Assembly (NCBI RefSeq): GCF_000263195.1
Contig: NC_018748.1
Span: 1,674,001 to 1,738,000 of the forward strand
DNA from: Emticicia oligotrophica DSM 17448
GTDB taxonomy: Bacteria > Bacteroidota > Bacteroidia > Cytophagales > Spirosomataceae
Length of the DNA: 64,000 bases
Direction: 5' to 3'
Of the stretch, positions 1 to 64,000 are shown piece by piece. A model generated the notes under the pieces. That model was not told the DNA's origin. It made no database searches and saw only the letters and a program-made list of their open reading frames with translations. Every line of letters starts with the position of its first letter. Position 1 is the stretch's first letter. The position numbers were made by a program, and so were the translations under genes.

Positions 1-61
1 TTTCAATCACTGCTTTAAAAAACTGGTTTTACTTAACATCATTCATTAAATAAAATAATCT

Positions 62-1063
62 ATGCAAATGATAGGAACGCCTACCGCCGCCCCAACTATG
101 GCTCCAACTATGATGCCGAATCAAAACCATACAGATAAACCCGGAAATCCTTCAACCGCCACAAGTAGCCAAATTAAGCTTCGTACAAGCTTAGCTGAAG
201 GCGGTCCACTTCGTGTATTAACTGAAGATGACTGGAAGTTTTGGATTGAAAATGGCTACGTAATCATTAAGAATGCAGTTCCGAGAGAACAAGCATTACG
301 TACTGCTCAATTTATTTGGGAATTTGAAGAAAAAGACCCTAATGACCCAAACACTTGGTACACACCCCCTCGTGCTGAAATGAAAATGAAGGAATTAACA
401 GGTACAGGAATGGTTGAAGTGTATAATAACCAGCATTTGTGGAATAACCGCCAAACTCAAAAAGTATATGATGCTTTTGTAGATATTTGGGGAACAGAAA
501 AACTTTGGGTAACTATCGACCGAGCCAATTTGAACTTCCCACTACGCCCAGGTTTTGAATATAAAGGTTTTATCCACTGGGACTATGACCCAGAAACTAA
601 GCCTCAAAATGTACAAGGCGTTTTAGCTTTAGCCGACCAAACTGACGAAAATATGGGTGGTTTTCAGTGTATTCCTGAACTATTCCGTACGTATGATACA
701 TGGAAACTAACCCAGCCCGAAGACCGTAATCGCTTCCAACCAGATACGACTGGATTTGAAGATAAATTCGTAAAAGTAAAGCTCGAAGCGGGTGATTTAC
801 TAATTTTCAATAGCAGTCAACCACACGGAATTCGTCCGAATAATTCGAAAGATAAAGTACGAATTGCTCAATACATTTCAATGATGCCTGCCGAAGAAGA
901 GAACGAGGCATTACGTGATTGGCGAGTGAATTCTTGGAAAAACCGCATTTCACCAGAAGGTTATGCATTTCCGGGAGACCCAAGAAATTGGGAAAAAACA
1001 AAATATGATACAGCCGAATTAAATGATTTAGGTAAAAAAGTATTAGGTTTGGAGAAATGGTAA
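62..1063 (+). CDS. Phytanoyl-CoA dioxygenase (PhyH) family protein
   Basis: The 333-residue protein looks like a non-heme Fe(II)/2-oxoglutarate-dependent oxygenase of the PhyH family. The jelly-roll metal triad is visible: HxD in IHWDYD (H172, D174) and the distal His in SQPHGIRPN (H255), followed by basic residues suited to binding 2-oxoglutarate. The first 45 or so residues are rich in Pro, Thr and Met and look like a disordered extension, so a start later than this ATG is possible. The family hydroxylates small molecules, and nothing nearby fixes the substrate. The gene stands alone, with a GC-rich imperfect hairpin after it and an aldo/keto reductase further downstream on the same strand. 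Family call is firm; function is open. Confidence 0.85.
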   Translation: MQMIGTPTAAPTMAPTMMPNQNHTDKPGNPSTATSSQIKLRTSLAEGGPLRVLTEDDWKFWIENGYVIIKNAVPREQALRTAQFIWEFEEKDPNDPNTWYTPPRAEMKMKELTGTGMVEVYNNQHLWNNRQTQKVYDAFVDIWGTEKLWVTIDRANLNFPLRPGFEYKGFIHWDYDPETKPQNVQGVLALADQTDENMGGFQCIPELFRTYDTWKLTQPEDRNRFQPDTTGFEDKFVKVKLEAGDLLIFNSSQPHGIRPNNSKDKVRIAQYISMMPAEEENEALRDWRVNSWKNRISPEGYAFPGDPRNWEKTKYDTAELNDLGKKVLGLEKW

Positions 1064-1100
1064 GTTGAGACAGAATTGTAAATTAAGGTAATATTAATAC

Positions 1101-1172
1101 ACATCCCCCTACCCCCTCAAATTTGTGAAGAATCGAAAAACTCTAGCTTTGATGGGGATAGGGGATTTTAAA
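1101..1172 (+). terminator. Imperfect hairpin, likely terminator after the PhyH gene
   Basis: A C-rich arm (ATCCCCCTACCCCCTCAAA) pairs with a downstream G-rich arm (TTTGATGGGGATAGGGGAT) with small bulges, followed by TTTT. This is consistent with a rho-independent terminator between the dioxygenase and the next gene. Confidence 0.5.
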
Positions 1173-1222
1173 CCAACATACTTTCCTAAAAACATTGTAA
1201 TTTTGACATAATCAAAAACTTT

Positions 1223-2041
1223 ATGCCTAACCAACTCTACACTACCCTCAACAACGGTATCCAAATGCCTTTATTAGGCCTTGGTGTTTATGATATGTAT
1301 AACCGTGAAGCCGAACAAGCTGTGTTATGGGCTTTAGAAACAGGTTATCGACTTATTGATACTGCTGAAATGTATAAAAACGAAGTTGAAATTGGCAATG
1401 CGATTCGTGAAAGCAGTATCAACAGAGCTGATATTTTCGTAACTACCAAGGTTAATAACGGCGACCAAGGTTTTGACCAAACTTTACGTGCATTTGATAC
1501 TAGCCTCCAAAAACTAAATATTGATTACATTGATTTATATTTGGTACATTGGCCTATCAAGGCTACTCGCAAGGATACTTGGCTAGCACTCGAAAAACTT
1601 CAAAGCGAAGGCCGTGTACGGGCAATCGGAGTGGCGAATTACCTTATTCCTTTTCTATCAGAACTTGAATCGTACGCCACAATTACTCCTGCTGTAAATC
1701 AAGTTGAGTTTAGTCCATATTTGTATTTAAAAGATTTACTGGAAGTCTGTAAACAAAAGAAAATCCAACTGCAAGCCTATACTCCCCTTATAAGAGGTAT
1801 GCGAATGCAAGACCCTAAACTTCTAAGTATTGCGAATAAATATCAAAAAACACCCGCCCAAATTATTCTAAGATGGGCTTTACAACATGGCGTTTCAAGT
1901 ATTCCCAAATCTGCTAATTTGCAGAGAATCAAAGAAAATTTTGATGTTTTCGATTTTGAAATTAGTCATTCAGATATGAATTTGATTGATAATTTTAACG
2001 AAAATCTGAGAGTCGTTGAAGACCCCATGGATTTATTCTAA
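1223..2041 (+). CDS. Aldo/keto reductase
   Basis: NAD(P)H-dependent aldo/keto reductase of 272 residues, the usual length for the small AKR5/2,5-diketo-gluconate-reductase-like branch. The catalytic tetrad is readable: D46 and Y51 in the LIDTAEMYKNE motif, K76 in VTTKV and H109 in LVHWPI. The C-terminal IPKS.N..RI.EN segment matches the nucleotide-binding signature of the family. The protein is expected to be cytosolic and to reduce aldehydes or ketones; the substrate cannot be read from sequence. A TAATTTTG (-7-like) box lies 18 bases before the ATG at 1198-1205, but no TTTG box sits 19 bases further up. The gene is probably monocistronic. Confidence 0.9.
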   Translation: MPNQLYTTLNNGIQMPLLGLGVYDMYNREAEQAVLWALETGYRLIDTAEMYKNEVEIGNAIRESSINRADIFVTTKVNNGDQGFDQTLRAFDTSLQKLNIDYIDLYLVHWPIKATRKDTWLALEKLQSEGRVRAIGVANYLIPFLSELESYATITPAVNQVEFSPYLYLKDLLEVCKQKKIQLQAYTPLIRGMRMQDPKLLSIANKYQKTPAQIILRWALQHGVSSIPKSANLQRIKENFDVFDFEISHSDMNLIDNFNENLRVVEDPMDLF

Positions 2042-2134
2042 AAAATAAATCGAATTTTCTGCAACGCTCGTTTCATCTTTTGCATCTTATGTTCAGACAA
2101 CAAAAATTATGAAATCTTAACATTACGCAATTGT

Positions 2135-3166
2135 ATGAAAAAGCTACTCTCATTATTTATTTTAGGTTTATCGTTTACTACTTTCGCACAAGACAAAGAA
2201 ACACCCTATTTCGTTAAAACTTACAAATCTTCTGAAGTAAAAAACCTTAATGTTCGTACATCTGGTGGTGGCATTTCTGTCACGGGTAGCACAGATGGTG
2301 AAGCAAGAGTAGAAATTTACATTAGAGGAAATAATGGTGGTAATGACTTGAGCAAATCTGAAATCGAAGAACGCCTAAAAGATTACGAATTAAGTGTCAA
2401 AAAAGACGGAGAAACAATTAACTGTATTGCCAAACGTAAAAGCGAAAGTGGCTGGAATAACTGGAAAAGTGGACTAAGTATTTCTTTCAAAATCTACACA
2501 CCAGAAAAAATTTCTACCGATTTAGTTACAAGTGGTGGAGGAATTTCGCTTAAAAATCTTACTGGCGACCTTAACTTTACTACTTCGGGGGGCGGTTTAA
2601 AACTTCAGAAATTAGGGGGCAATGTAAAAGGACGCACCTCAGGTGGTGGAATAAATATCAGCGATAGCCGCGATAATATTGACGTTTCAACAAGTGGAGG
2701 TGGAATTGTTGCTGAAAACTGCAAAGGTGATATTCGACTTTCAACTTCAGGTGGCGGGCTTACCTTAAAAGACCTTGGCGGAAATATCAAAGCAACAACA
2801 AGTGGTGGCGGAATTAGAGCCGAAGCTATTAGCGGAGATTTTATTACTTCTACTTCGGGTGGTTCAATCAAATTAGATGACATCACTGCCAGCGTAAAAG
2901 CTTCAACTTCGGGTGGTGGAATTGATGCTGATATCAAATCCCTCGGAAAATACCTTTCTTTATCTACCAGTGCAGGAAGTATTCATGTAAGAATGCCTCT
3001 AGATAAAGGTATGGATTTAGACCTTGATGGTCAACGAGTTAAAGTTCCAGCGTTAGCCAAATTTAATGGAACAATGGAAAAAGACCGTGTGAGGGGTTCG
3101 CTCAATGGTGGTGGTATTTCTGTTAAAATGGATGCCAATTCGGGTGGCGTATATATCAACGAATAA
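2135..3166 (+). CDS. Secreted DUF4097-type beta-repeat protein
   Basis: The 343-residue protein has a clear signal peptide (MKKLLSLFILGLSFTTFAQ). From about residue 41 it is built from roughly 12 copies of a TSGGGI.(hydrophobic) motif spaced about 15-22 residues apart, which predicts a right-handed beta-helix or beta-roll of the DUF4097 (putative adhesin) type. The last two copies are degenerate (LNGGGISVKM, NSGGVYINE). The protein should be exported, either periplasmic or surface-associated. It lies 29 bases upstream of the pentapeptide-repeat gene, so the two probably form an operon of exported repeat proteins. No enzymatic motif is visible and the function is unknown. Confidence 0.8.
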   Translation: MKKLLSLFILGLSFTTFAQDKETPYFVKTYKSSEVKNLNVRTSGGGISVTGSTDGEARVEIYIRGNNGGNDLSKSEIEERLKDYELSVKKDGETINCIAKRKSESGWNNWKSGLSISFKIYTPEKISTDLVTSGGGISLKNLTGDLNFTTSGGGLKLQKLGGNVKGRTSGGGINISDSRDNIDVSTSGGGIVAENCKGDIRLSTSGGGLTLKDLGGNIKATTSGGGIRAEAISGDFITSTSGGSIKLDDITASVKASTSGGGIDADIKSLGKYLSLSTSAGSIHVRMPLDKGMDLDLDGQRVKVPALAKFNGTMEKDRVRGSLNGGGISVKMDANSGGVYINE

Positions 3167-3195
3167 TTTTAATTTCTATCATACTAAAATCATTT

Positions 3196-3969
3196 ATGAA
3201 ACAGATAATTATTATGATGGCTTTTGCTTTTGTAGGAATAAAAGCATTGGCTCAGAAAGAAGTTTCAGCCAAAGCCATTTTTGAAGCAATTGATAAAGGC
3301 CAATCGATTGATTACCAAAATGCTACCATTGTAGGAGATTTAGATTTGACTGAACTTTCTAATAAAAAACGTATAAAAAATAAAGGTAGCTACGAAGAAT
3401 ACAAAAGCTACGTTGAAGTTCCTGTTTCGTTTAAAAACTGTATTTTCAAAGGTGATTTTATTGCCTATAAAAACCTTGAAGAAGAAAAAAACAGAAAAAT
3501 GGGCAATGGAAACGTTAATTGGAGTATTGGAAACGGTACTACTTTTACGACTGATTTTGAAAAAAGTGTAGTTTTTGAAAATTGTAAGTTTGAAGGTAAA
3601 ACTGAGTTTAAATATTCAGATTTTGCGGATAATACTTCTTTTGGAGGCACAAAGTTTGCCAAAGAAGCTAATTTCAAATATGCTGATTTTAAGCAAGAAG
3701 CCATTTTTGCCAAATGCGATTTCTACGATTATGCTAATTTTAAATATACCAGTTTTAAAAATGACGCCGATTTTTTTGATGTTCGATTTAGTAACTATGC
3801 CGATTTTAAATACACGAATTTCAATGACCGAGTAACATTCAAAAACACTGCATTTGGTAATCATGCTGATTTTAAATATGCCGATTTTAAAAATGAAGTC
3901 AATTTTGATAACACAAAGTTTAAATCAGGTATTGATTTGAAATATTCCAATGGAAAAAAATTCTTTTAA
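3196..3969 (+). CDS. Exported pentapeptide-repeat protein with 22-residue period
   Basis: Signal peptide (residues 1-19, ending ALAQ), then a region with isolated pentapeptide-like units. From residue 137 to 246 there are five tandem 22-residue units, each beginning (E/N/D)FKY, with a sixth partial unit (DLKY). Inside each unit the Phe residues are spaced 5-6-5-6, so pentapeptide steps alternate with six-residue steps. The fold is expected to be a quadrilateral beta-helix of the pentapeptide-repeat family, here exported. It follows the DUF4097 protein closely on the same strand. Function unknown; a structural or surface role is an inference. Confidence 0.8.
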   Translation: MKQIIIMMAFAFVGIKALAQKEVSAKAIFEAIDKGQSIDYQNATIVGDLDLTELSNKKRIKNKGSYEEYKSYVEVPVSFKNCIFKGDFIAYKNLEEEKNRKMGNGNVNWSIGNGTTFTTDFEKSVVFENCKFEGKTEFKYSDFADNTSFGGTKFAKEANFKYADFKQEAIFAKCDFYDYANFKYTSFKNDADFFDVRFSNYADFKYTNFNDRVTFKNTAFGNHADFKYADFKNEVNFDNTKFKSGIDLKYSNGKKFF

Positions 3970-3974
3970 TATAT

Positions 3975-4014
3975 AACACTAATGCCACGGTAAAAATCGT
4001 GGCATTAGTGTTTT
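3975..4014. terminator. Bidirectional terminator hairpin
   Basis: A perfect 15-bp stem, AACACTAATGCCACG with its complement at 3998-4012, has an 8-nt loop and flanking A/T tracts. It separates the plus-strand pentapeptide gene from the convergent small minus-strand gene. Confidence 0.8.
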
Positions 4015-4231
4015 ACTCTAAGACTTCAACATTATATCCTGCGATTAATAACCGTTGAATCAGATAATCTTCTTGTAATTCAATTTTATAGTTCTCCACT
4101 CGTAAAATTTTATCACAATCTTCTAAGTCAAAATTCCATTTACTTGGTGAAACAAGTAGTTCATTTAAGATAGGAGCAATTTGCTTTACCTGTCTTTTAT
4201 TTTTTATCGTAGTTTTAAATACCCAAATCAT
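4013..4231 (-). CDS. Small conserved hypothetical protein (72 aa)
   Basis: A 72-residue cytosolic protein without signal peptide or membrane segment. It begins MIWVFKTTIKNKRQ, contains WNFDLEDCDKILRVE and ends GYNVEVLE. The alternation of strands and helices resembles a small ferredoxin-like fold such as heavy-metal-associated domains, but the usual CxxC metal site is absent. I recognise the style as a short Bacteroidota conserved hypothetical, without a function. It is convergent with the pentapeptide gene and shares its terminator. Confidence 0.55.
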   Translation of the reverse strand: MIWVFKTTIKNKRQVKQIAPILNELLVSPSKWNFDLEDCDKILRVENYKIELQEDYLIQRLLIAGYNVEVLE

Positions 4232-4398
4232 AATTCTCTTAGGTTTGGATGGGAAGGATATGTAAAGTAAATCTTATTCACTGTCAACCCTATGTCAGTT
4301 AGTTTTATTTTTTTTCATTCTCTACGATATTCTTATTAAAAACGCAAAGTAAATTCACATACAACTCACTGATTATAAGGAAATTAATTTTACAAAAT

Positions 4399-4429
4399 TT
4401 TTATTCTAGTACTTTTAACTTTACATTTG
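4399..4429 (+). promoter_or_regulatory. Candidate Bacteroidota-type promoter
   Basis: TTTT at 4399-4402, exactly 19 bases, then TACATTTG at 4422-4429. The second box matches the TAnnTTTG element exactly and the first misses TTTG by one base. It lies 35 bases before the ATG of the membrane acyltransferase gene. Confidence 0.45.
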
Positions 4430-4464
4430 TTAAAATATCAAATTGTTTCCCTACTAAATAAATT

Positions 4465-5616
4465 ATGAAAAGAATTACTTCCATTGATACTCTTCGGGGT
4501 ATCGTCATGATTATCATGGCCCTTGACCATACCCGTGATTTTCTATTACAGAACTCTCTCAACCAAAGTCCGACGGACTTAAGTAACACTTACCCTGCTC
4601 TTTTTTTTACTCGTTGGATTACCCATTTATGTGCTCCTACTTTTGTTTTTTTATCAGGTGTTTCGGCCTATATTTCTGCTAAACGCCAGACGAATATCGC
4701 CGAAAACAAGAAATTTTTACGAACTCGTGGACTTTGGTTAATACTCTTAGAATTTAGTATTATTTCTTTTGGAATTTGGTCAGATATTGGGTTCCATACT
4801 TTACTTTTTCAAGTAATTGCAGCCATTGGTGTGGGCTTCATTCTGCTGTCATTCTTAATTGGCAAATCTCCTAGATTAATTTTATCAATTGGGAGTTTTA
4901 TCATGCTATTTTATGGTCTTTTAGCTCTCGTGCCAGATTCCACCATCAAAACTATTTTGGGCCCTTTATTTACGCTTACTGTTCTTCCATTTGGTTCAAG
5001 ACTTTTGATTTTAGCTTACCCAATTATTCCGTGGTGGTCGATTATGTTGATTGGCTATGGCTTAGGCGAGTACTTTCTGAGTGAAAAAAATATCAGAACC
5101 AACTTTTTTATCAAAATTTCAGGTGGATTTTTAGGAACATTTTTATTATTGAGATTCATCAATATTTATGGAGACCCTATTCCTTGGAGTACACAGACGA
5201 AACCCTTTTTTACAGTTTTATCATTTTTAAATGTTTCAAAAAATGCCCCTTCTCTCGACTTTACTCTTTGTATGTTGGGTATTTCGTTTTTCCTTTTGTG
5301 GTTATTTGAAAAAATTGGCGATAAAAAATTTCAATTTTTTAATGTTTTCGGAAGCGTTCCGCTTTTTTATTATCTCATTCATTGGTACGTGATTCGTACT
5401 TTCTTAATAATAGTATTTTTAGCCAAAGGTTATGGTTGGAATGATTTTGTTTTCAACGAACAAACTCTGGGCCGTCCTAAAAATGATGATGGAATTACCT
5501 TACCTCAGGTTTACCTTATTTGGTTAATAGTAATTCTAATTATGTATCCACTTTGTAGATGGTATAGTCGATATAAAAGTCAGCATCCAGAAATAACTTG
5601 GTTGAGATATCTATAA
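4465..5616 (+). CDS. DUF1624/heparan-alpha-glucosaminide N-acetyltransferase-like membrane protein
   Basis: A 383-residue polytopic membrane protein. The N-terminus RITSIDTLRGIVMIIMALDHTRDF carries the conserved D-x-LRG and ALDH(T/V)RD signatures of the HGSNAT_cat/DUF1624 family, in which the His is proposed to receive an acetyl group from cytosolic acetyl-CoA. About ten hydrophobic segments follow. The late motif FYYLIHWYVIR is also typical. The family is thought to acetylate sugars across the membrane; the substrate here is unknown. The gene is monocistronic, with a promoter-like sequence in front and a long perfect hairpin overlapping its stop codon. Confidence 0.75.
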   Translation: MKRITSIDTLRGIVMIIMALDHTRDFLLQNSLNQSPTDLSNTYPALFFTRWITHLCAPTFVFLSGVSAYISAKRQTNIAENKKFLRTRGLWLILLEFSIISFGIWSDIGFHTLLFQVIAAIGVGFILLSFLIGKSPRLILSIGSFIMLFYGLLALVPDSTIKTILGPLFTLTVLPFGSRLLILAYPIIPWWSIMLIGYGLGEYFLSEKNIRTNFFIKISGGFLGTFLLLRFINIYGDPIPWSTQTKPFFTVLSFLNVSKNAPSLDFTLCMLGISFFLLWLFEKIGDKKFQFFNVFGSVPLFYYLIHWYVIRTFLIIVFLAKGYGWNDFVFNEQTLGRPKNDDGITLPQVYLIWLIVILIMYPLCRWYSRYKSQHPEITWLRYL

Positions 5617-5660
5617 AGAATGTAGGCTCAAAGCAAATGCTTTGAGCCTACATTCTTTAT
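5613..5660. terminator. Long bidirectional terminator hairpin
   Basis: A perfect stem of 20-22 bp (AAAGAATGTAGGCTCAAAGC at 5615-5634 with its complement at 5639-5658) closes a 4-nt loop. The stop codon of the upstream gene lies in the stem. The hairpin separates convergent genes and ends OsmC transcription from the other side. Confidence 0.85.
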
Positions 5661-5675
5661 ATCTGCTTCTAATAA

Positions 5676-6092
5676 TTAGGATAACGTAGCAGTAAGTGTA
5701 ATTTCAGCATTGAAAAGCTGGGAAATCGGACAGTTTGCCTTTGCATTTGCTGCTGCTTCTTGAAATTGCTCTTCAGTAATATTTGGAATTGAAGCATTCA
5801 TTTCTAAATGAATATGTGTAATTTTCCCATCTTCAAAAACTACTTTTGCATTTGTATCAATGTTATCTGCGGTAAAGCCCAACTCATTCAATACAAAGCT
5901 AAATTTCATTGAAAAACAACCCGCATGAGCCGCTCCAATTAGTTCCTCTGGGTTTGTACCAACGCCATCTGCAAAACGCGTTTTAAACGATAATTGTGCG
6001 TTATTTAAGGTAGTACTTTGTGTCGACACAGTTCCTACACCTTCCATTCCTGTACCTTTCCAATTTGCCGATGCTTGTCTTGTAAATTTCAT
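5676..6092 (-). CDS. osmC: OsmC family peroxiredoxin
   Basis: A 138-residue protein of normal OsmC length. The two redox cysteines are present: C59 in AAHAGCFSM and C121 in ANCPISQ, the usual spacing for the peroxidatic and resolving Cys of OsmC/Ohr. The N-terminal ASANWKGTG and GTNPEELIGAAHA motifs favour OsmC over Ohr. It should reduce organic hydroperoxides in the cytosol. The gene is transcribed alone, converging on the DUF1624-like gene. Confidence 0.9.
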   Translation of the reverse strand: MKFTRQASANWKGTGMEGVGTVSTQSTTLNNAQLSFKTRFADGVGTNPEELIGAAHAGCFSMKFSFVLNELGFTADNIDTNAKVVFEDGKITHIHLEMNASIPNITEEQFQEAAANAKANCPISQLFNAEITLTATLS

Positions 6093-6240
6093 AGTCTTTA
6101 TTGTTTAAATTGTTTATTTTGATAATACAAAGTCAGAAAGCTTAAATGCTTCTTTACTCATTCCTAAGAAATTTCTTAGGTTATTTTCGAGGAGTTGTAT
6201 TTCATTCATTTCTGTGCGTGATTTTACTTCAGAAAAATAC

Positions 6241-6280
6241 AAAAAAAGCGATTACAAGACTTAAAATCTAGTAATCGCTT
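6241..6280 (-). terminator. Terminator at the end of the respiratory supercluster
   Basis: The stem AAGCGATTAC/GTAATCGCTT (10 bp) is followed on the minus strand by a run of seven T. It lies just downstream of the last gene of the act-cox cluster, so it probably ends that transcript. Confidence 0.85.
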
Positions 6281-6302
6281 CTTGAAAATTATATCTATGA
6301 AA

Positions 6303-6548
6303 TTATTGCTGGCTCATTTTTAGCCGCATTTCTTTCTTTGCCGCTCTAAACCAAACAAAAATTAGCGTTGGAATTGAAAGGTAAGTAAAAACCAACATCA
6401 ATAGAATTCCATCATTAATTCCTGTGCCAATCACACCGCGACCTTCGCTTAAATTGCTTCCTACACTCGCCCTACACATTGCACATTGAGCAAATGTGAT
6501 AGTCTGAGTCAATAAAAATACTATTATTAATGCAAGAAATCTTTTCAT
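6303..6548 (-). CDS. Small CxxC membrane protein of the oxidase cluster
   Basis: An 81-residue protein with a signal peptide or membrane anchor (residues 1-20), a CAMC motif (C22, C25) just after it, a Gly-rich stretch, one transmembrane segment (about 48-68) and a basic tail. It is the last gene of the respiratory cluster, 16 bases after the DUF420 gene. A periplasmic-side CxxC next to SCO suggests a part in copper or thiol handling during oxidase assembly; that is inference from position only. Confidence 0.65.
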   Translation of the reverse strand: MKRFLALIIVFLLTQTITFAQCAMCRASVGSNLSEGRGVIGTGINDGILLMLVFTYLSIPTLIFVWFRAAKKEMRLKMSQQ

Positions 6549-6564
6549 GATTAATTTCTTTAAA

Positions 6565-7104
6565 TTATACGTAATATGGTCTAATCATTAAATACGCAAT
6601 TACACCTGTTATTGATACATAAAGCCAGATTGGAAAAGCATATTTAGTTAGTTTTCGATGCATTTCATATTCGTTAATCCATGCAAAAAAATATGTTCTT
6701 AATACCAATGGTAATACCACAAGAGATAGTAAAATATGGCTAATTAATACAAAATAATAGATGTATTTAACGAAGCCCTCTCCACCGAAACTCGTTGATG
6801 GATTGGTTAGGTGATAAAGTACATAACACACTAAAAACAAACCACCTAGTCCAAAAGCGATTGTCATTATCTTTTTATGACGCTCAATCTGCTTTTGTTT
6901 AATTAAAAATAAACCGTAAATCAAAAGAACTGAAGTTAACGTGTTTATTGCTCCAATAACATGAGGCAAAACTTTCGTCCATGCTCCAATATCAAGCTTT
7001 TGTCTGATTCCCAATAAAATTGCCACCACTAATGGCACTGCTACCGACACAACATTAATAAATGTCATCGAAGCTTTATCTTGCTTTGCTTTCACCGCTT
7101 TCAT
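6565..7104 (-). CDS. DUF420 family membrane protein
   Basis: A 179-residue protein with five hydrophobic segments and family-typical residues (LPHVIGAINTLTSVLLIYG, RHKKIMTIAFGLGGLFLVCY, SHILLS). DUF420 proteins are regularly found beside SCO and cytochrome c oxidase genes and relate loosely to CtaG-type assembly membrane proteins. It lies between the SCO gene and the small CxxC membrane protein. A role in oxidase assembly is inferred from context. Confidence 0.8.
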   Translation of the reverse strand: MKAVKAKQDKASMTFINVVSVAVPLVVAILLGIRQKLDIGAWTKVLPHVIGAINTLTSVLLIYGLFLIKQKQIERHKKIMTIAFGLGGLFLVCYVLYHLTNPSTSFGGEGFVKYIYYFVLISHILLSLVVLPLVLRTYFFAWINEYEMHRKLTKYAFPIWLYVSITGVIAYLMIRPYYV

Positions 7105-7161
7105 TTTTAGTTTTTTTCAACAATAGATTAGCAATAAAAGATAATTAGGGGCTGAAGTAAG

Positions 7162-7857
7162 CTACTTTTTAGATTTATATATCTCTGTTAATACCTTCAC
7201 TTCTCCTATCAGACGCTCGACATCAGGATTATATGTCCCATCGTAAATTCCTCTAATGTACCCTTCCTTATCTATTAGTAGTAACTTTTCTGAGTGTATA
7301 AATGTTTCATCTACTGACCTTATTTTTGAGTCATATTCTGAAGCATCCGCCACAGGTAACTTATATCCTTTAATAGCAATATCATAAATTGCCTTTTTAT
7401 CTCCAGTCAAGAAATACCACTTACCTGGCTTGGCATCATATTTTTGTGCATATTTTTTAAGTACTGCTGCTGAATCATATTTCGGGTCAACTGAATGTGA
7501 AACTATCCTAACATTGGTATCAGCGGAGAATATACTTTGTACTCTCGATAAACTGTTAGAAAGCTTGGGGCATATTGTTCCACATCTCGAAAAGAAGAAA
7601 TCAGCTACATAGATTTTTCCTTTTAGTTGCTCAGTTGAAAATTCTTTACCCTCTTGGTCAATTAATTTATAGGGCGGAATTTGGTGAAAAACTGTATCTC
7701 CACCTTTAATTACTACCTGACCTGTTTCATCGATTTCAGGCATTAAATAAGGTAGTTTATAATAGTTCTGCCCAAACATTTTGAGCATCACAAAAATTAA
7801 AGTCGGAACAGCTAATATTCCTATTAGTATTCCGACTTTAGAAGATTTTTTTTGCAT
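7162..7857 (-). CDS. SCO1/SenC family copper chaperone
   Basis: A membrane-anchored thioredoxin-fold protein of 231 residues, counted from the ATG at 7857. An upstream in-frame TTG would overlap the preceding gene and is less likely. An N-terminal transmembrane anchor (about 8-28) is followed by the copper site FSRCGTICPKLS (C92, C96) and the conserved His in DETFIHSE (H188). Those three ligands bind Cu in SCO proteins, which deliver copper to the CuA centre of oxidase subunit II. It sits directly after the subunit IV gene in the cox cluster. The gene fits the CuA subunit encoded upstream. Confidence 0.92.
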   Translation of the reverse strand: MQKKSSKVGILIGILAVPTLIFVMLKMFGQNYYKLPYLMPEIDETGQVVIKGGDTVFHQIPPYKLIDQEGKEFSTEQLKGKIYVADFFFSRCGTICPKLSNSLSRVQSIFSADTNVRIVSHSVDPKYDSAAVLKKYAQKYDAKPGKWYFLTGDKKAIYDIAIKGYKLPVADASEYDSKIRSVDETFIHSEKLLLIDKEGYIRGIYDGTYNPDVERLIGEVKVLTEIYKSKK

Positions 7858-7858
7858 T

Positions 7859-8188
7859 TTATTTGCCAATATATCTCACTAAACCAATGTATCCTCCTTC
7901 CACAATCAAAGCAACAATCAACCATACCACGAATATACATGGCAGAATTATTGTCCAAATCAACGATTTCACTTCGTTCTTTAAGTGCATAAAAATACCC
8001 ACGATATAGTATGCTTTCACGATTGTAAGAATAATGAAGATACCGATTTTTGTCCATTTATATGTATCAGCATCAATAGTAAAAGCTATCAAAAATTCGA
8101 AAGCTGTGATGCCTAACAAAATCCAGAATGTTCTCCAAATTTCTTTGGTTTGTGCTGGTAGTTTTTCAGTTATTTCAGAATGAGCCAT
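7859..8188 (-). CDS. Cytochrome c oxidase subunit IV family protein
   Basis: A 109-residue protein with three transmembrane segments, including the YIVGIFMHLKNEVKSLIW segment characteristic of the prokaryotic caa3-type/CyoD-like subunit IV. It is a small accessory membrane subunit of the oxidase and lies between subunit III and SCO. Its stop codon is one base upstream of the SCO ATG, which supports translational coupling. Confidence 0.85.
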   Translation of the reverse strand: MAHSEITEKLPAQTKEIWRTFWILLGITAFEFLIAFTIDADTYKWTKIGIFIILTIVKAYYIVGIFMHLKNEVKSLIWTIILPCIFVVWLIVALIVEGGYIGLVRYIGK

Positions 8189-8241
8189 TGTATAACAATT
8201 TTAAGACTTTCTAATTATTAAATAAAGAGGTTCGGTTATTT

Positions 8242-8988
8242 CTAAACAAGGTAGAAGAAGGTAAACACGAATACCCAAACTAAATCTACAAAGTGCCAGT
8301 ATAGACCGATTTTCTCAATCATTTCGTAGTGACCACGTTTTTCATAAACACCATTGGCTGTATTATAAAATGCCAATACATTCAACACAACTCCCGAGAA
8401 AACGTGTGTACCGTGGAAACCTGTTATAAAGAAGAAGAAGTCAGCAAAAGCGGCTGGTCCATATTCATTACGCACAAGGTTCGCACCAAATATTTGTGTA
8501 CCATCTTTCAATGTTAAGCCATGTTCTGATCCGTGGATAAAGTGTGACCACTCCCAAGCCTGTGAGCTTAAGAAAGCAATACCACCTAGAATTGTCCAAA
8601 GCATGTATTTTTCAACATCTGCTTTATCTCTACGATGCCCCGCTTCAACGGCTAATACCATTGTTACTGAGCTCATGATTAAGATAAAAGTCATGATACC
8701 AACGAAAACTAACGGAGCTTGAACACCGTGCAAAAACGGAACGGCTTCAAAAACCCTTTCAGGAATTGGCCACCAAGTATTAGAGAATTCAAAGTTTTTA
8801 CGTAAACCCTCAAATGTAGGGAAACTGTAACGAACTAAACCGTATGAAACTAATAAAGCCGAGAAAGTAAATGTGTCAGATAATAAGAAAATCCACATCA
8901 TTAATTTTCCGTAGCCAACTTTCATTGGTTGCACGCCACCCTTCCATATTAAGTGTTCTGCGGTTGTAGAGGTTTTTGCACTTGCCAT
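8242..8988 (-). CDS. Cytochrome c oxidase subunit III
   Basis: A 248-residue membrane protein with about six to seven hydrophobic segments. Subunit III signatures are present: KLMMWIFLLSDTFTFSALLVSYG near the N-terminus, a Glu-containing QAWEWSHFIHG segment, FITGFHGTHVFSGV and the final LYWHFVDLVWVFVFTFFYLV. It stabilises subunit I in heme-copper oxidases. It is one of two subunit III-type genes in tandem; this is the longer and more canonical one. Confidence 0.92.
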   Translation of the reverse strand: MASAKTSTTAEHLIWKGGVQPMKVGYGKLMMWIFLLSDTFTFSALLVSYGLVRYSFPTFEGLRKNFEFSNTWWPIPERVFEAVPFLHGVQAPLVFVGIMTFILIMSSVTMVLAVEAGHRRDKADVEKYMLWTILGGIAFLSSQAWEWSHFIHGSEHGLTLKDGTQIFGANLVRNEYGPAAFADFFFFITGFHGTHVFSGVVLNVLAFYNTANGVYEKRGHYEMIEKIGLYWHFVDLVWVFVFTFFYLV

Positions 8989-9067
8989 AACTTACAATTG
9001 TTAGCGGTTTGCCGCTTTGGTTAACAGTTCAATTAATTCTGACCCAAAAATAGTCAAAAAGTAAATA

Positions 9068-9679
9068 TTATCTAAAATACAATAAAAATACAAATAAATA
9101 AACCCATAGAATGTCTAAGAAATGCCAAGATGTAGCACAAACTTCGACCAAAATTGTATTACTCGAATCTAACTTCATTCTGAAAGCCATCAAAAAGGTA
9201 GCAATCAAAATTCCTAGTCCGATTAAAAGGTGAGCCATGTGTAAGCCCGTAAAAATGTAAAAGAACGAACCAGAAGGATTTCCTTTTAGGAAAATTCCTT
9301 GGGCTTGTAAATCTTGCCATCCAATATATTGCATTCCTAAGAATGTAAGTCCTAAGACTGTTGTAATAGCTACCAGGGTTTTCAGCTTAGCGTTCTCATT
9401 TTTTCTAGCCGCTTGCAAAGATAAATGCATTGTTGCACTACTTATAATCAATACCAAGGTACTAATCCAAAAAATGGTCGGTACAGTAAATTCCACCCAG
9501 TTTCCTTCTGCTCTTCTTACTAAGTATGCACTTGTCTGTGAGGCAAATAGCATAACAATAGTAATAATAAAAAGCCAAGTAATGAATTTCCACTTATTTA
9601 CTGACAACACTTGTGCTGGTTCTTCAACTCCAACTGTTGCTGTTGAAACACCTTTATTTTTATTTGATTTATTACTCAT
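9068..9679 (-). CDS. Cytochrome c oxidase subunit III-like protein
   Basis: A 203-residue five-helix member of the subunit III family, with YIFTGLHMAHLLIGLG and SWHFLDILWVYLFVFLLYF, the short-form counterparts of the longer subunit III just downstream. The N-terminal 25 residues are polar. Tandem subunit III paralogues are common in Bacteroidota oxidase operons. The two may both be part of one complex or be used alternatively; sequence cannot decide. Confidence 0.85.
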   Translation of the reverse strand: MSNKSNKNKGVSTATVGVEEPAQVLSVNKWKFITWLFIITIVMLFASQTSAYLVRRAEGNWVEFTVPTIFWISTLVLIISSATMHLSLQAARKNENAKLKTLVAITTVLGLTFLGMQYIGWQDLQAQGIFLKGNPSGSFFYIFTGLHMAHLLIGLGILIATFLMAFRMKLDSSNTILVEVCATSWHFLDILWVYLFVFLLYFR

Positions 9680-9721
9680 AAATTTTAGTCTGTTGATTTA
9701 CCCTTTCGGGTATTCTATTGC

Positions 9722-10603
9722 TTACACTTTATCTAAAAGGTAGGCTATTTGTACTACTGGTAGATAAATAAATGAGCCAAACATTAATTGTAAAGCTGCT
9801 TTTCTATCAACTTTACGCATCAAATGGAAAGTTTGGGCTAAAAATAATACGCCAAACACCATCGCTACCACTGCCGAATTTATACCTGTCATACCCAAAT
9901 AAAAAGGTACCCAACATAGAGGCAATAAAAACAAAGTATAAATCATTATTTGTATCGCTGAATTCAAGTTCTGTCCACCTTCAGATGGTAAAAGTTTAAA
10001 ACCAGCTTTAGAATAATCTTCGTCTAAAACCCAAGCAATTGCCCAAAAATGAGGAAATTGCCAAAAGAATTGAATCGCAAATAAAATCCCAGGTTCTAAT
10101 CCAAAATGACCTGAGGATGCAATCCATCCAATCATTGGAGGGAAAGCTCCCGGCAAAGCTCCCACTGCTACTGCAATTGGTCCAACGCGTTTTAGTGGTG
10201 TATAAACAAAACCATATAAAACCATTGACAATATTGCCAATAACCCTGCTCTATAATTAAATTCAAAGAACAAAATGTAGGTAGCAATCGAGGCCATAAC
10301 CATACCGAAAATCATTGCTTCCTTTACTGAAAGTCTTCCACTCGGAAGTGGGCGATTTTCAGTTCGTTTCATCAATTTATCAAGGTCTTTCTCGATAATT
10401 TGATTGATTATATTAGCAGCAGCTGTAGTACAAAAAGCCGCAATTGCAAAAAGCATTACACGTTTCCATTGAACACTATCAGATGCTAATATAAATCCAA
10501 ATGCACCAGAAAAAACAACTGTTGATGATAACCTAAACTTGGTTATATCATAATATGCTTTGAACTTCTGAGCAAAAATATTTTGTGTCGCTACCAAACT
10601 CAT
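9722..10603 (-). CDS. ctaB: Protoheme IX farnesyltransferase (heme O synthase)
   Basis: A UbiA-family prenyltransferase of 293 residues with about nine transmembrane segments. The polyprenyl-diphosphate motif region NIINQIIEKDLDKLMKRTENRPLP has the expected Asp residues, and LPSGRLS is diagnostic of heme O synthase; the second site includes DEDYSKAGFKLLP. It converts heme b to heme O with farnesyl diphosphate, the step before heme A synthase. It follows ctaA by 6 bases, so the heme A pathway is co-expressed with the oxidase. Confidence 0.93.
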   Translation of the reverse strand: MSLVATQNIFAQKFKAYYDITKFRLSSTVVFSGAFGFILASDSVQWKRVMLFAIAAFCTTAAANIINQIIEKDLDKLMKRTENRPLPSGRLSVKEAMIFGMVMASIATYILFFEFNYRAGLLAILSMVLYGFVYTPLKRVGPIAVAVGALPGAFPPMIGWIASSGHFGLEPGILFAIQFFWQFPHFWAIAWVLDEDYSKAGFKLLPSEGGQNLNSAIQIMIYTLFLLPLCWVPFYLGMTGINSAVVAMVFGVLFLAQTFHLMRKVDRKAALQLMFGSFIYLPVVQIAYLLDKV

Positions 10604-10609
10604 CGAAAT

Positions 10610-11587
10610 TTAAGAAGCTATGCTTCTGAAAACTCTTTCTTTGTTGAGAAATAAAAAGATTACAAACTGAATCCCTATAGCCAAAACTCCAAGTGTTAAA
10701 TGGACAGGCTGCATGAAATTAGGGAAACCTAAATATGCGAGTGTTAAACCAGATACTAACTCAATTCCTACTACAATCACTAACCAATTAGTAAATCTTG
10801 TAAGAATACCTTTTTCGCTGATTGATTTCTTGATTTTATAGTATATTACTAAGTTAATCAATACTATTACCATTGAAAATAGAGCGTGCATTTGAAATTT
10901 ACCTCCAAGATTTGCCACCCACTCCGTTCGCATTGCTTCACCCATTGAAGCTGCTACTTTATCAACTACTTCTCTAACCTGTGTACCTAATAAAACTTGA
11001 CCAGTAGTTAGAAAAATGGCTGCTGAAACTAAAAAACTCAAAGAACTTTTATCTGCTATATCTTCGATTTTAACTACATAATTGTATGAACGTGCGACTG
11101 CATAGAGTAGTATCATTACAATAATTACCGACAATATCATGTGTAGGGTAATCATTACAGGGTGTAATTCACTTGAAACCACTTTCGAGCCTAGCCATCC
11201 CTCAAACGCAACTAAAATCGTAGCTAGCAAGCTTAGCAAGACAATTGTTTTGTCTTTTTTTCGGAAACTAACAAACGAACTAACAAACGTTCCGAAAACT
11301 AATATCCCAATTAAAACTCCAATTAAACGATTAACATATTCAATCCAAGTTTTTACCGCATTGAATTCTATTTCGCCTTTCAGTTTTTCACCGTAAATCT
11401 CTTTATAATTACTTGGTAACTGTGAAATATCGGTTGGTGGAACCCACGAACCAAAGCATCTTGGCCAATCCGGACAGCCCATACCTGACCCTGTTGCTCT
11501 TACTATTCCTCCGACTAAGATTAGAAAGTAAATCGCTCCTATCGTCCAAAAACCAAGTTTTCTAAATACTTTACCGTGAGTTGTCAT
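10610..11587 (-). CDS. ctaA: Heme A synthase (CtaA/COX15)
   Basis: A 325-residue membrane protein, counted from the ATG at 11587. A GTG further up (11608) lies inside an intercistronic hairpin and is unlikely to be the start. It has eight hydrophobic segments and the conserved GGIVRATGSGMGCPDWPRCFG start with the C38/C44 pair. His residues at LHMILS, QMHALF and PVHLTLG fit three of the four heme ligands. The position usually read as E-x-x-H in the first half is EYVN here (E83, N86), so one classical heme ligand is Asn. It oxidises the methyl group of heme O to make heme A, working with CtaB encoded next to it. Confidence 0.9.
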   Translation of the reverse strand: MTTHGKVFRKLGFWTIGAIYFLILVGGIVRATGSGMGCPDWPRCFGSWVPPTDISQLPSNYKEIYGEKLKGEIEFNAVKTWIEYVNRLIGVLIGILVFGTFVSSFVSFRKKDKTIVLLSLLATILVAFEGWLGSKVVSSELHPVMITLHMILSVIIVMILLYAVARSYNYVVKIEDIADKSSLSFLVSAAIFLTTGQVLLGTQVREVVDKVAASMGEAMRTEWVANLGGKFQMHALFSMVIVLINLVIYYKIKKSISEKGILTRFTNWLVIVVGIELVSGLTLAYLGFPNFMQPVHLTLGVLAIGIQFVIFLFLNKERVFRSIAS

Positions 11588-11598
11588 TAGTTTGAGAC

Positions 11599-11630
11599 AA
11601 CGATTCACAACTTTTAGGTTGTGAATCGTT
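11599..11630 (-). promoter_or_regulatory. Intercistronic hairpin between subunit I and ctaA
   Basis: A perfect 13-bp stem (AACGATTCACAAC with GTTGTGAATCGTT, 6-nt loop) fills the gap between the two genes. No T-run follows on the minus strand. It could stabilise the 3' end of the oxidase message or partly reduce readthrough into the heme biosynthesis genes. Confidence 0.6.
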
Positions 11631-11641
11631 GGTAATTTTTA

Positions 11642-13522
11642 TCAATCTGGAATACTGTAATCAAACTTAATTCCTTCGATTTCTTTTTCTTCTTTAATTA
11701 ATTCATTCTCGTACGGGAAGTTAGATTCTGGCGTAGCAGAGAATGGAACATTTTGTGGGATGAAATCTTCAGCAGCACCCGGCTTACTGTAGTCGTAAGG
11801 CCAACGATAAACAGCTGGAATTTCACCTACCCAGTTACCATGTCCAACATTTACTGGAGTAGTCCACTCTAATGTATTCGACTTCCAAGGGTTTTGAGGG
11901 GCTGCCTTACCTTTGAAAACTGAATAGAAGAAGTTGAATAAGAAAATGATATTTGCAGCAAACACCATGATTGCAGCTATTGTACTAACTTGAGCTAAAT
12001 CTTGGTATTTGTTTGTAAAATCAAAACCAGTATATGCATAGTATCGTCTTGGGAAACCAGCAATACCTAAATAGTGTTGAGGGAAGAATACAAGGTAAGC
12101 ACCAATGAAAGTAATCCAGAAGTGAATATAACCTAATGTATTATTCATCATTTTTCCAAACATCTTAGGGAACCAATGGTAAACACCAGCTACCATTCCG
12201 AAGAATGCAGCAGAACCCATTACAAGGTGGAAGTGAGCAACAACGAAATATGTATCGTGTAATTGAATATCCAAGGCACTATTACCTAAAATAATACCCG
12301 TTACACCACCTGAAATAAAGAATGATACTAAACCAATTGAGAATAACATCGCTGGAGTAAAGATGATATTTCCTCTCCACAATGTAGTGATGTAGTTAAA
12401 TCCCTTTACAGCAGAAGGTACCGCAATAATCAATGTAAGGAGTGTAAATACTGAGCCTAAGAATGGGTTCATACCTGTCATGAACATGTGGTGAGCCCAA
12501 ACGATAAACGCTAAGAACATGATACCTAACATTGAGAAAATCATCGCTTTATAACCAAAGATTGGTTTTCTTGAATTAGTTGCGATAATCTCTGAAGTCA
12601 TACCTAAAGCTGGTAGAATAACGATATATACCTCTGGGTGACCCAAGAACCAGAATAAGTGCTGGAATAATATTGGGCTACCACCTTGGTTTGGCAGAGC
12701 TTGACCATTGATATAAATATCAGAGAGGTAGAAACTTGTACCAAAACTACGGTCAAAAATTAATAATAACGCTGCTGATAGCAATACTGGGAAAGACAAC
12801 AAACCTAAAATTGCTGTAAATGTAAAAGCCCAAATTGTTAAAGGCATTTTATCAAAAGTCATCCCTCTTGTACGCAAGTTAATTACAGTAGTTACATAGT
12901 TTACGCTACCTAATAAACTTGAGGCAATAAAGATGGCCATACTCACTAACCACATTGTCATACCAGTGCCCGAGCCCGGTGCTGCGTCTGGTAGTGCACT
13001 TAATGGAGGATAAATTACCCAGCCACCACCTGCAGGACCATCTTGTACGAACAATGAGCAGAACATGATAACACTTGAAATGAAGAATAACCAATATGAC
13101 AACATGTTGATAAATCCAGATGCCATATCTCTTGCTCCAATTTGAAGAGGAATCAAAAAGTTAGAGAACGTACCACTCAAACCTGCAGTCAATACAAAGA
13201 ATACCATGATTGTACCGTGCATTGTAACAAGAGCAATGTAGTAATTCGGGTCTAATTTACCAGTTTCATCAAACCATCTCTCTCCTAAAATTGGTTTTAA
13301 CCAACCTAAATCAATACCTGGATATCCTAATTGTAAACGGAATACCAATGATAAAAAGCCGCCAATTAAGGCCCATGCCATACCCGTAAGTAGGTATTGC
13401 TTAGCAATCACTTTATGGTCCTCAGAGAAGATATACTTTTGTATAAAACTCTGTGGCTCGTGATGCTCATGAGCTTCGTCATGTCCGTGAACATGAGTAT
13501 CTGCGTGTGCTACTGCTGCCAT
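11642..13522 (-). CDS. ctaD: Cytochrome c oxidase subunit I
   Basis: A 626-residue heme-copper oxidase catalytic subunit with 12 or more transmembrane segments. The LGHPEVYIVILPALGM motif (about residue 294) holds a CuB His and the cross-linked Tyr. HDTYFVVAHFHLVMG (about 425-433) holds the ligands of the low-spin and high-spin hemes. The Glu of GHPEV marks an A1-type D-channel enzyme. The N-terminus is His-rich (HADTHVHGHDEAHEHHE), which may bind metal or be disordered. It reduces O2 to water with heme a and a3-CuB. It follows subunit II by 37 bases. Confidence 0.96.
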   Translation of the reverse strand: MAAVAHADTHVHGHDEAHEHHEPQSFIQKYIFSEDHKVIAKQYLLTGMAWALIGGFLSLVFRLQLGYPGIDLGWLKPILGERWFDETGKLDPNYYIALVTMHGTIMVFFVLTAGLSGTFSNFLIPLQIGARDMASGFINMLSYWLFFISSVIMFCSLFVQDGPAGGGWVIYPPLSALPDAAPGSGTGMTMWLVSMAIFIASSLLGSVNYVTTVINLRTRGMTFDKMPLTIWAFTFTAILGLLSFPVLLSAALLLIFDRSFGTSFYLSDIYINGQALPNQGGSPILFQHLFWFLGHPEVYIVILPALGMTSEIIATNSRKPIFGYKAMIFSMLGIMFLAFIVWAHHMFMTGMNPFLGSVFTLLTLIIAVPSAVKGFNYITTLWRGNIIFTPAMLFSIGLVSFFISGGVTGIILGNSALDIQLHDTYFVVAHFHLVMGSAAFFGMVAGVYHWFPKMFGKMMNNTLGYIHFWITFIGAYLVFFPQHYLGIAGFPRRYYAYTGFDFTNKYQDLAQVSTIAAIMVFAANIIFLFNFFYSVFKGKAAPQNPWKSNTLEWTTPVNVGHGNWVGEIPAVYRWPYDYSKPGAAEDFIPQNVPFSATPESNFPYENELIKEEKEIEGIKFDYSIPD

Positions 13523-13559
13523 TTGTATATTACTTAGTTTTAATAATTTAGATTGAATT

Positions 13560-14693
13560 TTATCTTAAAGCCGAAACAGTTGGTAAACTAGTACCGGCTG
13601 AAGCAGTTGTGCTATCTGCTGGAGCTTCTGTTGGAAAATACTTCAAAGCTTTAGCTTTCAAACCTGCTGGAACTTTCTCTAAGAACTCTGGTTTTGAAGC
13701 TAATAATGACTTTTGCTCTTTTTTCCACTTTTCGTAATCGGCTGGCTCATCAACTACTAAAATCAATTTCATACCGAAGTGGCTTCTACCACAAACTTCT
13801 GTACAAGCGATTTCGTATTTGAAATCCGGATTACCTAATTCAGCACGCATATCTGCTGTACTTTTATCAGCAATAAACCAGAATTTAGTAGGCATACCTG
13901 GTACAGCATCCATTTTAACTCTCATGTGAGGGATAAATACACTGTGAAGTACGTCTCTCGCTCTAATTTTAAGTAAAACTGGCTTACCTTTAGGGATGTG
14001 CATTTCGGTGCTGCTTGTGAAGTCATCGAATGAATTTTCATCAGAAAAATCAAGTCCAAACTCATTACCAGCTGCATCATCAATTAGTTTATAATTATAA
14101 TTACCTAATTTGCCATTTTCAACGCCACCGTATCTTACTTGCCATCCGAATTGTTTACCCATAATCTCAATTATCTCAGCATCTTTTGGAGCATCGGCCA
14201 TTACTTTGTTCCATACTCTTAGTCCTGTAAATACTAAGGCTGCCATTACCACAGCAGGAATTAAAGTCCAAACAATCTCTAAAGTGTTATTATGAGGATA
14301 ATAATGTGCTTTTCTGTTTTTATCATAGCGATATTTCACGGGGAAATAGAAAAGTACACTATTCACAAGAATAAATGCGGCTGTAACTACCACCATACTT
14401 ACCCAGAACCAATAATCTGTCTCCTTTCCGTGTACAGAAGCAGCAGAAGGTATATCTCCAAAAGCTATCAAGAAGTCTTTTTTAGCATAGAAGAATGACC
14501 AAAATACACCAATCACGCTTAAAATCCAGAACACTAATAGACCAATCGCATTAAGGTTATTGGCACTATCTACTACCTCATCATTTTGCTCTGAACTTCC
14601 CTTCACTCCTTTCAAGAGTGTTTGTGTTTTTGAAATTACCGCAATGGTAAGTACAATAAACACAATTGCTAAGGCTACAATCAATAATGTCAT
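13560..14693 (-). CDS. ctaC: Cytochrome c oxidase subunit II (CuA)
   Basis: 377 residues. The CuA centre is complete: CTEVCGRSHFGM (about residues 296-307) with an earlier His in VLHSVFIPHMRVKMD. There are four hydrophobic segments before the cupredoxin domain, two more than the classical two-helix subunit II: an extra N-terminal pair including residues 1-25. No cytochrome c domain is fused to the C-terminus, which ends in a Thr/Ala/Ser-rich tail. It accepts electrons from cytochrome c or directly from alternative complex III, whose genes lie immediately upstream. Confidence 0.95.
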   Translation of the reverse strand: MTLLIVALAIVFIVLTIAVISKTQTLLKGVKGSSEQNDEVVDSANNLNAIGLLVFWILSVIGVFWSFFYAKKDFLIAFGDIPSAASVHGKETDYWFWVSMVVVTAAFILVNSVLFYFPVKYRYDKNRKAHYYPHNNTLEIVWTLIPAVVMAALVFTGLRVWNKVMADAPKDAEIIEIMGKQFGWQVRYGGVENGKLGNYNYKLIDDAAGNEFGLDFSDENSFDDFTSSTEMHIPKGKPVLLKIRARDVLHSVFIPHMRVKMDAVPGMPTKFWFIADKSTADMRAELGNPDFKYEIACTEVCGRSHFGMKLILVVDEPADYEKWKKEQKSLLASKPEFLEKVPAGLKAKALKYFPTEAPADSTTASAGTSLPTVSALR

Positions 14694-14772
14694 GTTACTT
14701 AATTAATTTACAAGTTTGAATACTTTAACCCTTGTATTAAAAAATATTGTTCAACGAAATTGTTTTGAAAAA

Positions 14773-16116
14773 TTAAATATCGTGATGAATACTTTCTTCT
14801 AAGAAAGGGTGGTTTTTAGGATATAGGTTTGCTTTAGATAATTGATTTGCAACAAAATAGATAAACAATGATGCAAATGTTAAGGTTGTTCCCCACTCGA
14901 TGATACCAATACCACCTTGTTCTTTAGCAATACCCGGCATGTGCATTTGATAGAAATCAAACCAGTGACCGATGATAACCGATACACTACCTAATTTCAA
15001 GAATGTAGCTCTTCTCTTCGAGTTTCTTGCAAGTAAAATGAAGAATGGGAAGAAGAAGTTCAACAATAAACTAATATGGAATGGCCACCAGTATCTTCCT
15101 TGGAAGCCTGTAAATCTCTCACGGAAATAGATAGTCTCTTCTGGTAAGTTAGCATAGAAAATCAATAAATATTGAGAGAACCATACGTATGTCCAGAAAA
15201 TAGAGAAACCAAAGATAAACTTACCTAAATCATGCAAGTGGCTTTCTTGCACGATTTTCATATATCCTTGGTCTTTCAACAATAAAATAATCAACATCAT
15301 TGTTGCCAAACCTGCTACGTGCCAGCTTGCTAAGTGGTACCAACCAAACATTGTTGAGAACCAGTGTGTGTCAATTACCATTGATAAATCCCAAGCTGAA
15401 GTTGAAGCTGTTACAGCGAAGAAAATCAAGAAAAATTTAGCAATATTACGGCTCTTATAATAGTTATCTAAACCACCTTCTTCATCTTCAAGTAGTGAGT
15501 ATTTTCTTAACTGTGTCCAACCGAAATACCAAACTGCTATGTAAGCAATAAGGCGAATCATGTAGAACGGCAGATTTAAATACCATGCCTTACCTGCGAT
15601 AATTTTATCGTAGTGCTCGCTTGAAGGGTCCATGATACCATCGTGAGTCCAGTGCATAATCATGTGGCGAGTTGAAGGAACAGCCATTAAGATAATTAAA
15701 ATTGCTCCAGGAACGATGATAAATGAAGGAAGAGCTTCTGCAACACGCTTGATTGATGATGACCAACCAGCTTTTGCTACATAGTTGTATGCGATAAAGA
15801 AAGCACCAACTACCGATATACCTAAGAAATACACGCTATTCATCCACAGATTGGCAATAATTCTGTTTAGTAATGATGTACCTCCGTGCTCGCCGCCGTG
15901 TTCTGCGTGGCCGCCTGCTGCTTCATGTCCAGCACCAGCATGTTCGGCACCATGTGATTCCCAAACACCTATTGACCAGCCTTTTGATAATAAGAATGAA
16001 CCAATTGCAACCAAAGCAACACCAATAAGTGCTGCGATTATTAGTTTTCTTTTGGTTTCAGATTTAAACTCAAATCTTTCTTCTGTAGAAGGAATTTCGT
16101 GAGTACTATGAGCCAT
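14773..16116 (-). CDS. actF: Alternative complex III subunit ActF (quinol:cytochrome c oxidoreductase)
   Basis: A 447-residue membrane protein with about ten transmembrane segments, of the NrfD/PsrC-like type used in ActC and ActF. It has an unusual His- and Gly-rich periplasmic loop near the N-terminus (HGAEHAGAGHEAAGGHAEHGGEHGG region, about residues 55-80). Conserved WYHLASWHVAGLATM, SQYLLIFYANLPEET and FQGRYWWPFHI blocks identify it. It is the last act gene and is followed after 79 bases by oxidase subunit II, matching the known ACIII-oxidase supercomplex arrangement. Confidence 0.92.
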   Translation of the reverse strand: MAHSTHEIPSTEERFEFKSETKRKLIIAALIGVALVAIGSFLLSKGWSIGVWESHGAEHAGAGHEAAGGHAEHGGEHGGTSLLNRIIANLWMNSVYFLGISVVGAFFIAYNYVAKAGWSSSIKRVAEALPSFIIVPGAILIILMAVPSTRHMIMHWTHDGIMDPSSEHYDKIIAGKAWYLNLPFYMIRLIAYIAVWYFGWTQLRKYSLLEDEEGGLDNYYKSRNIAKFFLIFFAVTASTSAWDLSMVIDTHWFSTMFGWYHLASWHVAGLATMMLIILLLKDQGYMKIVQESHLHDLGKFIFGFSIFWTYVWFSQYLLIFYANLPEETIYFRERFTGFQGRYWWPFHISLLLNFFFPFFILLARNSKRRATFLKLGSVSVIIGHWFDFYQMHMPGIAKEQGGIGIIEWGTTLTFASLFIYFVANQLSKANLYPKNHPFLEESIHHDI

Positions 16117-16131
16117 TTTCTTTGAATTTGA

Positions 16132-16214
16132 ACCCTTATACTGTAAGGGTGTTAATAAAATGATATATCTTTTATACTAAACCTCTTTGCGAGGTATCCG
16201 TAACTCTACGGATA
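16132..16214 (-). promoter_or_regulatory. Three small hairpins between actE and actF
   Basis: Within a 110-base intercistronic gap lie three consecutive stems: ACCCTTA/TAAGGGT (16132-16150), ACCTC/GAGGT (16181-16195) and TATCCGTA/TACGGATA (16195-16214). None has a T-run, so simple termination is unlikely. They may be mRNA processing or stability elements, or an interspersed repeat. Confidence 0.5.
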
Positions 16215-16226
16215 GCATTTAAAATA

Positions 16227-16841
16227 TTAGTTACCTAATTGCAATCTGTGTACGTAATGAACAATTTTCCAACGCTCTTCTGGGTTCACTTGTGAAGCGT
16301 GAGCCCACATACGACCTTTACCAAAAGTAATTACGTGGTAAATATGTCCATCATTCATGTTTTTGTAAGCGTCAGCAGCATAGTTTGGAACCCCTTTATA
16401 AACTTTTCCAACTGGGCCATCACCTGCACCTTTTTCGCCATGACAGTGTAAACAGTTTCTTTCGTAGAGAACTTTTCCTTCCTCTTCAACTTTATCTGAC
16501 CATGGAATTGGGTTTTTCAAAACTGCTTCTGCAACTGCGATACTATCTTTTGGTAAGTTATAAATCATCAAATCATTTACAACTGTACTATCATCTTGTA
16601 AAAATGAAGTATGATAGTTTGTACGAGCAACAGTACCTTCAACAGGAGAACGCATATTTTTTCCATCTGCGTTGATATTATTCTCTCTCCATTGTGTTAG
16701 GGGCTCGTATGCACGAGAATTGTACATATTAGGAGCAAATTCCCAACCAGTACTATTATTATCTTTGCATGAAGTCAAGGCAACTGTTGAAAAAGATGCG
16801 ATTGATAATGCAAGCGAAATATTTTTTAATGAAACCTTCAT
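16227..16841 (-). CDS. actE: Alternative complex III subunit ActE (monoheme cytochrome c lipoprotein)
   Basis: 204 residues with a lipoprotein signal peptide ending VALTSC (lipidated C25). It has a single class I cytochrome c motif, NCLHCHGEKGAGDGPVGKVYKG, and a distal Met in GKGRMWAHASQV as the likely axial ligand. In ACIII, ActE is the mobile monoheme arm that passes electrons towards the oxidase. Its place between actD and actF is canonical. Confidence 0.92.
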   Translation of the reverse strand: MKVSLKNISLALSIASFSTVALTSCKDNNSTGWEFAPNMYNSRAYEPLTQWRENNINADGKNMRSPVEGTVARTNYHTSFLQDDSTVVNDLMIYNLPKDSIAVAEAVLKNPIPWSDKVEEEGKVLYERNCLHCHGEKGAGDGPVGKVYKGVPNYAADAYKNMNDGHIYHVITFGKGRMWAHASQVNPEERWKIVHYVHRLQLGN

Positions 16842-16862
16842 CTTGAAATTCTTTGAATTGAT

Positions 16863-17384
16863 TTATACTTCTTTCACATTTACTTCTGAAGCACCTGAAT
16901 CTTTCAACAATTGTGAAATTTCAGCCTCTGACAATTTATTTTTAGCAAGGTCAATGGCTACTACAAATTTATCATCCGTACTTCTTGCGTCAAATATGAT
17001 TGGTTTAGCAGTTGGGCCCATATCTTCAAGGTAGAAGAATGTAAATGACATACCAAATGCCGCTAAAAGAACAGTAAGCTCAAACATAATCGGCACGTTT
17101 GTTGGGAATGGGAAGAAATTCTTTCCACCAACATTAATCGGCCAGTCAACGCCCATTGTCCAGAATGTAAGAAGTAATGCACAGCAAGTACCTGTCATAC
17201 CAAACAAGAAAGCCGCAACTCCCATTCTTGGGAAACTATAACCTAACGCTCTATCAAGTCCGTGTACAGCAAAAGGCGTATATGCTTCATGAATTTTAAC
17301 ACCTTGGTGTCTAATGTCTTCAACAGCATGAAGTAACTCATCTCCATCGTCAAAAACTCCTACTAAATATTTGCTATCTGCCAT
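16863..17384 (-). CDS. actD: Alternative complex III subunit ActD (DUF3341)
   Basis: A 173-residue DUF3341 protein. A cytosolic alpha/beta N-terminal domain (GVFDDGDELLHAVEDIRHQGVKIHEAYTPFAVHGLDRALGY) precedes two transmembrane helices (about 55-80 and 98-120) and a short cytosolic C-terminal domain. It is a structural subunit of alternative complex III, 27 bases after actC and 21 bases before actE. Confidence 0.92.
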   Translation of the reverse strand: MADSKYLVGVFDDGDELLHAVEDIRHQGVKIHEAYTPFAVHGLDRALGYSFPRMGVAAFLFGMTGTCCALLLTFWTMGVDWPINVGGKNFFPFPTNVPIMFELTVLLAAFGMSFTFFYLEDMGPTAKPIIFDARSTDDKFVVAIDLAKNKLSEAEISQLLKDSGASEVNVKEV

Positions 17385-17411
17385 TTTATATGAATGGTTA
17401 AAAAATCTTTA

Positions 17412-18791
17412 TTAAACTGTTGTTTTCTTTTTCTCTGGATATTTTTCTGAAGATGACTTCAATACAGATTTTACTTCTGCCATGTTAATAACTGGTAAGA
17501 ACTTAGCAAATAAGAAGAATGCTGTAAAGAATAATCCGAAAGAGAAAATATAGTCAGAAATATCACCCAAACGTGGAGTAAAGTAAGTCCAGCTTGATGG
17601 TAAGTAATCACGGTGTAATGAAGTAACAATGATTACGAAACGCTCAAACCACATACCGATATTTACAACTACAGCCATAATGAAAGATACAAGAATGTTT
17701 TCGCGGATTTTCTTGAACCAGAATAACTGTGGAGAGATTACGTTACAAGTCATCATCGCCCAGTATGACCACCAAAGTGGACCAGTTGCACGGTTAATGA
17801 ATGCATATTGTTCGTATTCTACGCCAGAGTAAGCAGCAATAAAGAACTCAGTGATATAAGCGATACCTACTACCGATCCAGTAAGTGTGATGACTTTATT
17901 CATCAATGAGATATGCTCAAGTGTTACATAATCTTCCATTTTGTAAACAACTCTTACTACGAGCATCAAGTTTTGCACCATTGCAAAACCAGAGAAGATC
18001 GCACCCGCAACGAAATACGGAGGGAAGATTGTTGTGTGCCAGCCCGGAATTACCGAAGTAGCAAAGTCAAAAGATACGATTGTGTGTACTGAAAGTACTA
18101 GAGGAGTTGATAAACCTGCTAAAATCAAAGAAACGTCTTCGTATCTTGCCCAAGCTCTTGCTCCACCTGTCCAGCCGATTGCCAAAGCACCATAAATTTT
18201 CTTACGGATACCAGTTGCACGGTCACGGATTGTAGCTAAATCTGGAATTAAACCAATATACCAGAATAAACAAGAAACTGAAAAGTATGTCGAGATTGCA
18301 AATACGTCCCATACCAATGGAGAGTTGAAGTTTACCCAAAGTGAACCAAACACGTTTGGTAGTGGTAAAGCCCAATATGCTAACCAAGGACGGCCCATGT
18401 GCATCACGATAAATGAAGCCGCACAAATTACGGCAAAGATTGTCATCGCTTCAGCAGCACGGTTGATTGAAGTTCTCCATTTCTGGCGGAATAATAACAA
18501 TACGGCTGAGATAAGTGTACCTGCGTGACCAATACCTACCCACCATACGAAGTTGGTAATATCCCACGCCCAACCTACTGTTTTATTGAGACCCCACACG
18601 CCAAGACCTTCCCACCATGTCCAGAAAACCCACGCAGCACCATAAAGAAGTACTAACACTGAAATTCCGAAAGCAACTTTCCACTCCTTGGTTGGTTGAC
18701 CCTCAACCTGCTTACAAATATCTTCGGTTACATCGTGGTATGACTTACCATTTAGTACCAAAGTTTCTCTTATTGGTGAAACTACATGCAT
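17412..18791 (-). CDS. actC: Alternative complex III subunit ActC (NrfD-like quinol-oxidising subunit)
   Basis: A 459-residue NrfD/PsrC-family membrane protein with about ten transmembrane segments. Conserved features are WWVGIGHAGTLISAVLLLFRQKWRTSINRAAEAM, the VHTIVSFDFATSVIPGWHTTIFPPYFVAGAIFSG block and a late FERFVIIVTSLHRDYLPSSW. In the Flavobacterium and Roseiflexus complexes this subunit carries the quinol site on the periplasmic side. It lies between actB and actD with short spacers. Confidence 0.94.
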   Translation of the reverse strand: MHVVSPIRETLVLNGKSYHDVTEDICKQVEGQPTKEWKVAFGISVLVLLYGAAWVFWTWWEGLGVWGLNKTVGWAWDITNFVWWVGIGHAGTLISAVLLLFRQKWRTSINRAAEAMTIFAVICAASFIVMHMGRPWLAYWALPLPNVFGSLWVNFNSPLVWDVFAISTYFSVSCLFWYIGLIPDLATIRDRATGIRKKIYGALAIGWTGGARAWARYEDVSLILAGLSTPLVLSVHTIVSFDFATSVIPGWHTTIFPPYFVAGAIFSGFAMVQNLMLVVRVVYKMEDYVTLEHISLMNKVITLTGSVVGIAYITEFFIAAYSGVEYEQYAFINRATGPLWWSYWAMMTCNVISPQLFWFKKIRENILVSFIMAVVVNIGMWFERFVIIVTSLHRDYLPSSWTYFTPRLGDISDYIFSFGLFFTAFFLFAKFLPVINMAEVKSVLKSSSEKYPEKKKTTV

Positions 18792-18853
18792 AGTTTTATT
18801 CTTTTGAGATATTTATTTTTAATTTTCTATTTAAACTTTTAACTAAGGCTATC

Positions 18854-21800
18854 TTATGAATGATGAGCTTCTTTTTTCTCAGCATGAGCTGCTTTTGCAA
18901 CGCCATCCTTGTTACGGATTTTTGTCAAGTAGTTCATTTGAGGTTGTACGTTGATTTCCTCTAATACGTGGAATGCACGACCTTCTTTCTCTACCGCCAA
19001 GATTTTTGAGATTTCTGAATTTTCATCAAGCATATCACCGAAAGTGATAGCATTAGTTGGACATGATTGAGAACATGCTGTTTGGATTTCTCCATCAATT
19101 GGGCGACGACGCTCTTTCTTCGCTGCTAACTTACCAGCTTGAATACGTTGCACACACATTGAACATTTCTCAATTACCCCACGAGAACGAACTGTTACAT
19201 CTGGGTTCAATACCATACGACCTAAGTCGTTGTTCATATTGAAATCGAAGTTGTCGTTTTCGAAGTATTTAAACCAGTTGAAGCGACGTACTTTATATGG
19301 ACAGTTGTTTGCACAATAACGAGTACCTACACAACGGTTGTATGTCATTTGGTTCAAGCCTTCTGAGCTGTGAGTAGTAGCCAATACAGGACATACAGTT
19401 TCACAAGGAGCATTTGAACAGTGCTGACACATCATTGGTTGGAATACAACCTCTGGGTTCTCAGCAGCAATTTCTAACTCTCTATAACCACCGATGATAC
19501 CTTTTTCAGCTAAAGCTGCGTCGTGCTCCATTTCAGAGCTATAGTAGCGGTCGATACGAATCCAGTGCATCTCTCTTGCACGAGCTACCTCAGCTTTACC
19601 TACTACTGCTACGTTATTTTCTGCTTGACAACTTACTAAACATGAGCCGCAACCTGTACAGCTGTTAAGGTCAATAACCATACCCCAGCTGTGGTTTTTC
19701 TTCTCATGTCCATTCCAAAGTGTAATTTGATACGGTGATTTTTCGCCTTCTGATGTACCAATTTTCGGCTCATAACGTCCAGCTTTTACATCTTTCACAT
19801 ACTCCGCTAATACTGATTCTTGAACAACCGCTCTACGGCCCATCACAGTATTGTGCGTTTGTGTTTGTGCTAATGTATAACCACTCTTAGTTTTTTCTAT
19901 TTTAACATCACTTGCCCAATATTGTCCGTTAGCAACCCAAGGGAAAACATTTGCACCTGTGTTACCTGCTTTTCCAGCAGCTGTACGGCCATAACCTAAA
20001 GCAACTGAAATAGTTCCATTTGCTTGGCCTGGTTGAATTAATACTGGTAATTCGATTGAATTACCTCCTACTGTAGCCTTTGCCCAATCACCTTGCTCAA
20101 TTCCTAATTCTTTGGCTGTTTTTTGAGAAACCGCAATTACGTTTTCCCAGGTAACTTTAGAAATTGGATCTGGCATTTCTTGTAACCAAGGATTGTTTGC
20201 TTGTGTTCCTGTTCCAAGACCTACTGATTCGTAAATTGAAACTTCGATACCAGCACCTTTTACTTTAGCAATGGCTGCAGCAGCTTCATCAACATTTCCT
20301 GCGAAACTTGCTCCAGTAGCGGCGGCTCCAGCAGCTGGTTCGTAGATACCATCGTGCAATGCTTGAACCCAAGACTTGCCATTCAAGATATTCTTAGTCC
20401 AGTTAGATTTTAGATAAGCGTGATAATCGCTGTTCAAGCCAGCCCAAGTTAAGAGACTTGATTGTGCTTGACGAGTATCGAAAATCAATGAAATTGTTGG
20501 CTGAGTAAGAGAGAAGAACCCTTGTTTTGGTTCTGCGTCGTTCCATGACTCTAGATAATGAGGAGCAGGAGCGATGTATTTACATTTTGAAGCTGTTTCG
20601 TCAGCACGGTCTGCAAATGAAACCGTTGTTGATACCTTTGCAAGAGCCTCACCTAATTCTTTACCTTTAGAATGGTCATAAACTGGGTTCGACATGAAGA
20701 TTGCAGTGCTAACACTTCCTGATTTTACTTCTGCAATAAAGGCGTTCATTTCAGCATCATTACCTTGGCGGTAATTTACTGGTGTGCCTAAGTCGATTGT
20801 TGTGCCGTAGCTTCCTAATAAACCGTTGATTGCGTTAACGATTGTTTGTACAGCTGGGTCGTTTGAGCCAGATACAACCAATGCAGCACCTTTAGCAGCA
20901 ATAAGGTCTTTCGCACATTTATCTAAATTTTGCGTTTCAACAGCAGCACCACCAACAGTTTTGCCACCTAAAGCAGCAGCAACTTTGTTGTAAAGAGCAA
21001 CTGCAACCGCACCTTCTTGAGAAGGCTTAATCATTCCTCTGTAGTCGGCAGATGCACCAGTAATTGTCAAACCAGTTTCGAATTGATAATGACGAGACAT
21101 CGTACGTTTGCCATTTTTACCACTATTCAATTTACGAGTAGCAGCCCACTGACCAGCAAATGTATTTGGAGCAATCCAAGTACCTAAGAAATCGGCGTTG
21201 ATACCAACGATTACGTTAGCTTTGCTGAAATCGTAAGAAGGAATAACCGCTTTGCCAAATGAAGTAGCATTTGCTTGAACAATTGCATAAGATGAATTAG
21301 CATCATACGTAACATGTTTTGCAGATGGGTATTTAGCAACAAAATCAGCGATTACCTTTTTAGTAGTTGGAGAAAGAATTGTATTTGTAACGATACGGAT
21401 ATTTCCACCTTTAGCTAAAGCAGCTGTGATTTCTTTATCTAACTCTTCCCACTTTATGTTTGAAGAACCTTTTTTAGGCCCTTTCAATTTTTCATTATCA
21501 TACAAGCTCAATACTGAAGCGTGTACTCTTGCACTTACAGCACCTTTAGTTACAGATGAAAGTTTATTTCCTTCAATTTTAATCGGACGACCTTCACGTG
21601 TTTTTACTAAAATGCTACAATAATCGCCATCCTCAGCGTAAGTAGAAGCATACCAGTTTGGAATTCCTGGCTCTACGCTTTCTGGCTTATTTAAGTAAGG
21701 AATAGCCTTACGAACTGGAGCGTCGCAAGCTGCCAAAGAAACGGCAGCTACACTAAAGCCTAACACTTTCAAGAAGTCACGGCGATGAGTAGGCTCAACA

Positions 21801-21907
21801 GTCTCGATATCATCTAAATTAAACTCACGATTGGCATTTTGTACAAACCCAATGTCGTTTTTCAACTCCTCAACCCCTTTCCAATACTTTTTATTAGTAT
21901 TCTCCAT
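18854..21907 (-). CDS. actB: Alternative complex III subunit ActB (molybdopterin-oxidoreductase-like, Fe-S)
   Basis: A 1017-residue protein. It has a Tat-type signal with RRDFLK at 42-47 ending LAAC, so probably a lipidated Cys61. A long molybdopterin-oxidoreductase-like region lacks obvious cofactor motifs. The C-terminal third is an Fe-S ferredoxin domain with four Cys clusters: CTGCGSCLVSC, CQHCSNAPCETVC, CVGTRYCANNC, and CSMC plus CSQSCP, suited to three 4Fe-4S and one 3Fe-4S centres as in ACIII. It relays electrons from ActC to the ActA hemes. The C-terminal tail is His/Lys-rich. Confidence 0.95.
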   Translation of the reverse strand: MENTNKKYWKGVEELKNDIGFVQNANREFNLDDIETVEPTHRRDFLKVLGFSVAAVSLAACDAPVRKAIPYLNKPESVEPGIPNWYASTYAEDGDYCSILVKTREGRPIKIEGNKLSSVTKGAVSARVHASVLSLYDNEKLKGPKKGSSNIKWEELDKEITAALAKGGNIRIVTNTILSPTTKKVIADFVAKYPSAKHVTYDANSSYAIVQANATSFGKAVIPSYDFSKANVIVGINADFLGTWIAPNTFAGQWAATRKLNSGKNGKRTMSRHYQFETGLTITGASADYRGMIKPSQEGAVAVALYNKVAAALGGKTVGGAAVETQNLDKCAKDLIAAKGAALVVSGSNDPAVQTIVNAINGLLGSYGTTIDLGTPVNYRQGNDAEMNAFIAEVKSGSVSTAIFMSNPVYDHSKGKELGEALAKVSTTVSFADRADETASKCKYIAPAPHYLESWNDAEPKQGFFSLTQPTISLIFDTRQAQSSLLTWAGLNSDYHAYLKSNWTKNILNGKSWVQALHDGIYEPAAGAAATGASFAGNVDEAAAAIAKVKGAGIEVSIYESVGLGTGTQANNPWLQEMPDPISKVTWENVIAVSQKTAKELGIEQGDWAKATVGGNSIELPVLIQPGQANGTISVALGYGRTAAGKAGNTGANVFPWVANGQYWASDVKIEKTKSGYTLAQTQTHNTVMGRRAVVQESVLAEYVKDVKAGRYEPKIGTSEGEKSPYQITLWNGHEKKNHSWGMVIDLNSCTGCGSCLVSCQAENNVAVVGKAEVARAREMHWIRIDRYYSSEMEHDAALAEKGIIGGYRELEIAAENPEVVFQPMMCQHCSNAPCETVCPVLATTHSSEGLNQMTYNRCVGTRYCANNCPYKVRRFNWFKYFENDNFDFNMNNDLGRMVLNPDVTVRSRGVIEKCSMCVQRIQAGKLAAKKERRRPIDGEIQTACSQSCPTNAITFGDMLDENSEISKILAVEKEGRAFHVLEEINVQPQMNYLTKIRNKDGVAKAAHAEKKEAHHS

Positions 21908-21988
21908 AGTATCCTAATTCCTGATAGGAACTTTATTTAATGTTATGAACTTTCTTCAGAATATAATATAATTGATAATGAGCAGGTA

Positions 21989-23230
21989 TTAGTAGTGACA
22001 TTTCGCACACTCCAAACCACCGTTATCTTGAACTTTCATGGCACCTTTGCTAACTGCATTGTGAGCTTCCATTAACTTAGTATAGTAGCCATTGTCCTTT
22101 CCGTTAACTTCTGTCTTGCGGTGACAGTCGATACACCAACCCATTGTAAGGCTTGAGCGTTGTTGAACAACTTCCATTTTCTCGATTTCGCCGTGGCAAT
22201 TTTTACACTCTAAACCACCAACATTTGTATGTTGTGCGTGATTGAAGTATGCTAAATCAGGAAGGTTGTGTACACGTACCCACTCGATTGGCTTATTATT
22301 CTCGATTGCTGCATAAATCTTTTGGATTTCTGGCGACTCACGCTTGATAGCGTTATGACAGTTCATACAGATATTTGCTGAAGGAATACCTGATTGCTTA
22401 CCTTTATAAACACCTGTGTGGCAATACGCACAGTTGATTTTCATTTCGCCAGCGTGTAATTTGTGAGAGAAAGAAATCGGTTGTTTTGGAGCATATCCTT
22501 GATGAACACCAATTCCGTACATACCATCGAAAGTTGCTTTTGTTGCTAATAAAATAAACGCCCAAACAATAGCCGAACGTACAGTTTTATTAGCTGCGAT
22601 GTTTTTAAGGTTTGCTTGTAGTTTTTCTCCGAATGAAAGAGAAGCTTCTCCAGATTCAGCACCTGACAATCTATTCAATAATTGTAAGATACCTAATAAA
22701 GCTACTAAAACAAGGCCCATGATAACTAACAATGATACCAAAATAACATTGATAAATTTACCACCACCTGTTTCGGTTGCCGCTGCTGGAGCTGCACCAC
22801 CCGCAGGAGCTGCTGCCGCTGCTGGAGCTGCACCAGCAGACTTAACGTAAGCTAAGATTGCTTTTACTTCATTATCACCAAATGCACCGAAAGCAGTCAT
22901 TTGGGTTTTATTAAATTTAGTATAAAGGTCATTAGCGTATTTATCGCCACTGGCAATTACACCCATTGGATTGTTAATCCATTTCTTAATCCAAGCATAG
23001 TCTCGACGTTCTTCGAGTCCTGCTAAACCAGGCCCAACTACAACTTCTGCCGTAACAGCGTGACACTGTGCACAATTATTTTTGAATAACTCTTCCCCTT
23101 TCGCTACATCTCCACCACCAGCAGGGGCAGCAGCCGCAGTCGAGGTACTATCTTGTGCCGTTGCATGACTGAAAGCTATGCTTACAACAACAGCAAGAGC
23201 TAAAATTGACTTATAAAATTTACGAATCAT
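21989..23230 (-). CDS. actA: Alternative complex III subunit ActA with N-terminal cytochrome c domain
   Basis: 413 residues from the ATG at 23230. An in-frame start at 23299 lies inside the promoter and can be dismissed. A signal peptide (1-25) is followed by a class I cytochrome c domain (CAQCH, C53-H57), an Ala/Pro-rich linker, two hydrophobic segments, and five more CxxCH motifs: CAYCH, CMNCH, CKNCH, CIDCH, CAKCH. The last five are the pentaheme ActA core. The extra N-terminal domain raises the number to six hemes. It is the first gene of the act-cox operon and takes electrons from ActB. Confidence 0.93.
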   Translation of the reverse strand: MIRKFYKSILALAVVVSIAFSHATAQDSTSTAAAAPAGGGDVAKGEELFKNNCAQCHAVTAEVVVGPGLAGLEERRDYAWIKKWINNPMGVIASGDKYANDLYTKFNKTQMTAFGAFGDNEVKAILAYVKSAGAAPAAAAAPAGGAAPAAATETGGGKFINVILVSLLVIMGLVLVALLGILQLLNRLSGAESGEASLSFGEKLQANLKNIAANKTVRSAIVWAFILLATKATFDGMYGIGVHQGYAPKQPISFSHKLHAGEMKINCAYCHTGVYKGKQSGIPSANICMNCHNAIKRESPEIQKIYAAIENNKPIEWVRVHNLPDLAYFNHAQHTNVGGLECKNCHGEIEKMEVVQQRSSLTMGWCIDCHRKTEVNGKDNGYYTKLMEAHNAVSKGAMKVQDNGGLECAKCHY

Positions 23231-23269
23231 ATTTATATATAAATGTAGTATCCCTACTTTTTCAGACTG

Positions 23270-23300
23270 CAAAACTACGCTATGAATGTTTTCAATCAAA
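23270..23300 (-). promoter_or_regulatory. Promoter of the act-cox supercluster (exact Bacteroidota consensus)
   Basis: On the minus strand TTTG (23300-23297), exactly 19 bases, then TAGTTTTG (23277-23270). This is a perfect match to TTTG-N19-TAnnTTTG, the Bacteroidota primary sigma consensus. The predicted transcript starts about 33 bases before the actA ATG at 23230, which rules out the longer reading frame. Confidence 0.8.
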
Positions 23301-23670
23301 TAGCTTTTGTCATTTTTTTTATAGCTATTTGTAATTTAGAATAGTTTTAAATAAATACATAAAATACTGACAATCAGCTATTTATAGAATAAAATCATTC
23401 ACGACTAAACATAATTTAATGAATGTGGAATGGTATTTTTGCAAGAATATACAGCAAATTGGAACGTAAGAAGGTTCGACAGTGTTGGATTTTTCTTGTT
23501 TTATACCCCTATCACAAAGGTAAATGATTGATATCAGGTTTACAAATCAATTACAATAGCGATGGTCATTTTTTGATAAAAAATCCCACAAAAATTAGCA
23601 AAAATCAGATTGAACTAATCATTAATTTTTCTCTTATTTTGCAGAAAAATCTACAAAAAACTACCCAAAA
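23301..23670. other. Intergenic region without further genes
   Basis: This divergent spacer separates the act-cox promoter and the glycosylase gene. I see no ORF, tRNA or strong hairpin. One TATTTTTG box on the plus strand at 23434-23441 lacks an upstream TTTG at the right distance. The glycosylase promoter is probably in the last 100 bases but is not clear. Confidence 0.5.
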
Positions 23671-24549
23671 ATGCAAGTTTTAAGCCCTTTTACGGTATTT
23701 AATCATGAACAGATATTAAAGTTTCTTAATCGAAACGAACGAGAATGTTTACACAAAGTAATTGATAAAGAGGTATTTAGAGTTATCCGATTTCAAAACG
23801 AACTCATTTTATTCTCAATTCGACTAGAGGGTAATTTGCAAATATCAGTCCATAATATTCCGAGTAAGCAAGAAATTGCTGAAGCGATTACAAAATATGT
23901 AAAACAATGGTTTGACTTAGACACAAATCTTGAAGCTTTTTACCAATCAATAGAAGCTGATACTATTTTATCAAAACTTTGTCAAAAATATCATGGATTA
24001 AGACTAATCGGCATGCCTGATTTATTTGAGTCATTGATTTGGTCAATTATTGGCCAGCAAATCAATCTTACATTTGCTTATATACTCAAAGAAAGACTCG
24101 TACATAATTTTGGTGAAAGTGTAGATTTCCATGGTCAATATTTCTATGCTTTACCCACACCTCAACGCCTTGCACAATTAAGCATTGAAGATTTAAGACC
24201 ACTACAGTTTAGTACTCGAAAAGCTGAATATATTATTAATATTGCCAAGGCATTTGCGGAAGGGCAATTTTCGACAGAAAAACTTCAAAATCTGAGTTTT
24301 GATGAAATCAGAAGTGAACTTATAAAAATCAAAGGAATTGGTAATTGGACAGCCAACTATTCGATGATGAAAAGCCTACGCTATTATGATGCATTTCCCA
24401 TTGAAGACGTTGGTCTTCAAAATGCTGTAAAAAACCACTATCTACTTGATAGTAAACCAACTATGATACAACTAAACGAAATGGCAAAACATTGGAAAGG
24501 CTGGAAGGGATACGCTACTTTCTATTTCTGGCATTCGTTATTAGAATAA
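23671..24549 (+). CDS. DNA-3-methyladenine glycosylase 2 (AlkA-type, HhH-GPD)
   Basis: 292 residues. An N-terminal AlkA-like domain precedes the helix-hairpin-helix-GPD core: SLIWSIIGQQINLTFA, then the hairpin IKGIGNWTANY and the catalytic Asp in FPIEDVGLQN (about residue 245). It removes alkylated purines by base excision. Length and motif order match AlkA-like glycosylases without the Ada regulatory domain. The gene is 49 bases upstream of the CoA-binding protein gene, possibly co-transcribed. Confidence 0.9.
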   Translation: MQVLSPFTVFNHEQILKFLNRNERECLHKVIDKEVFRVIRFQNELILFSIRLEGNLQISVHNIPSKQEIAEAITKYVKQWFDLDTNLEAFYQSIEADTILSKLCQKYHGLRLIGMPDLFESLIWSIIGQQINLTFAYILKERLVHNFGESVDFHGQYFYALPTPQRLAQLSIEDLRPLQFSTRKAEYIINIAKAFAEGQFSTEKLQNLSFDEIRSELIKIKGIGNWTANYSMMKSLRYYDAFPIEDVGLQNAVKNHYLLDSKPTMIQLNEMAKHWKGWKGYATFYFWHSLLE

Positions 24550-24598
24550 ATGGTGAACTAAATTTTTGAATTTGTGATTTATTAGAAAAACACAAAAA

Positions 24599-24961
24599 AT
24601 GAGTAAAAAAACATTAGTAATTGGAGCCTCAACTGACCCGAGTAAATATGCTTTTTTAACTGCCAATAAATTGGTCAGTCATCAACAGGAAATCGAACTA
24701 TTAGGAATAAAAGAAGGCGTAGTTGCAGGTAAAGAAATTAATACAAACAAAGAAAAGTTTGAAGATATTGATACTGTAACGCTTTATGTTGGACCAGCCA
24801 AACAAAAGGAGTATTTTGATTACATTGCAAGCTTGAAACCTCGCCGAGTAATTTTCAATCCGGGTACAGAAAACCCTGAATTTGAGAATTTTCTAACCGA
24901 AAAAGGTATCGAACCAATTGAAGCATGTACTTTGGTTATGCTATCTATTGGTCAATACTAA
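24599..24961 (+). CDS. CoA-binding domain protein (YccU-like)
   Basis: A 120-residue Rossmann-fold protein of the CoA_binding_2 family. It begins KTLVIGASTDPSKYAFLTANKL and has VTLYVGPAKQ, PRRVIFNPGTENPE and the final EACTLVMLSIGQY. These small cytosolic proteins bind CoA or acyl-CoA, and their cellular role is poorly known. It follows the glycosylase on the same strand. Confidence 0.85.
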   Translation: MSKKTLVIGASTDPSKYAFLTANKLVSHQQEIELLGIKEGVVAGKEINTNKEKFEDIDTVTLYVGPAKQKEYFDYIASLKPRRVIFNPGTENPEFENFLTEKGIEPIEACTLVMLSIGQY

Positions 24962-24992
24962 AAATACTTAAAGCGAAGCAGAATGGTGAATC

Positions 24993-25667
24993 CTAATTTG
25001 CCATTCTGCCTACAAAACCCAATTCAATGAGTTTTTCATAGGCGGCCCAAACTTCTTCAGGAATATCCATTGCTACTAAAAATCCTTTTTCGGGGTAAAC
25101 TTTTAATCTTTGTAAGTCTCCTGTCATATTACTTATCACACGTTCTTTACTGATATTATTTTCAGCACATTTTGCTATATAATCATCGTAGGTATCGGGG
25201 GCAGCCACTGAAATAAAACTAAATTCTGCAAATTGCACCAAAGCCGTGGCATAGGTTCGGCGTACCATATATGGCTTCTGAACAAGTATAAAGTTTTTGA
25301 AATCAAATCCTTTTTCCTGTAAAATCTTACGTGTACAAGAGAAATTCTCTCCTGTATTAGTTGCTTTATTATCTAAAATAATTGCCTCTGCTGGTACACC
25401 TGCTTCAACTGCTATATCAAAAAAAGCATTTGCTTCTGACTTGGGTGTAATATTTCGGAGTTCACCAATTGGACGAATTACTCCACCTGAAAAAATAATA
25501 TATTTTGCCCATCCCTCTTGAAAAAGCTGAACGGCATAATCGGCCACGCTGGGATCATGGCTACCTAAAACAAAAATAGCATCAGCTTTTTGAAGCGGAT
25601 GTTTCAAGAAATGATAGTCATAGAGAATCTCAGCGTAGTGATCAACAAGGTTTTCGTCCATTTGCAT
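24993..25667 (-). CDS. YdcF/ElyC/SanA family protein (DUF218)
   Basis: A DUF218 domain protein of 224 residues from the ATG at 25667; an upstream TTG and an internal ATG at 25661 are alternatives. Motifs are KADAIFVLGSHDPSVADYA, IIFSGGVIRPIG, SEANAFFDIAVEAGVPAEAIILDNKATNTGENF and the loop ILVQKPYMVRRTYATA. No N-terminal membrane anchor is present, unlike SanA/ElyC, so it resembles cytosolic YdcF. YdcF binds S-adenosylmethionine; the reaction is unknown. Confidence 0.82.
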   Translation of the reverse strand: MQMDENLVDHYAEILYDYHFLKHPLQKADAIFVLGSHDPSVADYAVQLFQEGWAKYIIFSGGVIRPIGELRNITPKSEANAFFDIAVEAGVPAEAIILDNKATNTGENFSCTRKILQEKGFDFKNFILVQKPYMVRRTYATALVQFAEFSFISVAAPDTYDDYIAKCAENNISKERVISNMTGDLQRLKVYPEKGFLVAMDIPEEVWAAYEKLIELGFVGRMAN

Positions 25668-25777
25668 ATAAAATTTACCTATCGGCAAAATTATCGAATA
25701 TTACTCAAATTTCTTTGATACTTTCATGCCTGAATTTCGTCAGAGGTTCATTATTAAACACATAAAATTCAATTCAA

Positions 25778-26083
25778 ATGGTCAATGCAAAACATTTAGC
25801 AACATTCGTACTCGGAGCAGCAGCGGGTGTAGCACTTCATAAATATTTACAAACCGAAGAGGGAGAAAAAGCATTAGAAGATTTAAAGAGCAAAGCTGGG
25901 CAATTTAAAGATGAAGCCGAACAGGCCATTGATAAAGCTCCAGAATACTTCGAAAAACTAAAGACAGAAGCTGCAACAGCCCTAAAGGATAATTTCCCTG
26001 AGGCAGAAGCATTCTTACAAGATTTGTTCAATAAAGCTAAAGCAGCTACAAATCCTCCTTCAACCGAAGAAACAAAAGCATAA
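25778..26083 (+). CDS. YtxH-like small protein
   Basis: A 101-residue protein. A hydrophobic Gly/Ala-rich N-terminus (LATFVLGAAAGVALHKYL) is followed by an amphipathic, charged helical stretch rich in K, E and A to the end. This is the layout of YtxH-domain/late-embryogenesis-like small proteins, membrane-associated with a coiled-coil-like tail. It is a single gene closed by a strong terminator. A stress role is suggested by the family only. Confidence 0.65.
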   Translation: MVNAKHLATFVLGAAAGVALHKYLQTEEGEKALEDLKSKAGQFKDEAEQAIDKAPEYFEKLKTEAATALKDNFPEAEAFLQDLFNKAKAATNPPSTEETKA

Positions 26084-26090
26084 TTTAGTG

Positions 26091-26117
26091 GGGCGAAGTT
26101 CTTTCTTCGCCCTTTTT
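26091..26117 (+). terminator. Rho-independent terminator
   Basis: Stem GGGCGAAG/CTTCGCCC with a 6-nt loop followed by TTTTT, 8 bases after the YtxH-like stop codon. Confidence 0.9.
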
Positions 26118-26151
26118 ATTTCTATGGAAAATTGAAAGATTACAATTTTTT

Positions 26152-26562
26152 TTACAATTTCTTTACTGTTGTGCTCACTTTATAATCATTTTGATTAATT
26201 GAAGTAGCATTCTTCGGGTACGGCAAAACATCGGTTATTTCTACTTGATATTTCACGCCGTTAATATCAACTGTTGTATTGATTGGTTTGGCTTCAAAGT
26301 CAATCGAACTATCTTTTGACACGCCCTTATCTGTTATCGTAAAAAATACTCTTGCCATTCCTGCCCAAATACACGTAGTATTTTGAGGGCACCGACTATC
26401 TTCTACTTTCGTTACTTTAATTTTTACTCCTTCTTGAAAAGTGAGTTCAGTATCAAAACTTAACTCAACTTTCGAAGCTAATGGCGGTAGAGTATCATCT
26501 ACACCCATTTCTTTTGCACAAGCTACTAAAGCCAAAAAGCTCATTATAATAATATACTTCAT
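26152..26562 (-). CDS. Putative lipoprotein (136 aa), function unknown
   Basis: Begins MKYIIIMSFLALVACAKEMG, a lipoprotein signal with LVAC lipobox (C15). The mature part is a small beta-rich domain: KVELSFDTELTFQEGVKIKVTKVEDSRCPQNTTCIWAGMARVFFTI, with a CPQNTTCIWAG loop that is common in short Bacteroidota lipoproteins. The two Cys could form a disulfide. Function unknown. It is convergent with the YtxH-like gene. Confidence 0.7.
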   Translation of the reverse strand: MKYIIIMSFLALVACAKEMGVDDTLPPLASKVELSFDTELTFQEGVKIKVTKVEDSRCPQNTTCIWAGMARVFFTITDKGVSKDSSIDFEAKPINTTVDINGVKYQVEITDVLPYPKNATSINQNDYKVSTTVKKL

Positions 26563-26742
26563 AAAGGTCTCGTTTTTTTACTTAAGATACTTATAGACAT
26601 ATAAAAGTTGGAAGGTTTCTTTCAAATACGCTCAAATTTAACCTTTCTACCCGCTGAAGTGTGCGTTTGTGTAGATTTTTTTGAAACATTTAAGCATAAA
26701 CCCTATATTCGTCACATCAATCTTAAAACAAAAATATTTGTC

Positions 26743-27522
26743 ATGCGTTCTCACGAAATTGATTACAAAATTCACGGCGAAGACATCCAAATCGTCGAAA
26801 TAGAACTTGACCCAAATGAAACTGTTATCGCTGAAGCTGGTTCAATGCTTTTCATGGAAGACGGTATAATGTTTGAAACCAAAATGGGTGATGGCTCACA
26901 GCCACAACAGAGCTTATTCGGGAAATTACTACAAGCCGGTTCGAGAGCTTTAATGGGAGAGTCTATTTTCATGACACACTTCACAAACCGCTCTGGTATC
27001 AAAAGAAAAGTAGCATTTGCTGCACCTTATCCCGGAACAATTAAGCCTGTAAATTTGGCGAATATTATGGGAAATACGCTTATCGTACAAAAAGATGCAT
27101 TTTTGTGTGCTGCTATGGGTACAAGCATTTCGATTCATTTTAACCAACGCCTTGGTGCTGGTTTTTTTGGTGGCGAAGGCTTTATTCTTGAGAAAATCCA
27201 AGGAGATGGCATGGCGTTTATTCACTCAGGTGGGGTTGTTATTGAACGTCAACTGAATAACGAAACCTTAAGAATTGATACTGGTTGCGTAGTCGGTTTC
27301 GAACCTCAATTACAATTCGATATCGAACGCTCGGGTAGCTTAAAATCAATGGTATTTGGTGGAGAAGGTATCTTTTTAGCTACACTACGTGGAACTGGTA
27401 AAGTTTGGATTCAATCCTTGCCAATTTCTAAACTTATTCAACGCTTGAGTCCTTATGGCGGAAATTCTACCAAAGAAAGTGGCTCGGTATTGGGTGGATT
27501 AGGAAGCTTATTTGAAGATTAA
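26743..27522 (+). CDS. TIGR00266/AIM24 family protein
   Basis: 259 residues from the ATG at 26743; the open frame extends upstream but that part has no family similarity and looks untranslated. Motifs are [72 protein letters not shown] and [21 protein letters not shown], the repeated beta-rich AIM24 fold. The protein is cytosolic with no known enzyme activity. It has its own terminator. Confidence 0.85.
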
Positions 27523-27555
27523 TTCGAGCAAAATAATCAAAGTAAAAATAAATGG

Positions 27556-27585
27556 TGGCGACTTTCTCGAAGGTCGCCATTTTTA
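27556..27585 (+). terminator. Rho-independent terminator
   Basis: Stem TGGCGAC/GTCGCCA with a 10-nt loop followed by TTTTT, downstream of the AIM24-like gene. Confidence 0.85.
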
Positions 27586-27666
27586 ATTGGTCAATTCATT
27601 ATAATTTTCTCAGAAATCCATTAAATTGCCTCGTCTTATTACTAATATTCAACCTTAATTACGACA

Positions 27667-28503
27667 ATGATTATCAATCGCAGAAAATTTTTACAACAAT
27701 CTGCCTCTTTCGCAGCCTTGGCTTTAATGACCAACGAACTACAAGCGAAAGGAACGCTCAAACAATTTGGCTGCCAGCTTTATAGTATTCGTGATGTTTT
27801 GCCAAAAGACCCGAAAAACTACATGAAGCAATTGGCCGATATGGGTTATAAATATTTTGAAAGCTATTCGAAAGACCCATTTTGGGGCATGGCACCTAAA
27901 GATGCGAAAGCTTATTTAAGCGATATTGGTGTACAAATGGTGAGCACGCATTTAGGTCTTCCTGATACAAATGAAGAAATGATTGCTAAATGTGCCGAAG
28001 GTGGCCTGAAATATGTCATTTGTCCAGCTATTGGTATGCAACCATCTGCCGATGCTTGGAAGCAAAAAGCAGAAGCATTTACTAAAAATGGAGAAATCTG
28101 TAAAAAATATGGATTACGTTATGGATACCATAACCACGCATACTCATTTCAAAATGCCAATGGAATTAAAGGTCAGAGAATTTTACTCGAAAATACCGAC
28201 CCATCAATTGTATGTTTTGAATTAGATATGTGTTGGAGTGAGGCCGCTGGTGAAAACAGTATCGAACACCTAAAACAATATGGTAATCGTTATGAGTTGT
28301 GCCATATCAAGCAGCTTGCAACGAAAGACCCAAAACCACAACAAACCGACCTAGAAAAAGGTATCATCGACTATAAGAGCTTACTTCGTGCAGCCAAAGA
28401 TAGCGGAATTAAGTATTTCTTGGTTGAGCAAGAGCAATATCCAATCGGGCCAATAGAAAGTATGAAAAGTGATGCTATTTATCTAAAAGATTTGAAATTC
28501 TAA
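27667..28503 (+). CDS. Sugar phosphate isomerase/epimerase family protein (exported TIM barrel)
   Basis: A 278-residue AP endonuclease 2/xylose-isomerase-like TIM barrel. A Tat-like signal RRKFLQQSASFAALAL at 5-20 ends near LQAKG. Motifs include FGCQLYSIRD, YHNHAYSF, CFELDMCWSEAAGENSIEHLKQYG and YFLVEQEQYPIGP, whose His, Glu and Asp residues form the usual metal site. Such proteins in Bacteroidota are often linked to sugar uptake loci; no SusC/D neighbours exist here. The substrate is unknown. Confidence 0.85.
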   Translation: MIINRRKFLQQSASFAALALMTNELQAKGTLKQFGCQLYSIRDVLPKDPKNYMKQLADMGYKYFESYSKDPFWGMAPKDAKAYLSDIGVQMVSTHLGLPDTNEEMIAKCAEGGLKYVICPAIGMQPSADAWKQKAEAFTKNGEICKKYGLRYGYHNHAYSFQNANGIKGQRILLENTDPSIVCFELDMCWSEAAGENSIEHLKQYGNRYELCHIKQLATKDPKPQQTDLEKGIIDYKSLLRAAKDSGIKYFLVEQEQYPIGPIESMKSDAIYLKDLKF

Positions 28504-28531
28504 TCGCCCTTTTCAACTCAATAATTTTACC

Positions 28532-28579
28532 AAAAATCCCACAAGAAATATTAGTTTTATAATATACTTGTGGGATTTT
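28532..28579 (+). terminator. Terminator hairpin
   Basis: Arms AAAATCCCACAAG (28533-28545) and CTTGTGGGATTTT (28567-28579) form a 13-bp stem ending in T after the TIM-barrel gene. Confidence 0.8.
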
Positions 28580-28618
28580 AAGTCTATTCACTAACCTAAT
28601 TAATATTTACTTCAAAAT

Positions 28619-28909
28619 ATGAAACTTGCATCCATAATTGTCAATATCATAGCTATCATTGGCTTTATTCCTTCGGTTTATATGGCTTTGTTTTCACCGA
28701 TGCTTTTCGACTCCGGAGCCACTACCCGCACATGGATACTCTTTTCTTTAGTTGTATCCATTCCAGTTTCCATCCTAATTACTCAAATTATTTCTTGGAT
28801 TTTATTCTTCAAAGGAAATTATACTTGGGCCTTAGGCATGGGCTTAACGCCACTAATTTTCTTGATACTACTAGCAATTATGTTTATGATTTCTGAAAGT
28901 TTAACGTAA
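28619..28909 (+). CDS. Small three-helix membrane protein, function unknown
   Basis: A 96-residue protein almost entirely hydrophobic, with three predicted transmembrane segments (about 5-25, 41-63 and 70-92). No recognised motif. The ATG is preceded by an A/T-rich leader after a terminator, so it is probably its own unit. Confidence 0.5.
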   Translation: MKLASIIVNIIAIIGFIPSVYMALFSPMLFDSGATTRTWILFSLVVSIPVSILITQIISWILFFKGNYTWALGMGLTPLIFLILLAIMFMISESLT

Positions 28910-28919
28910 GCTTTCGCAA

Positions 28920-29495
28920 TCATTCACTTTTAAAGGTAAGGCGGTGCAAAGGTGTAAAACCATGCTCTTTAATTGCTTTTTTGTGGAAAGGTGTTGGATA
29001 ACCAGCATTTTGTTCCCAACGATAATAAGGATATTTTTTAGCAAATTGACCCATGAGGTCATCTCGATAAGTTTTGGCTAAAATTGAAGCCGCAGCAATT
29101 GATAAAAACTTTGCATCGCCTTTTACGATACAAGTATGAGGAATAAGTGGATAAGGTGTAAACCGATTTCCATCAATCAATAAATGTTCGGGGCGAAATG
29201 AAAGTTTTTCAACAGCCCGATGCATAGCTAAGAAGCTAGCCTTGAGAATATTAATTTGGTCGATTTCTTCATTCGAAGCCTCAGCTACTGCAAATGCAAT
29301 CGCATCACGTTCAATCTCGGTGCGTAGCTTCACCCTTTGCTCGTGCGATAGTTGTTTAGAATCATTGAGCCATTCGTGCGTGTAATCTTTAGGCAAAATC
29401 ACAGCCGCAGCCACCACGGGCCCTGCTAAACAACCTCGGCCAGCTTCATCTAAACCTGCTTCTATGGCATCAATATTATAGTATGAACGGAGCAT
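28920..29495 (-). CDS. rnhB: Ribonuclease HII
   Basis: 191 residues, normal RNase HII length. The active-site Asp/Glu pair is in AGLDEAGRG (D16, E17), further acidic residues are in LLIDGNRF, and [12 protein letters not shown] is the family signature. It cleaves RNA-DNA junctions left by ribonucleotide incorporation and primers. It lies 39 bases downstream of the MATE exporter gene on the same strand. Confidence 0.95.
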
Positions 29496-29534
29496 CTTTA
29501 ATCTAATAAATTAACCTTGAAGGTATAATACACT

Positions 29535-30887
29535 TTATTCAACCTTCATTTTTTTAATCAAATAATAAAACCGCACAGTAAGTAAAATTGCCGAAGCGGT
29601 TAGCCCTGCCAAAAGCCCAATCCAAATACCAATGGCGTCCATATTGAAACGAAAAGCTAATAAATAGCCCAATGGCAAAGACAAAACCCAATAAGCAAAC
29701 ATCGTTATCCAAGTAGGAATATTTACATCTGAAATACCTCGAAGAATACCCAAAGAAACTACCTGAACGCCATCAGAAAGCTGAAAAACAGCCGCCACAA
29801 ACATCAAGTCAATAGCAATGGCAATTACTTCATTATCAGATATATACAACTCTACGAAGAAACGATTAAAAAGCAAAATTAATAACATCATTGACGCCAT
29901 AAATGCAATGACCAAAAGTAAGGCAACATTACCCGAAAGTCGGATTTTTGATAAATCTTTTAAGCCTCTGCCTTCACCTACACGAATACCACCAGCAATA
30001 CCCAATCCCGAAGCCATCATGTAAGTGGTAGAAGCCACATTGATAGCAATTTGATGGGCAGCTAATTGATTTTCACCCAACCAACCCATCATAATTACCG
30101 CCAACGAAAAGGCCGCAATTTCAAAGAAATATTGTAGCCCGCTCGGCACGCCAATCTTGAAAATCAATGCAACTAAATCATTTGTTTTCAGCGATTTGTA
30201 CTTGCTATGAAGGTATTTTTTAAAGGCTTTTGTTTGGAACAAATAAAATAATAAGGCCAACATCATCAGTATCCTTGTAATGAGTGTAGAAGTGGCTGAG
30301 CCAATTAAACCCATTTTCGGGAAACCCCAATATCCATTAATTAAAATAATATTGAAAATCAAATTTAGTAATAACCCAAAAAGCGTGATAATCATGGCCA
30401 CGTACGTACGCGAGAGACCATCAGAAAGCTGCTTAGTAGCTGCAAAGACAAACATAAAGGCATTGGAAACTACAATAATCGCCATAAATGCGGGGGCTTG
30501 GGTGTTAATTTCGGGCGATTGCTGGAATATCTCGAAACAATAGATACAAAGCAATCCAACGAGTCCTAAAATTAAACTAAACCAAAGAGCCACTTTAATA
30601 CCTGCTCTGAATAAGCGATTAATTTCAGGAATATTTTTCTCTGCTTTTGCCTTCGAGATTAAGGGTGCAACCACCGATAAGCCCCCCATGCCAATAGAGG
30701 CAATTAGAAAAGAAAGAGAATTAGCGATTCCCGCAGCTCCCAAACCAATTTTCCCAATGTATCGACCTACCATAATGTTATCAGTCACACCCATTAACAC
30801 AACGCCCAATTGAGCAATAACGATGGGCAAAGCCAATAAAAAGGTTTTCTTGATTTCTTGTTGGTATTGTTGCGAAAAAAGCGACAT
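29535..30887 (-). CDS. MATE family efflux transporter
   Basis: A 450-residue protein with 12 transmembrane segments in two related halves. MATE signatures are ALPIVIAQLGVVLMGVTDNIMVGRYIG and, in the second half, VPSGLQYFFEIAAFSLAVIMMGWLGENQLAAHQIAINVAS. It is probably a Na+ or H+ coupled exporter of cationic compounds, of the NorM/DinF-like bacterial type. The substrate is unknown. It is co-directional with rnhB. Confidence 0.92.
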   Translation of the reverse strand: MSLFSQQYQQEIKKTFLLALPIVIAQLGVVLMGVTDNIMVGRYIGKIGLGAAGIANSLSFLIASIGMGGLSVVAPLISKAKAEKNIPEINRLFRAGIKVALWFSLILGLVGLLCIYCFEIFQQSPEINTQAPAFMAIIVVSNAFMFVFAATKQLSDGLSRTYVAMIITLFGLLLNLIFNIILINGYWGFPKMGLIGSATSTLITRILMMLALLFYLFQTKAFKKYLHSKYKSLKTNDLVALIFKIGVPSGLQYFFEIAAFSLAVIMMGWLGENQLAAHQIAINVASTTYMMASGLGIAGGIRVGEGRGLKDLSKIRLSGNVALLLVIAFMASMMLLILLFNRFFVELYISDNEVIAIAIDLMFVAAVFQLSDGVQVVSLGILRGISDVNIPTWITMFAYWVLSLPLGYLLAFRFNMDAIGIWIGLLAGLTASAILLTVRFYYLIKKMKVE

Positions 30888-31032
30888 AAAGATTTTGATA
30901 GAGTGTAATGCGGCTGCAAAGGTCGGAAAATTTTATTCAAGAAGTAGCACAACATCAACTTTATAGTAACTTGGTATATTAGCATTACTGAGGATGCATA
31001 TAAAGCCCTACTCTTTCACCTCGCAAAAAAAC

Positions 31033-31069
31033 AAAAAAGTCTTTCTCAATATAAGAAAAAGACTTTTTT
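31033..31069 (-). terminator. Terminator after pyruvate kinase
   Basis: Arms AAAAAAGTCTTT and AAAGACTTTTTT form a 12-bp stem about 30 bases downstream of the pyk stop codon. The A/T tracts make it functional in both directions. Confidence 0.8.
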
Positions 31070-31098
31070 GTAAAATTATGAGAAAAAGAAGGCAAGTA

Positions 31099-32550
31099 TT
31101 ACTCTACCTTACTTAATTTCACAGTATTCGTAAGGTTATTATCTTGTAATGGTAAACTCAAAGTATTAATAAATAAATCTCCTTTTTGAAGTTCGCCTTC
31201 TGCAATCAAGAAATCTTTAATTGTATCTACCACTTCTTCAACGTTTTTGCCTTTCATTTCTTCAACCAAGAAAGTTTTTACGCCTGAGTAAAGACTCAAT
31301 TGTGTAGAAAGCTTTTCGTTATTTGTAAAAATGAATAAACTCGCTTTCGGGCGGTGGTGAGATAGACGGAATGCCGTATAACCAGAAGCCGTAATACCAA
31401 TGATAGCCTTCACTTTCAAGTCACGAGCTAAACGACAAGCAGTCATTACCACGTTATCGTTTTCTTTTTGGTCAGAAACATAATTATCTTCCGTTACACG
31501 TGTATGATGACGGAAATACAATTTCTTTTCATCAGCCAATTCTTCTACCTTCAAAATGGTATTTACCATTGTTTCTACGGCCAAAATTGGGTATTTACCC
31601 GATGCACTCTCTGCACTAAGCATTACAGCATCTGCACCATCAAGCACTGCATTGGCAACATCACCAACCTCAGCACGTGTTGGGCGTGGGCTATCAATCA
31701 TACTTTCAAGCATTTGGGTTGCCACAATAACTGGCTTAGCCGCCAAGTTTGACATCTCAACCAAACGCTTTTGAATCATTGGTACATCTTCCGATGGTAA
31801 TTCTACACCCAAATCTCCACGAGCAACCATGATACCATCACTGGCATTTACGATTGCTTCCATATTGGTGATAGCTTCTGGCTTCTCAACTTTGGCAATA
31901 ACCTTAGCTGATTTACCTTGTGCTTTGATATAACTTTTAATTTCTTCGATTTCCTCAGCCGTACGCACAAAAGAAAGAGCTACCCAATCAACATCATTTT
32001 CTAAACCAAACTTAAGGTCTTCCCAGTCTTTGTCTGTTACTGAAGGTTGAGAAATATTAGTATTCGGAAGGTTTACACCTTTCTTTTGCTTTAACAGACC
32101 GCCGTAAACAACCTCTGTGATTACATCAGTACCATCTTTTCCGATTACTTTTACTTCTAATTTACCATCATCCATCAAGATTCTTTCACCTACTTTTACA
32201 TCATTGTACATGCCTTTGTAAGGGGTACTCACTCTTTCGGCATTACCAACGATATCATCACTGGCGAATCTCAATTCATTTCCTGGGAAAATTTCAACTC
32301 CATCATTACCACTCTCCATCAAACCAATTCTGATTTTCGGACCTTGCAAATCTTGCAAGATGGCACATTTGAAGCCATGCTCTCTATTAATTTTACGAAT
32401 ACGGTCAATACGAATTTGGTGGTCGGCGTGCGTTCCATGTGAGAAGTTCAAACGGAAAACATTTACACCAGCTTTTGCCAATGCCAATAACATTTCTTCG
32501 CTTTCGGAAGCTGGTCCGACAGTTGCTACTATTTTGGTTTTTCTTTGCAT
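31099..32550 (-). CDS. pyk: Pyruvate kinase
   Basis: 483 residues, full-length. Starts RKTKIVATVGPASES, with the FRLNFSHG substrate loop, the KVEKPEAI catalytic Lys motif (IAKVEKPEAITNMEAIV), the MVARGDLGVELP signature and TQMLESMIDSPRPTRAEVGDVANAVLDGADAVMLS. It makes pyruvate and ATP from phosphoenolpyruvate. A single cytosolic gene with its own terminator. A CAAAAATA box at 32588-32595 gives a TATTTTTG -7 element on the minus strand, without a clear partner box. Confidence 0.97.
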   Translation of the reverse strand: MQRKTKIVATVGPASESEEMLLALAKAGVNVFRLNFSHGTHADHQIRIDRIRKINREHGFKCAILQDLQGPKIRIGLMESGNDGVEIFPGNELRFASDDIVGNAERVSTPYKGMYNDVKVGERILMDDGKLEVKVIGKDGTDVITEVVYGGLLKQKKGVNLPNTNISQPSVTDKDWEDLKFGLENDVDWVALSFVRTAEEIEEIKSYIKAQGKSAKVIAKVEKPEAITNMEAIVNASDGIMVARGDLGVELPSEDVPMIQKRLVEMSNLAAKPVIVATQMLESMIDSPRPTRAEVGDVANAVLDGADAVMLSAESASGKYPILAVETMVNTILKVEELADEKKLYFRHHTRVTEDNYVSDQKENDNVVMTACRLARDLKVKAIIGITASGYTAFRLSHHRPKASLFIFTNNEKLSTQLSLYSGVKTFLVEEMKGKNVEEVVDTIKDFLIAEGELQKGDLFINTLSLPLQDNNLTNTVKLSKVE

Positions 32551-32839
32551 AGGTGAAATAAAATTTTTCTTCGGCTTAGGAATTGTGCAAAAATACTAAC
32601 TATTAGTGAGAATTGCAGAATATTTAGCACAGAATGGAGCAAGGAAATTTTAAAAAAGATTTAACTTATTGATTATCAAACTAATACACAACCTTTATCT
32701 TACTATTAAATCTGGTTTAGAAATCAAAAAAGTATCACAAAACTCAATAAAGTAGATTTTTCGAAGGTCTTTAGTATTTGCCTCAACTTAGAAAAGCCAT
32801 ATTCAGCGTATCGTTTTTTTTGAAAAAAAATTGTTTTTT

Positions 32840-32870
32840 TTTGACAAAAAAAAATATTTACCTAAATTTG
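32840..32870 (+). promoter_or_regulatory. leuA leader promoter (exact Bacteroidota consensus)
   Basis: TTTG at 32840-32843, exactly 19 bases, then TAAATTTG at 32863-32870. Both boxes and the spacing match the consensus perfectly. The transcript would begin near 32876, about 18 bases before the leader peptide and 185 bases before leuA. Confidence 0.8.
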
Positions 32871-32893
32871 TATCAATAAAAAAACAAAAACCA

Positions 32894-32950
32894 TTGAATC
32901 ATTCGTCAATCGCAATTTCACTTCTCCTTCTACTCAACCAGTCGGTGTGA
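32894..32950 (+). CDS. Leucine-rich leader peptide of the leuA attenuator
   Basis: An 18-codon reading frame starting at TTG reads MNHSSIAISLLLLLNQSV and stops at TGA 32948-32950. Five consecutive leucine codons (CTT CTC CTT CTA CTC, 32921-32935) precede the stop by four codons. It lies between an exact promoter and a strong terminator just upstream of 2-isopropylmalate synthase, which makes leucine. The sense is that of classical ribosome-mediated attenuation: stalling at Leu codons when charged tRNA-Leu is scarce. No ATG is available in frame, so TTG initiation is inferred. The A-rich stretch before it suits Bacteroidota initiation. Confidence 0.75.
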   Translation: MNHSSIAISLLLLLNQSV

Positions 32951-33011
32951 GAAACGGAGACTTTGTATATACGAAAGCCCTTTCTTAACACATGTGAGAA
33001 AGGGCTTTTTT
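32945..33011 (+). promoter_or_regulatory. leuA transcription attenuator (antiterminator/terminator)
   Basis: The terminator stem is AAAGCCCTTTCT (32974-32985) with AGAAAGGGCTTT (32997-33008), 12 bp, then T-run. The 5' arm region TTTCTTAACAC (32981-32991) can instead pair with GTGTGAGAAA (32945-32954), which overlaps the leader stop codon. That segment repeats nine bases (TGTGAGAAA) of the terminator's own 3' arm at 32993-33001. A ribosome at the stop codon would cover 32945-32954 and let the terminator form; one stalled at the Leu codons would leave it free and allow readthrough. Confidence 0.75.
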
Positions 33012-33060
33012 GTGAATTGTTGACACAGTACTCACTTAACCAACATTAATCTCATTAGAA

Positions 33061-34203
33061 ATGAGCGAGAAAATTTATGTCTTTGACACTACTTTGCGAG
33101 ATGGCGAGCAAGTACCGGGTTGTCAGCTAACAACCGAGGAGAAAGTAATGATTGCTAAAGAACTCGAAAAGCTGGGTGTTGATATAATCGAAGCAGGATT
33201 TCCAGTATCGAGTCCTGGCGATTTTCGTTCGGTTGTAGAGGTTGCTAAAGCCGTTACCGAGCCAACAGTCTGTGCATTATCGCGTGCTGTAAAAGGCGAT
33301 ATCGATGCCGCTGGCGAAGCTCTAAAAGTAGCAAAACGCCCTCGTATTCATACGGGAATTGGAGCATCTGACATCCACATCAAACATAAATTTAATAGTA
33401 GCCGTGAAGCAATTATCGAACAAGCGATTGACGCCGTGAAATATGCTCGAAACCTTGTGGATGATGTTGAATTCTACGCCGAAGATGCTGGTCGTGCTGA
33501 TTTAGAATTTTTGGCAAAGTTGACTGAAAGTGTTATCAAAGCAGGAGCTACCGTAGTGAACTTGCCTGACACAACAGGATATGTTTTACCAAACGATATG
33601 TACGACCGCATCAATTATTTGATGAATAATGTACCAAACGTTGACAAGGCGATTCTCTCGATGCACAACCACAATGATTTGGGTATGGCAACTGCCAATA
33701 CAATTGCCGGAATCAGAGCGGGAGCACGCCAAGTAGAGGTAACAATCAATGGTATTGGTGAAAGAGCTGGAAATACTTCATTGGAAGAGGTAGCCATGAT
33801 TTTGAAAGTTCATAAATCAATGGGTTACCATACTAATATCAATAGCGAAATGCTATTTCCGATGAGTAATTTGGTTTCGCAAACAATGCGTATGCCAGTA
33901 CAAGCCAATAAGGCTATTGTTGGACGCAACGCTTTTGCTCACTCGTCGGGGATTCACCAAGATGGTTTCTTGAAACATACCGATACTTACGAGATTATTA
34001 GCCCACAAGAAGTTGGTGTTCCGAAATCTTCAATCGTATTGACCGCTCGTAGTGGTCGCCACGCCTTGAAACACCGCCTCGAAATGTTAGGTTATAAGCT
34101 TGAAAAACCAGTTTTAGACGATACATATAAGCGTTTCCTAGACTTAGCCGACCAAATCAAAGAAGTAAATGATAAGGATTTGGTGAAGTTGATGAGAGCT
34201 TAA
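33061..34203 (+). CDS. leuA: 2-isopropylmalate synthase, short form without regulatory domain
   Basis: A 380-residue HMGL-like TIM barrel. Motifs are [12 protein letters not shown], the metal-binding [26 protein letters not shown] and [11 protein letters not shown]. It condenses acetyl-CoA with 2-oxoisovalerate, the first committed step to leucine. The usual C-terminal LeuA dimer domain that binds leucine (about 120-140 residues) is missing, since the protein ends soon after the linker region. Homocitrate or citramalate synthase is possible from motifs alone, but the Leu-codon leader upstream strongly favours leucine synthesis. No leuB, C or D follows; the next gene is on the other strand. 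Confidence 0.88.
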
Positions 34204-34215
34204 TTTTTTAATGTA

Positions 34216-34286
34216 TAATTGAGAATGGAGAATGAATAATGCCGAATAAGACATTATCAATTCTCCATTTTTCATTTTCAATTATT
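34216..34286. terminator. Imperfect terminator repeat between leuA and the FAD oxidase
   Basis: GGAGAATGAATAATG pairs imperfectly with CATTATCAATTCTCC, followed by TTTTTC and more T-rich sequence. It closes two convergent genes. The same GGAGAATGAA...CTCCATTTTT theme recurs at 54934-54979. Confidence 0.65.
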
Positions 34287-34288
34287 AA

Positions 34289-37174
34289 TTAAATCAACGC
34301 TTCATACAAAATTTCAGCTGGGTGTTGGGCGATTCTGCCTGTTCCGTCTTTAATCTGGTGGCGACAACTTGTGCCAGGTGCAGCAATAATTACATCTTCT
34401 GCCTGTTTTCTGATAGTCGGAAAAAGCACCAACTCTCCTACTTTCATCGAAACTTCATAATGCTCGGCCTCGTAGCCAAATGAACCCGCCATTCCACAGC
34501 AACCCGATGGAATTAGGTGAACTTCATAATTTGCAGGCAAAGACAAACTTTTCTTAGTAGGCGTAAGTGACGATAGTGCTTTTTGGTGGCAATGTCCGTG
34601 CAGTTTTATTAATCGTTTTTCAGTCGAAAAGGCTTCTTTTTTGATATTTCTTCGGTCGATTTCTCGGGCAAACCATTCATCAAATTGAAAAGTGTTTTTA
34701 GCGATTTTTTCGGCAGCATCTCTTAAATCTTGCGGAACAAGTTCCAGATATTCATCTCTCAAAGTCAAAATTGCCGATGGTTCTATTCCAATAATTGGCG
34801 TATTTTCCGACACAATATTTTTTAGCAACTCAACATTTTTGATAGCTATTTTCTGAGCTTCACGCACCATTCCTTTTGATAAATACGTGCGTCCACTTTC
34901 TAAGTGATTTGGTATGATTACCTCATAACCAAGTTTTTGTAATAATAAAATCGCTTTTTTACCTACTTCTACATCATTAAAATCCGTAAATTCATCGCAG
35001 AAGAGATAGACCTTTTTATCGTTTTTTGGGGAAGGTTGCTTGCCAAACCATTCTTTCAGTGTCGTGCTATGCAATAACGGCATTGTACGGTCAGGATGAA
35101 AACCTACCATTCGGTTGGCGATTCGGCGAGTGGCTTCGGTTTTGAAAATGAAATTATACGCCCACGGAGCAATCGAGGCCAGTTTCATTTGCTTGGTAAA
35201 AGTACCAATGAGTTTAGAGCGGAACGGAACGCCTTTCGTATCATACGTTTTCTGCAAAAACTCTGCTTTCATCTTGCCCACATCCACACTCGAAGGGCAT
35301 TCTGATTTGCAACCTTTGCACGACAAACACAAATCAAGCACTTCTTTTACACTTTCCTGCGTAATAGACTGCTCATTGGTGTAATATTGCCTCAAAACAT
35401 TAGCTCTGGCACGAGTCGTATCTTTTTCACTGCGAGTGGCCATATAACTTGGGCACATGGTTCCGCCCGTAATTTCAGTTTTTCGACAATCGCCCGAACC
35501 GCTACATTTTTCGGCAAGGCGTAGAATACTTTCTTGTTTCGAGAAATCAAAAATGGTTTGATGTTTTGGCGTTGGTTGGTCGGCCTCGTAACGCAAAAAC
35601 TCATTCATTGGCGGAGAATCTATGATTTTGCCTTGATTGAAAATGCCTTTTTCGTCAAACATTTGCTTTACTTCTCTGAAAAGTGCGTAGTTTTTTTCAC
35701 CCATCATAAACGGAATAAATTCTCCACGCAAACGCCCATCACCATGCTCGCCCGAAAGTGAACCGCCATATTTTTTCACCAAAACAGCCGTTTCGGCTAA
35801 AATTGTTCGAAAAAGCTGTCGCCCCTCAGAAGTTTTCAGATTCACCATTGGTTCTACGTGCAACTCACCCGCCCCTGCGTGGGCATACATTGAATATTGC
35901 ACATTGAGTTTTTTCAGTAAAACCTCCAAATCTTCGATGTAGGCTGGTAAATCTTGTGGGTCAACGGCACAATCTTCAATTAAGTTTACACACTGAGTAT
36001 CACCTTCGAGGTTTCGGAGTAAGCCTAAGCCACCTTTTCGTACTTCCCAAGCCTTTTTGGAGTCATCACCGAGCAAAATTGGGTGAGCGTAGCCCAAATT
36101 CTTTTCTTTGAGAGCTTTTATTAAGTTTTCGGCTTTTTGCAGTAGGCCTTCTTTAGTTTCATCAAAAAATTCAACCATCAAAATGGCTTTAGGCTCGCCT
36201 TCGATGAAAAATCTGTTTTTAGCCTGTTCGATATTGGTTTTGGTAAATTCTAAGATAAAATCATCGACCAACTCAGAGGCTGAACAATTGTGTTCAAGAG
36301 CCACTAAATTGACCAAAAGCGATTCGTTGAGCGTATGCGTATGCACAGCTACCATACCTACTTCTTTCGGTGGAAGGTCGAAAAGTTTCAGTTTTGCTTC
36401 AGTAACAAAGCAAAGCGTACCTTCTGAACCTGCAATTAGTTTGGATAAATTCAGTTGCTCAACATTTAGTAAGGCATCCAAAGCATAGCCTGTATTTCGG
36501 CGTTTTACGTTGGCTTTCGGGAAGCCTTGTTTTATGGCTGTTTGATTTTCAGGATTGTTGATGAGTTTATCAAGACTTTGATAAATTTTACCTTCAAGGG
36601 TTTCTAATTTACATTTTTCTTGAAAAGATTTTTGGTCTAAATCACCGAAAACAACCTCGCTACCATCTGATAATAAAGCTTTTACCTCCAAAAGATTATC
36701 ACGGGTTGCTCCCCAAATAATTGAGTGAAGTCCGCACGAATTATTGCCAATCATGCCTCCAATCATGGCTCGGCTCGATGTCGAGGTTTCGGGACCAAAC
36801 ATTAGTCCGAAGGGTTTCAGATAAGCGTTGAGGTCGTCACGAATGACACCTGGCTGCACTCTTACCCATTTTTCGGCTTGGTTTACTTCGAGGATATTGA
36901 TGAAGTTTTTTGAAATATCAACCACCAGCCCATTTCCGACCACCTGCCCAGCCAGAGAAGTACCCGCAGCACGGGGAATAAGTGTAATTTGCTCATTATC
37001 AGCAAATTTGATGAGTTTTTTTATATCATTTACAGTCTTGGGAATGGCCACAGCCAAGGGTTCTTCTTGATAAACCGAGGCATCGGTCGAATAGACTTTC
37101 TTTAGGGCTTTGTGGGTAGTGGTATTTTTGAAGTAGAGTTCGCCTTCAAATTCGCTCTGCAACGCATCAAACAT
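34289..37174 (-). CDS. FAD-linked oxidase fused to Fe-S and CCG domains (D-lactate dehydrogenase-like)
   Basis: A 961-residue cytosolic fusion protein. The N-terminal FAD-binding_4 domain (about 50-200) has LIPRAAGTSLAGQVVGNGLVVD; FAD-oxidase_C follows with GSLSGEHGDGRLRGEF at about 470. Next is an Fe-S region with CSGSGDC and CLSCKGCKSECP. The C-terminal CCG domain has HGHCHQKAL and GCCGMAGSFGYE. This arrangement is known in YdiJ-like and D-2-hydroxyacid (D-lactate or glycolate) dehydrogenases that feed the quinone pool. The exact substrate is not readable. Monocistronic; two direct repeats lie upstream. Confidence 0.88.
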   Translation of the reverse strand: MFDALQSEFEGELYFKNTTTHKALKKVYSTDASVYQEEPLAVAIPKTVNDIKKLIKFADNEQITLIPRAAGTSLAGQVVGNGLVVDISKNFINILEVNQAEKWVRVQPGVIRDDLNAYLKPFGLMFGPETSTSSRAMIGGMIGNNSCGLHSIIWGATRDNLLEVKALLSDGSEVVFGDLDQKSFQEKCKLETLEGKIYQSLDKLINNPENQTAIKQGFPKANVKRRNTGYALDALLNVEQLNLSKLIAGSEGTLCFVTEAKLKLFDLPPKEVGMVAVHTHTLNESLLVNLVALEHNCSASELVDDFILEFTKTNIEQAKNRFFIEGEPKAILMVEFFDETKEGLLQKAENLIKALKEKNLGYAHPILLGDDSKKAWEVRKGGLGLLRNLEGDTQCVNLIEDCAVDPQDLPAYIEDLEVLLKKLNVQYSMYAHAGAGELHVEPMVNLKTSEGRQLFRTILAETAVLVKKYGGSLSGEHGDGRLRGEFIPFMMGEKNYALFREVKQMFDEKGIFNQGKIIDSPPMNEFLRYEADQPTPKHQTIFDFSKQESILRLAEKCSGSGDCRKTEITGGTMCPSYMATRSEKDTTRARANVLRQYYTNEQSITQESVKEVLDLCLSCKGCKSECPSSVDVGKMKAEFLQKTYDTKGVPFRSKLIGTFTKQMKLASIAPWAYNFIFKTEATRRIANRMVGFHPDRTMPLLHSTTLKEWFGKQPSPKNDKKVYLFCDEFTDFNDVEVGKKAILLLQKLGYEVIIPNHLESGRTYLSKGMVREAQKIAIKNVELLKNIVSENTPIIGIEPSAILTLRDEYLELVPQDLRDAAEKIAKNTFQFDEWFAREIDRRNIKKEAFSTEKRLIKLHGHCHQKALSSLTPTKKSLSLPANYEVHLIPSGCCGMAGSFGYEAEHYEVSMKVGELVLFPTIRKQAEDVIIAAPGTSCRHQIKDGTGRIAQHPAEILYEALI

Positions 37175-37206
37175 ATAATCAGTATTTTTTACCCCAAAAT
37201 TGGGGA

Positions 37207-37251
37207 AGAAAAAGTAGATTTGCTATGAATTGAGGGAGAAAAAAGTAGATT
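37207..37251. repeat. Pair of direct repeats upstream of the FAD oxidase gene
   Basis: AGAAAAAGTAGATT at 37207-37220 recurs as AGAAAAAAGTAGATT at 37237-37251, 30 bases apart, next to a CCCCAAAATTGGGG palindrome (37192-37205). It lies 33-77 bases before the oxidase start codon and may be an operator. Evidence is positional only. Confidence 0.4.
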
Positions 37252-37290
37252 AGTTTTGACACCTGATTTTGCGTTAGAAACTATAATAAA

Positions 37291-37306
37291 TTAGTATATT
37301 CACTAA
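37291..37306 (+). promoter_or_regulatory. Possible operator of the HTH gene
   Basis: Inverted repeat TTAGT-N6-ACTAA, 25 bases before the start codon of the XRE-type regulator. HTH genes of this kind often bind such a site to control themselves. Inference only. Confidence 0.3.
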
Positions 37307-37330
37307 AATAATTTAATTTGTTAATATGAA

Positions 37331-37630
37331 ATGGCATTATTAGATAACCTATTAGCAGAAATAACACCCGAAGAGCAAGCTCGTACCGACCGTAAAATGC
37401 GTATTGCTTCAATTATTGCCGATACACTTGTAGAAAAGGGTATGGCAAAGAAAGATTTTGCCCAAAAAGTAGGTAGAAAACCTTCTGAAATAACAAAGTG
37501 GTTGAGCGGTAGGCATAATTTTACGCTTGATACCCTCACCGATATTGAGCAAGTCCTAAAAATCAAATTAATAACAGATAAACGTAAGGCAGCAGCACAA
37601 AAACAGGTTTTGGGTGGCTTGAGGGCGTAA
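37331..37630 (+). CDS. XRE-family helix-turn-helix regulator (orphan, HigA-like)
   Basis: A 99-residue protein with an HTH of the Cro/C1 type at about residues 39-82: MAKKDFAQKVGRKPSEITKWLSGRHNFTLDTLTDIEQVL. The basic C-terminal tail and length resemble antitoxins of HigBA type, but no toxin gene lies before or after it: upstream is the divergent FAD oxidase, downstream is a tRNA. It may be an orphan regulator or a solitary antitoxin remnant. Confidence 0.75.
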   Translation: MALLDNLLAEITPEEQARTDRKMRIASIIADTLVEKGMAKKDFAQKVGRKPSEITKWLSGRHNFTLDTLTDIEQVLKIKLITDKRKAAAQKQVLGGLRA

Positions 37631-37645
37631 ACGACTAAAAACAAA

Positions 37646-37672
37646 AAAGGAAGACTTATGAGGTCTTCCTTT
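37646..37672 (-). terminator. Terminator of the initiator tRNA gene
   Basis: Perfect 10-bp stem AAAGGAAGAC/GTCTTCCTTT with a 7-nt loop, two bases past the tRNA 3' end, followed on the minus strand by a T tract. It may also end the HTH transcript on the plus strand. Confidence 0.8.
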
Positions 37673-37673
37673 G

Positions 37674-37746
37674 TAGCGGGAACAGGACTCGAACCTGTGA
37701 CCTTTGGGTTATGAGCCCAACGAGCTGCCAACTGCTCCATCCCGCG
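37674..37746 (-). tRNA. Initiator tRNA-Met (CAT anticodon)
   Basis: A 73-nt cloverleaf on the minus strand. The acceptor pairs CGCGGGA with TCCCGCT, leaving position 1 (C) unpaired against T72, as expected of an initiator. The anticodon arm TTGGG-CTCATAA-CCCAA carries the three consecutive G:C pairs next to the loop that mark initiator tRNA. The T arm is ACAGG-TTCGAGT-CCTGT. The CCA end is not encoded. Confidence 0.93.
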
Positions 37747-37768
37747 ATGTTGTTCCGTAATTGGACTG

Positions 37769-37799
37769 CAAAGGTACGAGAAGTTTTCACAATAAAAAA
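37769..37799 (-). promoter_or_regulatory. Candidate promoter of the initiator tRNA
   Basis: On the minus strand TTTT (37799-37796), 19 bases, then TACCTTTG (37776-37769). The -7 element is exact and the -33 box misses TTTG by one base. Transcription would start about 15 bases before the tRNA. Confidence 0.5.
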
Positions 37800-37856
37800 C
37801 TATCTTTGTAAAAATTTTCAAAAAACACGATTTTTTTTCGTCGTGGCTATAAAACA

Positions 37857-38765
37857 ATGATGGAAGATAATATTTCGCCCGACCATAAGGCTGGGTTTAT
37901 AAGCATAGTAGGAAAACCCAATGTCGGAAAATCGACCTTGATGAATATCTTGGTTGGCGAACGCCTTTCGATTATCACCTCGAAGGCCCAAACAACTCGC
38001 CACCGCATCATGGGCATTGTGAATGGTGTGCAAAATGGCACCGATTTTCAATTGGTTTACTCCGATACCCCGGGCATCATCAAGCCAGTTTATGAATTGC
38101 ATAAATCAATGATGCACTTTGTACATGGCTCGCTCGAAGATGCCGATGTGATTTTATTTGTGACTGATATTTTCGAAAAGCATGATGAAGATGATGTAAT
38201 CGAAAAACTCCAACACGCCAATATTCCGATATTGCTGATAATCAACAAGATTGACTTAGCCACGCCTGAGCAAATCGAAGAAAAAATCAATTATTGGAAA
38301 GAAAACTTTAAGGCTTTAGAGATTATTCCAATTTCAGCACTTCAGCAGCAAAACGTTGAGGGACTTTTGCCTAAAATTGTAGATTTACTACCAGTTCATT
38401 ACCCGTACTTCCCGAAAGATGAACTCACTGATAAGCCTGAGCGTTTTTTTGCTGCTGAGATTATCCGTGAAAAAATCTTTACTAACTATACCAAAGAAGT
38501 TCCTTATAGCTGCGAAGTAGTAATTTCTAGTTTCAAGGAAAAAGAGGATATGATTGTGGTGAGTTCTGAGATTTACGTTGAACGCACCACCCAACGTGCC
38601 ATCTTGTTGGGGCATAAAGGAGAACGTATCAAAAAAGTAGGAATTGAGGCTCGCCAAGAAATGGAAAAGTTTTTTGGAAAAAAGATTTTCTTGGAACAGT
38701 ATATCAAAGTTGAGCCAGATTGGCGAAATAAACGTCAGAAATTGGAGCGATTCGGCTATGAATGA
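37857..38765 (+). CDS. era: GTPase Era
   Basis: 302 residues. The G domain has GKPNVGKST (P-loop, 19-27), DTPGI, NKID and SALQ; the C-terminal KH domain has the HKGERIKKVG(I) GxxG-like motif and ends KRQKLERFGYE. Era binds 16S rRNA near its 3' end and assists 30S assembly. The C-terminus is typical and complete. A TATCTTTG box at 37801-37808 lies upstream but no good partner is seen. The DMT transporter gene follows after 78 bases. Confidence 0.96.
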   Translation: MMEDNISPDHKAGFISIVGKPNVGKSTLMNILVGERLSIITSKAQTTRHRIMGIVNGVQNGTDFQLVYSDTPGIIKPVYELHKSMMHFVHGSLEDADVILFVTDIFEKHDEDDVIEKLQHANIPILLIINKIDLATPEQIEEKINYWKENFKALEIIPISALQQQNVEGLLPKIVDLLPVHYPYFPKDELTDKPERFFAAEIIREKIFTNYTKEVPYSCEVVISSFKEKEDMIVVSSEIYVERTTQRAILLGHKGERIKKVGIEARQEMEKFFGKKIFLEQYIKVEPDWRNKRQKLERFGYE

Positions 38766-38843
38766 TATTTCTTTACCACGGAGGCACGAACGGTTCTCGG
38801 TGGCAAATAACGCTTAATAAAAATACATAACTATCAAGAAATC

Positions 38844-39746
38844 ATGTTTTATTTAATATTAAGTATCATATTTTCAGTTTTGCTACTTACAAACTTCCGT
38901 TTGTATCCAAAATATAACATTAGCACTTTTCAGGCAATTGCGTTTAATTACCCAATTTGCTTTCTGACAGGGCTGGCTTTAATGCCCAAGGAGCAAAGTT
39001 TTGAATTAAATTTTGCCGAAAACTGGACATTCTACGCTTTGATACTGGGCGTTGGTTTTATCATAACATTCTTATTATCAGGCTATTCCACTCAACGAAT
39101 GGGCATGACGGCCACTTCTTTGGCCAATAATATTTCGTTGGTGATTCCTGTACTTTGTAGTTTGCTTATTTTCAAAACGCAAGGGCGTGCCTTTGATGAG
39201 CTCAATTATCTTGGTTTGGCTTTGGCGTTGGGAGCTGTTGCACTCAGTACATTCAAAAAAAGCGATGAAAAAGTTTCGGGCAAAGGCTTCGATTTTCTTT
39301 TGCCAGTGGCCGTTTTTTTGATGTATGGTGTTACGAATACTTCTATTAACTACTTGAATATCAACTTTATCAAATCGGCCGATAGAACTGTTCCTGTAAC
39401 TTTGGTAATGGTTTTAGGGGCAATTATTGCAGGATTAGTAGTTTTGGCCATTCGAGTGATTCGTGGACAAGAAAAAATTGAAATGAGAAATGTTTTGGCC
39501 AGTATCACGCTTGGTGTACCTAATTTTCTTTCGTTTTATTTCTTGATTTTGGCTCTTACGGCCTACGGCAATAGTGGAGCTTTTGTGTATCCGCTTTATA
39601 ATATTGGGGTTATTTTGGTTTCGGCTTTGGTGGCGTTTATTTTCTTCAAGGAAAAGCTAACTACGCTGAATAAAATCGGACTTTTATTGGCTATTTTAGC
39701 CATTGGACTGATTTCTTGGCAAGATATTGCTGGACTTTTTAATTGA
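38844..39746 (+). CDS. EamA/DMT family transporter
   Basis: A 300-residue protein with ten hydrophobic segments in two EamA-like halves (break near residue 150). Each half ends in a helix followed by the short charged segment typical of the family (FKTQGRAFDELNYLGLALALGAVAL; FFKEKLTTLNKIGLLLAILAIGLI). It is a drug/metabolite transporter superfamily member of unknown substrate, between era and der. Confidence 0.82.
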   Translation: MFYLILSIIFSVLLLTNFRLYPKYNISTFQAIAFNYPICFLTGLALMPKEQSFELNFAENWTFYALILGVGFIITFLLSGYSTQRMGMTATSLANNISLVIPVLCSLLIFKTQGRAFDELNYLGLALALGAVALSTFKKSDEKVSGKGFDFLLPVAVFLMYGVTNTSINYLNINFIKSADRTVPVTLVMVLGAIIAGLVVLAIRVIRGQEKIEMRNVLASITLGVPNFLSFYFLILALTAYGNSGAFVYPLYNIGVILVSALVAFIFFKEKLTTLNKIGLLLAILAIGLISWQDIAGLFN

Positions 39747-39836
39747 TTTCTTCCAATAACAGAAACTCAGATACTTTAGAGTCAAATCAACTTACTGATA
39801 ATCAATAGGTTTCTGAGTTTTTTATTCGTATCTTTG

Positions 39837-39935
39837 CACCCCTTTTAGGAGAGTGTCAGGTTTGACTCGTGAAAGTAAACCCTTTGGGCACTTTTGGGGT
39901 TTCCTACTCTTCCTGAATGGTTTTTAATTATTTTT
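39837..39935 (+). ncRNA. Candidate structured leader or small RNA upstream of der
   Basis: A TATCTTTG promoter box at 39829-39836 precedes a compact foldable segment. The outer stem is AGGAGAGT (39847-39854) with ACTCTTCCT (39906-39914). Inside, GGTTT (39859-39863) can pair with AAACC (39877-39881), or AAACCC (39877-39882) with GGGTTT (39897-39902). These two pairings exclude each other. T-rich sequence follows. No ORF of note is present. It does not match the SRP RNA, tmRNA or riboswitch cores I know. Either a regulatory leader of der or an independent small RNA. Confidence 0.4.
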
Positions 39936-40076
39936 TCACAGTTCTTTCGAGACTTTTTATTGAAAGATTTTTATTAAAGCGTTAGCCTACATACACTAAT
40001 TCTTTGGTAAATTAAGCATCGAAAGAATCACTGGATTTACCGCTTTTGAAAGAAAGCGATAATTTTGATTAATGAT

Positions 40077-41387
40077 ATGGCAAACATTGTTGCAATTGTG
40101 GGTCGACCGAATGTCGGCAAATCTACTCTTTTTAACCGCCTGATTGAGAGCCGTGTGGCTATCACCGATAATATGCCGGGCGTAACGCGTGACCGCCACT
40201 ATGGACACGCTGTTTGGACTGAAAAATACTTCACTGTTATTGATACTGGTGGCTACGTAGTTGGCTCAGAAGATACATTTGAAGGAGCTATCCGTGAGCA
40301 AGTTGAGATTGCGATTGATGAATCTTCAGTTGTACTTTTTGTAGTTGACACCATGACTGGTTTGACCGATTTAGACAAAGAATTTGCAAACATTCTTCGT
40401 CGTTCGAAAAAACCTGTTTTTGTAGCAGCTAATAAAGCCGAAACGTTTGAACGCCATCAGACTGCTGCCGAATTTTATGAATTAGGTTTAGGTGATGAGG
40501 TTTTTCCTATTTCGGGTGCTGATGGAAGTGGTACTGGAGAGTTGCTTGATGCAATCGTTGCGAAATTTCCGGATAGTGGCGAAGAAAACCCAAATGAGGG
40601 TATTCCAAGAATTGCCATTTTAGGTCGCCCTAACGTAGGAAAATCTTCATTTTTGAATGCTCTCACTGGAAAAGATAGAAGTATCGTAACTAATATCGCA
40701 GGTACTACTCGTGATGCTATTGATACCCATTACAGACTTTACGGTAAAGACTTTATTTTAACCGATACGGCAGGAATCCGTAAAAAGGCGAAGGTACACG
40801 ATAACATTGAGTTTTACTCAACGCTTCGTTCAATCAAAGCCTTAGAAAATTCTGATATTTGTGTGGTATTGTTAGATGCTTCACAAGGCTTAGAATCTCA
40901 AGATGTGAGTATTATCGCTCACGCACACAATGCAAAAAAAGGTATTGTATTGATGATTAATAAGTGGGATTTGGTGGAGAAAGACTCTAAAACTGCCGAT
41001 AAAATGAAGAAGGAGATTCTTGAAAGATTAGCTCCGATGAATTATATGCCTGTAGTTTTTGCTTCGGTTTTAGAAAAACAACGTATTTTCCAAGTAATCG
41101 AAAAGGTGATGGAGGTTTATGAAAATAAAACCAAGAAAATCACTACTTCGAAGCTTAACGAAACTATGTTGCCGATTATCGAAAACACGCCCCCTCCGAT
41201 GCTGAAAGGTAAGCAAATTAAGATTAAATATTGTGTGCAAGTACCTACACCCTCACCAACGTTTATCTTCTTCTGTAATCTGCCGCAGTATGTGCAAGAC
41301 TCATACGCTCGTTTCTTACAAAATAAACTTCGTGAAAACTTTGGTTTTGAAGGCCTTCCAATTACGGTATTCTTTAGAACTAAGTAA
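40077..41387 (+). CDS. der: GTPase Der (EngA)
   Basis: 436 residues from the ATG at 40077; a TTG four codons earlier is unlikely. It has two tandem G domains: the first P-loop GRPNVGKST at residues 9-17 with DTGG, the second GRPNVGKSS at about 182 with DTAGI and NKWD. The C-terminal KH-like domain ends GFEGLPITVFFR. Der acts in 50S subunit assembly. It is full-length, with a strong terminator after it and a possibly structured leader of about 230 bases in front. Confidence 0.97.
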   Translation: MANIVAIVGRPNVGKSTLFNRLIESRVAITDNMPGVTRDRHYGHAVWTEKYFTVIDTGGYVVGSEDTFEGAIREQVEIAIDESSVVLFVVDTMTGLTDLDKEFANILRRSKKPVFVAANKAETFERHQTAAEFYELGLGDEVFPISGADGSGTGELLDAIVAKFPDSGEENPNEGIPRIAILGRPNVGKSSFLNALTGKDRSIVTNIAGTTRDAIDTHYRLYGKDFILTDTAGIRKKAKVHDNIEFYSTLRSIKALENSDICVVLLDASQGLESQDVSIIAHAHNAKKGIVLMINKWDLVEKDSKTADKMKKEILERLAPMNYMPVVFASVLEKQRIFQVIEKVMEVYENKTKKITTSKLNETMLPIIENTPPPMLKGKQIKIKYCVQVPTPSPTFIFFCNLPQYVQDSYARFLQNKLRENFGFEGLPITVFFRTK

Positions 41388-41443
41388 GATTGGTTAATGA
41401 TTAATGGGAAAAAATTTTTATTAGTGGGAATGGTTCGATTGGA

Positions 41444-41480
41444 TAAAAAAAATCCTCGTTTCGGCGAGGATTTTTTTTGT
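41444..41480. terminator. Bidirectional terminator after der
   Basis: Stem AATCCTCG/CGAGGATT extended by A and T tracts of eight, 6-nt loop. It separates der from the convergent DsbD-alpha-like gene. Confidence 0.9.
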
Positions 41481-41545
41481 ATCAAGCTTCGTTATTTATT
41501 AACCAATAACCAGTTTACCAGTAACTAATACACTGGTAACCAATA

Positions 41546-42007
41546 TCAAATTGTCTTAATATCAAACTTGAATTTATCTTTGTTTGGCACGCACTTACCA
41601 TCTTTAGTTGTACAAGTTTGGCACTCGATTTTTCCTTCGATGATTGGATTTGCCTTCGTAATTTTCACTTTTTGAATAAATTTGGCTTCGTGCTCAAAAT
41701 ACTGCACTTTTCCTCCCCAAATATCATCATATTTTTCTTTGGGTTTTACAGGCATTAATTTCCCAACTACCTGATAACCTTCTGTTTTAGTAAAGTTTAC
41801 CGAAGTTGGTAATGGACCCTCTACTTTGAGTTGAGAAGAATACATATACCAATTATCGTCGATTTTAGCGGTGAAAACTAAATCAATTGTTTCTCCCACT
41901 TTTGCCGATGTTTTTGATGGAGTGAATGTCCACTTTGCTGGTTTGATAATTTGAGCTGAAACCGCAAAAGATGAGGCAATAAATAATAAAACAAGTATTT
42001 TTTTCAT
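41546..42007 (-). CDS. Secreted DsbD N-terminal domain-like protein
   Basis: 153 residues. A signal peptide (1-18, AVSAQ) is followed by an immunoglobulin-like DsbD-alpha domain: WTFTPSKTSAKVGETIDLVFTAKIDDNWYMYSSQ, and a late Cys trio CQTC...GKCVPNK. The membrane and thioredoxin domains of full DsbD are absent and not encoded nearby. It may exchange disulfides with a separate DsbD partner. Moderate confidence in fold; function inferred. Confidence 0.75.
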   Translation of the reverse strand: MKKILVLLFIASSFAVSAQIIKPAKWTFTPSKTSAKVGETIDLVFTAKIDDNWYMYSSQLKVEGPLPTSVNFTKTEGYQVVGKLMPVKPKEKYDDIWGGKVQYFEHEAKFIQKVKITKANPIIEGKIECQTCTTKDGKCVPNKDKFKFDIKTI

Positions 42008-42035
42008 TTTTAGAATATAAATTAATTATAAGATT

Positions 42036-42055
42036 GGCGAGGTTCGAACCTTGCC
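42036..42055. repeat. Short intergenic palindrome
   Basis: GGCGAGGTTCGAACCTTGCC is a near-perfect 20-bp palindrome (one G-T wobble) in the 61-base gap between two minus-strand genes. It could be an interspersed repeat or a weak hairpin; there is no T-run. Confidence 0.5.
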
Positions 42056-42068
42056 GACCTTGATGAAA

Positions 42069-42827
42069 CTACAAAATTACTTCAATATTTTCTTCTTCTA
42101 TTAACGCACAATTATTCATTTTCATATATAGTTGCGTTAAAACTACAACATCGGCGGCACAATATCGTTCGATTTTTGCCCTATCTTTTTCTACGTGATA
42201 AACGTGGTTTACTTGGTCGCCACTAATTTCGTTCTTACTACTCGGAATATTAAAAATGGCGGCCAATAAATCGAGTCCCGTAAAGTGCTTATAATCACCA
42301 AACTTCCAAAGGTCAAGTGTATCTAAATGGTTAATTTCCCAAGGCTTTTTACCCGATATCTGCAAAACTCTCGGCAGTATAATGCCATTAACCAACATTC
42401 TTCGACAAATATACGCAAAATCAAACTCTCGGCCATTGTGTGCACAAAGCATCAGATTATTGCCTGCTTTATGTTTTTCGAGAATTTTCTTGAATGATAA
42501 TAATACATCAACTTCATCATCGCCGCCAATCATTTTTACTCGAAGTGAAGGCTTATTTTCATCATCAAAAACTATACCTCCTACGCCAATGCATAAGATT
42601 TTGCCAAATTCGGAATAAATTCCAGCCTTTTTTAAGTAAAAGTCAGCGTCAGAAAGGTTTTCTTCATTATTGAGAAACACGGCTTTTTTGAGCCATAATT
42701 TCTGTAAACGTTCATTGAGCATTTCAAAATCAGGCACTTGCGAAACCGTTTCGATATCAATAAACAAAACATTTTTTAGGTGCTTGACAAACACGTCGTC
42801 AATCACAGCAGTTGGTGTTTTAGCCAT
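42069..42827 (-). CDS. 3'-5' exonuclease (PolB-like DEDDy family)
   Basis: 252 residues. The RNase H-like exonuclease motifs are present: FIDIETV (D and E of motif I), AHNGREFDFAYICRRM (motif II Asp) and RYCAADVVVLTQLY (motif III Asp). The pattern fits the predicted PolB-type exonuclease family found as stand-alone proteins in Bacteroidota. It is probably a DNA repair or proofreading-type nuclease. The gene is followed by the DsbD-like gene without a clear terminator. Confidence 0.82.
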   Translation of the reverse strand: MAKTPTAVIDDVFVKHLKNVLFIDIETVSQVPDFEMLNERLQKLWLKKAVFLNNEENLSDADFYLKKAGIYSEFGKILCIGVGGIVFDDENKPSLRVKMIGGDDEVDVLLSFKKILEKHKAGNNLMLCAHNGREFDFAYICRRMLVNGIILPRVLQISGKKPWEINHLDTLDLWKFGDYKHFTGLDLLAAIFNIPSSKNEISGDQVNHVYHVEKDRAKIERYCAADVVVLTQLYMKMNNCALIEEENIEVIL

Positions 42828-42875
42828 GTGTTTAATTTTTATATTTCAGCAAAAGTTATAAGCAATGTGGGGCGA

Positions 42876-42903
42876 ACCGAGCAACAGCAAAATCTTGTTC
42901 GGT
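42876..42903. terminator. Weak hairpin left of the IS element
   Basis: ACCGAGCAA (42876-42884) pairs with TTGTTCGGT (42895-42903), one G-T pair, no T-run. Before the IS arrived this would have been the hairpin after the PlsC-type gene. Confidence 0.35.
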
Positions 42904-42918
42904 GTTGAATCTTACATT

Positions 42919-43840
42919 GAACTTGTTTAGGATTAACTTTTATATTTAATTTTTCGTAAAAAACGAACTGAGAATGCCAATAAATTTAAAGCCACCCAGT
43001 TAATTGCTTTCGTTTCAAACCTGACAAGTAATGCTTTGAAACTATCCATCCAAGCATTAGCGTGCTCAATGAGTACTCGTCGTTTGTATAACTCTTCATC
43101 AAAATGCTGATATTCAGTAGATTGATTTTCTATTTTGTTATTTCGAGAATTAACATCAATATTGGCTTCAATTTCTTTATTTTTACAAATTTGACGAAAT
43201 TCTTTGCTATCGAATCCAGCATCAGCATTTAGAAAAAGGCCTCTGAGATTAATTCCTGCTTTTATGAGCATTTGACACAGTTCTTCAAAGAGTTCCTGAA
43301 TATTATAAAGGTCGTTGTGTTTTCCTTCTTGTGGGCTGGCACATGCCAACATTTGTCCCTGATTATCAGCTAAAAAGAGCAAATTAGTTGTTTTTGATGC
43401 TTTTCGACCTTGATACCCAACAGCTTCACCTCCACGTTTGGCAAGTGTATGACTACCATCAAGTTGGATACAAGATAAGTCTAAATATGAATAGTTTGAT
43501 GCTAAAATATTTATCCAAACTTTTGTCCAAGAGCCGTCCTTGACCCATTCATTAAAGTGATAATAGACTCCTTGCCATGTTAAAACCTTATTATTAAAAA
43601 ATTGCTTTACTGGCAGTTGACGCCATTGACAACCTGTTTTCAAACGATATAAAATTGCTGAAACAATAGCTGTCAACTGTTCTATTTCACACTCTTTTCC
43701 ACGTAAACCAATACTTAAATTTGGTAATATATATTGTTCAATCGTATTTTTACTCAAGATTTCCACTGTAGGTCTTTTTGATGATTCGCACCACAAAATT
43801 CAACCTATTTTGGGAATCTTTTTATAATACTAAACAACCT
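42919..43840 (-). mobile_element. IS5-family insertion sequence, complete
   Basis: About 0.92 kb. The imperfect terminal inverted repeats are TTGTTTAGGATTA (from 42923) and the complement of TTGTTTAGTATTA (ending 43837). The flanks carry CATT on both sides (42915-42918 and 43841-43844), a likely 4-bp target duplication; ATT with slightly different ends is also possible. One transposase gene fills it. Removing the element and one CATT copy restores a continuous PlsC gene end, because the stop codon at 43843-43845 is preserved. There is no other copy in the window. Confidence 0.8.
42933..43796 (-). CDS. IS5-family transposase
   Basis: 287 residues from a TTG at 43796; an in-frame TGA two codons before it rules out a longer protein. 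No ATG is available, and a GTG ten codons later is the other option. An IS5/IS427-like DUF4096 N-terminal region (AIVSAILYRLKTGCQWRQLP) is followed by the DDE domain: QLDGSHTLAKRGGEAVGYQGRKASKTTNLL (first Asp), LNADAGFDSKEF (second Asp) and YKRRVLIEHANAWMDSFKALLVRFE (Glu). The frame is intact, so the element may be active. Confidence 0.88.
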   Translation of the reverse strand: MWCESSKRPTVEILSKNTIEQYILPNLSIGLRGKECEIEQLTAIVSAILYRLKTGCQWRQLPVKQFFNNKVLTWQGVYYHFNEWVKDGSWTKVWINILASNYSYLDLSCIQLDGSHTLAKRGGEAVGYQGRKASKTTNLLFLADNQGQMLACASPQEGKHNDLYNIQELFEELCQMLIKAGINLRGLFLNADAGFDSKEFRQICKNKEIEANIDVNSRNNKIENQSTEYQHFDEELYKRRVLIEHANAWMDSFKALLVRFETKAINWVALNLLAFSVRFLRKIKYKS

Positions 43841-43842
43841 CA

Positions 43843-44682
43843 TTATAACAAACCGAATGTTCGCACCACAAAAAATACAATCAACCAATATAAAGGAATC
43901 AGTACAATCATTAAGCCAATCGTGATAGAATCGAAAAAGACCGTTCCTTTGGTGAGTTTTTTTGATATAAACGTGGCCAATCCAATTGCAGGGAAATGTA
44001 AAATATAACCCAACGTAAAAAATGGCGTTTGCAAAGGTGATAATTTCGGAAAATTCCAGTTTAAACTCTGATTGAGTTTTTCGCTTAAAATTTCGTTGAA
44101 TCTACGCAAAAACACACCATCTTCAGTCGGATTTGGTAATTCAGCCTTCGGAATAGCTTCGCCAAAACTTAGATTTATTATTTTCCCGAACGATTTAAAG
44201 TTATTATAAGTAATGGCAACTGGTATAACTTTCAGGTCTAAGCCATCAAGCCATGCTTGCTGAGCCAAACGTCCTGTGCCTTTTTTTAGTGGTAAAAGCT
44301 TAGTTTGATTCGTGCAAAGTCCTTCTGAAAAAATCAATACTATTTCGCCTTGTTTAAAAAGCTCAATACATTTCTTGAAAGTATCATCATTATTTCCTAA
44401 ATGCTCTTTCCCTTCCGAAAGGCGATGCACTGGCATCATAAAAAGACTTGAAAGGGCTTTTTTTGCCAAGTTTTTCTTGAAAACATCGCCACGTGCCAGC
44501 GACCAAACGCGGCGGTCGAGTGTACAACACAACAATACGGCATCAAAAAACGAATTGGCGTGTGTACTAGCCAACATCACTGCCCCAGTTTTGGGAATAT
44601 TTTCAATACCTGTAATTTTAATTCGTTTGATAAAAAACTTTAGCAGAAACGTAACGTAGGGGCGTAAGATATAATAAAGCAA
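43843..44682 (-). CDS. PlsC-type lysophospholipid acyltransferase family protein
   Basis: 279 residues starting at TTG 44682; an in-frame stop five codons earlier and the lack of ATG fix this start. Motifs are STHANSFFDAVLL (an NHxxxxD-like block read as HANSFFD), LFMMPVHRLSEG and VLIFSEGLCTN (EG motif), then PLKKGTGRLA. Two hydrophobic helices form the C-terminus (about 215-277). It transfers acyl groups to a lysolipid or related acceptor at the membrane. The IS5 element is inserted at its stop codon without altering the protein. Confidence 0.8.
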   Translation of the reverse strand: MLYYILRPYVTFLLKFFIKRIKITGIENIPKTGAVMLASTHANSFFDAVLLCCTLDRRVWSLARGDVFKKNLAKKALSSLFMMPVHRLSEGKEHLGNNDDTFKKCIELFKQGEIVLIFSEGLCTNQTKLLPLKKGTGRLAQQAWLDGLDLKVIPVAITYNNFKSFGKIINLSFGEAIPKAELPNPTEDGVFLRRFNEILSEKLNQSLNWNFPKLSPLQTPFFTLGYILHFPAIGLATFISKKLTKGTVFFDSITIGLMIVLIPLYWLIVFFVVRTFGLL

Positions 44683-44826
44683 CTGTTTAGAATTTTAGGT
44701 GAAAGTTTTTAGTATTTCAAAAATCAGAATAAAAATCTAACTGACCAAATAGATTTTTGTTTTTTGGCACTTGTTTGACATTAAATTGTAGTTTTTCGTC
44801 CAATATTTCAAAAAATCCAAATTCTG

Positions 44827-44857
44827 TTTGGTTTTGCTATTGAGGGATGTAATTTCG
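44827..44857 (+). promoter_or_regulatory. Candidate promoter of gapN
   Basis: TTTG at 44827-44830, 19 bases, then TAATTTCG at 44850-44857: one mismatch in the -7 element, exact -33 box and spacing. It is 43 bases before the ATG. Confidence 0.5.
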
Positions 44858-44899
44858 TTTGTGTTTTACAACAAAACCGTTTGATTCTAAAGTAAAAGC

Positions 44900-46525
44900 A
44901 TGGAAATCCTACAAGAAAAAATCACGGCTATCTTTCCAGAAGTTAGTCAAATTCCTGAACAATTTCAGATTCAGCCACTCCACCAAAAAGAGTATTTGGT
45001 AGGCGGTGAAATGCGTCAATGGGCGGGTGCCACACAAGATGTTTATTCTCCGATTTTTGTAAAAAACGGCGATAAATTTGAAAGCGTACACATAGGTAGT
45101 TATCCAATTACCTCCGAAAAAGAAGCAATGGAAGCACTCGAGGCAGCCCTAAAAGCCTACGATAATGGTCGTGGCGAATGGCCAACCATGAGTGTGAGCG
45201 AGCGTATTGCGTGCATGGAGCATTTTATCAAGAAAATGTTAGAGAAAAAAACCGAAATCGTGAATTTGTTGATGTATGAAATTGGCAAGTCATTGGCCGA
45301 TTCTATCAAAGAATTCGACCGAACGGTAGAATATATTTACGATACGATTGATTGTTTGAAAGATATCGACCGTAATTCTTCTCGTTTCAAAATTGAGCAA
45401 GGTATTATTGGTCAAATTCGTCGCTCGCCATTTGGCGTAGTCCTTTGTATGGGGCCTTTTAATTATCCTCTCAACGAAACCTACACGACGCTTATTCCAG
45501 CGATTTTAATGGGAAATACCATTCTCTTCAAGCCACCAAAACACGGAACGCTTTTGCATTACCCAATGCTTGAGGCATTTAAAGAATGTTTCCCTAAAGG
45601 TGTTGTAAATACCATCTATGGTCGTGGAGCAAATGTAGTTCCACCATTGATGCAAACAGGTAAAATCAATGTACTTACGCTCATTGGTTCGAGCAAAGTA
45701 GCCAATGATTTGAAAAAAATGCACCCAAAACTCAATCGTTTGAGAGCCGTTTTAGGTCTTGACGCCAAAAATGCGGGCATCATATTGAAAAATGCGGATG
45801 TAGAATTGGCTGTAAAAGAATGTATTTTAGGTTCACTTTCATTTAATGGACAGCGTTGTACGGCCATCAAAATCATTTGGGTTCATCGCTCAATTGCGAA
45901 GAAATTCTTGAATCGTTTTACAGAAGAGTTAGAAAAACTAAAATTTGGCATGCCCTGGGAAACGGGCGTAAATCTCACGCCATTACCAGAGCCTAATAAG
46001 CCAGCTTATTTAGCTGAGTGTATTGCTGATGCAAAAGCCAATGGAGCAGAAGTAATCAATCAAGGCGGTGGAACAACCGTTAATTCATTTGTGTATCCAG
46101 CAGTATTATATCCTGTGAATAGCAAAATGAAAGTTTACAGCGAAGAACAATTCGGTCCAATCGTACCAATCGTGCCATTCGATGATGTGGAAGAGCCTAT
46201 TCAATTCATCATTGATTCATCGCACGGACAACAAGTGAGTATTTTTGGTTCAAATCCTGACCAAATTGCTCATTTGATTGACCCGCTCGTGAATCAAGTT
46301 AGCCGTGTAAATATCAACGCTCAGTGCCAACGTGGACCCGATACTTTCCCATTTACGGGAAGAAAGGATTCGGCCGAAGGCACACTTTCGGTAGAAGATG
46401 CACTCCGAGCATTTTCGATTCGTACTGTGGTAGCCACCAAAGATACCGATGCCAATAAGAAAATTTTCAATGAGATTGTCGAAGAGCATAGCTCGCACTT
46501 CCTTTCTACGAAATACGTTTTCTAA
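44900..46525 (+). CDS. gapN: NADP-dependent glyceraldehyde-3-phosphate dehydrogenase (ALDH family)
   Basis: 541 residues. The ALDH fold shows FGVVLCMGPFNYPLNE, TLIGSSKVA and the catalytic Cys in SFNGQRCTA. Similarity to the non-phosphorylating GAPDH group is suggested by overall layout and the QCQRGPDTFPFTGRKDSAEGTLSV end. This would oxidise glyceraldehyde-3-phosphate directly to 3-phosphoglycerate with NADP+. The motif usually ELGGK, which holds the general-base Glu, is GLDAK here. A promoter-like sequence precedes it and a strong terminator follows. Another aldehyde dehydrogenase activity remains possible. Confidence 0.82.
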   Translation: MEILQEKITAIFPEVSQIPEQFQIQPLHQKEYLVGGEMRQWAGATQDVYSPIFVKNGDKFESVHIGSYPITSEKEAMEALEAALKAYDNGRGEWPTMSVSERIACMEHFIKKMLEKKTEIVNLLMYEIGKSLADSIKEFDRTVEYIYDTIDCLKDIDRNSSRFKIEQGIIGQIRRSPFGVVLCMGPFNYPLNETYTTLIPAILMGNTILFKPPKHGTLLHYPMLEAFKECFPKGVVNTIYGRGANVVPPLMQTGKINVLTLIGSSKVANDLKKMHPKLNRLRAVLGLDAKNAGIILKNADVELAVKECILGSLSFNGQRCTAIKIIWVHRSIAKKFLNRFTEELEKLKFGMPWETGVNLTPLPEPNKPAYLAECIADAKANGAEVINQGGGTTVNSFVYPAVLYPVNSKMKVYSEEQFGPIVPIVPFDDVEEPIQFIIDSSHGQQVSIFGSNPDQIAHLIDPLVNQVSRVNINAQCQRGPDTFPFTGRKDSAEGTLSVEDALRAFSIRTVVATKDTDANKKIFNEIVEEHSSHFLSTKYVF

Positions 46526-46532
46526 AAAACAC

Positions 46533-46567
46533 AATCCCCTTCGGTTTAAATCGAAGGGGATTTTTTT
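46533..46567 (+). terminator. Rho-independent terminator of gapN
   Basis: Stem AATCCCCTTCG with CGAAGGGGATT and an 8-nt loop, then seven T. Confidence 0.92.
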
Positions 46568-46649
46568 GTTTAACATTGCCTTGAAAACTTGCTTATGAAG
46601 CGTTCAAAACTCAAAAAACTGTTTAAATTTGTGTATAAATATTCAGAAA

Positions 46650-47252
46650 ATGACTAAAGAAGTAAATCCAAAGTTGATTTTGAACAAACCTACTCGTAAA
46701 TATACGCTTGAAGAATATTTACGAAAAGAAGCAAACTCAATCCACAAACACGAATTTATAAACGGCGAAATAATCAAAATGCCAAACGCAAGATACAACC
46801 ACAACTTGATAGCAATGAATATTGCTATTGATTTATCTTACCAAACAGAAAATTCAGACAAGAACTATCAAATATTAGGTTCTGACCAAAAAGTTTATTT
46901 CCCAAGTCTTGATGAAGGTGTCTATGCCGATGCTTTGGCCGTTTGCGAAAAACCACTTTTTTGGGATAATGACGATTTACTTTTAATTAACCCCATTTTG
47001 GTAGTAGAAGTATTATCGAAAAGCACACAAAAATATGACCGTACAGGCAAATTTGATAAATACAAAACTCTTGAATCATTTAAAGAATATGTTATGATAC
47101 GCCAAGATATATGTTACGCCGAAGTTTGGTATAGAGAACGCCCTGGTCTTTGGCACGAAACCATCGTAACGAATATTGAAGGAAAATTACCTCTGCAATC
47201 GCTCGGAGTAGAAATTTCGATGAAGCGGATTTATAAGAATGTGAGTTTTTGA
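46650..47252 (+). CDS. Uma2 family endonuclease-like protein (DUF820)
   Basis: 200 residues from the ATG at 46650. The PD-(D/E)xK-like Uma2 core is visible: YTLEEYLRKEA...HEFINGEIIKMPNARYNHNLIAMNIA, then DEGVYADALAVCE and PILVVEVLSKSTQKYDRTGKFDKYKTLESFKEYVMI with the E and K of the fold. Uma2 proteins are widespread, often in multiple copies and near mobile DNA, and their role is not established. A TAAATTTG box (46624-46631) lies 19 bases ahead without a good partner. Confidence 0.82.
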   Translation: MTKEVNPKLILNKPTRKYTLEEYLRKEANSIHKHEFINGEIIKMPNARYNHNLIAMNIAIDLSYQTENSDKNYQILGSDQKVYFPSLDEGVYADALAVCEKPLFWDNDDLLLINPILVVEVLSKSTQKYDRTGKFDKYKTLESFKEYVMIRQDICYAEVWYRERPGLWHETIVTNIEGKLPLQSLGVEISMKRIYKNVSF

Positions 47253-47281
47253 AAAACAATATTGATTATCTTAGAATGCTT

Positions 47282-47314
47282 CCCCTCAAAAACAAAAACT
47301 TTTGAGGGGTTTTT
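47282..47314 (+). terminator. Rho-independent terminator
   Basis: Stem CCCCTCAAAA/TTTTGAGGGG, 10 bp, followed by five T. Downstream of the Uma2 gene and just before the metG promoter. Confidence 0.92.
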
Positions 47315-47343
47315 CGTTTCTATGTAGCAATACCGTAACTTTG
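47313..47343 (+). promoter_or_regulatory. Candidate promoter of metG
   Basis: TTCG at 47313-47316, 19 bases, then TAACTTTG at 47336-47343. The -7 element is exact, the -33 box has one mismatch. The ATG at 47373 follows after 29 bases. Confidence 0.5.
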
Positions 47344-47372
47344 CACAATAATTTTTGAATACTAAAGAAGAT

Positions 47373-49418
47373 ATGACCGAAACTCAGCAAAAATATACTG
47401 TTACGGCCGCTTTGATTTATGCCAATGGGCCAATCCACATTGGGCATTTAGCGGGCTGCTACATTCCTGCCGATATTTATGTGCGTTACCTCCGCTCAAA
47501 AGGGGCTGATGTGGCGTTTATCAGCGGTACTGACGAACACGGTGTGCCAATCACAGTAAAAGCACGCAAAGAAGGCAAAACACCGCAACAAGTAGTTGAT
47601 TTTTACTACGAACAAATCAAAAAATCTTTCACTGATTTTGGTATTTCGTTCGATATTTATTCTCGTACTTCCAACCAGTCGCACCACAAGGTTTCGCAAG
47701 AAATCTTTACTACGATGTATAATAAGGGCTATTTTGATGAGGAAGTAAGTGAACAATATTTCGATGAAGTAGCTCAACAGTTTCTGGCCGATAGATACAT
47801 CGTAGGAGAATGTCCGACGTGTGCGAACCCTAATGCTTACGGCGACCAATGCGAAAAATGTGGTTCGACGCTCTCGCCAACGGAATTGAAAAATCCTCGT
47901 TCGACACTCTCAGGTTCAAAACCAGTGATGAAAAGTACCAAGAACTGGTATTTGCCACTAGACCGTATGCAGCCCGAAATCGAGAAATATGTAAATAGCC
48001 ACAAAGAATGGAAAACCAACGTGTTTGGTCAGTGCCAGTCATGGTTAAAAGATGGCCTCAGACCTCGTGCAATGACTCGTGATTTAGATTGGGGAATCAG
48101 TGTGCCACTTCCAGATACCGATGGAAAGGTTTTATACGTTTGGTTCGACGCCCCGATTGGCTATATTACTTTTACGCAAGAATGGGCCGCACAAAATGGC
48201 AAAAATTGGGAAGATTATTGGAAAAACGAAGATACTAAGTTAGTTCACTTCATAGGAAAAGATAATATTGTATTCCACTGTATTATCTTCCCTGCGATGT
48301 TGATGGCCGAAGGAAGCTATATTTTGCCAGATAATGTGCCTGCACAGGAGTTTATGAACTTAGAAGGCGATAAAATTTCGACTTCAAGAAACTGGGCGGT
48401 TTGGTTACACGAATATTTGGAAGAATTCCCTAATAAACAAGATGTATTGCGTTATGCCCTTTCGGCCAATATGCCAGAGTCGAAAGATAATGACTTTACT
48501 TGGAAAGACTTCCAAACCAAAAATAATAGTGAGTTAGTTGCCATTTACGGAAACTTCGTGAATCGTGCCGTAGTTCTTACGCATAAATTCTTTGAAGGGA
48601 AAGTACCAGCACGAGGAGAATTGACTGATTACGATAAAGAAACGTTAGCTACTTTGGCAGAATTTCCATCAAAAATTGGTGATTCAGTTGAGAATTATCG
48701 TTTTCGTGAGGCATTGGCGAACATGATGGATTTAGCACGCTTAGGCAATAAATATTTAGCAGAAACCGAGCCGTGGAAGGTAATCAAAGAAGACCCAGCT
48801 CGTGTTGAAACTATTATGAATATTGCTTTGCAAATTGCTGCTAATTTAGCCATTTTATCAGAGCCATTTTTACCATTTACCTCAGAGAAACTTCGTACGC
48901 AATTAGGCGTAAGCAGTGTTACTTGGAGTGAGGCTGGTGGTGCTGATTTATTGGCAACTGGCACTCAAATCGGAGAAGCAAGTTTACTATTTGAGAAAAT
49001 TGAAGATGATGTAATTGAAAAGCAAGTAAAGAAATTGCAAGAATCGAAACGTTTGAATGAGTTAGAAAACATGAAGGTTCCTGCATTGAAAGAGAATATA
49101 CAGTTTGATGACTTTGCTAAATTAGATATTCGAATCGGTACAATCTTAGAAGCAGAAAAATTACCAAAGAGTGATAAGCTTTTGAAGTTCTTAATTGATG
49201 ATGGCTTCGAGAAACGCATCATTTTAAGTGGTATTGCGAAGCATTATTCGCCCGAAGAAATGATTGGCAAGCAAGTTACATTTATTGCGAACTTGGCTCC
49301 TCGTAAAATGATGGGCATAGAATCTAATGGTATGATTCTGATGGCCGAAGATCGTGATGGTAGTTTGGCACTCCTCCAACCTAATAAAAAAGTGTGGAAT
49401 GGCGGAACGGTGAGTTAA
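47373..49418 (+). CDS. metG: Methionine--tRNA ligase
   Basis: 681 residues from the ATG at 47373; a TTG six codons earlier would lie almost on the promoter. The HIGH motif is HIGHLAG, the zinc knuckle [18 protein letters not shown], the KMSKS counterpart [10 protein letters not shown], and the C-terminal EMAP/Trbp111 tRNA-binding domain [27 protein letters not shown] is fused. It charges tRNA-Met, including the initiator encoded at 37.7 kb. A long hairpin follows. Confidence 0.97.
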
Positions 49419-49429
49419 TTTTTAATAAT

Positions 49430-49470
49430 AGAAATCGTGAATGAAAGGTATTCTTTCATTCACGATTTCT
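49430..49470. terminator. Bidirectional terminator after metG
   Basis: Perfect 18-bp stem (arms 49430-49447 and 49453-49470; core ATCGTGAATGAAAG) with a 5-nt loop between convergent metG and the M28 peptidase gene. Confidence 0.82.
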
Positions 49471-49498
49471 AATTTGCTTTGCTCTTAAAGTAAATTAT

Positions 49499-50968
49499 CT
49501 ATCTTTCTAATTTAAAATTCTTATCAGTGGCTGGTCTTTTTGGTGCATTGGCTACTTTCCAACCAGTTCGGTACATCCAGTCGGCCATTTTCTTTAGCTT
49601 AGGGAAATTAATATTCTCTACATTATCCTGTGGGGTATGATAATCGGGGTGCAAAAGGGTAGTGTACATAAGTGCAGGAATACCCAAACGTGCATAAGGT
49701 AGGTGATCGCTTCTGAAATACCAGCCTTCAATATGCTTTACGTCGTCCCAAGAATAATCTAACTTAAAATTCGGGCCTTCTTTATTAGCCTCTAAAGTCA
49801 TGTTAATTAATTCTTCCGAGTTTCTATGTGGCGGTATTGACCCAAGAACAGTTGCACTATCAATATGATTTCTTCCAATCATATCTCCATTTAAAACAGC
49901 TACAATCTTGCCAATAGGCACGGTCGGATGGGCAGAATAATATCTTGAACCGAGGAGACCTCTTTCTTCTGCTCCATGAATCACAAATAATACAGAACGT
50001 TTCGCTGGATTTTTTACAAATGCTTTTGCATTGCTGAGCATGGCTACATTTACGCTACCATTGTCATCGGCACCGTAGCATATCGAATCGCCTTTGATTT
50101 CATTCCGAATGCCATGAGCATCTGTGTGGCCGCTATAAAGCAAATATTCCGATTTCAACTTAGGATCTGTTCCGTCAATTTTACCAATAATATTTACCGA
50201 AGGATAAGCATATTTCGACACCACAATATTGGCTTTCAGAGTTGCTAAGTTTCCTTCTAAATCTTTCTTAGAGCCTTTGTGCAACCATAAAACTGGCACT
50301 GTTGTGGTTAGGTTGGCGTTTGCCCCACCATCAATATCATAATTACCTCTTTTAAAATTTTCATTCGCATCTTTCCATGCGTTTTCGGCGGTATTGTCAG
50401 CAATAAATATGATGGCAGCTACTCCTCTTCTGACCAAAGCTGCACCGTATTTTGTATAAATATATCGACTATAACGCCAAGTAGGTAACGAAACATTGAG
50501 GTTAATACCTTTGGCGTTAGCTTCAAGAGCAACAATTTTTCCTTTTACATCCAGGGAATTAGTATCTAAATCGGTGACGTTACCCAAATAGGTAATTGTT
50601 CCATTCAAAGCAGTATTAGCCATTTGAGCAATAGAAATATCTTGCCAAAGTGTCAGTTTTTTGTTATTCAGCTCGATACTTGTTTGTTCAGAAATTTGGT
50701 TTCGCCACAGTGTAAAAAACTGAAAATACGTACCATCATCACCCGCTGGTTTTAGGCCAATGGCTCGGTATTTTTCTCCCAACCACATGGCAGCTTTTAG
50801 TTCGTCGAGTGTGCCAGCCGAACGACCTTTAAAATTAACACCAGCCAATGCTTCTAAATCATTTTTTAAATCTAATTCTTTGATTTGATTGAGAGCAGGC
50901 GGAAGATTCTGAGCAAAAAGTTGACTGCTTACAATAAGAAATGCCCAAAATAAAATTTTGTTTTGCAT
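49499..50968 (-). CDS. Secreted M28 family metallopeptidase with PA domain
   Basis: 489 residues. Signal peptide (1-19, SSQLFAQ). An insert region with an LGNV..DLDTNSLDVKGKIVAL and IIFIADN pattern is a protease-associated (PA) domain. The M28 zinc site reads YSGHTDAHG, GADDNGSVNVAML, IHGAEERGLLGSRYY, LNGDMIGRN and a late His in YTTLLHPDYHTPQDNVENI. It probably releases amino acids or dipeptides from peptides outside the cytoplasmic membrane. Single gene. Confidence 0.88.
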   Translation of the reverse strand: MQNKILFWAFLIVSSQLFAQNLPPALNQIKELDLKNDLEALAGVNFKGRSAGTLDELKAAMWLGEKYRAIGLKPAGDDGTYFQFFTLWRNQISEQTSIELNNKKLTLWQDISIAQMANTALNGTITYLGNVTDLDTNSLDVKGKIVALEANAKGINLNVSLPTWRYSRYIYTKYGAALVRRGVAAIIFIADNTAENAWKDANENFKRGNYDIDGGANANLTTTVPVLWLHKGSKKDLEGNLATLKANIVVSKYAYPSVNIIGKIDGTDPKLKSEYLLYSGHTDAHGIRNEIKGDSICYGADDNGSVNVAMLSNAKAFVKNPAKRSVLFVIHGAEERGLLGSRYYSAHPTVPIGKIVAVLNGDMIGRNHIDSATVLGSIPPHRNSEELINMTLEANKEGPNFKLDYSWDDVKHIEGWYFRSDHLPYARLGIPALMYTTLLHPDYHTPQDNVENINFPKLKKMADWMYRTGWKVANAPKRPATDKNFKLER

Positions 50969-51158
50969 AATAAATAGAGATAGAGTTTATCGATGTGAAA
51001 AGATATTTGATAAAATTTCAAACCACTAAATATACAAAACTGTTGCGGATTCAAGATTACAAAACGACACAAACTAATTTTGTTCGAAAATTACAGCTGT
51101 CACATCAGATGCTTTTAGCATCACGGAATGCGACTTTAATTTCTAAAATCATACTCGT

Positions 51159-51190
51159 AAAAAAAGCCCTTCCTAAAATCAAAGAAGGGC
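51159..51190 (-). terminator. Terminator of gcvT
   Basis: Stem GCCCTTC/GAAGGGC followed on the minus strand by seven T, 26 bases after the gcvT stop codon. Confidence 0.88.
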
Positions 51191-51215
51191 CAATAAATGT
51201 GTAGAGGTTATTCTA

Positions 51216-52316
51216 TTACACTCCCGCTTTCACAAAAGGCAATTTCGTAACTACACCTTTTAGCAGTTTATCTCTTACTTTGATATAAACTTCCGTTCCA
51301 ATTTTAGAAAAAGCAGTAGGTACATGCCCCATTGCTATTCCTTTCTGCAAAGTCGGCGATTGCGTTCCTGAAGTAACCTCACCTAACTTATTCCCCTCTG
51401 CATCACAAATTTCGTAATGACTACGAGGAATACCACGGTCAATCATTTCAATACCAACCAATTTTCGCTTCAAACCAGCCTCTTTTTGTGCTTTTAGGTT
51501 TTCTGAGTTAATGAAGTTTTTCGTAAACTTAGTTACCCATCCTAAACCAGCTTCTAATGGAGAATCAGTATCGTTTAGTTCGTGGCCATACAAACAATAA
51601 CCCATTTCCAAACGAAGTGTATCTCTCGCTCCTAAGCCAATTGGTTTAATATCAAACTCTGCTCCTGCTTCAAAAATGGCATTCCACATTTTTTCTGCAT
51701 CTTTATTCCAAACATAAATCTCAAATCCACCTGCACCTGTGTAGCCCGTTGCCGACACGATTACGTCATCAATACCAGCAACTGAACCAGCCTTGAATGT
51801 ATAATAATCCATTGATGATAAATCAATATCGGTAAGTTTCTGAATCGTGGCTAAAGCTTTTGGCCCTTGCACGGCAAACAAACAAAGATTATCAGAAATA
51901 TTTTCGAGTTCTACACCAAAAGAATTGTTTTGATTTACCCAATTCCAGTCTTTTTCGATGTTTGAGGCATTTACTACTAAATAATATTCGTTTTCATTCC
52001 AACGATAAACCAATAAATCATCTACTACCCCACCCTCATTGTTTGGGAAATAAGCATATTGAACTTTGCCATCGAAAAGTGCAGATACATCATTTGAAAC
52101 AATGTATTGAAGAAACTCCGTTGCACGTTCACCACGAACCACAAACTCTCCCATGTGCGATACATCGAAAACACCTACTCCATTACGCACGCAATTGTGT
52201 TCTTCATTATCTGACGAATAACGAACTGGCATCATAAATCCACCGAAAGGCACCATTTTTCCGCCAAGTTTTTCGTGCAAATCATTGAGTGGTATTCTTT
52301 TATTTTCTGTTTCCAT
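51216..52316 (-). CDS. gcvT: Aminomethyltransferase (glycine cleavage T protein)
   Basis: 366 residues. The folate-binding GCV_T region has GKMVPFGGFMMPVRYSS, VFDVSHMGEF, GVVDDLLVYR, TGYTGAGGFEIYVWN and GLGARDTLRLEMGYCLYGHEL; a C-terminal barrel domain has IPRSHYEICDAEGNKLGEVTSGTQSPTLQKGIAMG. It transfers the methylene group from aminomethyl-lipoyl H protein to tetrahydrofolate. gcvH and gcvP are not in the window, so the system is scattered, as is usual in this phylum. Confidence 0.96.
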   Translation of the reverse strand: METENKRIPLNDLHEKLGGKMVPFGGFMMPVRYSSDNEEHNCVRNGVGVFDVSHMGEFVVRGERATEFLQYIVSNDVSALFDGKVQYAYFPNNEGGVVDDLLVYRWNENEYYLVVNASNIEKDWNWVNQNNSFGVELENISDNLCLFAVQGPKALATIQKLTDIDLSSMDYYTFKAGSVAGIDDVIVSATGYTGAGGFEIYVWNKDAEKMWNAIFEAGAEFDIKPIGLGARDTLRLEMGYCLYGHELNDTDSPLEAGLGWVTKFTKNFINSENLKAQKEAGLKRKLVGIEMIDRGIPRSHYEICDAEGNKLGEVTSGTQSPTLQKGIAMGHVPTAFSKIGTEVYIKVRDKLLKGVVTKLPFVKAGV

Positions 52317-52419
52317 TAAATTTTGTTGATTTATTGATGAAAAATATTCTTTCTAAATTTTATTAGATTTTTGGCACACCTTTGAGGTGTGTCAAAAAAA
52401 ACAATGGGTAGAATATTAA

Positions 52420-52447
52420 ATGACAGATTACAAATCTGTCCTACATT
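52420..52447 (-). repeat. Interspersed palindromic repeat, copy 1
   Basis: Minus-strand copy of a repeat with the core TGTAGGACAGATTTG followed by a pyrimidine and AATCTGTCA. The ACAGATT and AATCTGT arms form a small hairpin. It abuts the murE stop codon. The second copy is at 57580-57605. Confidence 0.65.
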
Positions 52448-53899
52448 TTATTCGCCAAAAGCCTCTTTCAATACTTCTTTATCATCGAAATGATGTTTAA
52501 CACCTTTGATTTCTTGATAGGTTTCGTGGCCTTTGCCTGCTACCAAAATAATATCTTCGGGTTTTGCCATTTTTACTGCGATTAAAATTGCTTCGTGGCG
52601 GTCTTCGATAGTCTGTGTTTTTTTGAAATGAAGCGGAGGTACACCTTTTTGCATTTGGCCTAAAATATCCATTGGGTCTTCATTTCTTGGATTATCTGAC
52701 GTGAGAATAACCTTATCACTCAATTTACAAGCAATTTCGGCCATAATCGGGCGTTTAGCGGCATCCCTATTTCCTCCACAACCCACAACCGTAATTATCT
52801 GCTGATTGCCTTCTCGCAAATCAACGATGGTTTCTAACACGTTTTTCAGAGCATCTGGTGTATGAGCATAATCAACGATTCCGACGATGTTATTTTTTGA
52901 AACAACTTGTTCAAAACGCCCAGCAGGTGGCTGAATATCAGATAATTGCATCAAAACCTCTTCTGAGTTTTCGCCCAATAAAACAGCCGCTCCATAAACA
53001 CCCAACAAATTGTAAGCATTGAATGAACCTATCAGTTTAAACCAAACTTCTTTATTATCAATTTCCATTTGAAGGCCAAAAAGGCTACATGCCAATACCT
53101 TTCCTTTGAAAGTACCGATGTTTTTCAAAGAATAAGTTTCTTTACGAGCTACCGTATTTTGGAGCATTATTTTTCCGTTTTTGTCATCGGTATTAACCAA
53201 GGCAAAAGCAGAAGCAGGAAGTTGGTCAAAAAAACCTTTCTTAGCTTTTAGGTAATTATCGAATGTCCCATGAAAATCGAGGTGGTCATGGGTTATATTT
53301 GTAAAAATTCCACCAGCAAAATACAAACCCGCAATACGCTCCTGCACAACCGAATGCGAACTTACCTCCATGAAACAGTAGGTTACTCCTTTCTGAAGCA
53401 TATCGGCCAAAAGTTCGTTGATTTTTACAGAATCTGGCGTTGTATGAGTTGAAGGAATAATATCATCGTCTATTTGGTTTTGAACTGTTGAAAGCAAACC
53501 ACAACGATAACCTAATTTACGGAATAAACGGAAAAGTAGCGTAACTGTAGAAGTTTTACCGTTTGTACCTGTTACCCCTACTAGCTTTAGTTTTTGTGAA
53601 GGATTTCCATAAAAATTGGCCGCTGCAAAACCCATTGCTCGTGCCGAATTTTCGACTTGTACGTAGGTGATATTTTCATTCAAATTTTCGGGCATTCGCT
53701 CGCATAAAATTGCCGAAGCACCGAGTTCAATCGCTTTCTCAATAAAGTTATGTCCATCTACCTGCGTTCCGCCGATAGCAACGAATAAACTTCCCTTTTT
53801 TACTTGACGGGAATCGAATATAATGTCTTTTATTTCTATATCTGTCTTCCCAGAAACTGCCTGAAGAGAGACTTTGTAAAGAACTTCGCTTAATACCAT
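52448..53899 (-). CDS. murE: UDP-N-acetylmuramoyl-L-alanyl-D-glutamate--2,6-diaminopimelate ligase
   Basis: 483 residues. The Mur ligase ATP site VGVTGTNGKTSTVTLL, THTTPDSVKINELLA, the carbamylated-Lys region, HDHLDFHGTFDNYLKAK, DYAHTPDALKNVL and the DNPRNEDPM motif that selects meso-diaminopimelate are all present. It adds the third residue of the peptidoglycan stem peptide in the cytosol. It stands alone here rather than in a division and cell-wall cluster, between gcvT and a methyltransferase gene. Confidence 0.96.
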   Translation of the reverse strand: MVLSEVLYKVSLQAVSGKTDIEIKDIIFDSRQVKKGSLFVAIGGTQVDGHNFIEKAIELGASAILCERMPENLNENITYVQVENSARAMGFAAANFYGNPSQKLKLVGVTGTNGKTSTVTLLFRLFRKLGYRCGLLSTVQNQIDDDIIPSTHTTPDSVKINELLADMLQKGVTYCFMEVSSHSVVQERIAGLYFAGGIFTNITHDHLDFHGTFDNYLKAKKGFFDQLPASAFALVNTDDKNGKIMLQNTVARKETYSLKNIGTFKGKVLACSLFGLQMEIDNKEVWFKLIGSFNAYNLLGVYGAAVLLGENSEEVLMQLSDIQPPAGRFEQVVSKNNIVGIVDYAHTPDALKNVLETIVDLREGNQQIITVVGCGGNRDAAKRPIMAEIACKLSDKVILTSDNPRNEDPMDILGQMQKGVPPLHFKKTQTIEDRHEAILIAVKMAKPEDIILVAGKGHETYQEIKGVKHHFDDKEVLKEAFGE

Positions 53900-54118
53900 T
53901 TTAATTGCTGTTTATTAAGTGGCTTTGTGTTGATGTTTGTTGATTATGCACTAAAACACTATATTTTAGGCTGTTCAGAAGTGTATTACTCTAATTGACG
54001 GCAAGTTATTCAAAAAAACGTTTATCATCAAACTCGTCTTATATTAAGGTTCAATGTCTTCCCAAATTCTAAATTTTTATTGGTAATTTAACCCTCCATT
54101 TCATATCATACAAAATTC

Positions 54119-54922
54119 ATGAATCAAACACTGCAATCTCGGGCAGATATGCCCCAAGGAGCCAATAAAGTGCTCGACCGTCGCAACATCGAGAATAGTT
54201 ATTCGAGCCTACTCGAACTACTTCACGATGGTATGATGGTACTCGATGTTGGGTGTGGTTCAGGAGCAATCACAGCAGATATTGCTCAGAAAGTAGGCAA
54301 AAATGGAAGAGTAATAGGCATTGATTATAGTGAACATTTAATAGAATTAGCTAAAATAAATTATTCATCTATAGAGAATTTAAGTTTTGAAGTTGCCAAT
54401 ATTCACGATTATGTTTCGGCCGAAAAATTTGATTTAGTTATTGCCGCTAGAACTCTACAATGGGTAAGTGAACCTACTTCGGTTGTGGAAAAGATGTTGA
54501 ATTTGTTGAAAAGTGGGGGCAAAATTTCAATCAATGATTATAACCACACGAAAATTGTTTGGAATCCGAGCCCTCCGCAGTCTATGTTAGGTTTTTATGA
54601 AGCATTCCTTCGGTGGAGAAAAGAGGCTGGTTTTGATAATGAAATTGCAGATAACTTATCGGGAATTTATAAAGCAATCGGTTTATCGAATATACAAATA
54701 ATTCCACAGCACGAAATCAACAATAGAAACGATGCTGACTTTAAGGCAACTGCAAGAATTTGGAGTATCGTAGCCGAAACACGTGGTAAACAAGTAGTAA
54801 GCGATGGTTATTGTTCGGAAGAGTTACGCTTACAAGCTATTGAAGAATATGACGCTTGGATTGCAAACGAAGCCCAAAGTATGACGCTTTATTTACTGGC
54901 GGTAGAAGGGCATAATGTATAA
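54119..54922 (+). CDS. Class I SAM-dependent methyltransferase
   Basis: 267 residues. SAM-binding motif I MVLDVGCGSGAITADIAQ, then VIGIDYSEHLIELA (post I acidic), FDLVIAARTLQWVSEP (motif II) and LLKSGGKISINDYNH. The C-terminal part resembles small-molecule methyltransferases acting on quinone or lipid-like substrates, but I cannot assign it. Monocistronic with its own hairpin. Confidence 0.85.
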   Translation: MNQTLQSRADMPQGANKVLDRRNIENSYSSLLELLHDGMMVLDVGCGSGAITADIAQKVGKNGRVIGIDYSEHLIELAKINYSSIENLSFEVANIHDYVSAEKFDLVIAARTLQWVSEPTSVVEKMLNLLKSGGKISINDYNHTKIVWNPSPPQSMLGFYEAFLRWRKEAGFDNEIADNLSGIYKAIGLSNIQIIPQHEINNRNDADFKATARIWSIVAETRGKQVVSDGYCSEELRLQAIEEYDAWIANEAQSMTLYLLAVEGHNV

Positions 54923-54933
54923 TGAAAAAATTT

Positions 54934-54979
54934 AAAATGGAGAATGAAGAGAAAAACACCTTCTTCACTCTCCATTTTT
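54934..54979 (+). terminator. Terminator after the methyltransferase gene
   Basis: AAAATGGAGAATGAAGA pairs with TCTTCACTCTCCATTTT with one bulge, ending in a T-run. It resembles the element at 34216-34286 in sequence. Confidence 0.82.
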
Positions 54980-54983
54980 ACAT

Positions 54984-55038
54984 ATAATTATAAAAATCGG
55001 TGGCTGAGCGGAGTCGAAGCCCAGACTTTTATAATTAT
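54984..55038. repeat. REP-like palindrome inside a 12-bp inverted repeat
   Basis: GGCTGAGCGGAGTCGAAGCC at 55002-55021 is a palindromic element of a type I know from many bacterial genomes as a short interspersed repeat. It is enclosed by ATAATTATAAAA (54984-54995) and TTTTATAATTAT (55027-55038), so the whole forms one long hairpin. The right arm includes the aminotransferase stop codon, so it probably also acts as that gene's 3' end. Confidence 0.65.
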
Positions 55039-56162
55039 GCACTTGCCAAAACCTTTTTCAAAGCATCTAAGAAAATATCTGCTTCTTGAGTTGTTACGGC
55101 CAAGCTTGGCAATAGACGCATCGTATGATTCCCCGCTACACCTGTAAAGATTTTATGGTCGAATAACAAAGAATTTCTGATTGGGCCAACTGGTTTTTCA
55201 AATTCAATTCCTATCATTAAGCCTTGTCCACGCAATTCTTTTATTCCTGGTATTCCTTTAAGATTTTCGAAGAAATAATCCCCAACATTGGCTGCATTTT
55301 GAATCAACTTTTCTTTCTTAATAATATCCAATACAGCGTTTGCGGCCGTACAAGCCAAGTGATTTCCGCCAAAAGTTGTACCCAACATTCCGTGTTTCGC
55401 TTGGAATTTAGGAGAAATCAAAACTCCACCAATCGGAAAACCATTACCCATACCTTTGGCGGTTGAGATAATATCAGGTTTTACGCCACTGTGTTGGAAA
55501 GTAAAGAATTTACCCGAACGGCCATATCCACATTGCACAGAATCATGAATGAAGATTGCTCCTGTTTTGTCACAAGCTTTACGAATGGCTTTCATAAATT
55601 CATCCGTCGCAACATTGATTCCGCCTACACCTTGAATACCTTCTACAATTACCGCACAAGTTTCATTATCAACTGCTTTTTTAACTGCTTCTACATCGTT
55701 ATATGGCAAAATCTGTACGTAGTCAGCAAAGTTAATCGGTGCTTGAATTGATGGATTATCAGTTACAGCTACCGCTGCCGAAGTACGTCCGTGAAATCCT
55801 TTTGAAAAAGCAATTACTTTTTTTCTTCCATTGTGGAAAGAAGCCAATTTTAAAGCATTTTCATTAGCTTCAGCACCAGAGTTCACTAAAAATAAATAGT
55901 AATCTTTCAAGCCTGAAATTTTACCTAATTTATCGGCTAATTCTTCTTGCGAAGGTATTTTTACCGAATTTGAGTAAAATCCTATATTTTTTAGCTGCTG
56001 CGTAACTTTTCGTACATAATATGGGTGAGTATGCCCTACCGAAATCACGGCATGACCACCATAAAGGTCGAGATATTGTTGTCCATTCTTATCCCAAAGA
56101 TAAGAACCTTGAGCCTTTACTGGCTCGATATCATAAAGCGGATATACGTTAAAAAGAGTCAT
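55035..56162 (-). CDS. Class III aminotransferase, acetylornithine/succinylornithine type (ArgD-like)
   Basis: 375 residues, normal ArgD length. PLP-fold motifs are NSGAEANENALKLA, FHGRTSAAVAVT, GVKPDIISTAKGMGNGFPIGG (catalytic Lys) and GTTFGGNHLACTAANAVLD. The usual DEVQ(T/C)G is DSVQCG here, so the Glu after the pyridine-binding Asp is Ser. The best fit is N-acetyl- or N-succinyl-ornithine aminotransferase of arginine synthesis, but no other arg genes are near. A related ornithine or GABA aminotransferase cannot be excluded. Confidence 0.82.
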   Translation of the reverse strand: MTLFNVYPLYDIEPVKAQGSYLWDKNGQQYLDLYGGHAVISVGHTHPYYVRKVTQQLKNIGFYSNSVKIPSQEELADKLGKISGLKDYYLFLVNSGAEANENALKLASFHNGRKKVIAFSKGFHGRTSAAVAVTDNPSIQAPINFADYVQILPYNDVEAVKKAVDNETCAVIVEGIQGVGGINVATDEFMKAIRKACDKTGAIFIHDSVQCGYGRSGKFFTFQHSGVKPDIISTAKGMGNGFPIGGVLISPKFQAKHGMLGTTFGGNHLACTAANAVLDIIKKEKLIQNAANVGDYFFENLKGIPGIKELRGQGLMIGIEFEKPVGPIRNSLLFDHKIFTGVAGNHTMRLLPSLAVTTQEADIFLDALKKVLASA

Positions 56163-56255
56163 TATTTATATTCAATGTTCAATTAAGAGAGGCATAACGC
56201 CTAATAATTGATAGTTTAAAAAGATATAAAGTTCAATAAACTTTTATGGAAAGAT

Positions 56256-57488
56256 TTATTTGAGTTCTCCAGCTAATTTATTGATATTGTTTTCAATCGA
56301 TACAACCACGTTTTTCAAATTAGGGTCGGTTACTTTAGCTTTTGCGGCTATTATGCTGGTTTGAGCAGCGGCAAGGTCTTTTTTCGCATTGGCTAAGTCA
56401 CCTGATTTTTTGTATAAACGTGCTGATTCATAATTAAGATTCGCTATCTCTTGCTCTGATTTTAACTGTGGGCGAGCAGACGATAGCCAACTTCGGACTT
56501 CAGGAGCGAATTGTCCATCAGGAAAAGTATTGTTGTAAAATGTAACGTAATAAACTAAAAGTTGTGGTTGTGTTTGAGCTTTTATTAATCCTTTCAAAAA
56601 ATTAAATGCAACATCTTTTCCTTGTTCACGGAGTAATGCTGGACACTCAATCTGCCATGTATTGGCAGTTGCGTATTGCCCTACACCTAAGAGGTTCATA
56701 TATTGTTTGAGTTGCTTTACTTTTGCTAACGAATAAGTATTTGCCTGTGGTGAAAAAATTTCTAACTGAAGTAATCTTCCGAGAGCGTTTCCTTCTTGCC
56801 CAGGATGACCTTCGTCGGCTTCGTATTTGGCTCCAATGGCAATATTATTTAGCCAAAATTGAGAAAAACCATTGTATAAGTCCATAATACATTTTTTCAT
56901 GATTGCCCAACTAGTTTTATCACCTAACTGATTTTTAGGATAAACTGAGTATAAATCATTGGCAACTTGCTTATTTCGAATGGTATCTTGCTTGATACGA
57001 AGAAAATAAGCCAAACTTACCATCATATTAATATCTCTATCACCTGCTTGATACTTTTTCCAAAAACCAGCTACCTGCTGATTAGGGTCGAGAGCTGTCT
57101 GAGCCTGTTTTATTAAATCTTTTGGTGTATTGATAGGGTCTGTACTATGTAGTAAATTTTGGTTACTATCAAAAAAGAAAAACAGAGGAAAACCTGGTAG
57201 GAAAATTTTCTTTTTATTCAAAAAAGCTACTTGTTTGGCATCTTCTACATTGAGCTTATAGTTCACAAAGTTTTGGTTGTAAAACTTACCTACTTCTGCA
57301 TTTTTGAGGGTTGGTTCTAAGCCCATACAAATGGGGCAGTGCGGCGAATAGCACTCTACAAAAACCATCTTTCCAGAGGCCTTTGCTTTTTGAAATGCTG
57401 CCTCAATAGTTGATTCAAAAGTAATACCTTGTGAAAAAGCAGTACTAATGAGTAGTAAGAAATAGCCAAGCAAAAATGTTTTTTTCAT
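56256..57488 (-). CDS. Exported thioredoxin-fold protein with C-terminal helical region
   Basis: 410 residues. Signal peptide (1-20, STAFSQ), then a thioredoxin-like domain with FVECYSPHCPICMGLEP (C51-P-I-C54) and LPGFPLFFFFDSNQNLL (cis-Pro region). The remaining 270 residues are helical and Gln/Ala/Lys-rich with TPR-like features. It is probably a periplasmic thiol-disulfide protein; the partner is unknown. Similar fusions are common in Bacteroidota. Confidence 0.8.
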   Translation of the reverse strand: MKKTFLLGYFLLLISTAFSQGITFESTIEAAFQKAKASGKMVFVECYSPHCPICMGLEPTLKNAEVGKFYNQNFVNYKLNVEDAKQVAFLNKKKIFLPGFPLFFFFDSNQNLLHSTDPINTPKDLIKQAQTALDPNQQVAGFWKKYQAGDRDINMMVSLAYFLRIKQDTIRNKQVANDLYSVYPKNQLGDKTSWAIMKKCIMDLYNGFSQFWLNNIAIGAKYEADEGHPGQEGNALGRLLQLEIFSPQANTYSLAKVKQLKQYMNLLGVGQYATANTWQIECPALLREQGKDVAFNFLKGLIKAQTQPQLLVYYVTFYNNTFPDGQFAPEVRSWLSSARPQLKSEQEIANLNYESARLYKKSGDLANAKKDLAAAQTSIIAAKAKVTDPNLKNVVVSIENNINKLAGELK

Positions 57489-57579
57489 ATTTTATTGATG
57501 TTTTGAACAGCAAATTAGTCGATTTTAATAAAAAATCATGAAAAATCACTATTCTTTAACAAGTTATTAACAGCCATTC

Positions 57580-57605
57580 ATGTAGGACAGATTTGCAATC
57601 TGTCA
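57580..57605 (+). repeat. Interspersed palindromic repeat, copy 2
   Basis: Plus-strand copy of the element at 52420-52447: core TGTAGGACAGATTTG, then C and AATCTGTCA. It lies alone in the gap between the thioredoxin-like and SDR genes. Confidence 0.65.
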
Positions 57606-57677
57606 CTCTAATGCCGATTTGTATTGAATTCGAAATCTGAACCTCATACACAGCGAACAGGATGTTTGCCCCAAAAA

Positions 57678-58448
57678 TTAGTTATTCAACTTCACAAATC
57701 CGCCATCAATTAAATAATCACAGCCAGTAATGAAGCCAGCTTCATCAGAACAAAGATAAACCGCTAATGACCCAATTTCTTCAGGCTTTGCCATACGCCC
57801 GATTGGTTGGGTCTTTGAAAGTTTATCATACATTTCTTTCTCTTTTCCTGGATACGTTTTTTTCAAAAATCCATCAACGAAAGGTGTATGAACACGTGCT
57901 GGAGAAATGCTATTACAACGAATATTATACTTCAAATAATCTTTGGCTACTTGCAAGGTCATGGTATAAACTGCTCCTTTCGACATCGAGTAGGCAAATC
58001 TATCAGGAATCCCAACTGTCGCGGCAATTGAAGCAACATTTAAGATTACGCCTCCTCGCTCTTTCATATATGGAATAACTGAGTGTAAACAGTTGTAAGT
58101 TCCTTTTACGTTTACATTAAAAACTCGGTCTAAATCCTCTTCGCTTGTCGATTCTACCGTACCGATATGAGCAATTCCAGCATTATTTACTAAAATATCA
58201 ATGGCATTTTCTTTAGCTATTTTTTCAACTATCTTCTTAACCTCTTTTTGCTTCGAAACATCTACTTTATGAAAGTATGCCTCTCCTCCGTTAGCATTAA
58301 TTAAATCAGCTTCACGCTCGGCTTGGTCAACATTTAATTCCAAGATATGAACTACGGCTCCTTGCTGGGCAAAAAGTCTGGAAATAGCTAAACCAATGCC
58401 ACTGGCACCACCCGTGATGATAGCAACTTTATTATCGAGACGAAACAT
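57678..58448 (-). CDS. SDR family oxidoreductase
   Basis: 256 residues, classical SDR. Cofactor motif TGGASGIGLAIS (residues 12-23), LVNNAGIAHIG, a catalytic Ser in VASIAATVG and YSMSK for Tyr and Lys. The cofactor-binding acidic ELNVD after strand 2 suggests NAD(H). It is divergent from the UxaA-type dehydratase gene with 231 bases between, so a joint role in sugar-acid breakdown is plausible. Confidence 0.88.
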   Translation of the reverse strand: MFRLDNKVAIITGGASGIGLAISRLFAQQGAVVHILELNVDQAEREADLINANGGEAYFHKVDVSKQKEVKKIVEKIAKENAIDILVNNAGIAHIGTVESTSEEDLDRVFNVNVKGTYNCLHSVIPYMKERGGVILNVASIAATVGIPDRFAYSMSKGAVYTMTLQVAKDYLKYNIRCNSISPARVHTPFVDGFLKKTYPGKEKEMYDKLSKTQPIGRMAKPEEIGSLAVYLCSDEAGFITGCDYLIDGGFVKLNN

Positions 58449-58679
58449 TTTTGACTATGATTAAAATAGATTAATGATGATTTTTTGTCTAGAATAGCTT
58501 TTTTTACAAAATTAGTTTTTGTGAAAAATGACTTAATTCTAATATTTTTTTGATATTTAGGCCTAAAATGCCACTTTTACCCTTCAAAATTACTCGTCAA
58601 TTCTGGAACAAAAAATAAATCTGACTTACATTTGCTAAAATAATTATTCAACCTATAATATTGGGGGCCTGACTCTTCT

Positions 58680-60341
58680 ATGCATACCGTTCTAAAACTA
58701 CATAAAAACGACAACGTAATAGTAGCCTTGCAAAATTTAAAAGCAGGGGAAGTCATTAATTACGAAGGAATTGATTACGAAATTCAACATGATATTGAGG
58801 CCAAACATAAGTTTGTCACCGAAGATATTGCCATTGGTGAACACGTAACCATGTATGGCGTGTTGGTAGGAAAAGCTATACAACCTATCAAACGTGGGGC
58901 TCAGATTACTACTTTCAATCTCAAACACGAATCAGAACAGTATTCAGTAGAAAAACGTCAACCCGCCGCTCCATGGACACCCCTCAACGTTGATGCTTGG
59001 AAAGATAAAACTTTCAACGGCTATCACCGAACTGATGGTAGCGTAGGCACACGAAATTATTGGCTGGTTGTTCCTTTGGTATTTTGCGAAAATCGCAATA
59101 TTATGATTATGAAAGATGCGTTTGAGCGTGAACTTGGGTATGCTCAACCCGAAATCTATCGTAATCAAGTACGTGAGCTACTTTCAGCCTATAACTCTGG
59201 TGATGCAGCTGCTTTTGATGCTATCAAATTAGGTGACCCTAACAGCGAAAATATTAAGATTTCGCCATCGCATATTTTCTCAAATGTCGATGGAATTAAG
59301 TTTCTAACCCACGAAACTGGTTGTGGCGGTACCAACCAAGATACCGACGCCCTCTGTGATTTATTCGCAGGAATGATTGTAAACCCGAACGTAGCGGGGG
59401 TAACTGTCTTGAGTTTAGGCTGTCAGAAATCGCAAATTGATTATTTGAAAAAGGCCATTTTAGAACGCTGCCCAAGTTTCGATCGTCCAATTTTGTATTT
59501 CGACCAACAAACTTATGGCACCGAACACGCCATGATGTCGGATGCGATTCGTGAAACTTTCAAAGGAATTGTAGAGATGAATAAGCAAACTCGTAAGCCA
59601 GCCCCAATAAGCAAATTAACTATTGGCTTAAAATGTGGAGGCTCTGATGGTTTCTCTGGTATCTCAGCAAACCCTGCCATTGGTCATCTCTCAGATATCA
59701 TGGTTAGTTTAGGAGGCACTACTCTCCTCGCTGAGTTTCCTGAACTTTGTGGCGTTGAGCAAGAACTCATTAATCGTTGTGTTGATGAAGCAAAGGCACA
59801 GAAATTTGCCGATTTAATGAAAGAATATTCTGACCAAGCGGCTGCCGTAGGGGCAACCTTCGACATGAACCCCTCGGTTGGAAATATCAAAGATGGTCTC
59901 ATTACTGATGCTATTAAGTCGGCTGGTGCTGCCAAAAAGGGAGGTAATGCCCCAGTAGCTGGTGTGTTAAATTATACCGAACAACCAACCCACGCAGGTT
60001 TACATTTACTTTGCACGCCAGGAAATGACGTGTTGGCCACAACTGGTATGGCGGCCTCGAGTGCAACCCTTATATTATTTACAACTGGCCTCGGCACGCC
60101 AACAGGCAATCCGGTTACACCTACTGTAAAGATTTCAACTAATAATAAATTGGCCGAAAAAATGCCTGATATTATTGATTTTAGCTGTGGTAAAATCATT
60201 ACGGGAGAAGAAACCATTGAGCAAAATGCCGAATCTTTATTAAATTGGTTGATTGGCCTTGCGAACGGAGATTATTTAACAAAAGCCGAACTTTTAGGTC
60301 AAGATGATTTCATTCCGTGGAGACGTGGTGTGAATTTGTAG
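58680..60341 (+). CDS. Altronate dehydratase-type protein (UxaA family)
   Basis: 553 residues in one chain: an N-terminal SAF domain (1-95, ending ITTFNLKHE), the middle domain with GYHRTDGSVGTRNYWLVVPLVFCENRN and THETGCGGTNQDTDALCDLFAGM, and a C-terminal domain with LKCGGSDGFSGISANPAIG. The conserved His and Cys residues suit an Fe-dependent sugar-acid dehydratase acting on altronate or a related aldonate. It is divergent from an SDR gene. The specific substrate cannot be chosen; no uxuA or uxaC neighbours are present. Confidence 0.85.
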   Translation: MHTVLKLHKNDNVIVALQNLKAGEVINYEGIDYEIQHDIEAKHKFVTEDIAIGEHVTMYGVLVGKAIQPIKRGAQITTFNLKHESEQYSVEKRQPAAPWTPLNVDAWKDKTFNGYHRTDGSVGTRNYWLVVPLVFCENRNIMIMKDAFERELGYAQPEIYRNQVRELLSAYNSGDAAAFDAIKLGDPNSENIKISPSHIFSNVDGIKFLTHETGCGGTNQDTDALCDLFAGMIVNPNVAGVTVLSLGCQKSQIDYLKKAILERCPSFDRPILYFDQQTYGTEHAMMSDAIRETFKGIVEMNKQTRKPAPISKLTIGLKCGGSDGFSGISANPAIGHLSDIMVSLGGTTLLAEFPELCGVEQELINRCVDEAKAQKFADLMKEYSDQAAAVGATFDMNPSVGNIKDGLITDAIKSAGAAKKGGNAPVAGVLNYTEQPTHAGLHLLCTPGNDVLATTGMAASSATLILFTTGLGTPTGNPVTPTVKISTNNKLAEKMPDIIDFSCGKIITGEETIEQNAESLLNWLIGLANGDYLTKAELLGQDDFIPWRRGVNL

Positions 60342-60361
60342 ATTTTTCTCAGATTAAACAT

Positions 60362-60400
60362 AAAAGAGCCTCACCAATACATTGATGAGGCTCTTTGTTT
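60362..60400. terminator. Bidirectional terminator
   Basis: Perfect 11-bp stem AAAGAGCCTCA/TGAGGCTCTTT between the convergent dehydratase and TPR membrane protein genes. Confidence 0.85.
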
Positions 60401-62289
60401 TATGGCTGAACTCCTAATTTAATTAGGTTTTCGCGAGCATCTTTATAATTGGGATTTCGTTTCATTACTTCCTTCAAATCTTTAATTGCTCCTTGTTTAT
60501 CGCCCATGCTATACCTTGCTACTGCACGGTCATTGTAGGCTGTATCTACCGCAATACCCAAATTAATCATAGTAGAATAATCATCATACGCCTCCTGAAA
60601 TTTATTAGCTTTTAAATTGGCAAAGGCTCTAAATGGTAGATAAGTATTTCTATTTTGTCCAAGTTCCATAGCCTTCGTGAAATCAGCAGCAGATTGGGCA
60701 TAGTTACCAGCATCACGATTGGCAATTCCACGGTTATAATAAGCTACAAATTTTCTATGCTCAGGCGAATTATCAATACTTTTTTGGTAAAGTTCGAGTG
60801 CTTTGGGCATATTTCCTTTTAAATAATACGCATTCGCCAAAGCACCCATCAGTGCATACGATTGAACTCCTTTTGAAACAGCATACTCGCCATAACGAAT
60901 TACTTGGTCGATTTCTCCTGAACGACCAAAATGATTCGCTAAATTTTCATTTACAACTGGCGATTCTGGTTCGTATTTATAGGAATTAGAAAATAATGTG
61001 CCTGTATCTTTATAGGTAAGTGTTTGTTTATAAGTTAAATATATAAACACAGGGGCTAAAAGTAATCCTCCGTAGAATAAAAGTTTTTTTGACGAAATTT
61101 TCTGATAAAGTCCATAAAAAACCAAGAATATAATTCCAAAATAAGGTATGTAAGTATAACGCTCCGCCAATATAGCACCACCTACCGATAGAAATTGAAG
61201 CACTAAAACAATCGTGAAAAAGAAAAACATTATTCCAAAAAATACTTCCTTTTTTCGACGATAGAAAAACACCGTTCCCCCCAAAATAATCAATGCCCAA
61301 ATTGGGGCCGTCACATACTGAATTGCTCCATATTTATCTGGGCTTGGATAGGCATAAAAATTATGTTGGCGAATTGGGATGAACAACTTAAAGATATATA
61401 CCAAGAAACCATAAAAGCCAAACTTAATTCTATCGCCCAAAGTGAGAGCATCACTTAAAGCTACATCTAAAGTCATTTTTTCAAGTTTGCCTCCTAAATT
61501 TCCTCCACCTTGCACATGAACAGCTAATGCACCAAACAATAAAGCCACAATGAAGAATGGTATTTTTTGAGTTAAATTCTTTACAGTTAAGAAACCTTTA
61601 TCGAACCAATAATCAATTAGCATTAAAACTAATGGTAATACCACCGCCATTGCTTTCGATAAGCAAGAAAGAATAAATAAAATGAAGCAATAAATAAGTA
61701 GTTTACGCTCATTTTTTTCCAAATACTTTACATATTGAATACATGCTAAAAAGAAAAACATTGTGTAGAGCACATCTTTTCGCTCAGAAATCCATGTAAC
61801 CGACTCGACGTGCATTGGATGAATACCCCAAAAAAGAGCCACCAAAAAGCTCACTAAGGTATTATTTCGACTCAGTTGTTGCGTAAACTTAAAAACAAGA
61901 AATGTATTTATAATGTGAATGAGTGTATTGGTAACGATAAAAGAAGTAGAGCCTTGACCAAATAATGCCGAATTAAACCAGAGCGTTACAAGCGTGAGTG
62001 GATGGTAGTTTAAGGCACATTCTACCGTAAGCAAACGAATAAGATTTGCAAAGGTTGGCTTTTGAATCATCGTATTTTCAGTGGCATACATTTGGTCATC
62101 CCAATTGACGAAACCATTTGAGAAGCCTCCAACAAAGGCCAGTAACACAGCAATTCCTAAAATGATATAGGCCGTAGTTGGGCTCAATGAAAAACCTTCT
62201 TTGAGAGGGGCTTGTTGAACTACCACCCGAGAATTTATTGAAGTATGTGGGGTTTGATTTTGTTTGGTTGTGTATTTGTTTTTTGCCAT
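60400..62289 (-). CDS. TMTC-like multipass membrane protein with TPR tail
   Basis: 629 residues from the ATG at 62289; a TTG eight codons up is unlikely. About 10-12 transmembrane segments (45-430) show FVNWDDQMY, NYHPLTL, HPMHVESVTWISERKDVLY and SKAMAVVLPLVLMLIDYW. These resemble the GT-C glycosyltransferase core of TMTC protein O-mannosyltransferases, in which the early Asp pair serves catalysis. A C-terminal TPR block (about 440-625) has at least four repeats (ALELYQKSIDNSPEH...AAYNRGIANRDAGNY type). It probably glycosylates an exported protein or envelope molecule with a lipid-linked sugar. The substrate is unknown. Confidence 0.8.
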   Translation of the reverse strand: MAKNKYTTKQNQTPHTSINSRVVVQQAPLKEGFSLSPTTAYIILGIAVLLAFVGGFSNGFVNWDDQMYATENTMIQKPTFANLIRLLTVECALNYHPLTLVTLWFNSALFGQGSTSFIVTNTLIHIINTFLVFKFTQQLSRNNTLVSFLVALFWGIHPMHVESVTWISERKDVLYTMFFFLACIQYVKYLEKNERKLLIYCFILFILSCLSKAMAVVLPLVLMLIDYWFDKGFLTVKNLTQKIPFFIVALLFGALAVHVQGGGNLGGKLEKMTLDVALSDALTLGDRIKFGFYGFLVYIFKLFIPIRQHNFYAYPSPDKYGAIQYVTAPIWALIILGGTVFFYRRKKEVFFGIMFFFFTIVLVLQFLSVGGAILAERYTYIPYFGIIFLVFYGLYQKISSKKLLFYGGLLLAPVFIYLTYKQTLTYKDTGTLFSNSYKYEPESPVVNENLANHFGRSGEIDQVIRYGEYAVSKGVQSYALMGALANAYYLKGNMPKALELYQKSIDNSPEHRKFVAYYNRGIANRDAGNYAQSAADFTKAMELGQNRNTYLPFRAFANLKANKFQEAYDDYSTMINLGIAVDTAYNDRAVARYSMGDKQGAIKDLKEVMKRNPNYKDARENLIKLGVQP

Positions 62290-62401
62290 TTTTTTATGAG
62301 TTTGAGTTCTCAATTAGCGAATATAGCAATTTCTTTGCCAACCAAAAAAATAAAAAGAGAAGCCTATAATAGGCTTCTCTTTCTCAACTATGGATTTATA
62401 A

Positions 62402-64000
62402 TTACTCAAAACCATCTTTTTCATCTTCTGGCTTTTTCTTTTTATCCTCTTTCTTTTGTGCCTCATCTTTTGGTACATCGGCCAATTTCTTAGCATCTGT
62501 TGGTTTTGCACCAGCTGCTTTCGGTTTTTCCTTAATTCCTCTATAAGTTTCTAAGAAGCTCTTTCTAAAAAGCATTGCTTCCGCAAAATCAACCGCAATT
62601 ACTTGGTAATCTTTCCCTTTCTTTTTATCAGCTTTGGCTGTAATAGCATTAAAAGAATCATCTGAAGAAATTAAGCCCATTTGTCCATCTTTATAACCCA
62701 TATAATACCAGTTTTCGCCCGAAAGCTCCAAGAAAATATACATTTCATCGCCATCAATTGGGTTTTTACGAATTTCAACGTATCCATTTACTTTGGCGTT
62801 AATATCTGTTTCTCCAATATTTGAGATAGCTAATTTTCCTACACTTCTATATGAGTTGTATTTAGGCGACCAAAGTAATTTTAAATCACTAAATACGATT
62901 GTATTGATAAATTTCGGTGAAAACTTAAACAATGGCACATATTCTCTTGCCGACTTTGCCTTGTACTCATCAATATCTTTATCGCCCACAAACTTGGCTA
63001 TTTTACTAATTAATTCAGGTGAATTTAATTCAATGGCAGCCTCATTTACACCTAAATCAAGGTTCGTTTTCACAATTTTCTCGGCCATATTCGCCAACAA
63101 AGGCTGAGCAATTGGGAAGTTGACGAGCATCATCGTATTAAATTCGTGATTGGCAGTATCTAATCTAATTTTTGCAAAACCAGATGTTTGAACATACTGT
63201 GCAAGTTTCTCATTTAAGAGATTAAACTTACCTTCTAAATAAATTATACCTTTCTCGTCTAAAAGCTCATATTTGTTTGCCATCAGGGAGCGTCCTTCTT
63301 CAGGAATAATGTTGAAAAGCTTATTCGGCTCATCTCTTCTAAAAACGCCACTCGCTAAAAATACATCTTGGTCTTCATCAACTTCTTTGGCAGAGAGGAA
63401 AGTTGGGTATAATCCATTAGAAGAAGTTGTCGTTCGGAAATGTAGTCCAGCAAAAATAGGAGTATCTCCACTTTTTAAGTTTTTATCAACGTTAATCCGA
63501 ATTTCTTCCGATTTATCTCCTTTGTAGGTTATCCAGTAGCCACCCAGTTTTGGATATTTTTTAAGTTCTGGAATAATATAACCATCAAGAGAGAGGTTTT
63601 TAATTGGTGCAAGCATGGTTATTTCACCTTTGTAAAGCATTTTTGGCGAAAGGTACACACCATCACGCTCTGTTACCATTGCTCGAGCCATTGTCGAAAA
63701 CCCTGTATTTTTGCCTTTCCTAGCAGCTTCTCCCTCCATTGCCATTTCACTCAATTCGAAATTGCCCATTTTAATATTGAAGGTATCCTTTCTTACATTC
63801 ACAAATTGATAAGTAGCATCACCTGTAAACTTATTTCTTGAAACTATCTGAATATTTCCATTGATTAAATTATGATACCCATTTAAGGTATCAATTGTCA
63901 AACGAGCATTTTTGAATGGTAACATATCAGCATCTCTACGAATGGCCACTTGTCCTTTATTAGGAATAATTTTAGCATCGGCTGATTTAATAAATGGTAC
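62402..64000 (-). CDS. Large hypothetical protein, C-terminal part (runs off the right edge)
   Basis: The reading frame is open from the window edge to the stop at 62402, so at least 532 residues of the C-terminus are seen and the start lies outside. No signal, membrane or catalytic motif is visible. It contains many beta-strand-like segments (for example ATYQFVNVRKDTFNIKMGNFEL, GMVYLSP-type patterns) and a charged tail rich in Lys and Glu (KEDKKKKPEDEKDGFE). I do not recognise the family. It could be an exported surface or periplasmic protein of Bacteroidota. The GTG at 63949 is not the real start. Confidence 0.6.
   Translation of the reverse strand, partial: VPFIKSADAKIIPNKGQVAIRRDADMLPFKNARLTIDTLNGYHNLINGNIQIVSRNKFTGDATYQFVNVRKDTFNIKMGNFELSEMAMEGEAARKGKNTGFSTMARAMVTERDGVYLSPKMLYKGEITMLAPIKNLSLDGYIIPELKKYPKLGGYWITYKGDKSEEIRINVDKNLKSGDTPIFAGLHFRTTTSSNGLYPTFLSAKEVDEDQDVFLASGVFRRDEPNKLFNIIPEEGRSLMANKYELLDEKGIIYLEGKFNLLNEKLAQYVQTSGFAKIRLDTANHEFNTMMLVNFPIAQPLLANMAEKIVKTNLDLGVNEAAIELNSPELISKIAKFVGDKDIDEYKAKSAREYVPLFKFSPKFINTIVFSDLKLLWSPKYNSYRSVGKLAISNIGETDINAKVNGYVEIRKNPIDGDEMYIFLELSGENWYYMGYKDGQMGLISSDDSFNAITAKADKKKGKDYQVIAVDFAEAMLFRKSFLETYRGIKEKPKAAGAKPTDAKKLADVPKDEAQKKEDKKKKPEDEKDGFE

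Follow-up and report, generated by a model that had tools for sequence, protein, structure and literature searches.

A probable leader-peptide attenuator upstream of leuA in Emticicia oligotrophica and its occurrence in Spirosomaceae

The region upstream of leuA in Emticicia oligotrophica DSM 17448 very probably functions as a ribosome-mediated (leader-peptide) transcription attenuator, which sets leuA expression according to the supply of charged leucyl-tRNA. The evidence comprises the anatomy of the region, its conservation, compensatory changes in a protector helix and modelled switching, and from these we infer the transcription start, the translation of the leader and the response to leucine. 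The window, that is, the whole stretch of 64,000 nucleotides that was analyzed, is taken from a genome of 5.2 Mb, and the relevant features are located as follows.

31099-32550, minus strand: pyruvate kinase gene, the divergent neighbour upstream of leuA (gene layout and family match).
32841-32870, plus strand: putative promoter, with TTGACA at 32841-32846 and the Bacteroidota -7 box TAAATTTG at 32863-32870 (sequence, consensus match).
32894-32950, plus strand: predicted leader frame with a TTG start and 18 codons followed by TGA (32948-32950), LNHSSIAISLLLLLNQSV (sequence).
32921-32935, plus strand: control codons CTT CTC CTT CTA CTC, five Leu (sequence).
32923-32960, plus strand: protector helix (segments 1:2), 32923-32927 with 32956-32960 and 32933-32939 with 32944-32951 (minimum free energy fold).
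32944-32957, plus strand: antiterminator 5' strand (segment 2), lying over the leader stop codon, with its partner at approximately 32979-32991 (folding).
32976-33011, plus strand: intrinsic terminator, stem 32976-32988 with 32994-33006 and a T run at 33006-33011 (sequence, folding).
33061-34203, plus strand: leuA, 2-isopropylmalate synthase, 380 aa (NF002086, 595.3 bits against a cut-off of 532).

In the proposed mechanism, transcription would start near 32875 and a ribosome would initiate the leader at the TTG at 32894. When leucine is ample, the ribosome would reach the stop codon and cover 32944-32957, which would allow the terminator to form and end transcription before leuA. When leucine is scarce, the ribosome would stall within the five Leu codons and the protector strand would stay open, such that 32944-32957 could pair with the 5' arm of the terminator and permit readthrough into leuA. 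An untranslated leader would leave 32944-32957 held in the protector helix, and the terminator would again form.

The product of leuA matches a curated 2-isopropylmalate synthase family (NCBIfam NF002086) above its cut-off, whereas TIGR00973 scores 560.7 bits, below its cut-off of 598.7, because the match ends at position 376 of 494. In the Pfam search, the protein contains the HMGL-like and HCS_D2 (post-HMGL) domains and no LeuA_dimer allosteric domain (PF08502), in keeping with its initial description, made from the sequence only, as a short 2-isopropylmalate synthase. A 519-residue leuA paralogue (L112:2773-4332) located approximately 49 kb from leuA does possess the LeuA_dimer domain and clusters with leuC, leuD and leuB, each of which scores above its family cut-off; the best family match of this paralogue is CimA (citramalate synthase), at 677.9 bits and below the cut-off of 950. 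In the same genome, a frame at L112:6523-6930 with a weak likeness to REP-associated tyrosine transposases (22.7 bits against a cut-off of 80) ends 16 nt 5' of the leuC start, and therefore the leuC cluster may have been deprived of its own upstream region.

The -7 consensus of Bacteroidota, TAnnTTTG (as given in the available portions of PMC9723704 and PMC7366714), is fitted by TAAATTTG at 32863-32870, and in the gap that separates leuA from the pyruvate kinase gene this box is the sole plus-strand occurrence of TANNTTTG. The box is retained in the Emticicia relatives compared. The promoter had been called exact in the sequence-only reading, which holds for TTGACA in the window species but not for the relatives, where the hexamer differs (e.g., TTGTGT and TTGTCT). 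According to the accessible text of PMC9723704, the -7 box of Flavobacterium psychrophilum is located at -12 to -5 from the start, and by analogy with this spacing transcription probably starts near 32875, which would give a 5' untranslated part of approximately 19 nt. A second promoter between the leader and leuA was considered and rejected, as TANNTTTG does not occur in that interval. A start downstream of the leader had been named beforehand as the outcome that would speak against attenuation; no sigma-A-type -7 box is present from the leader to leuA, which agrees with the upstream start that we infer. The consensus scans were given no weight because the sigma-70 promoter matches are close to chance (a score of 10 of 12 for the promoter; eight matches in the region against 8.1 expected) and the terminator at 32976-33011 was overlooked.

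All five codons of the leader run are CTN codons. In window ORFs of at least 250 aa, by comparison, CTN makes up 606 of 1542 Leu codons, and CTC and CTA account for 8.3% and 8.0%, respectively. The 18-codon leader with five consecutive Leu codons, including the uncommon CTC and CTA, is present as originally described. Runs of at least four Leu codons occur 17 times in short frames of the window, and a terminator follows none but those in this leader; the combination was found in none of 40 dinucleotide-shuffled windows. The start codon is TTG and not ATG, which was counted against the attenuator reading. Additionally, no codon-position bias is detected among the nine genus leaders, in which the variable sites are distributed 7, 7 and 8 over the three positions, so that this test provides no evidence of coding for the leader. 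A degenerate look-alike (TTCGTCAATCGCAATTTCAC, 32902-32921) of a palindromic element described below lies within the leader frame of the window species, whereas in other genera the element precedes an ATG start, and the leader start in the window species may have been relocated relative to these genera.

The leader RNA folds more stably than expected by chance (z = -4.0). The strand carrying the Leu codons pairs with segment 32944-32957 to form the protector helix, and the same segment, which overlaps the stop codon and duplicates nine bases (TGTGAGAAA) of the 3' arm of the terminator, can alternatively pair with the 5' arm, as had been described for the competing segment at the outset. The resulting antiterminator hairpin has a predicted stability of -12.3 kcal/mol (z = -2.6) and requires a bulge in the window's own sequence. 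The terminator between the leader and leuA reaches approximately -19.7 kcal/mol, and in the alignment register the stem of the window species has the reported 12 bp without interruption, followed by the T run. The possibility that this terminator ends the transcript of the upstream gene was rejected: the pyruvate kinase gene is transcribed divergently, and its transcript therefore cannot end at a plus-strand terminator between the two genes.

Equilibrium folding of the truncated RNA, a model that does not describe kinetics, was performed on the leader up to the terminator loop, with the ribosome represented by a mask extending 15 nt in both directions from the first base of the P-site codon. 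For the window species, the predicted sequestration of the terminator 5' arm is 0.15 without a ribosome, 0.83 with a ribosome stalled at the Leu codons and 0.17 with a ribosome at the stop codon. Sequestration upon stalling exceeds that at the stop codon by more than 0.2 in 69 of 74 leaders, compared with 19.8 of 74 (sd 2.6, maximum 25; 20 replicates) when the stop region is shuffled. With a mask of 12 nt, 67 leaders switch by this measure, and with one of 17 nt, 68 do. The protector state, in which the stalled value exceeds the untranslated value by more than 0.2, is obtained in only 26 of the 74 leaders; the three-state form is therefore attributed to the window species and some others, and many relatives seem, in the folding model, to use a two-state form without a protector. 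In four leaders of the genus (L008, L009, L010 and L012) and in L011, antitermination is predicted even without a ribosome (0.72-0.90).

Six Emticicia records, with a LeuA identity of 86-94%, are the closest named relatives by this protein; a seventh record named Emticicia (L042) shows 79% identity and falls into another genus group (g23), which has no leader. Nine leaders of the genus and one of a neighbouring genus retain ATTGA, the Leu run, the stop codon and the terminator. The ATTGA start context is unchanged in all ten aligned leaders, and the positions of the Leu run (L001 and L004-L012) hold Leu in 49 of 50 cases and Ile in one (L006). L011 was left out of alignment A3 owing to a three-base insertion, and in the nine aligned sequences the protector helix is paired in 108 of 108 cells. 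Two of its pairs are altered on both sides within the genus (C-G to A-U and C-G to U-A). The covariation score of the helix is matched by none of 500 column shuffles, and a count of two such pairs is reached in 44 of 500, in a control that ignores relatedness. For the antiterminator, one fixed register leaves 89.5% of cells paired, and 48 of 500 shuffles equal or surpass its covariation score. The terminator is found in all nine aligned genus leaders, and its core is invariant, such that it exhibits no covariation within the genus. The conservation of the Leu codons and of the alternative pairing that had been proposed for inspection in relatives is thereby observed, and the compensatory changes anticipated for the stems are seen in two pairs of the protector helix but not in the terminator.

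The element extends beyond the genus. Among the 200 Spirosomaceae genomes searched, 194 contain leuA; removal of duplicates and of upstreams shorter than 200 nt reduced the collection from 189 to 161, and 118 family upstreams were examined, with L105 (a stray contig) excluded before the leader-frame and shuffle counts and L003 (only 88 nt of upstream) before the family count. A leader was scored when a terminator of -7 kcal/mol or lower was located within 260 nt and a frame of 10-25 codons with at least two Leu ended 20-40 nt before it. By this rule, a Leu-bearing leader with a terminator precedes leuA in at least 74 of the 118 Spirosomaceae genomes, in 18 of 33 genera, and this is a lower bound because the rule misses at least two leaders visible by eye (L144 and L189), which belong to the 44 upstreams that do not satisfy it. 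In some of these 44, leuA seems by eye to follow a leuB-like frame or to come immediately after the palindromic element.

Outside the genus, 57 upstreams were selected for having a terminator, and in all of them an ATG frame of 10-25 codons stops 20-40 nt short of it; 100 shuffles gave 5.7 such cases of 57 on average (sd 2.1, maximum 11). Leucine accounts for 26.8% of the residues in these leaders, against 10.8%, which is the strongest enrichment among the 20 amino acids, and all six Leu codons occur. Apart from the Leu positions, the peptides vary widely between genera, as illustrated by MANYLINRQNLLLLFTYS, MKPIAQNLILLLLTTS and MNALALNLNLLNLLIP. The alternative pairing in relatives takes place at the leader stop codon or immediately beyond it, and in 57 of 68 cases no more than 5% of shuffles equal the duplex formed with the terminator arm. 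The attenuator logic, with the exception of the protector step, is therefore found in many other Spirosomaceae genera. In the upstreams from other Cytophagales, a terminator is present in 4 of 30 and a leader by the length and distance rule in 2 of 30, both from one family; most outgroups, with short or long LeuA alike, have no leader. In the one family with these two leaders, a second Cytophagales family besides Spirosomaceae, a Leu-bearing leader 20-23 nt before a differently built terminator is visible by eye in 8 of 19 upstreams (L224, L225, L279-L281, L283, L286 and L288).

Leaders of the same kind precede two further biosynthetic genes. In the genome of the window species, ilvD (C5, upstream of 1763633) is preceded by the leader MIYTSLVVLIIIILLV and trpE (C5, upstream of 2119727) by the leader MTQYSNIVKFWWWRPAK, each followed by a terminator. 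Ile/Val/Leu-rich leaders before ilvD are present in 11 of 11 genus genomes, and a Trp-Trp-Trp leader ahead of trpE is likewise present in 11 of 11 (L259 and L289-L298), lying directly before trpE in seven and before a small frame of approximately 108-136 residues in four (L295-L298). No leader is recognized by eye at hisG, pheA, the second dehydratase gene or the homoserine dehydrogenase gene, and the ilvD and trpE leader loci give no Rfam match at the gathering score. For each of leuA, ilvD and trpE, the codons of the leader correspond to the pathway of the gene, which is the strongest argument for amino-acid sensing.

The palindromic element, WCGC-N5-GCGAA-N2-TTCGC, has one match per genome in 11 of 14 genomes and none in three, and a reversed-pattern control yields one match over the 14 genomes. 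The copy in the genome of the window species is located at C5:1763361-1763381. In 10 of 11 cases (L263-L273, the exception being L263), the element lies just before the leader or gene of ilvD or leuA; the full element precedes ilvD in 11 of 11 genus genomes, and its core occurs in 54 of the 74 family leuA leaders, compared with 7 of the 44 upstreams without a detected leader. Judged by its sequence and placement, the element is possibly an operator of a branched-chain amino-acid regulator.

Several other explanations bear on the same observations. The Leu run could be a by-product of a pyrimidine-rich pairing strand, the RNA then being a constitutive partial terminator or responding to some other signal. 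The five CTN codons, which lie partly inside the protector helix, and the even variation over codon positions are compatible with this explanation, which is nevertheless very improbable, as leucine is enriched in the 57 other leaders with all six of its codons used and, within the genus, the leaders of ilvD and trpE bear Ile/Val/Leu and Trp runs instead. It is slightly less probable still that nascent-peptide arrest or a small-molecule ligand, as in a riboswitch or T-box, and not charged tRNA, provides the signal. The leader peptide shares its hydrophobic character with some arrest peptides, and the leader fold is stronger than chance, but the peptides differ widely between genera outside the Leu positions and no Rfam riboswitch or T-box is found in the window at the gathering score.

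A riboswitch, a T-box or a known Rfam leader was rejected because the Rfam matches are far below the gathering scores: among the weak matches (E up to 10), which were taken as chance, the best is RsaJ (E 0.0012, 22.7 bits against 100), and others are the PyrR site (20.1 against 54) and Thr_leader (18.2 bits against 55), with no T-box match for the leader at E up to 10. The least probable explanation, close to negligible, is that a gene for a trans-acting small RNA with its own terminator lies before leuA by chance; a promoter, an RNA of approximately 135 nt and a terminator are indeed the layout of such a gene, but this layout is retained before leuA in 18 genera despite sequence change, and the alternative pairing involves bases at the leader stop codon or directly downstream of it. 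The attenuation logic of the E. coli leu and trp type, as recognized in the sequence-only reading, is instead supported by the conservation within the genus, the spread in the family and the compensatory changes in the protector helix.

The E. coli leu leader precedes leuABCD, and its attenuator consists of Leu codons, a terminator and a competing antiterminator and protector helix. The element described here resembles the enterobacterial leu attenuator (RF00512) in its Leu-codon run, its terminator before a leucine gene, its antiterminator and its protector helix; it differs in its TTG start, its 18 codons, the lone short leuA that it precedes and the lack of a covariance-model match, as Rfam Leu_leader (RF00512) gives no match at the gathering score or at E up to 10. 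The element would work like the E. coli leu attenuator, yet it is outside the Rfam Leu_leader family. The E. coli ilvGMEDA and trp leaders represent further leader-peptide attenuator types, to which the Ile/Val/Leu leader of ilvD and the Trp-Trp-Trp leader of trpE, with their terminators, are similar; unlike these types, the two leaders are known here from sequence alone and have no Rfam match at the gathering score.

Among the open-licence papers listed, no publication on a leucine attenuator in Bacteroidota was found, and the mechanism is mentioned only briefly for the phylum. Going by its title, Lopatovskaya et al. 2010 (Mol Biol), which is cited in PMC4833913, may already contain such predictions for Bacteroidetes. 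Flavobacterium psychrophilum belongs to a different class of Bacteroidota. The available sections of a report on this species describe 'strong clues' for leader-peptide attenuation before amino-acid operons, as well as structured 5' elements before pheA and hisG (PMC9723704). The leaders reported there share with the present one the phylum and the position of a leader peptide before amino-acid biosynthesis operons, whereas no leucine leader is named in those sections (PMC9723704). Leader-like frames are also mentioned in Bacteroides in the accessible part of PMC7366714. The initial statement that attenuation of this sort has rarely been described for Bacteroidota holds only in part, given the flavobacterial 'strong clues' already published (PMC9723704, available sections).

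The excerpted text of PMC3766115 suggests that amino-acid attenuators may have originated in gamma-proteobacteria, with few transfers. A wider reading of the present data, which is plausible with the balance tilted slightly against it, is that leader-peptide attenuation of leuA, ilvD and trpE is lineage-wide and not borrowed from proteobacterial families, that it may replace leucine feedback, and that it is joined by a layer of regulation through the palindromic element. With no allosteric domain in the short LeuA, attenuation may take the place of leucine feedback inhibition. If the lineage-wide reading is true, ribosomes and RNA polymerase would be tightly coupled in a phylum whose translation initiation does not rely on Shine-Dalgarno pairing. 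The probable leuA attenuator in itself extends a textbook mechanism to a large phylum. In the available portion of a phylum-level classification of coupling, Bacteroidota are absent from the list of phyla with runaway transcription (PMC13323073). Attenuation needs a ribosome close behind the polymerase, and the leaders would thus be ready-made reporters of transcription-translation coupling in Bacteroidota; additionally, the conserved leaders could seed a new RNA family and better annotation of short frames.
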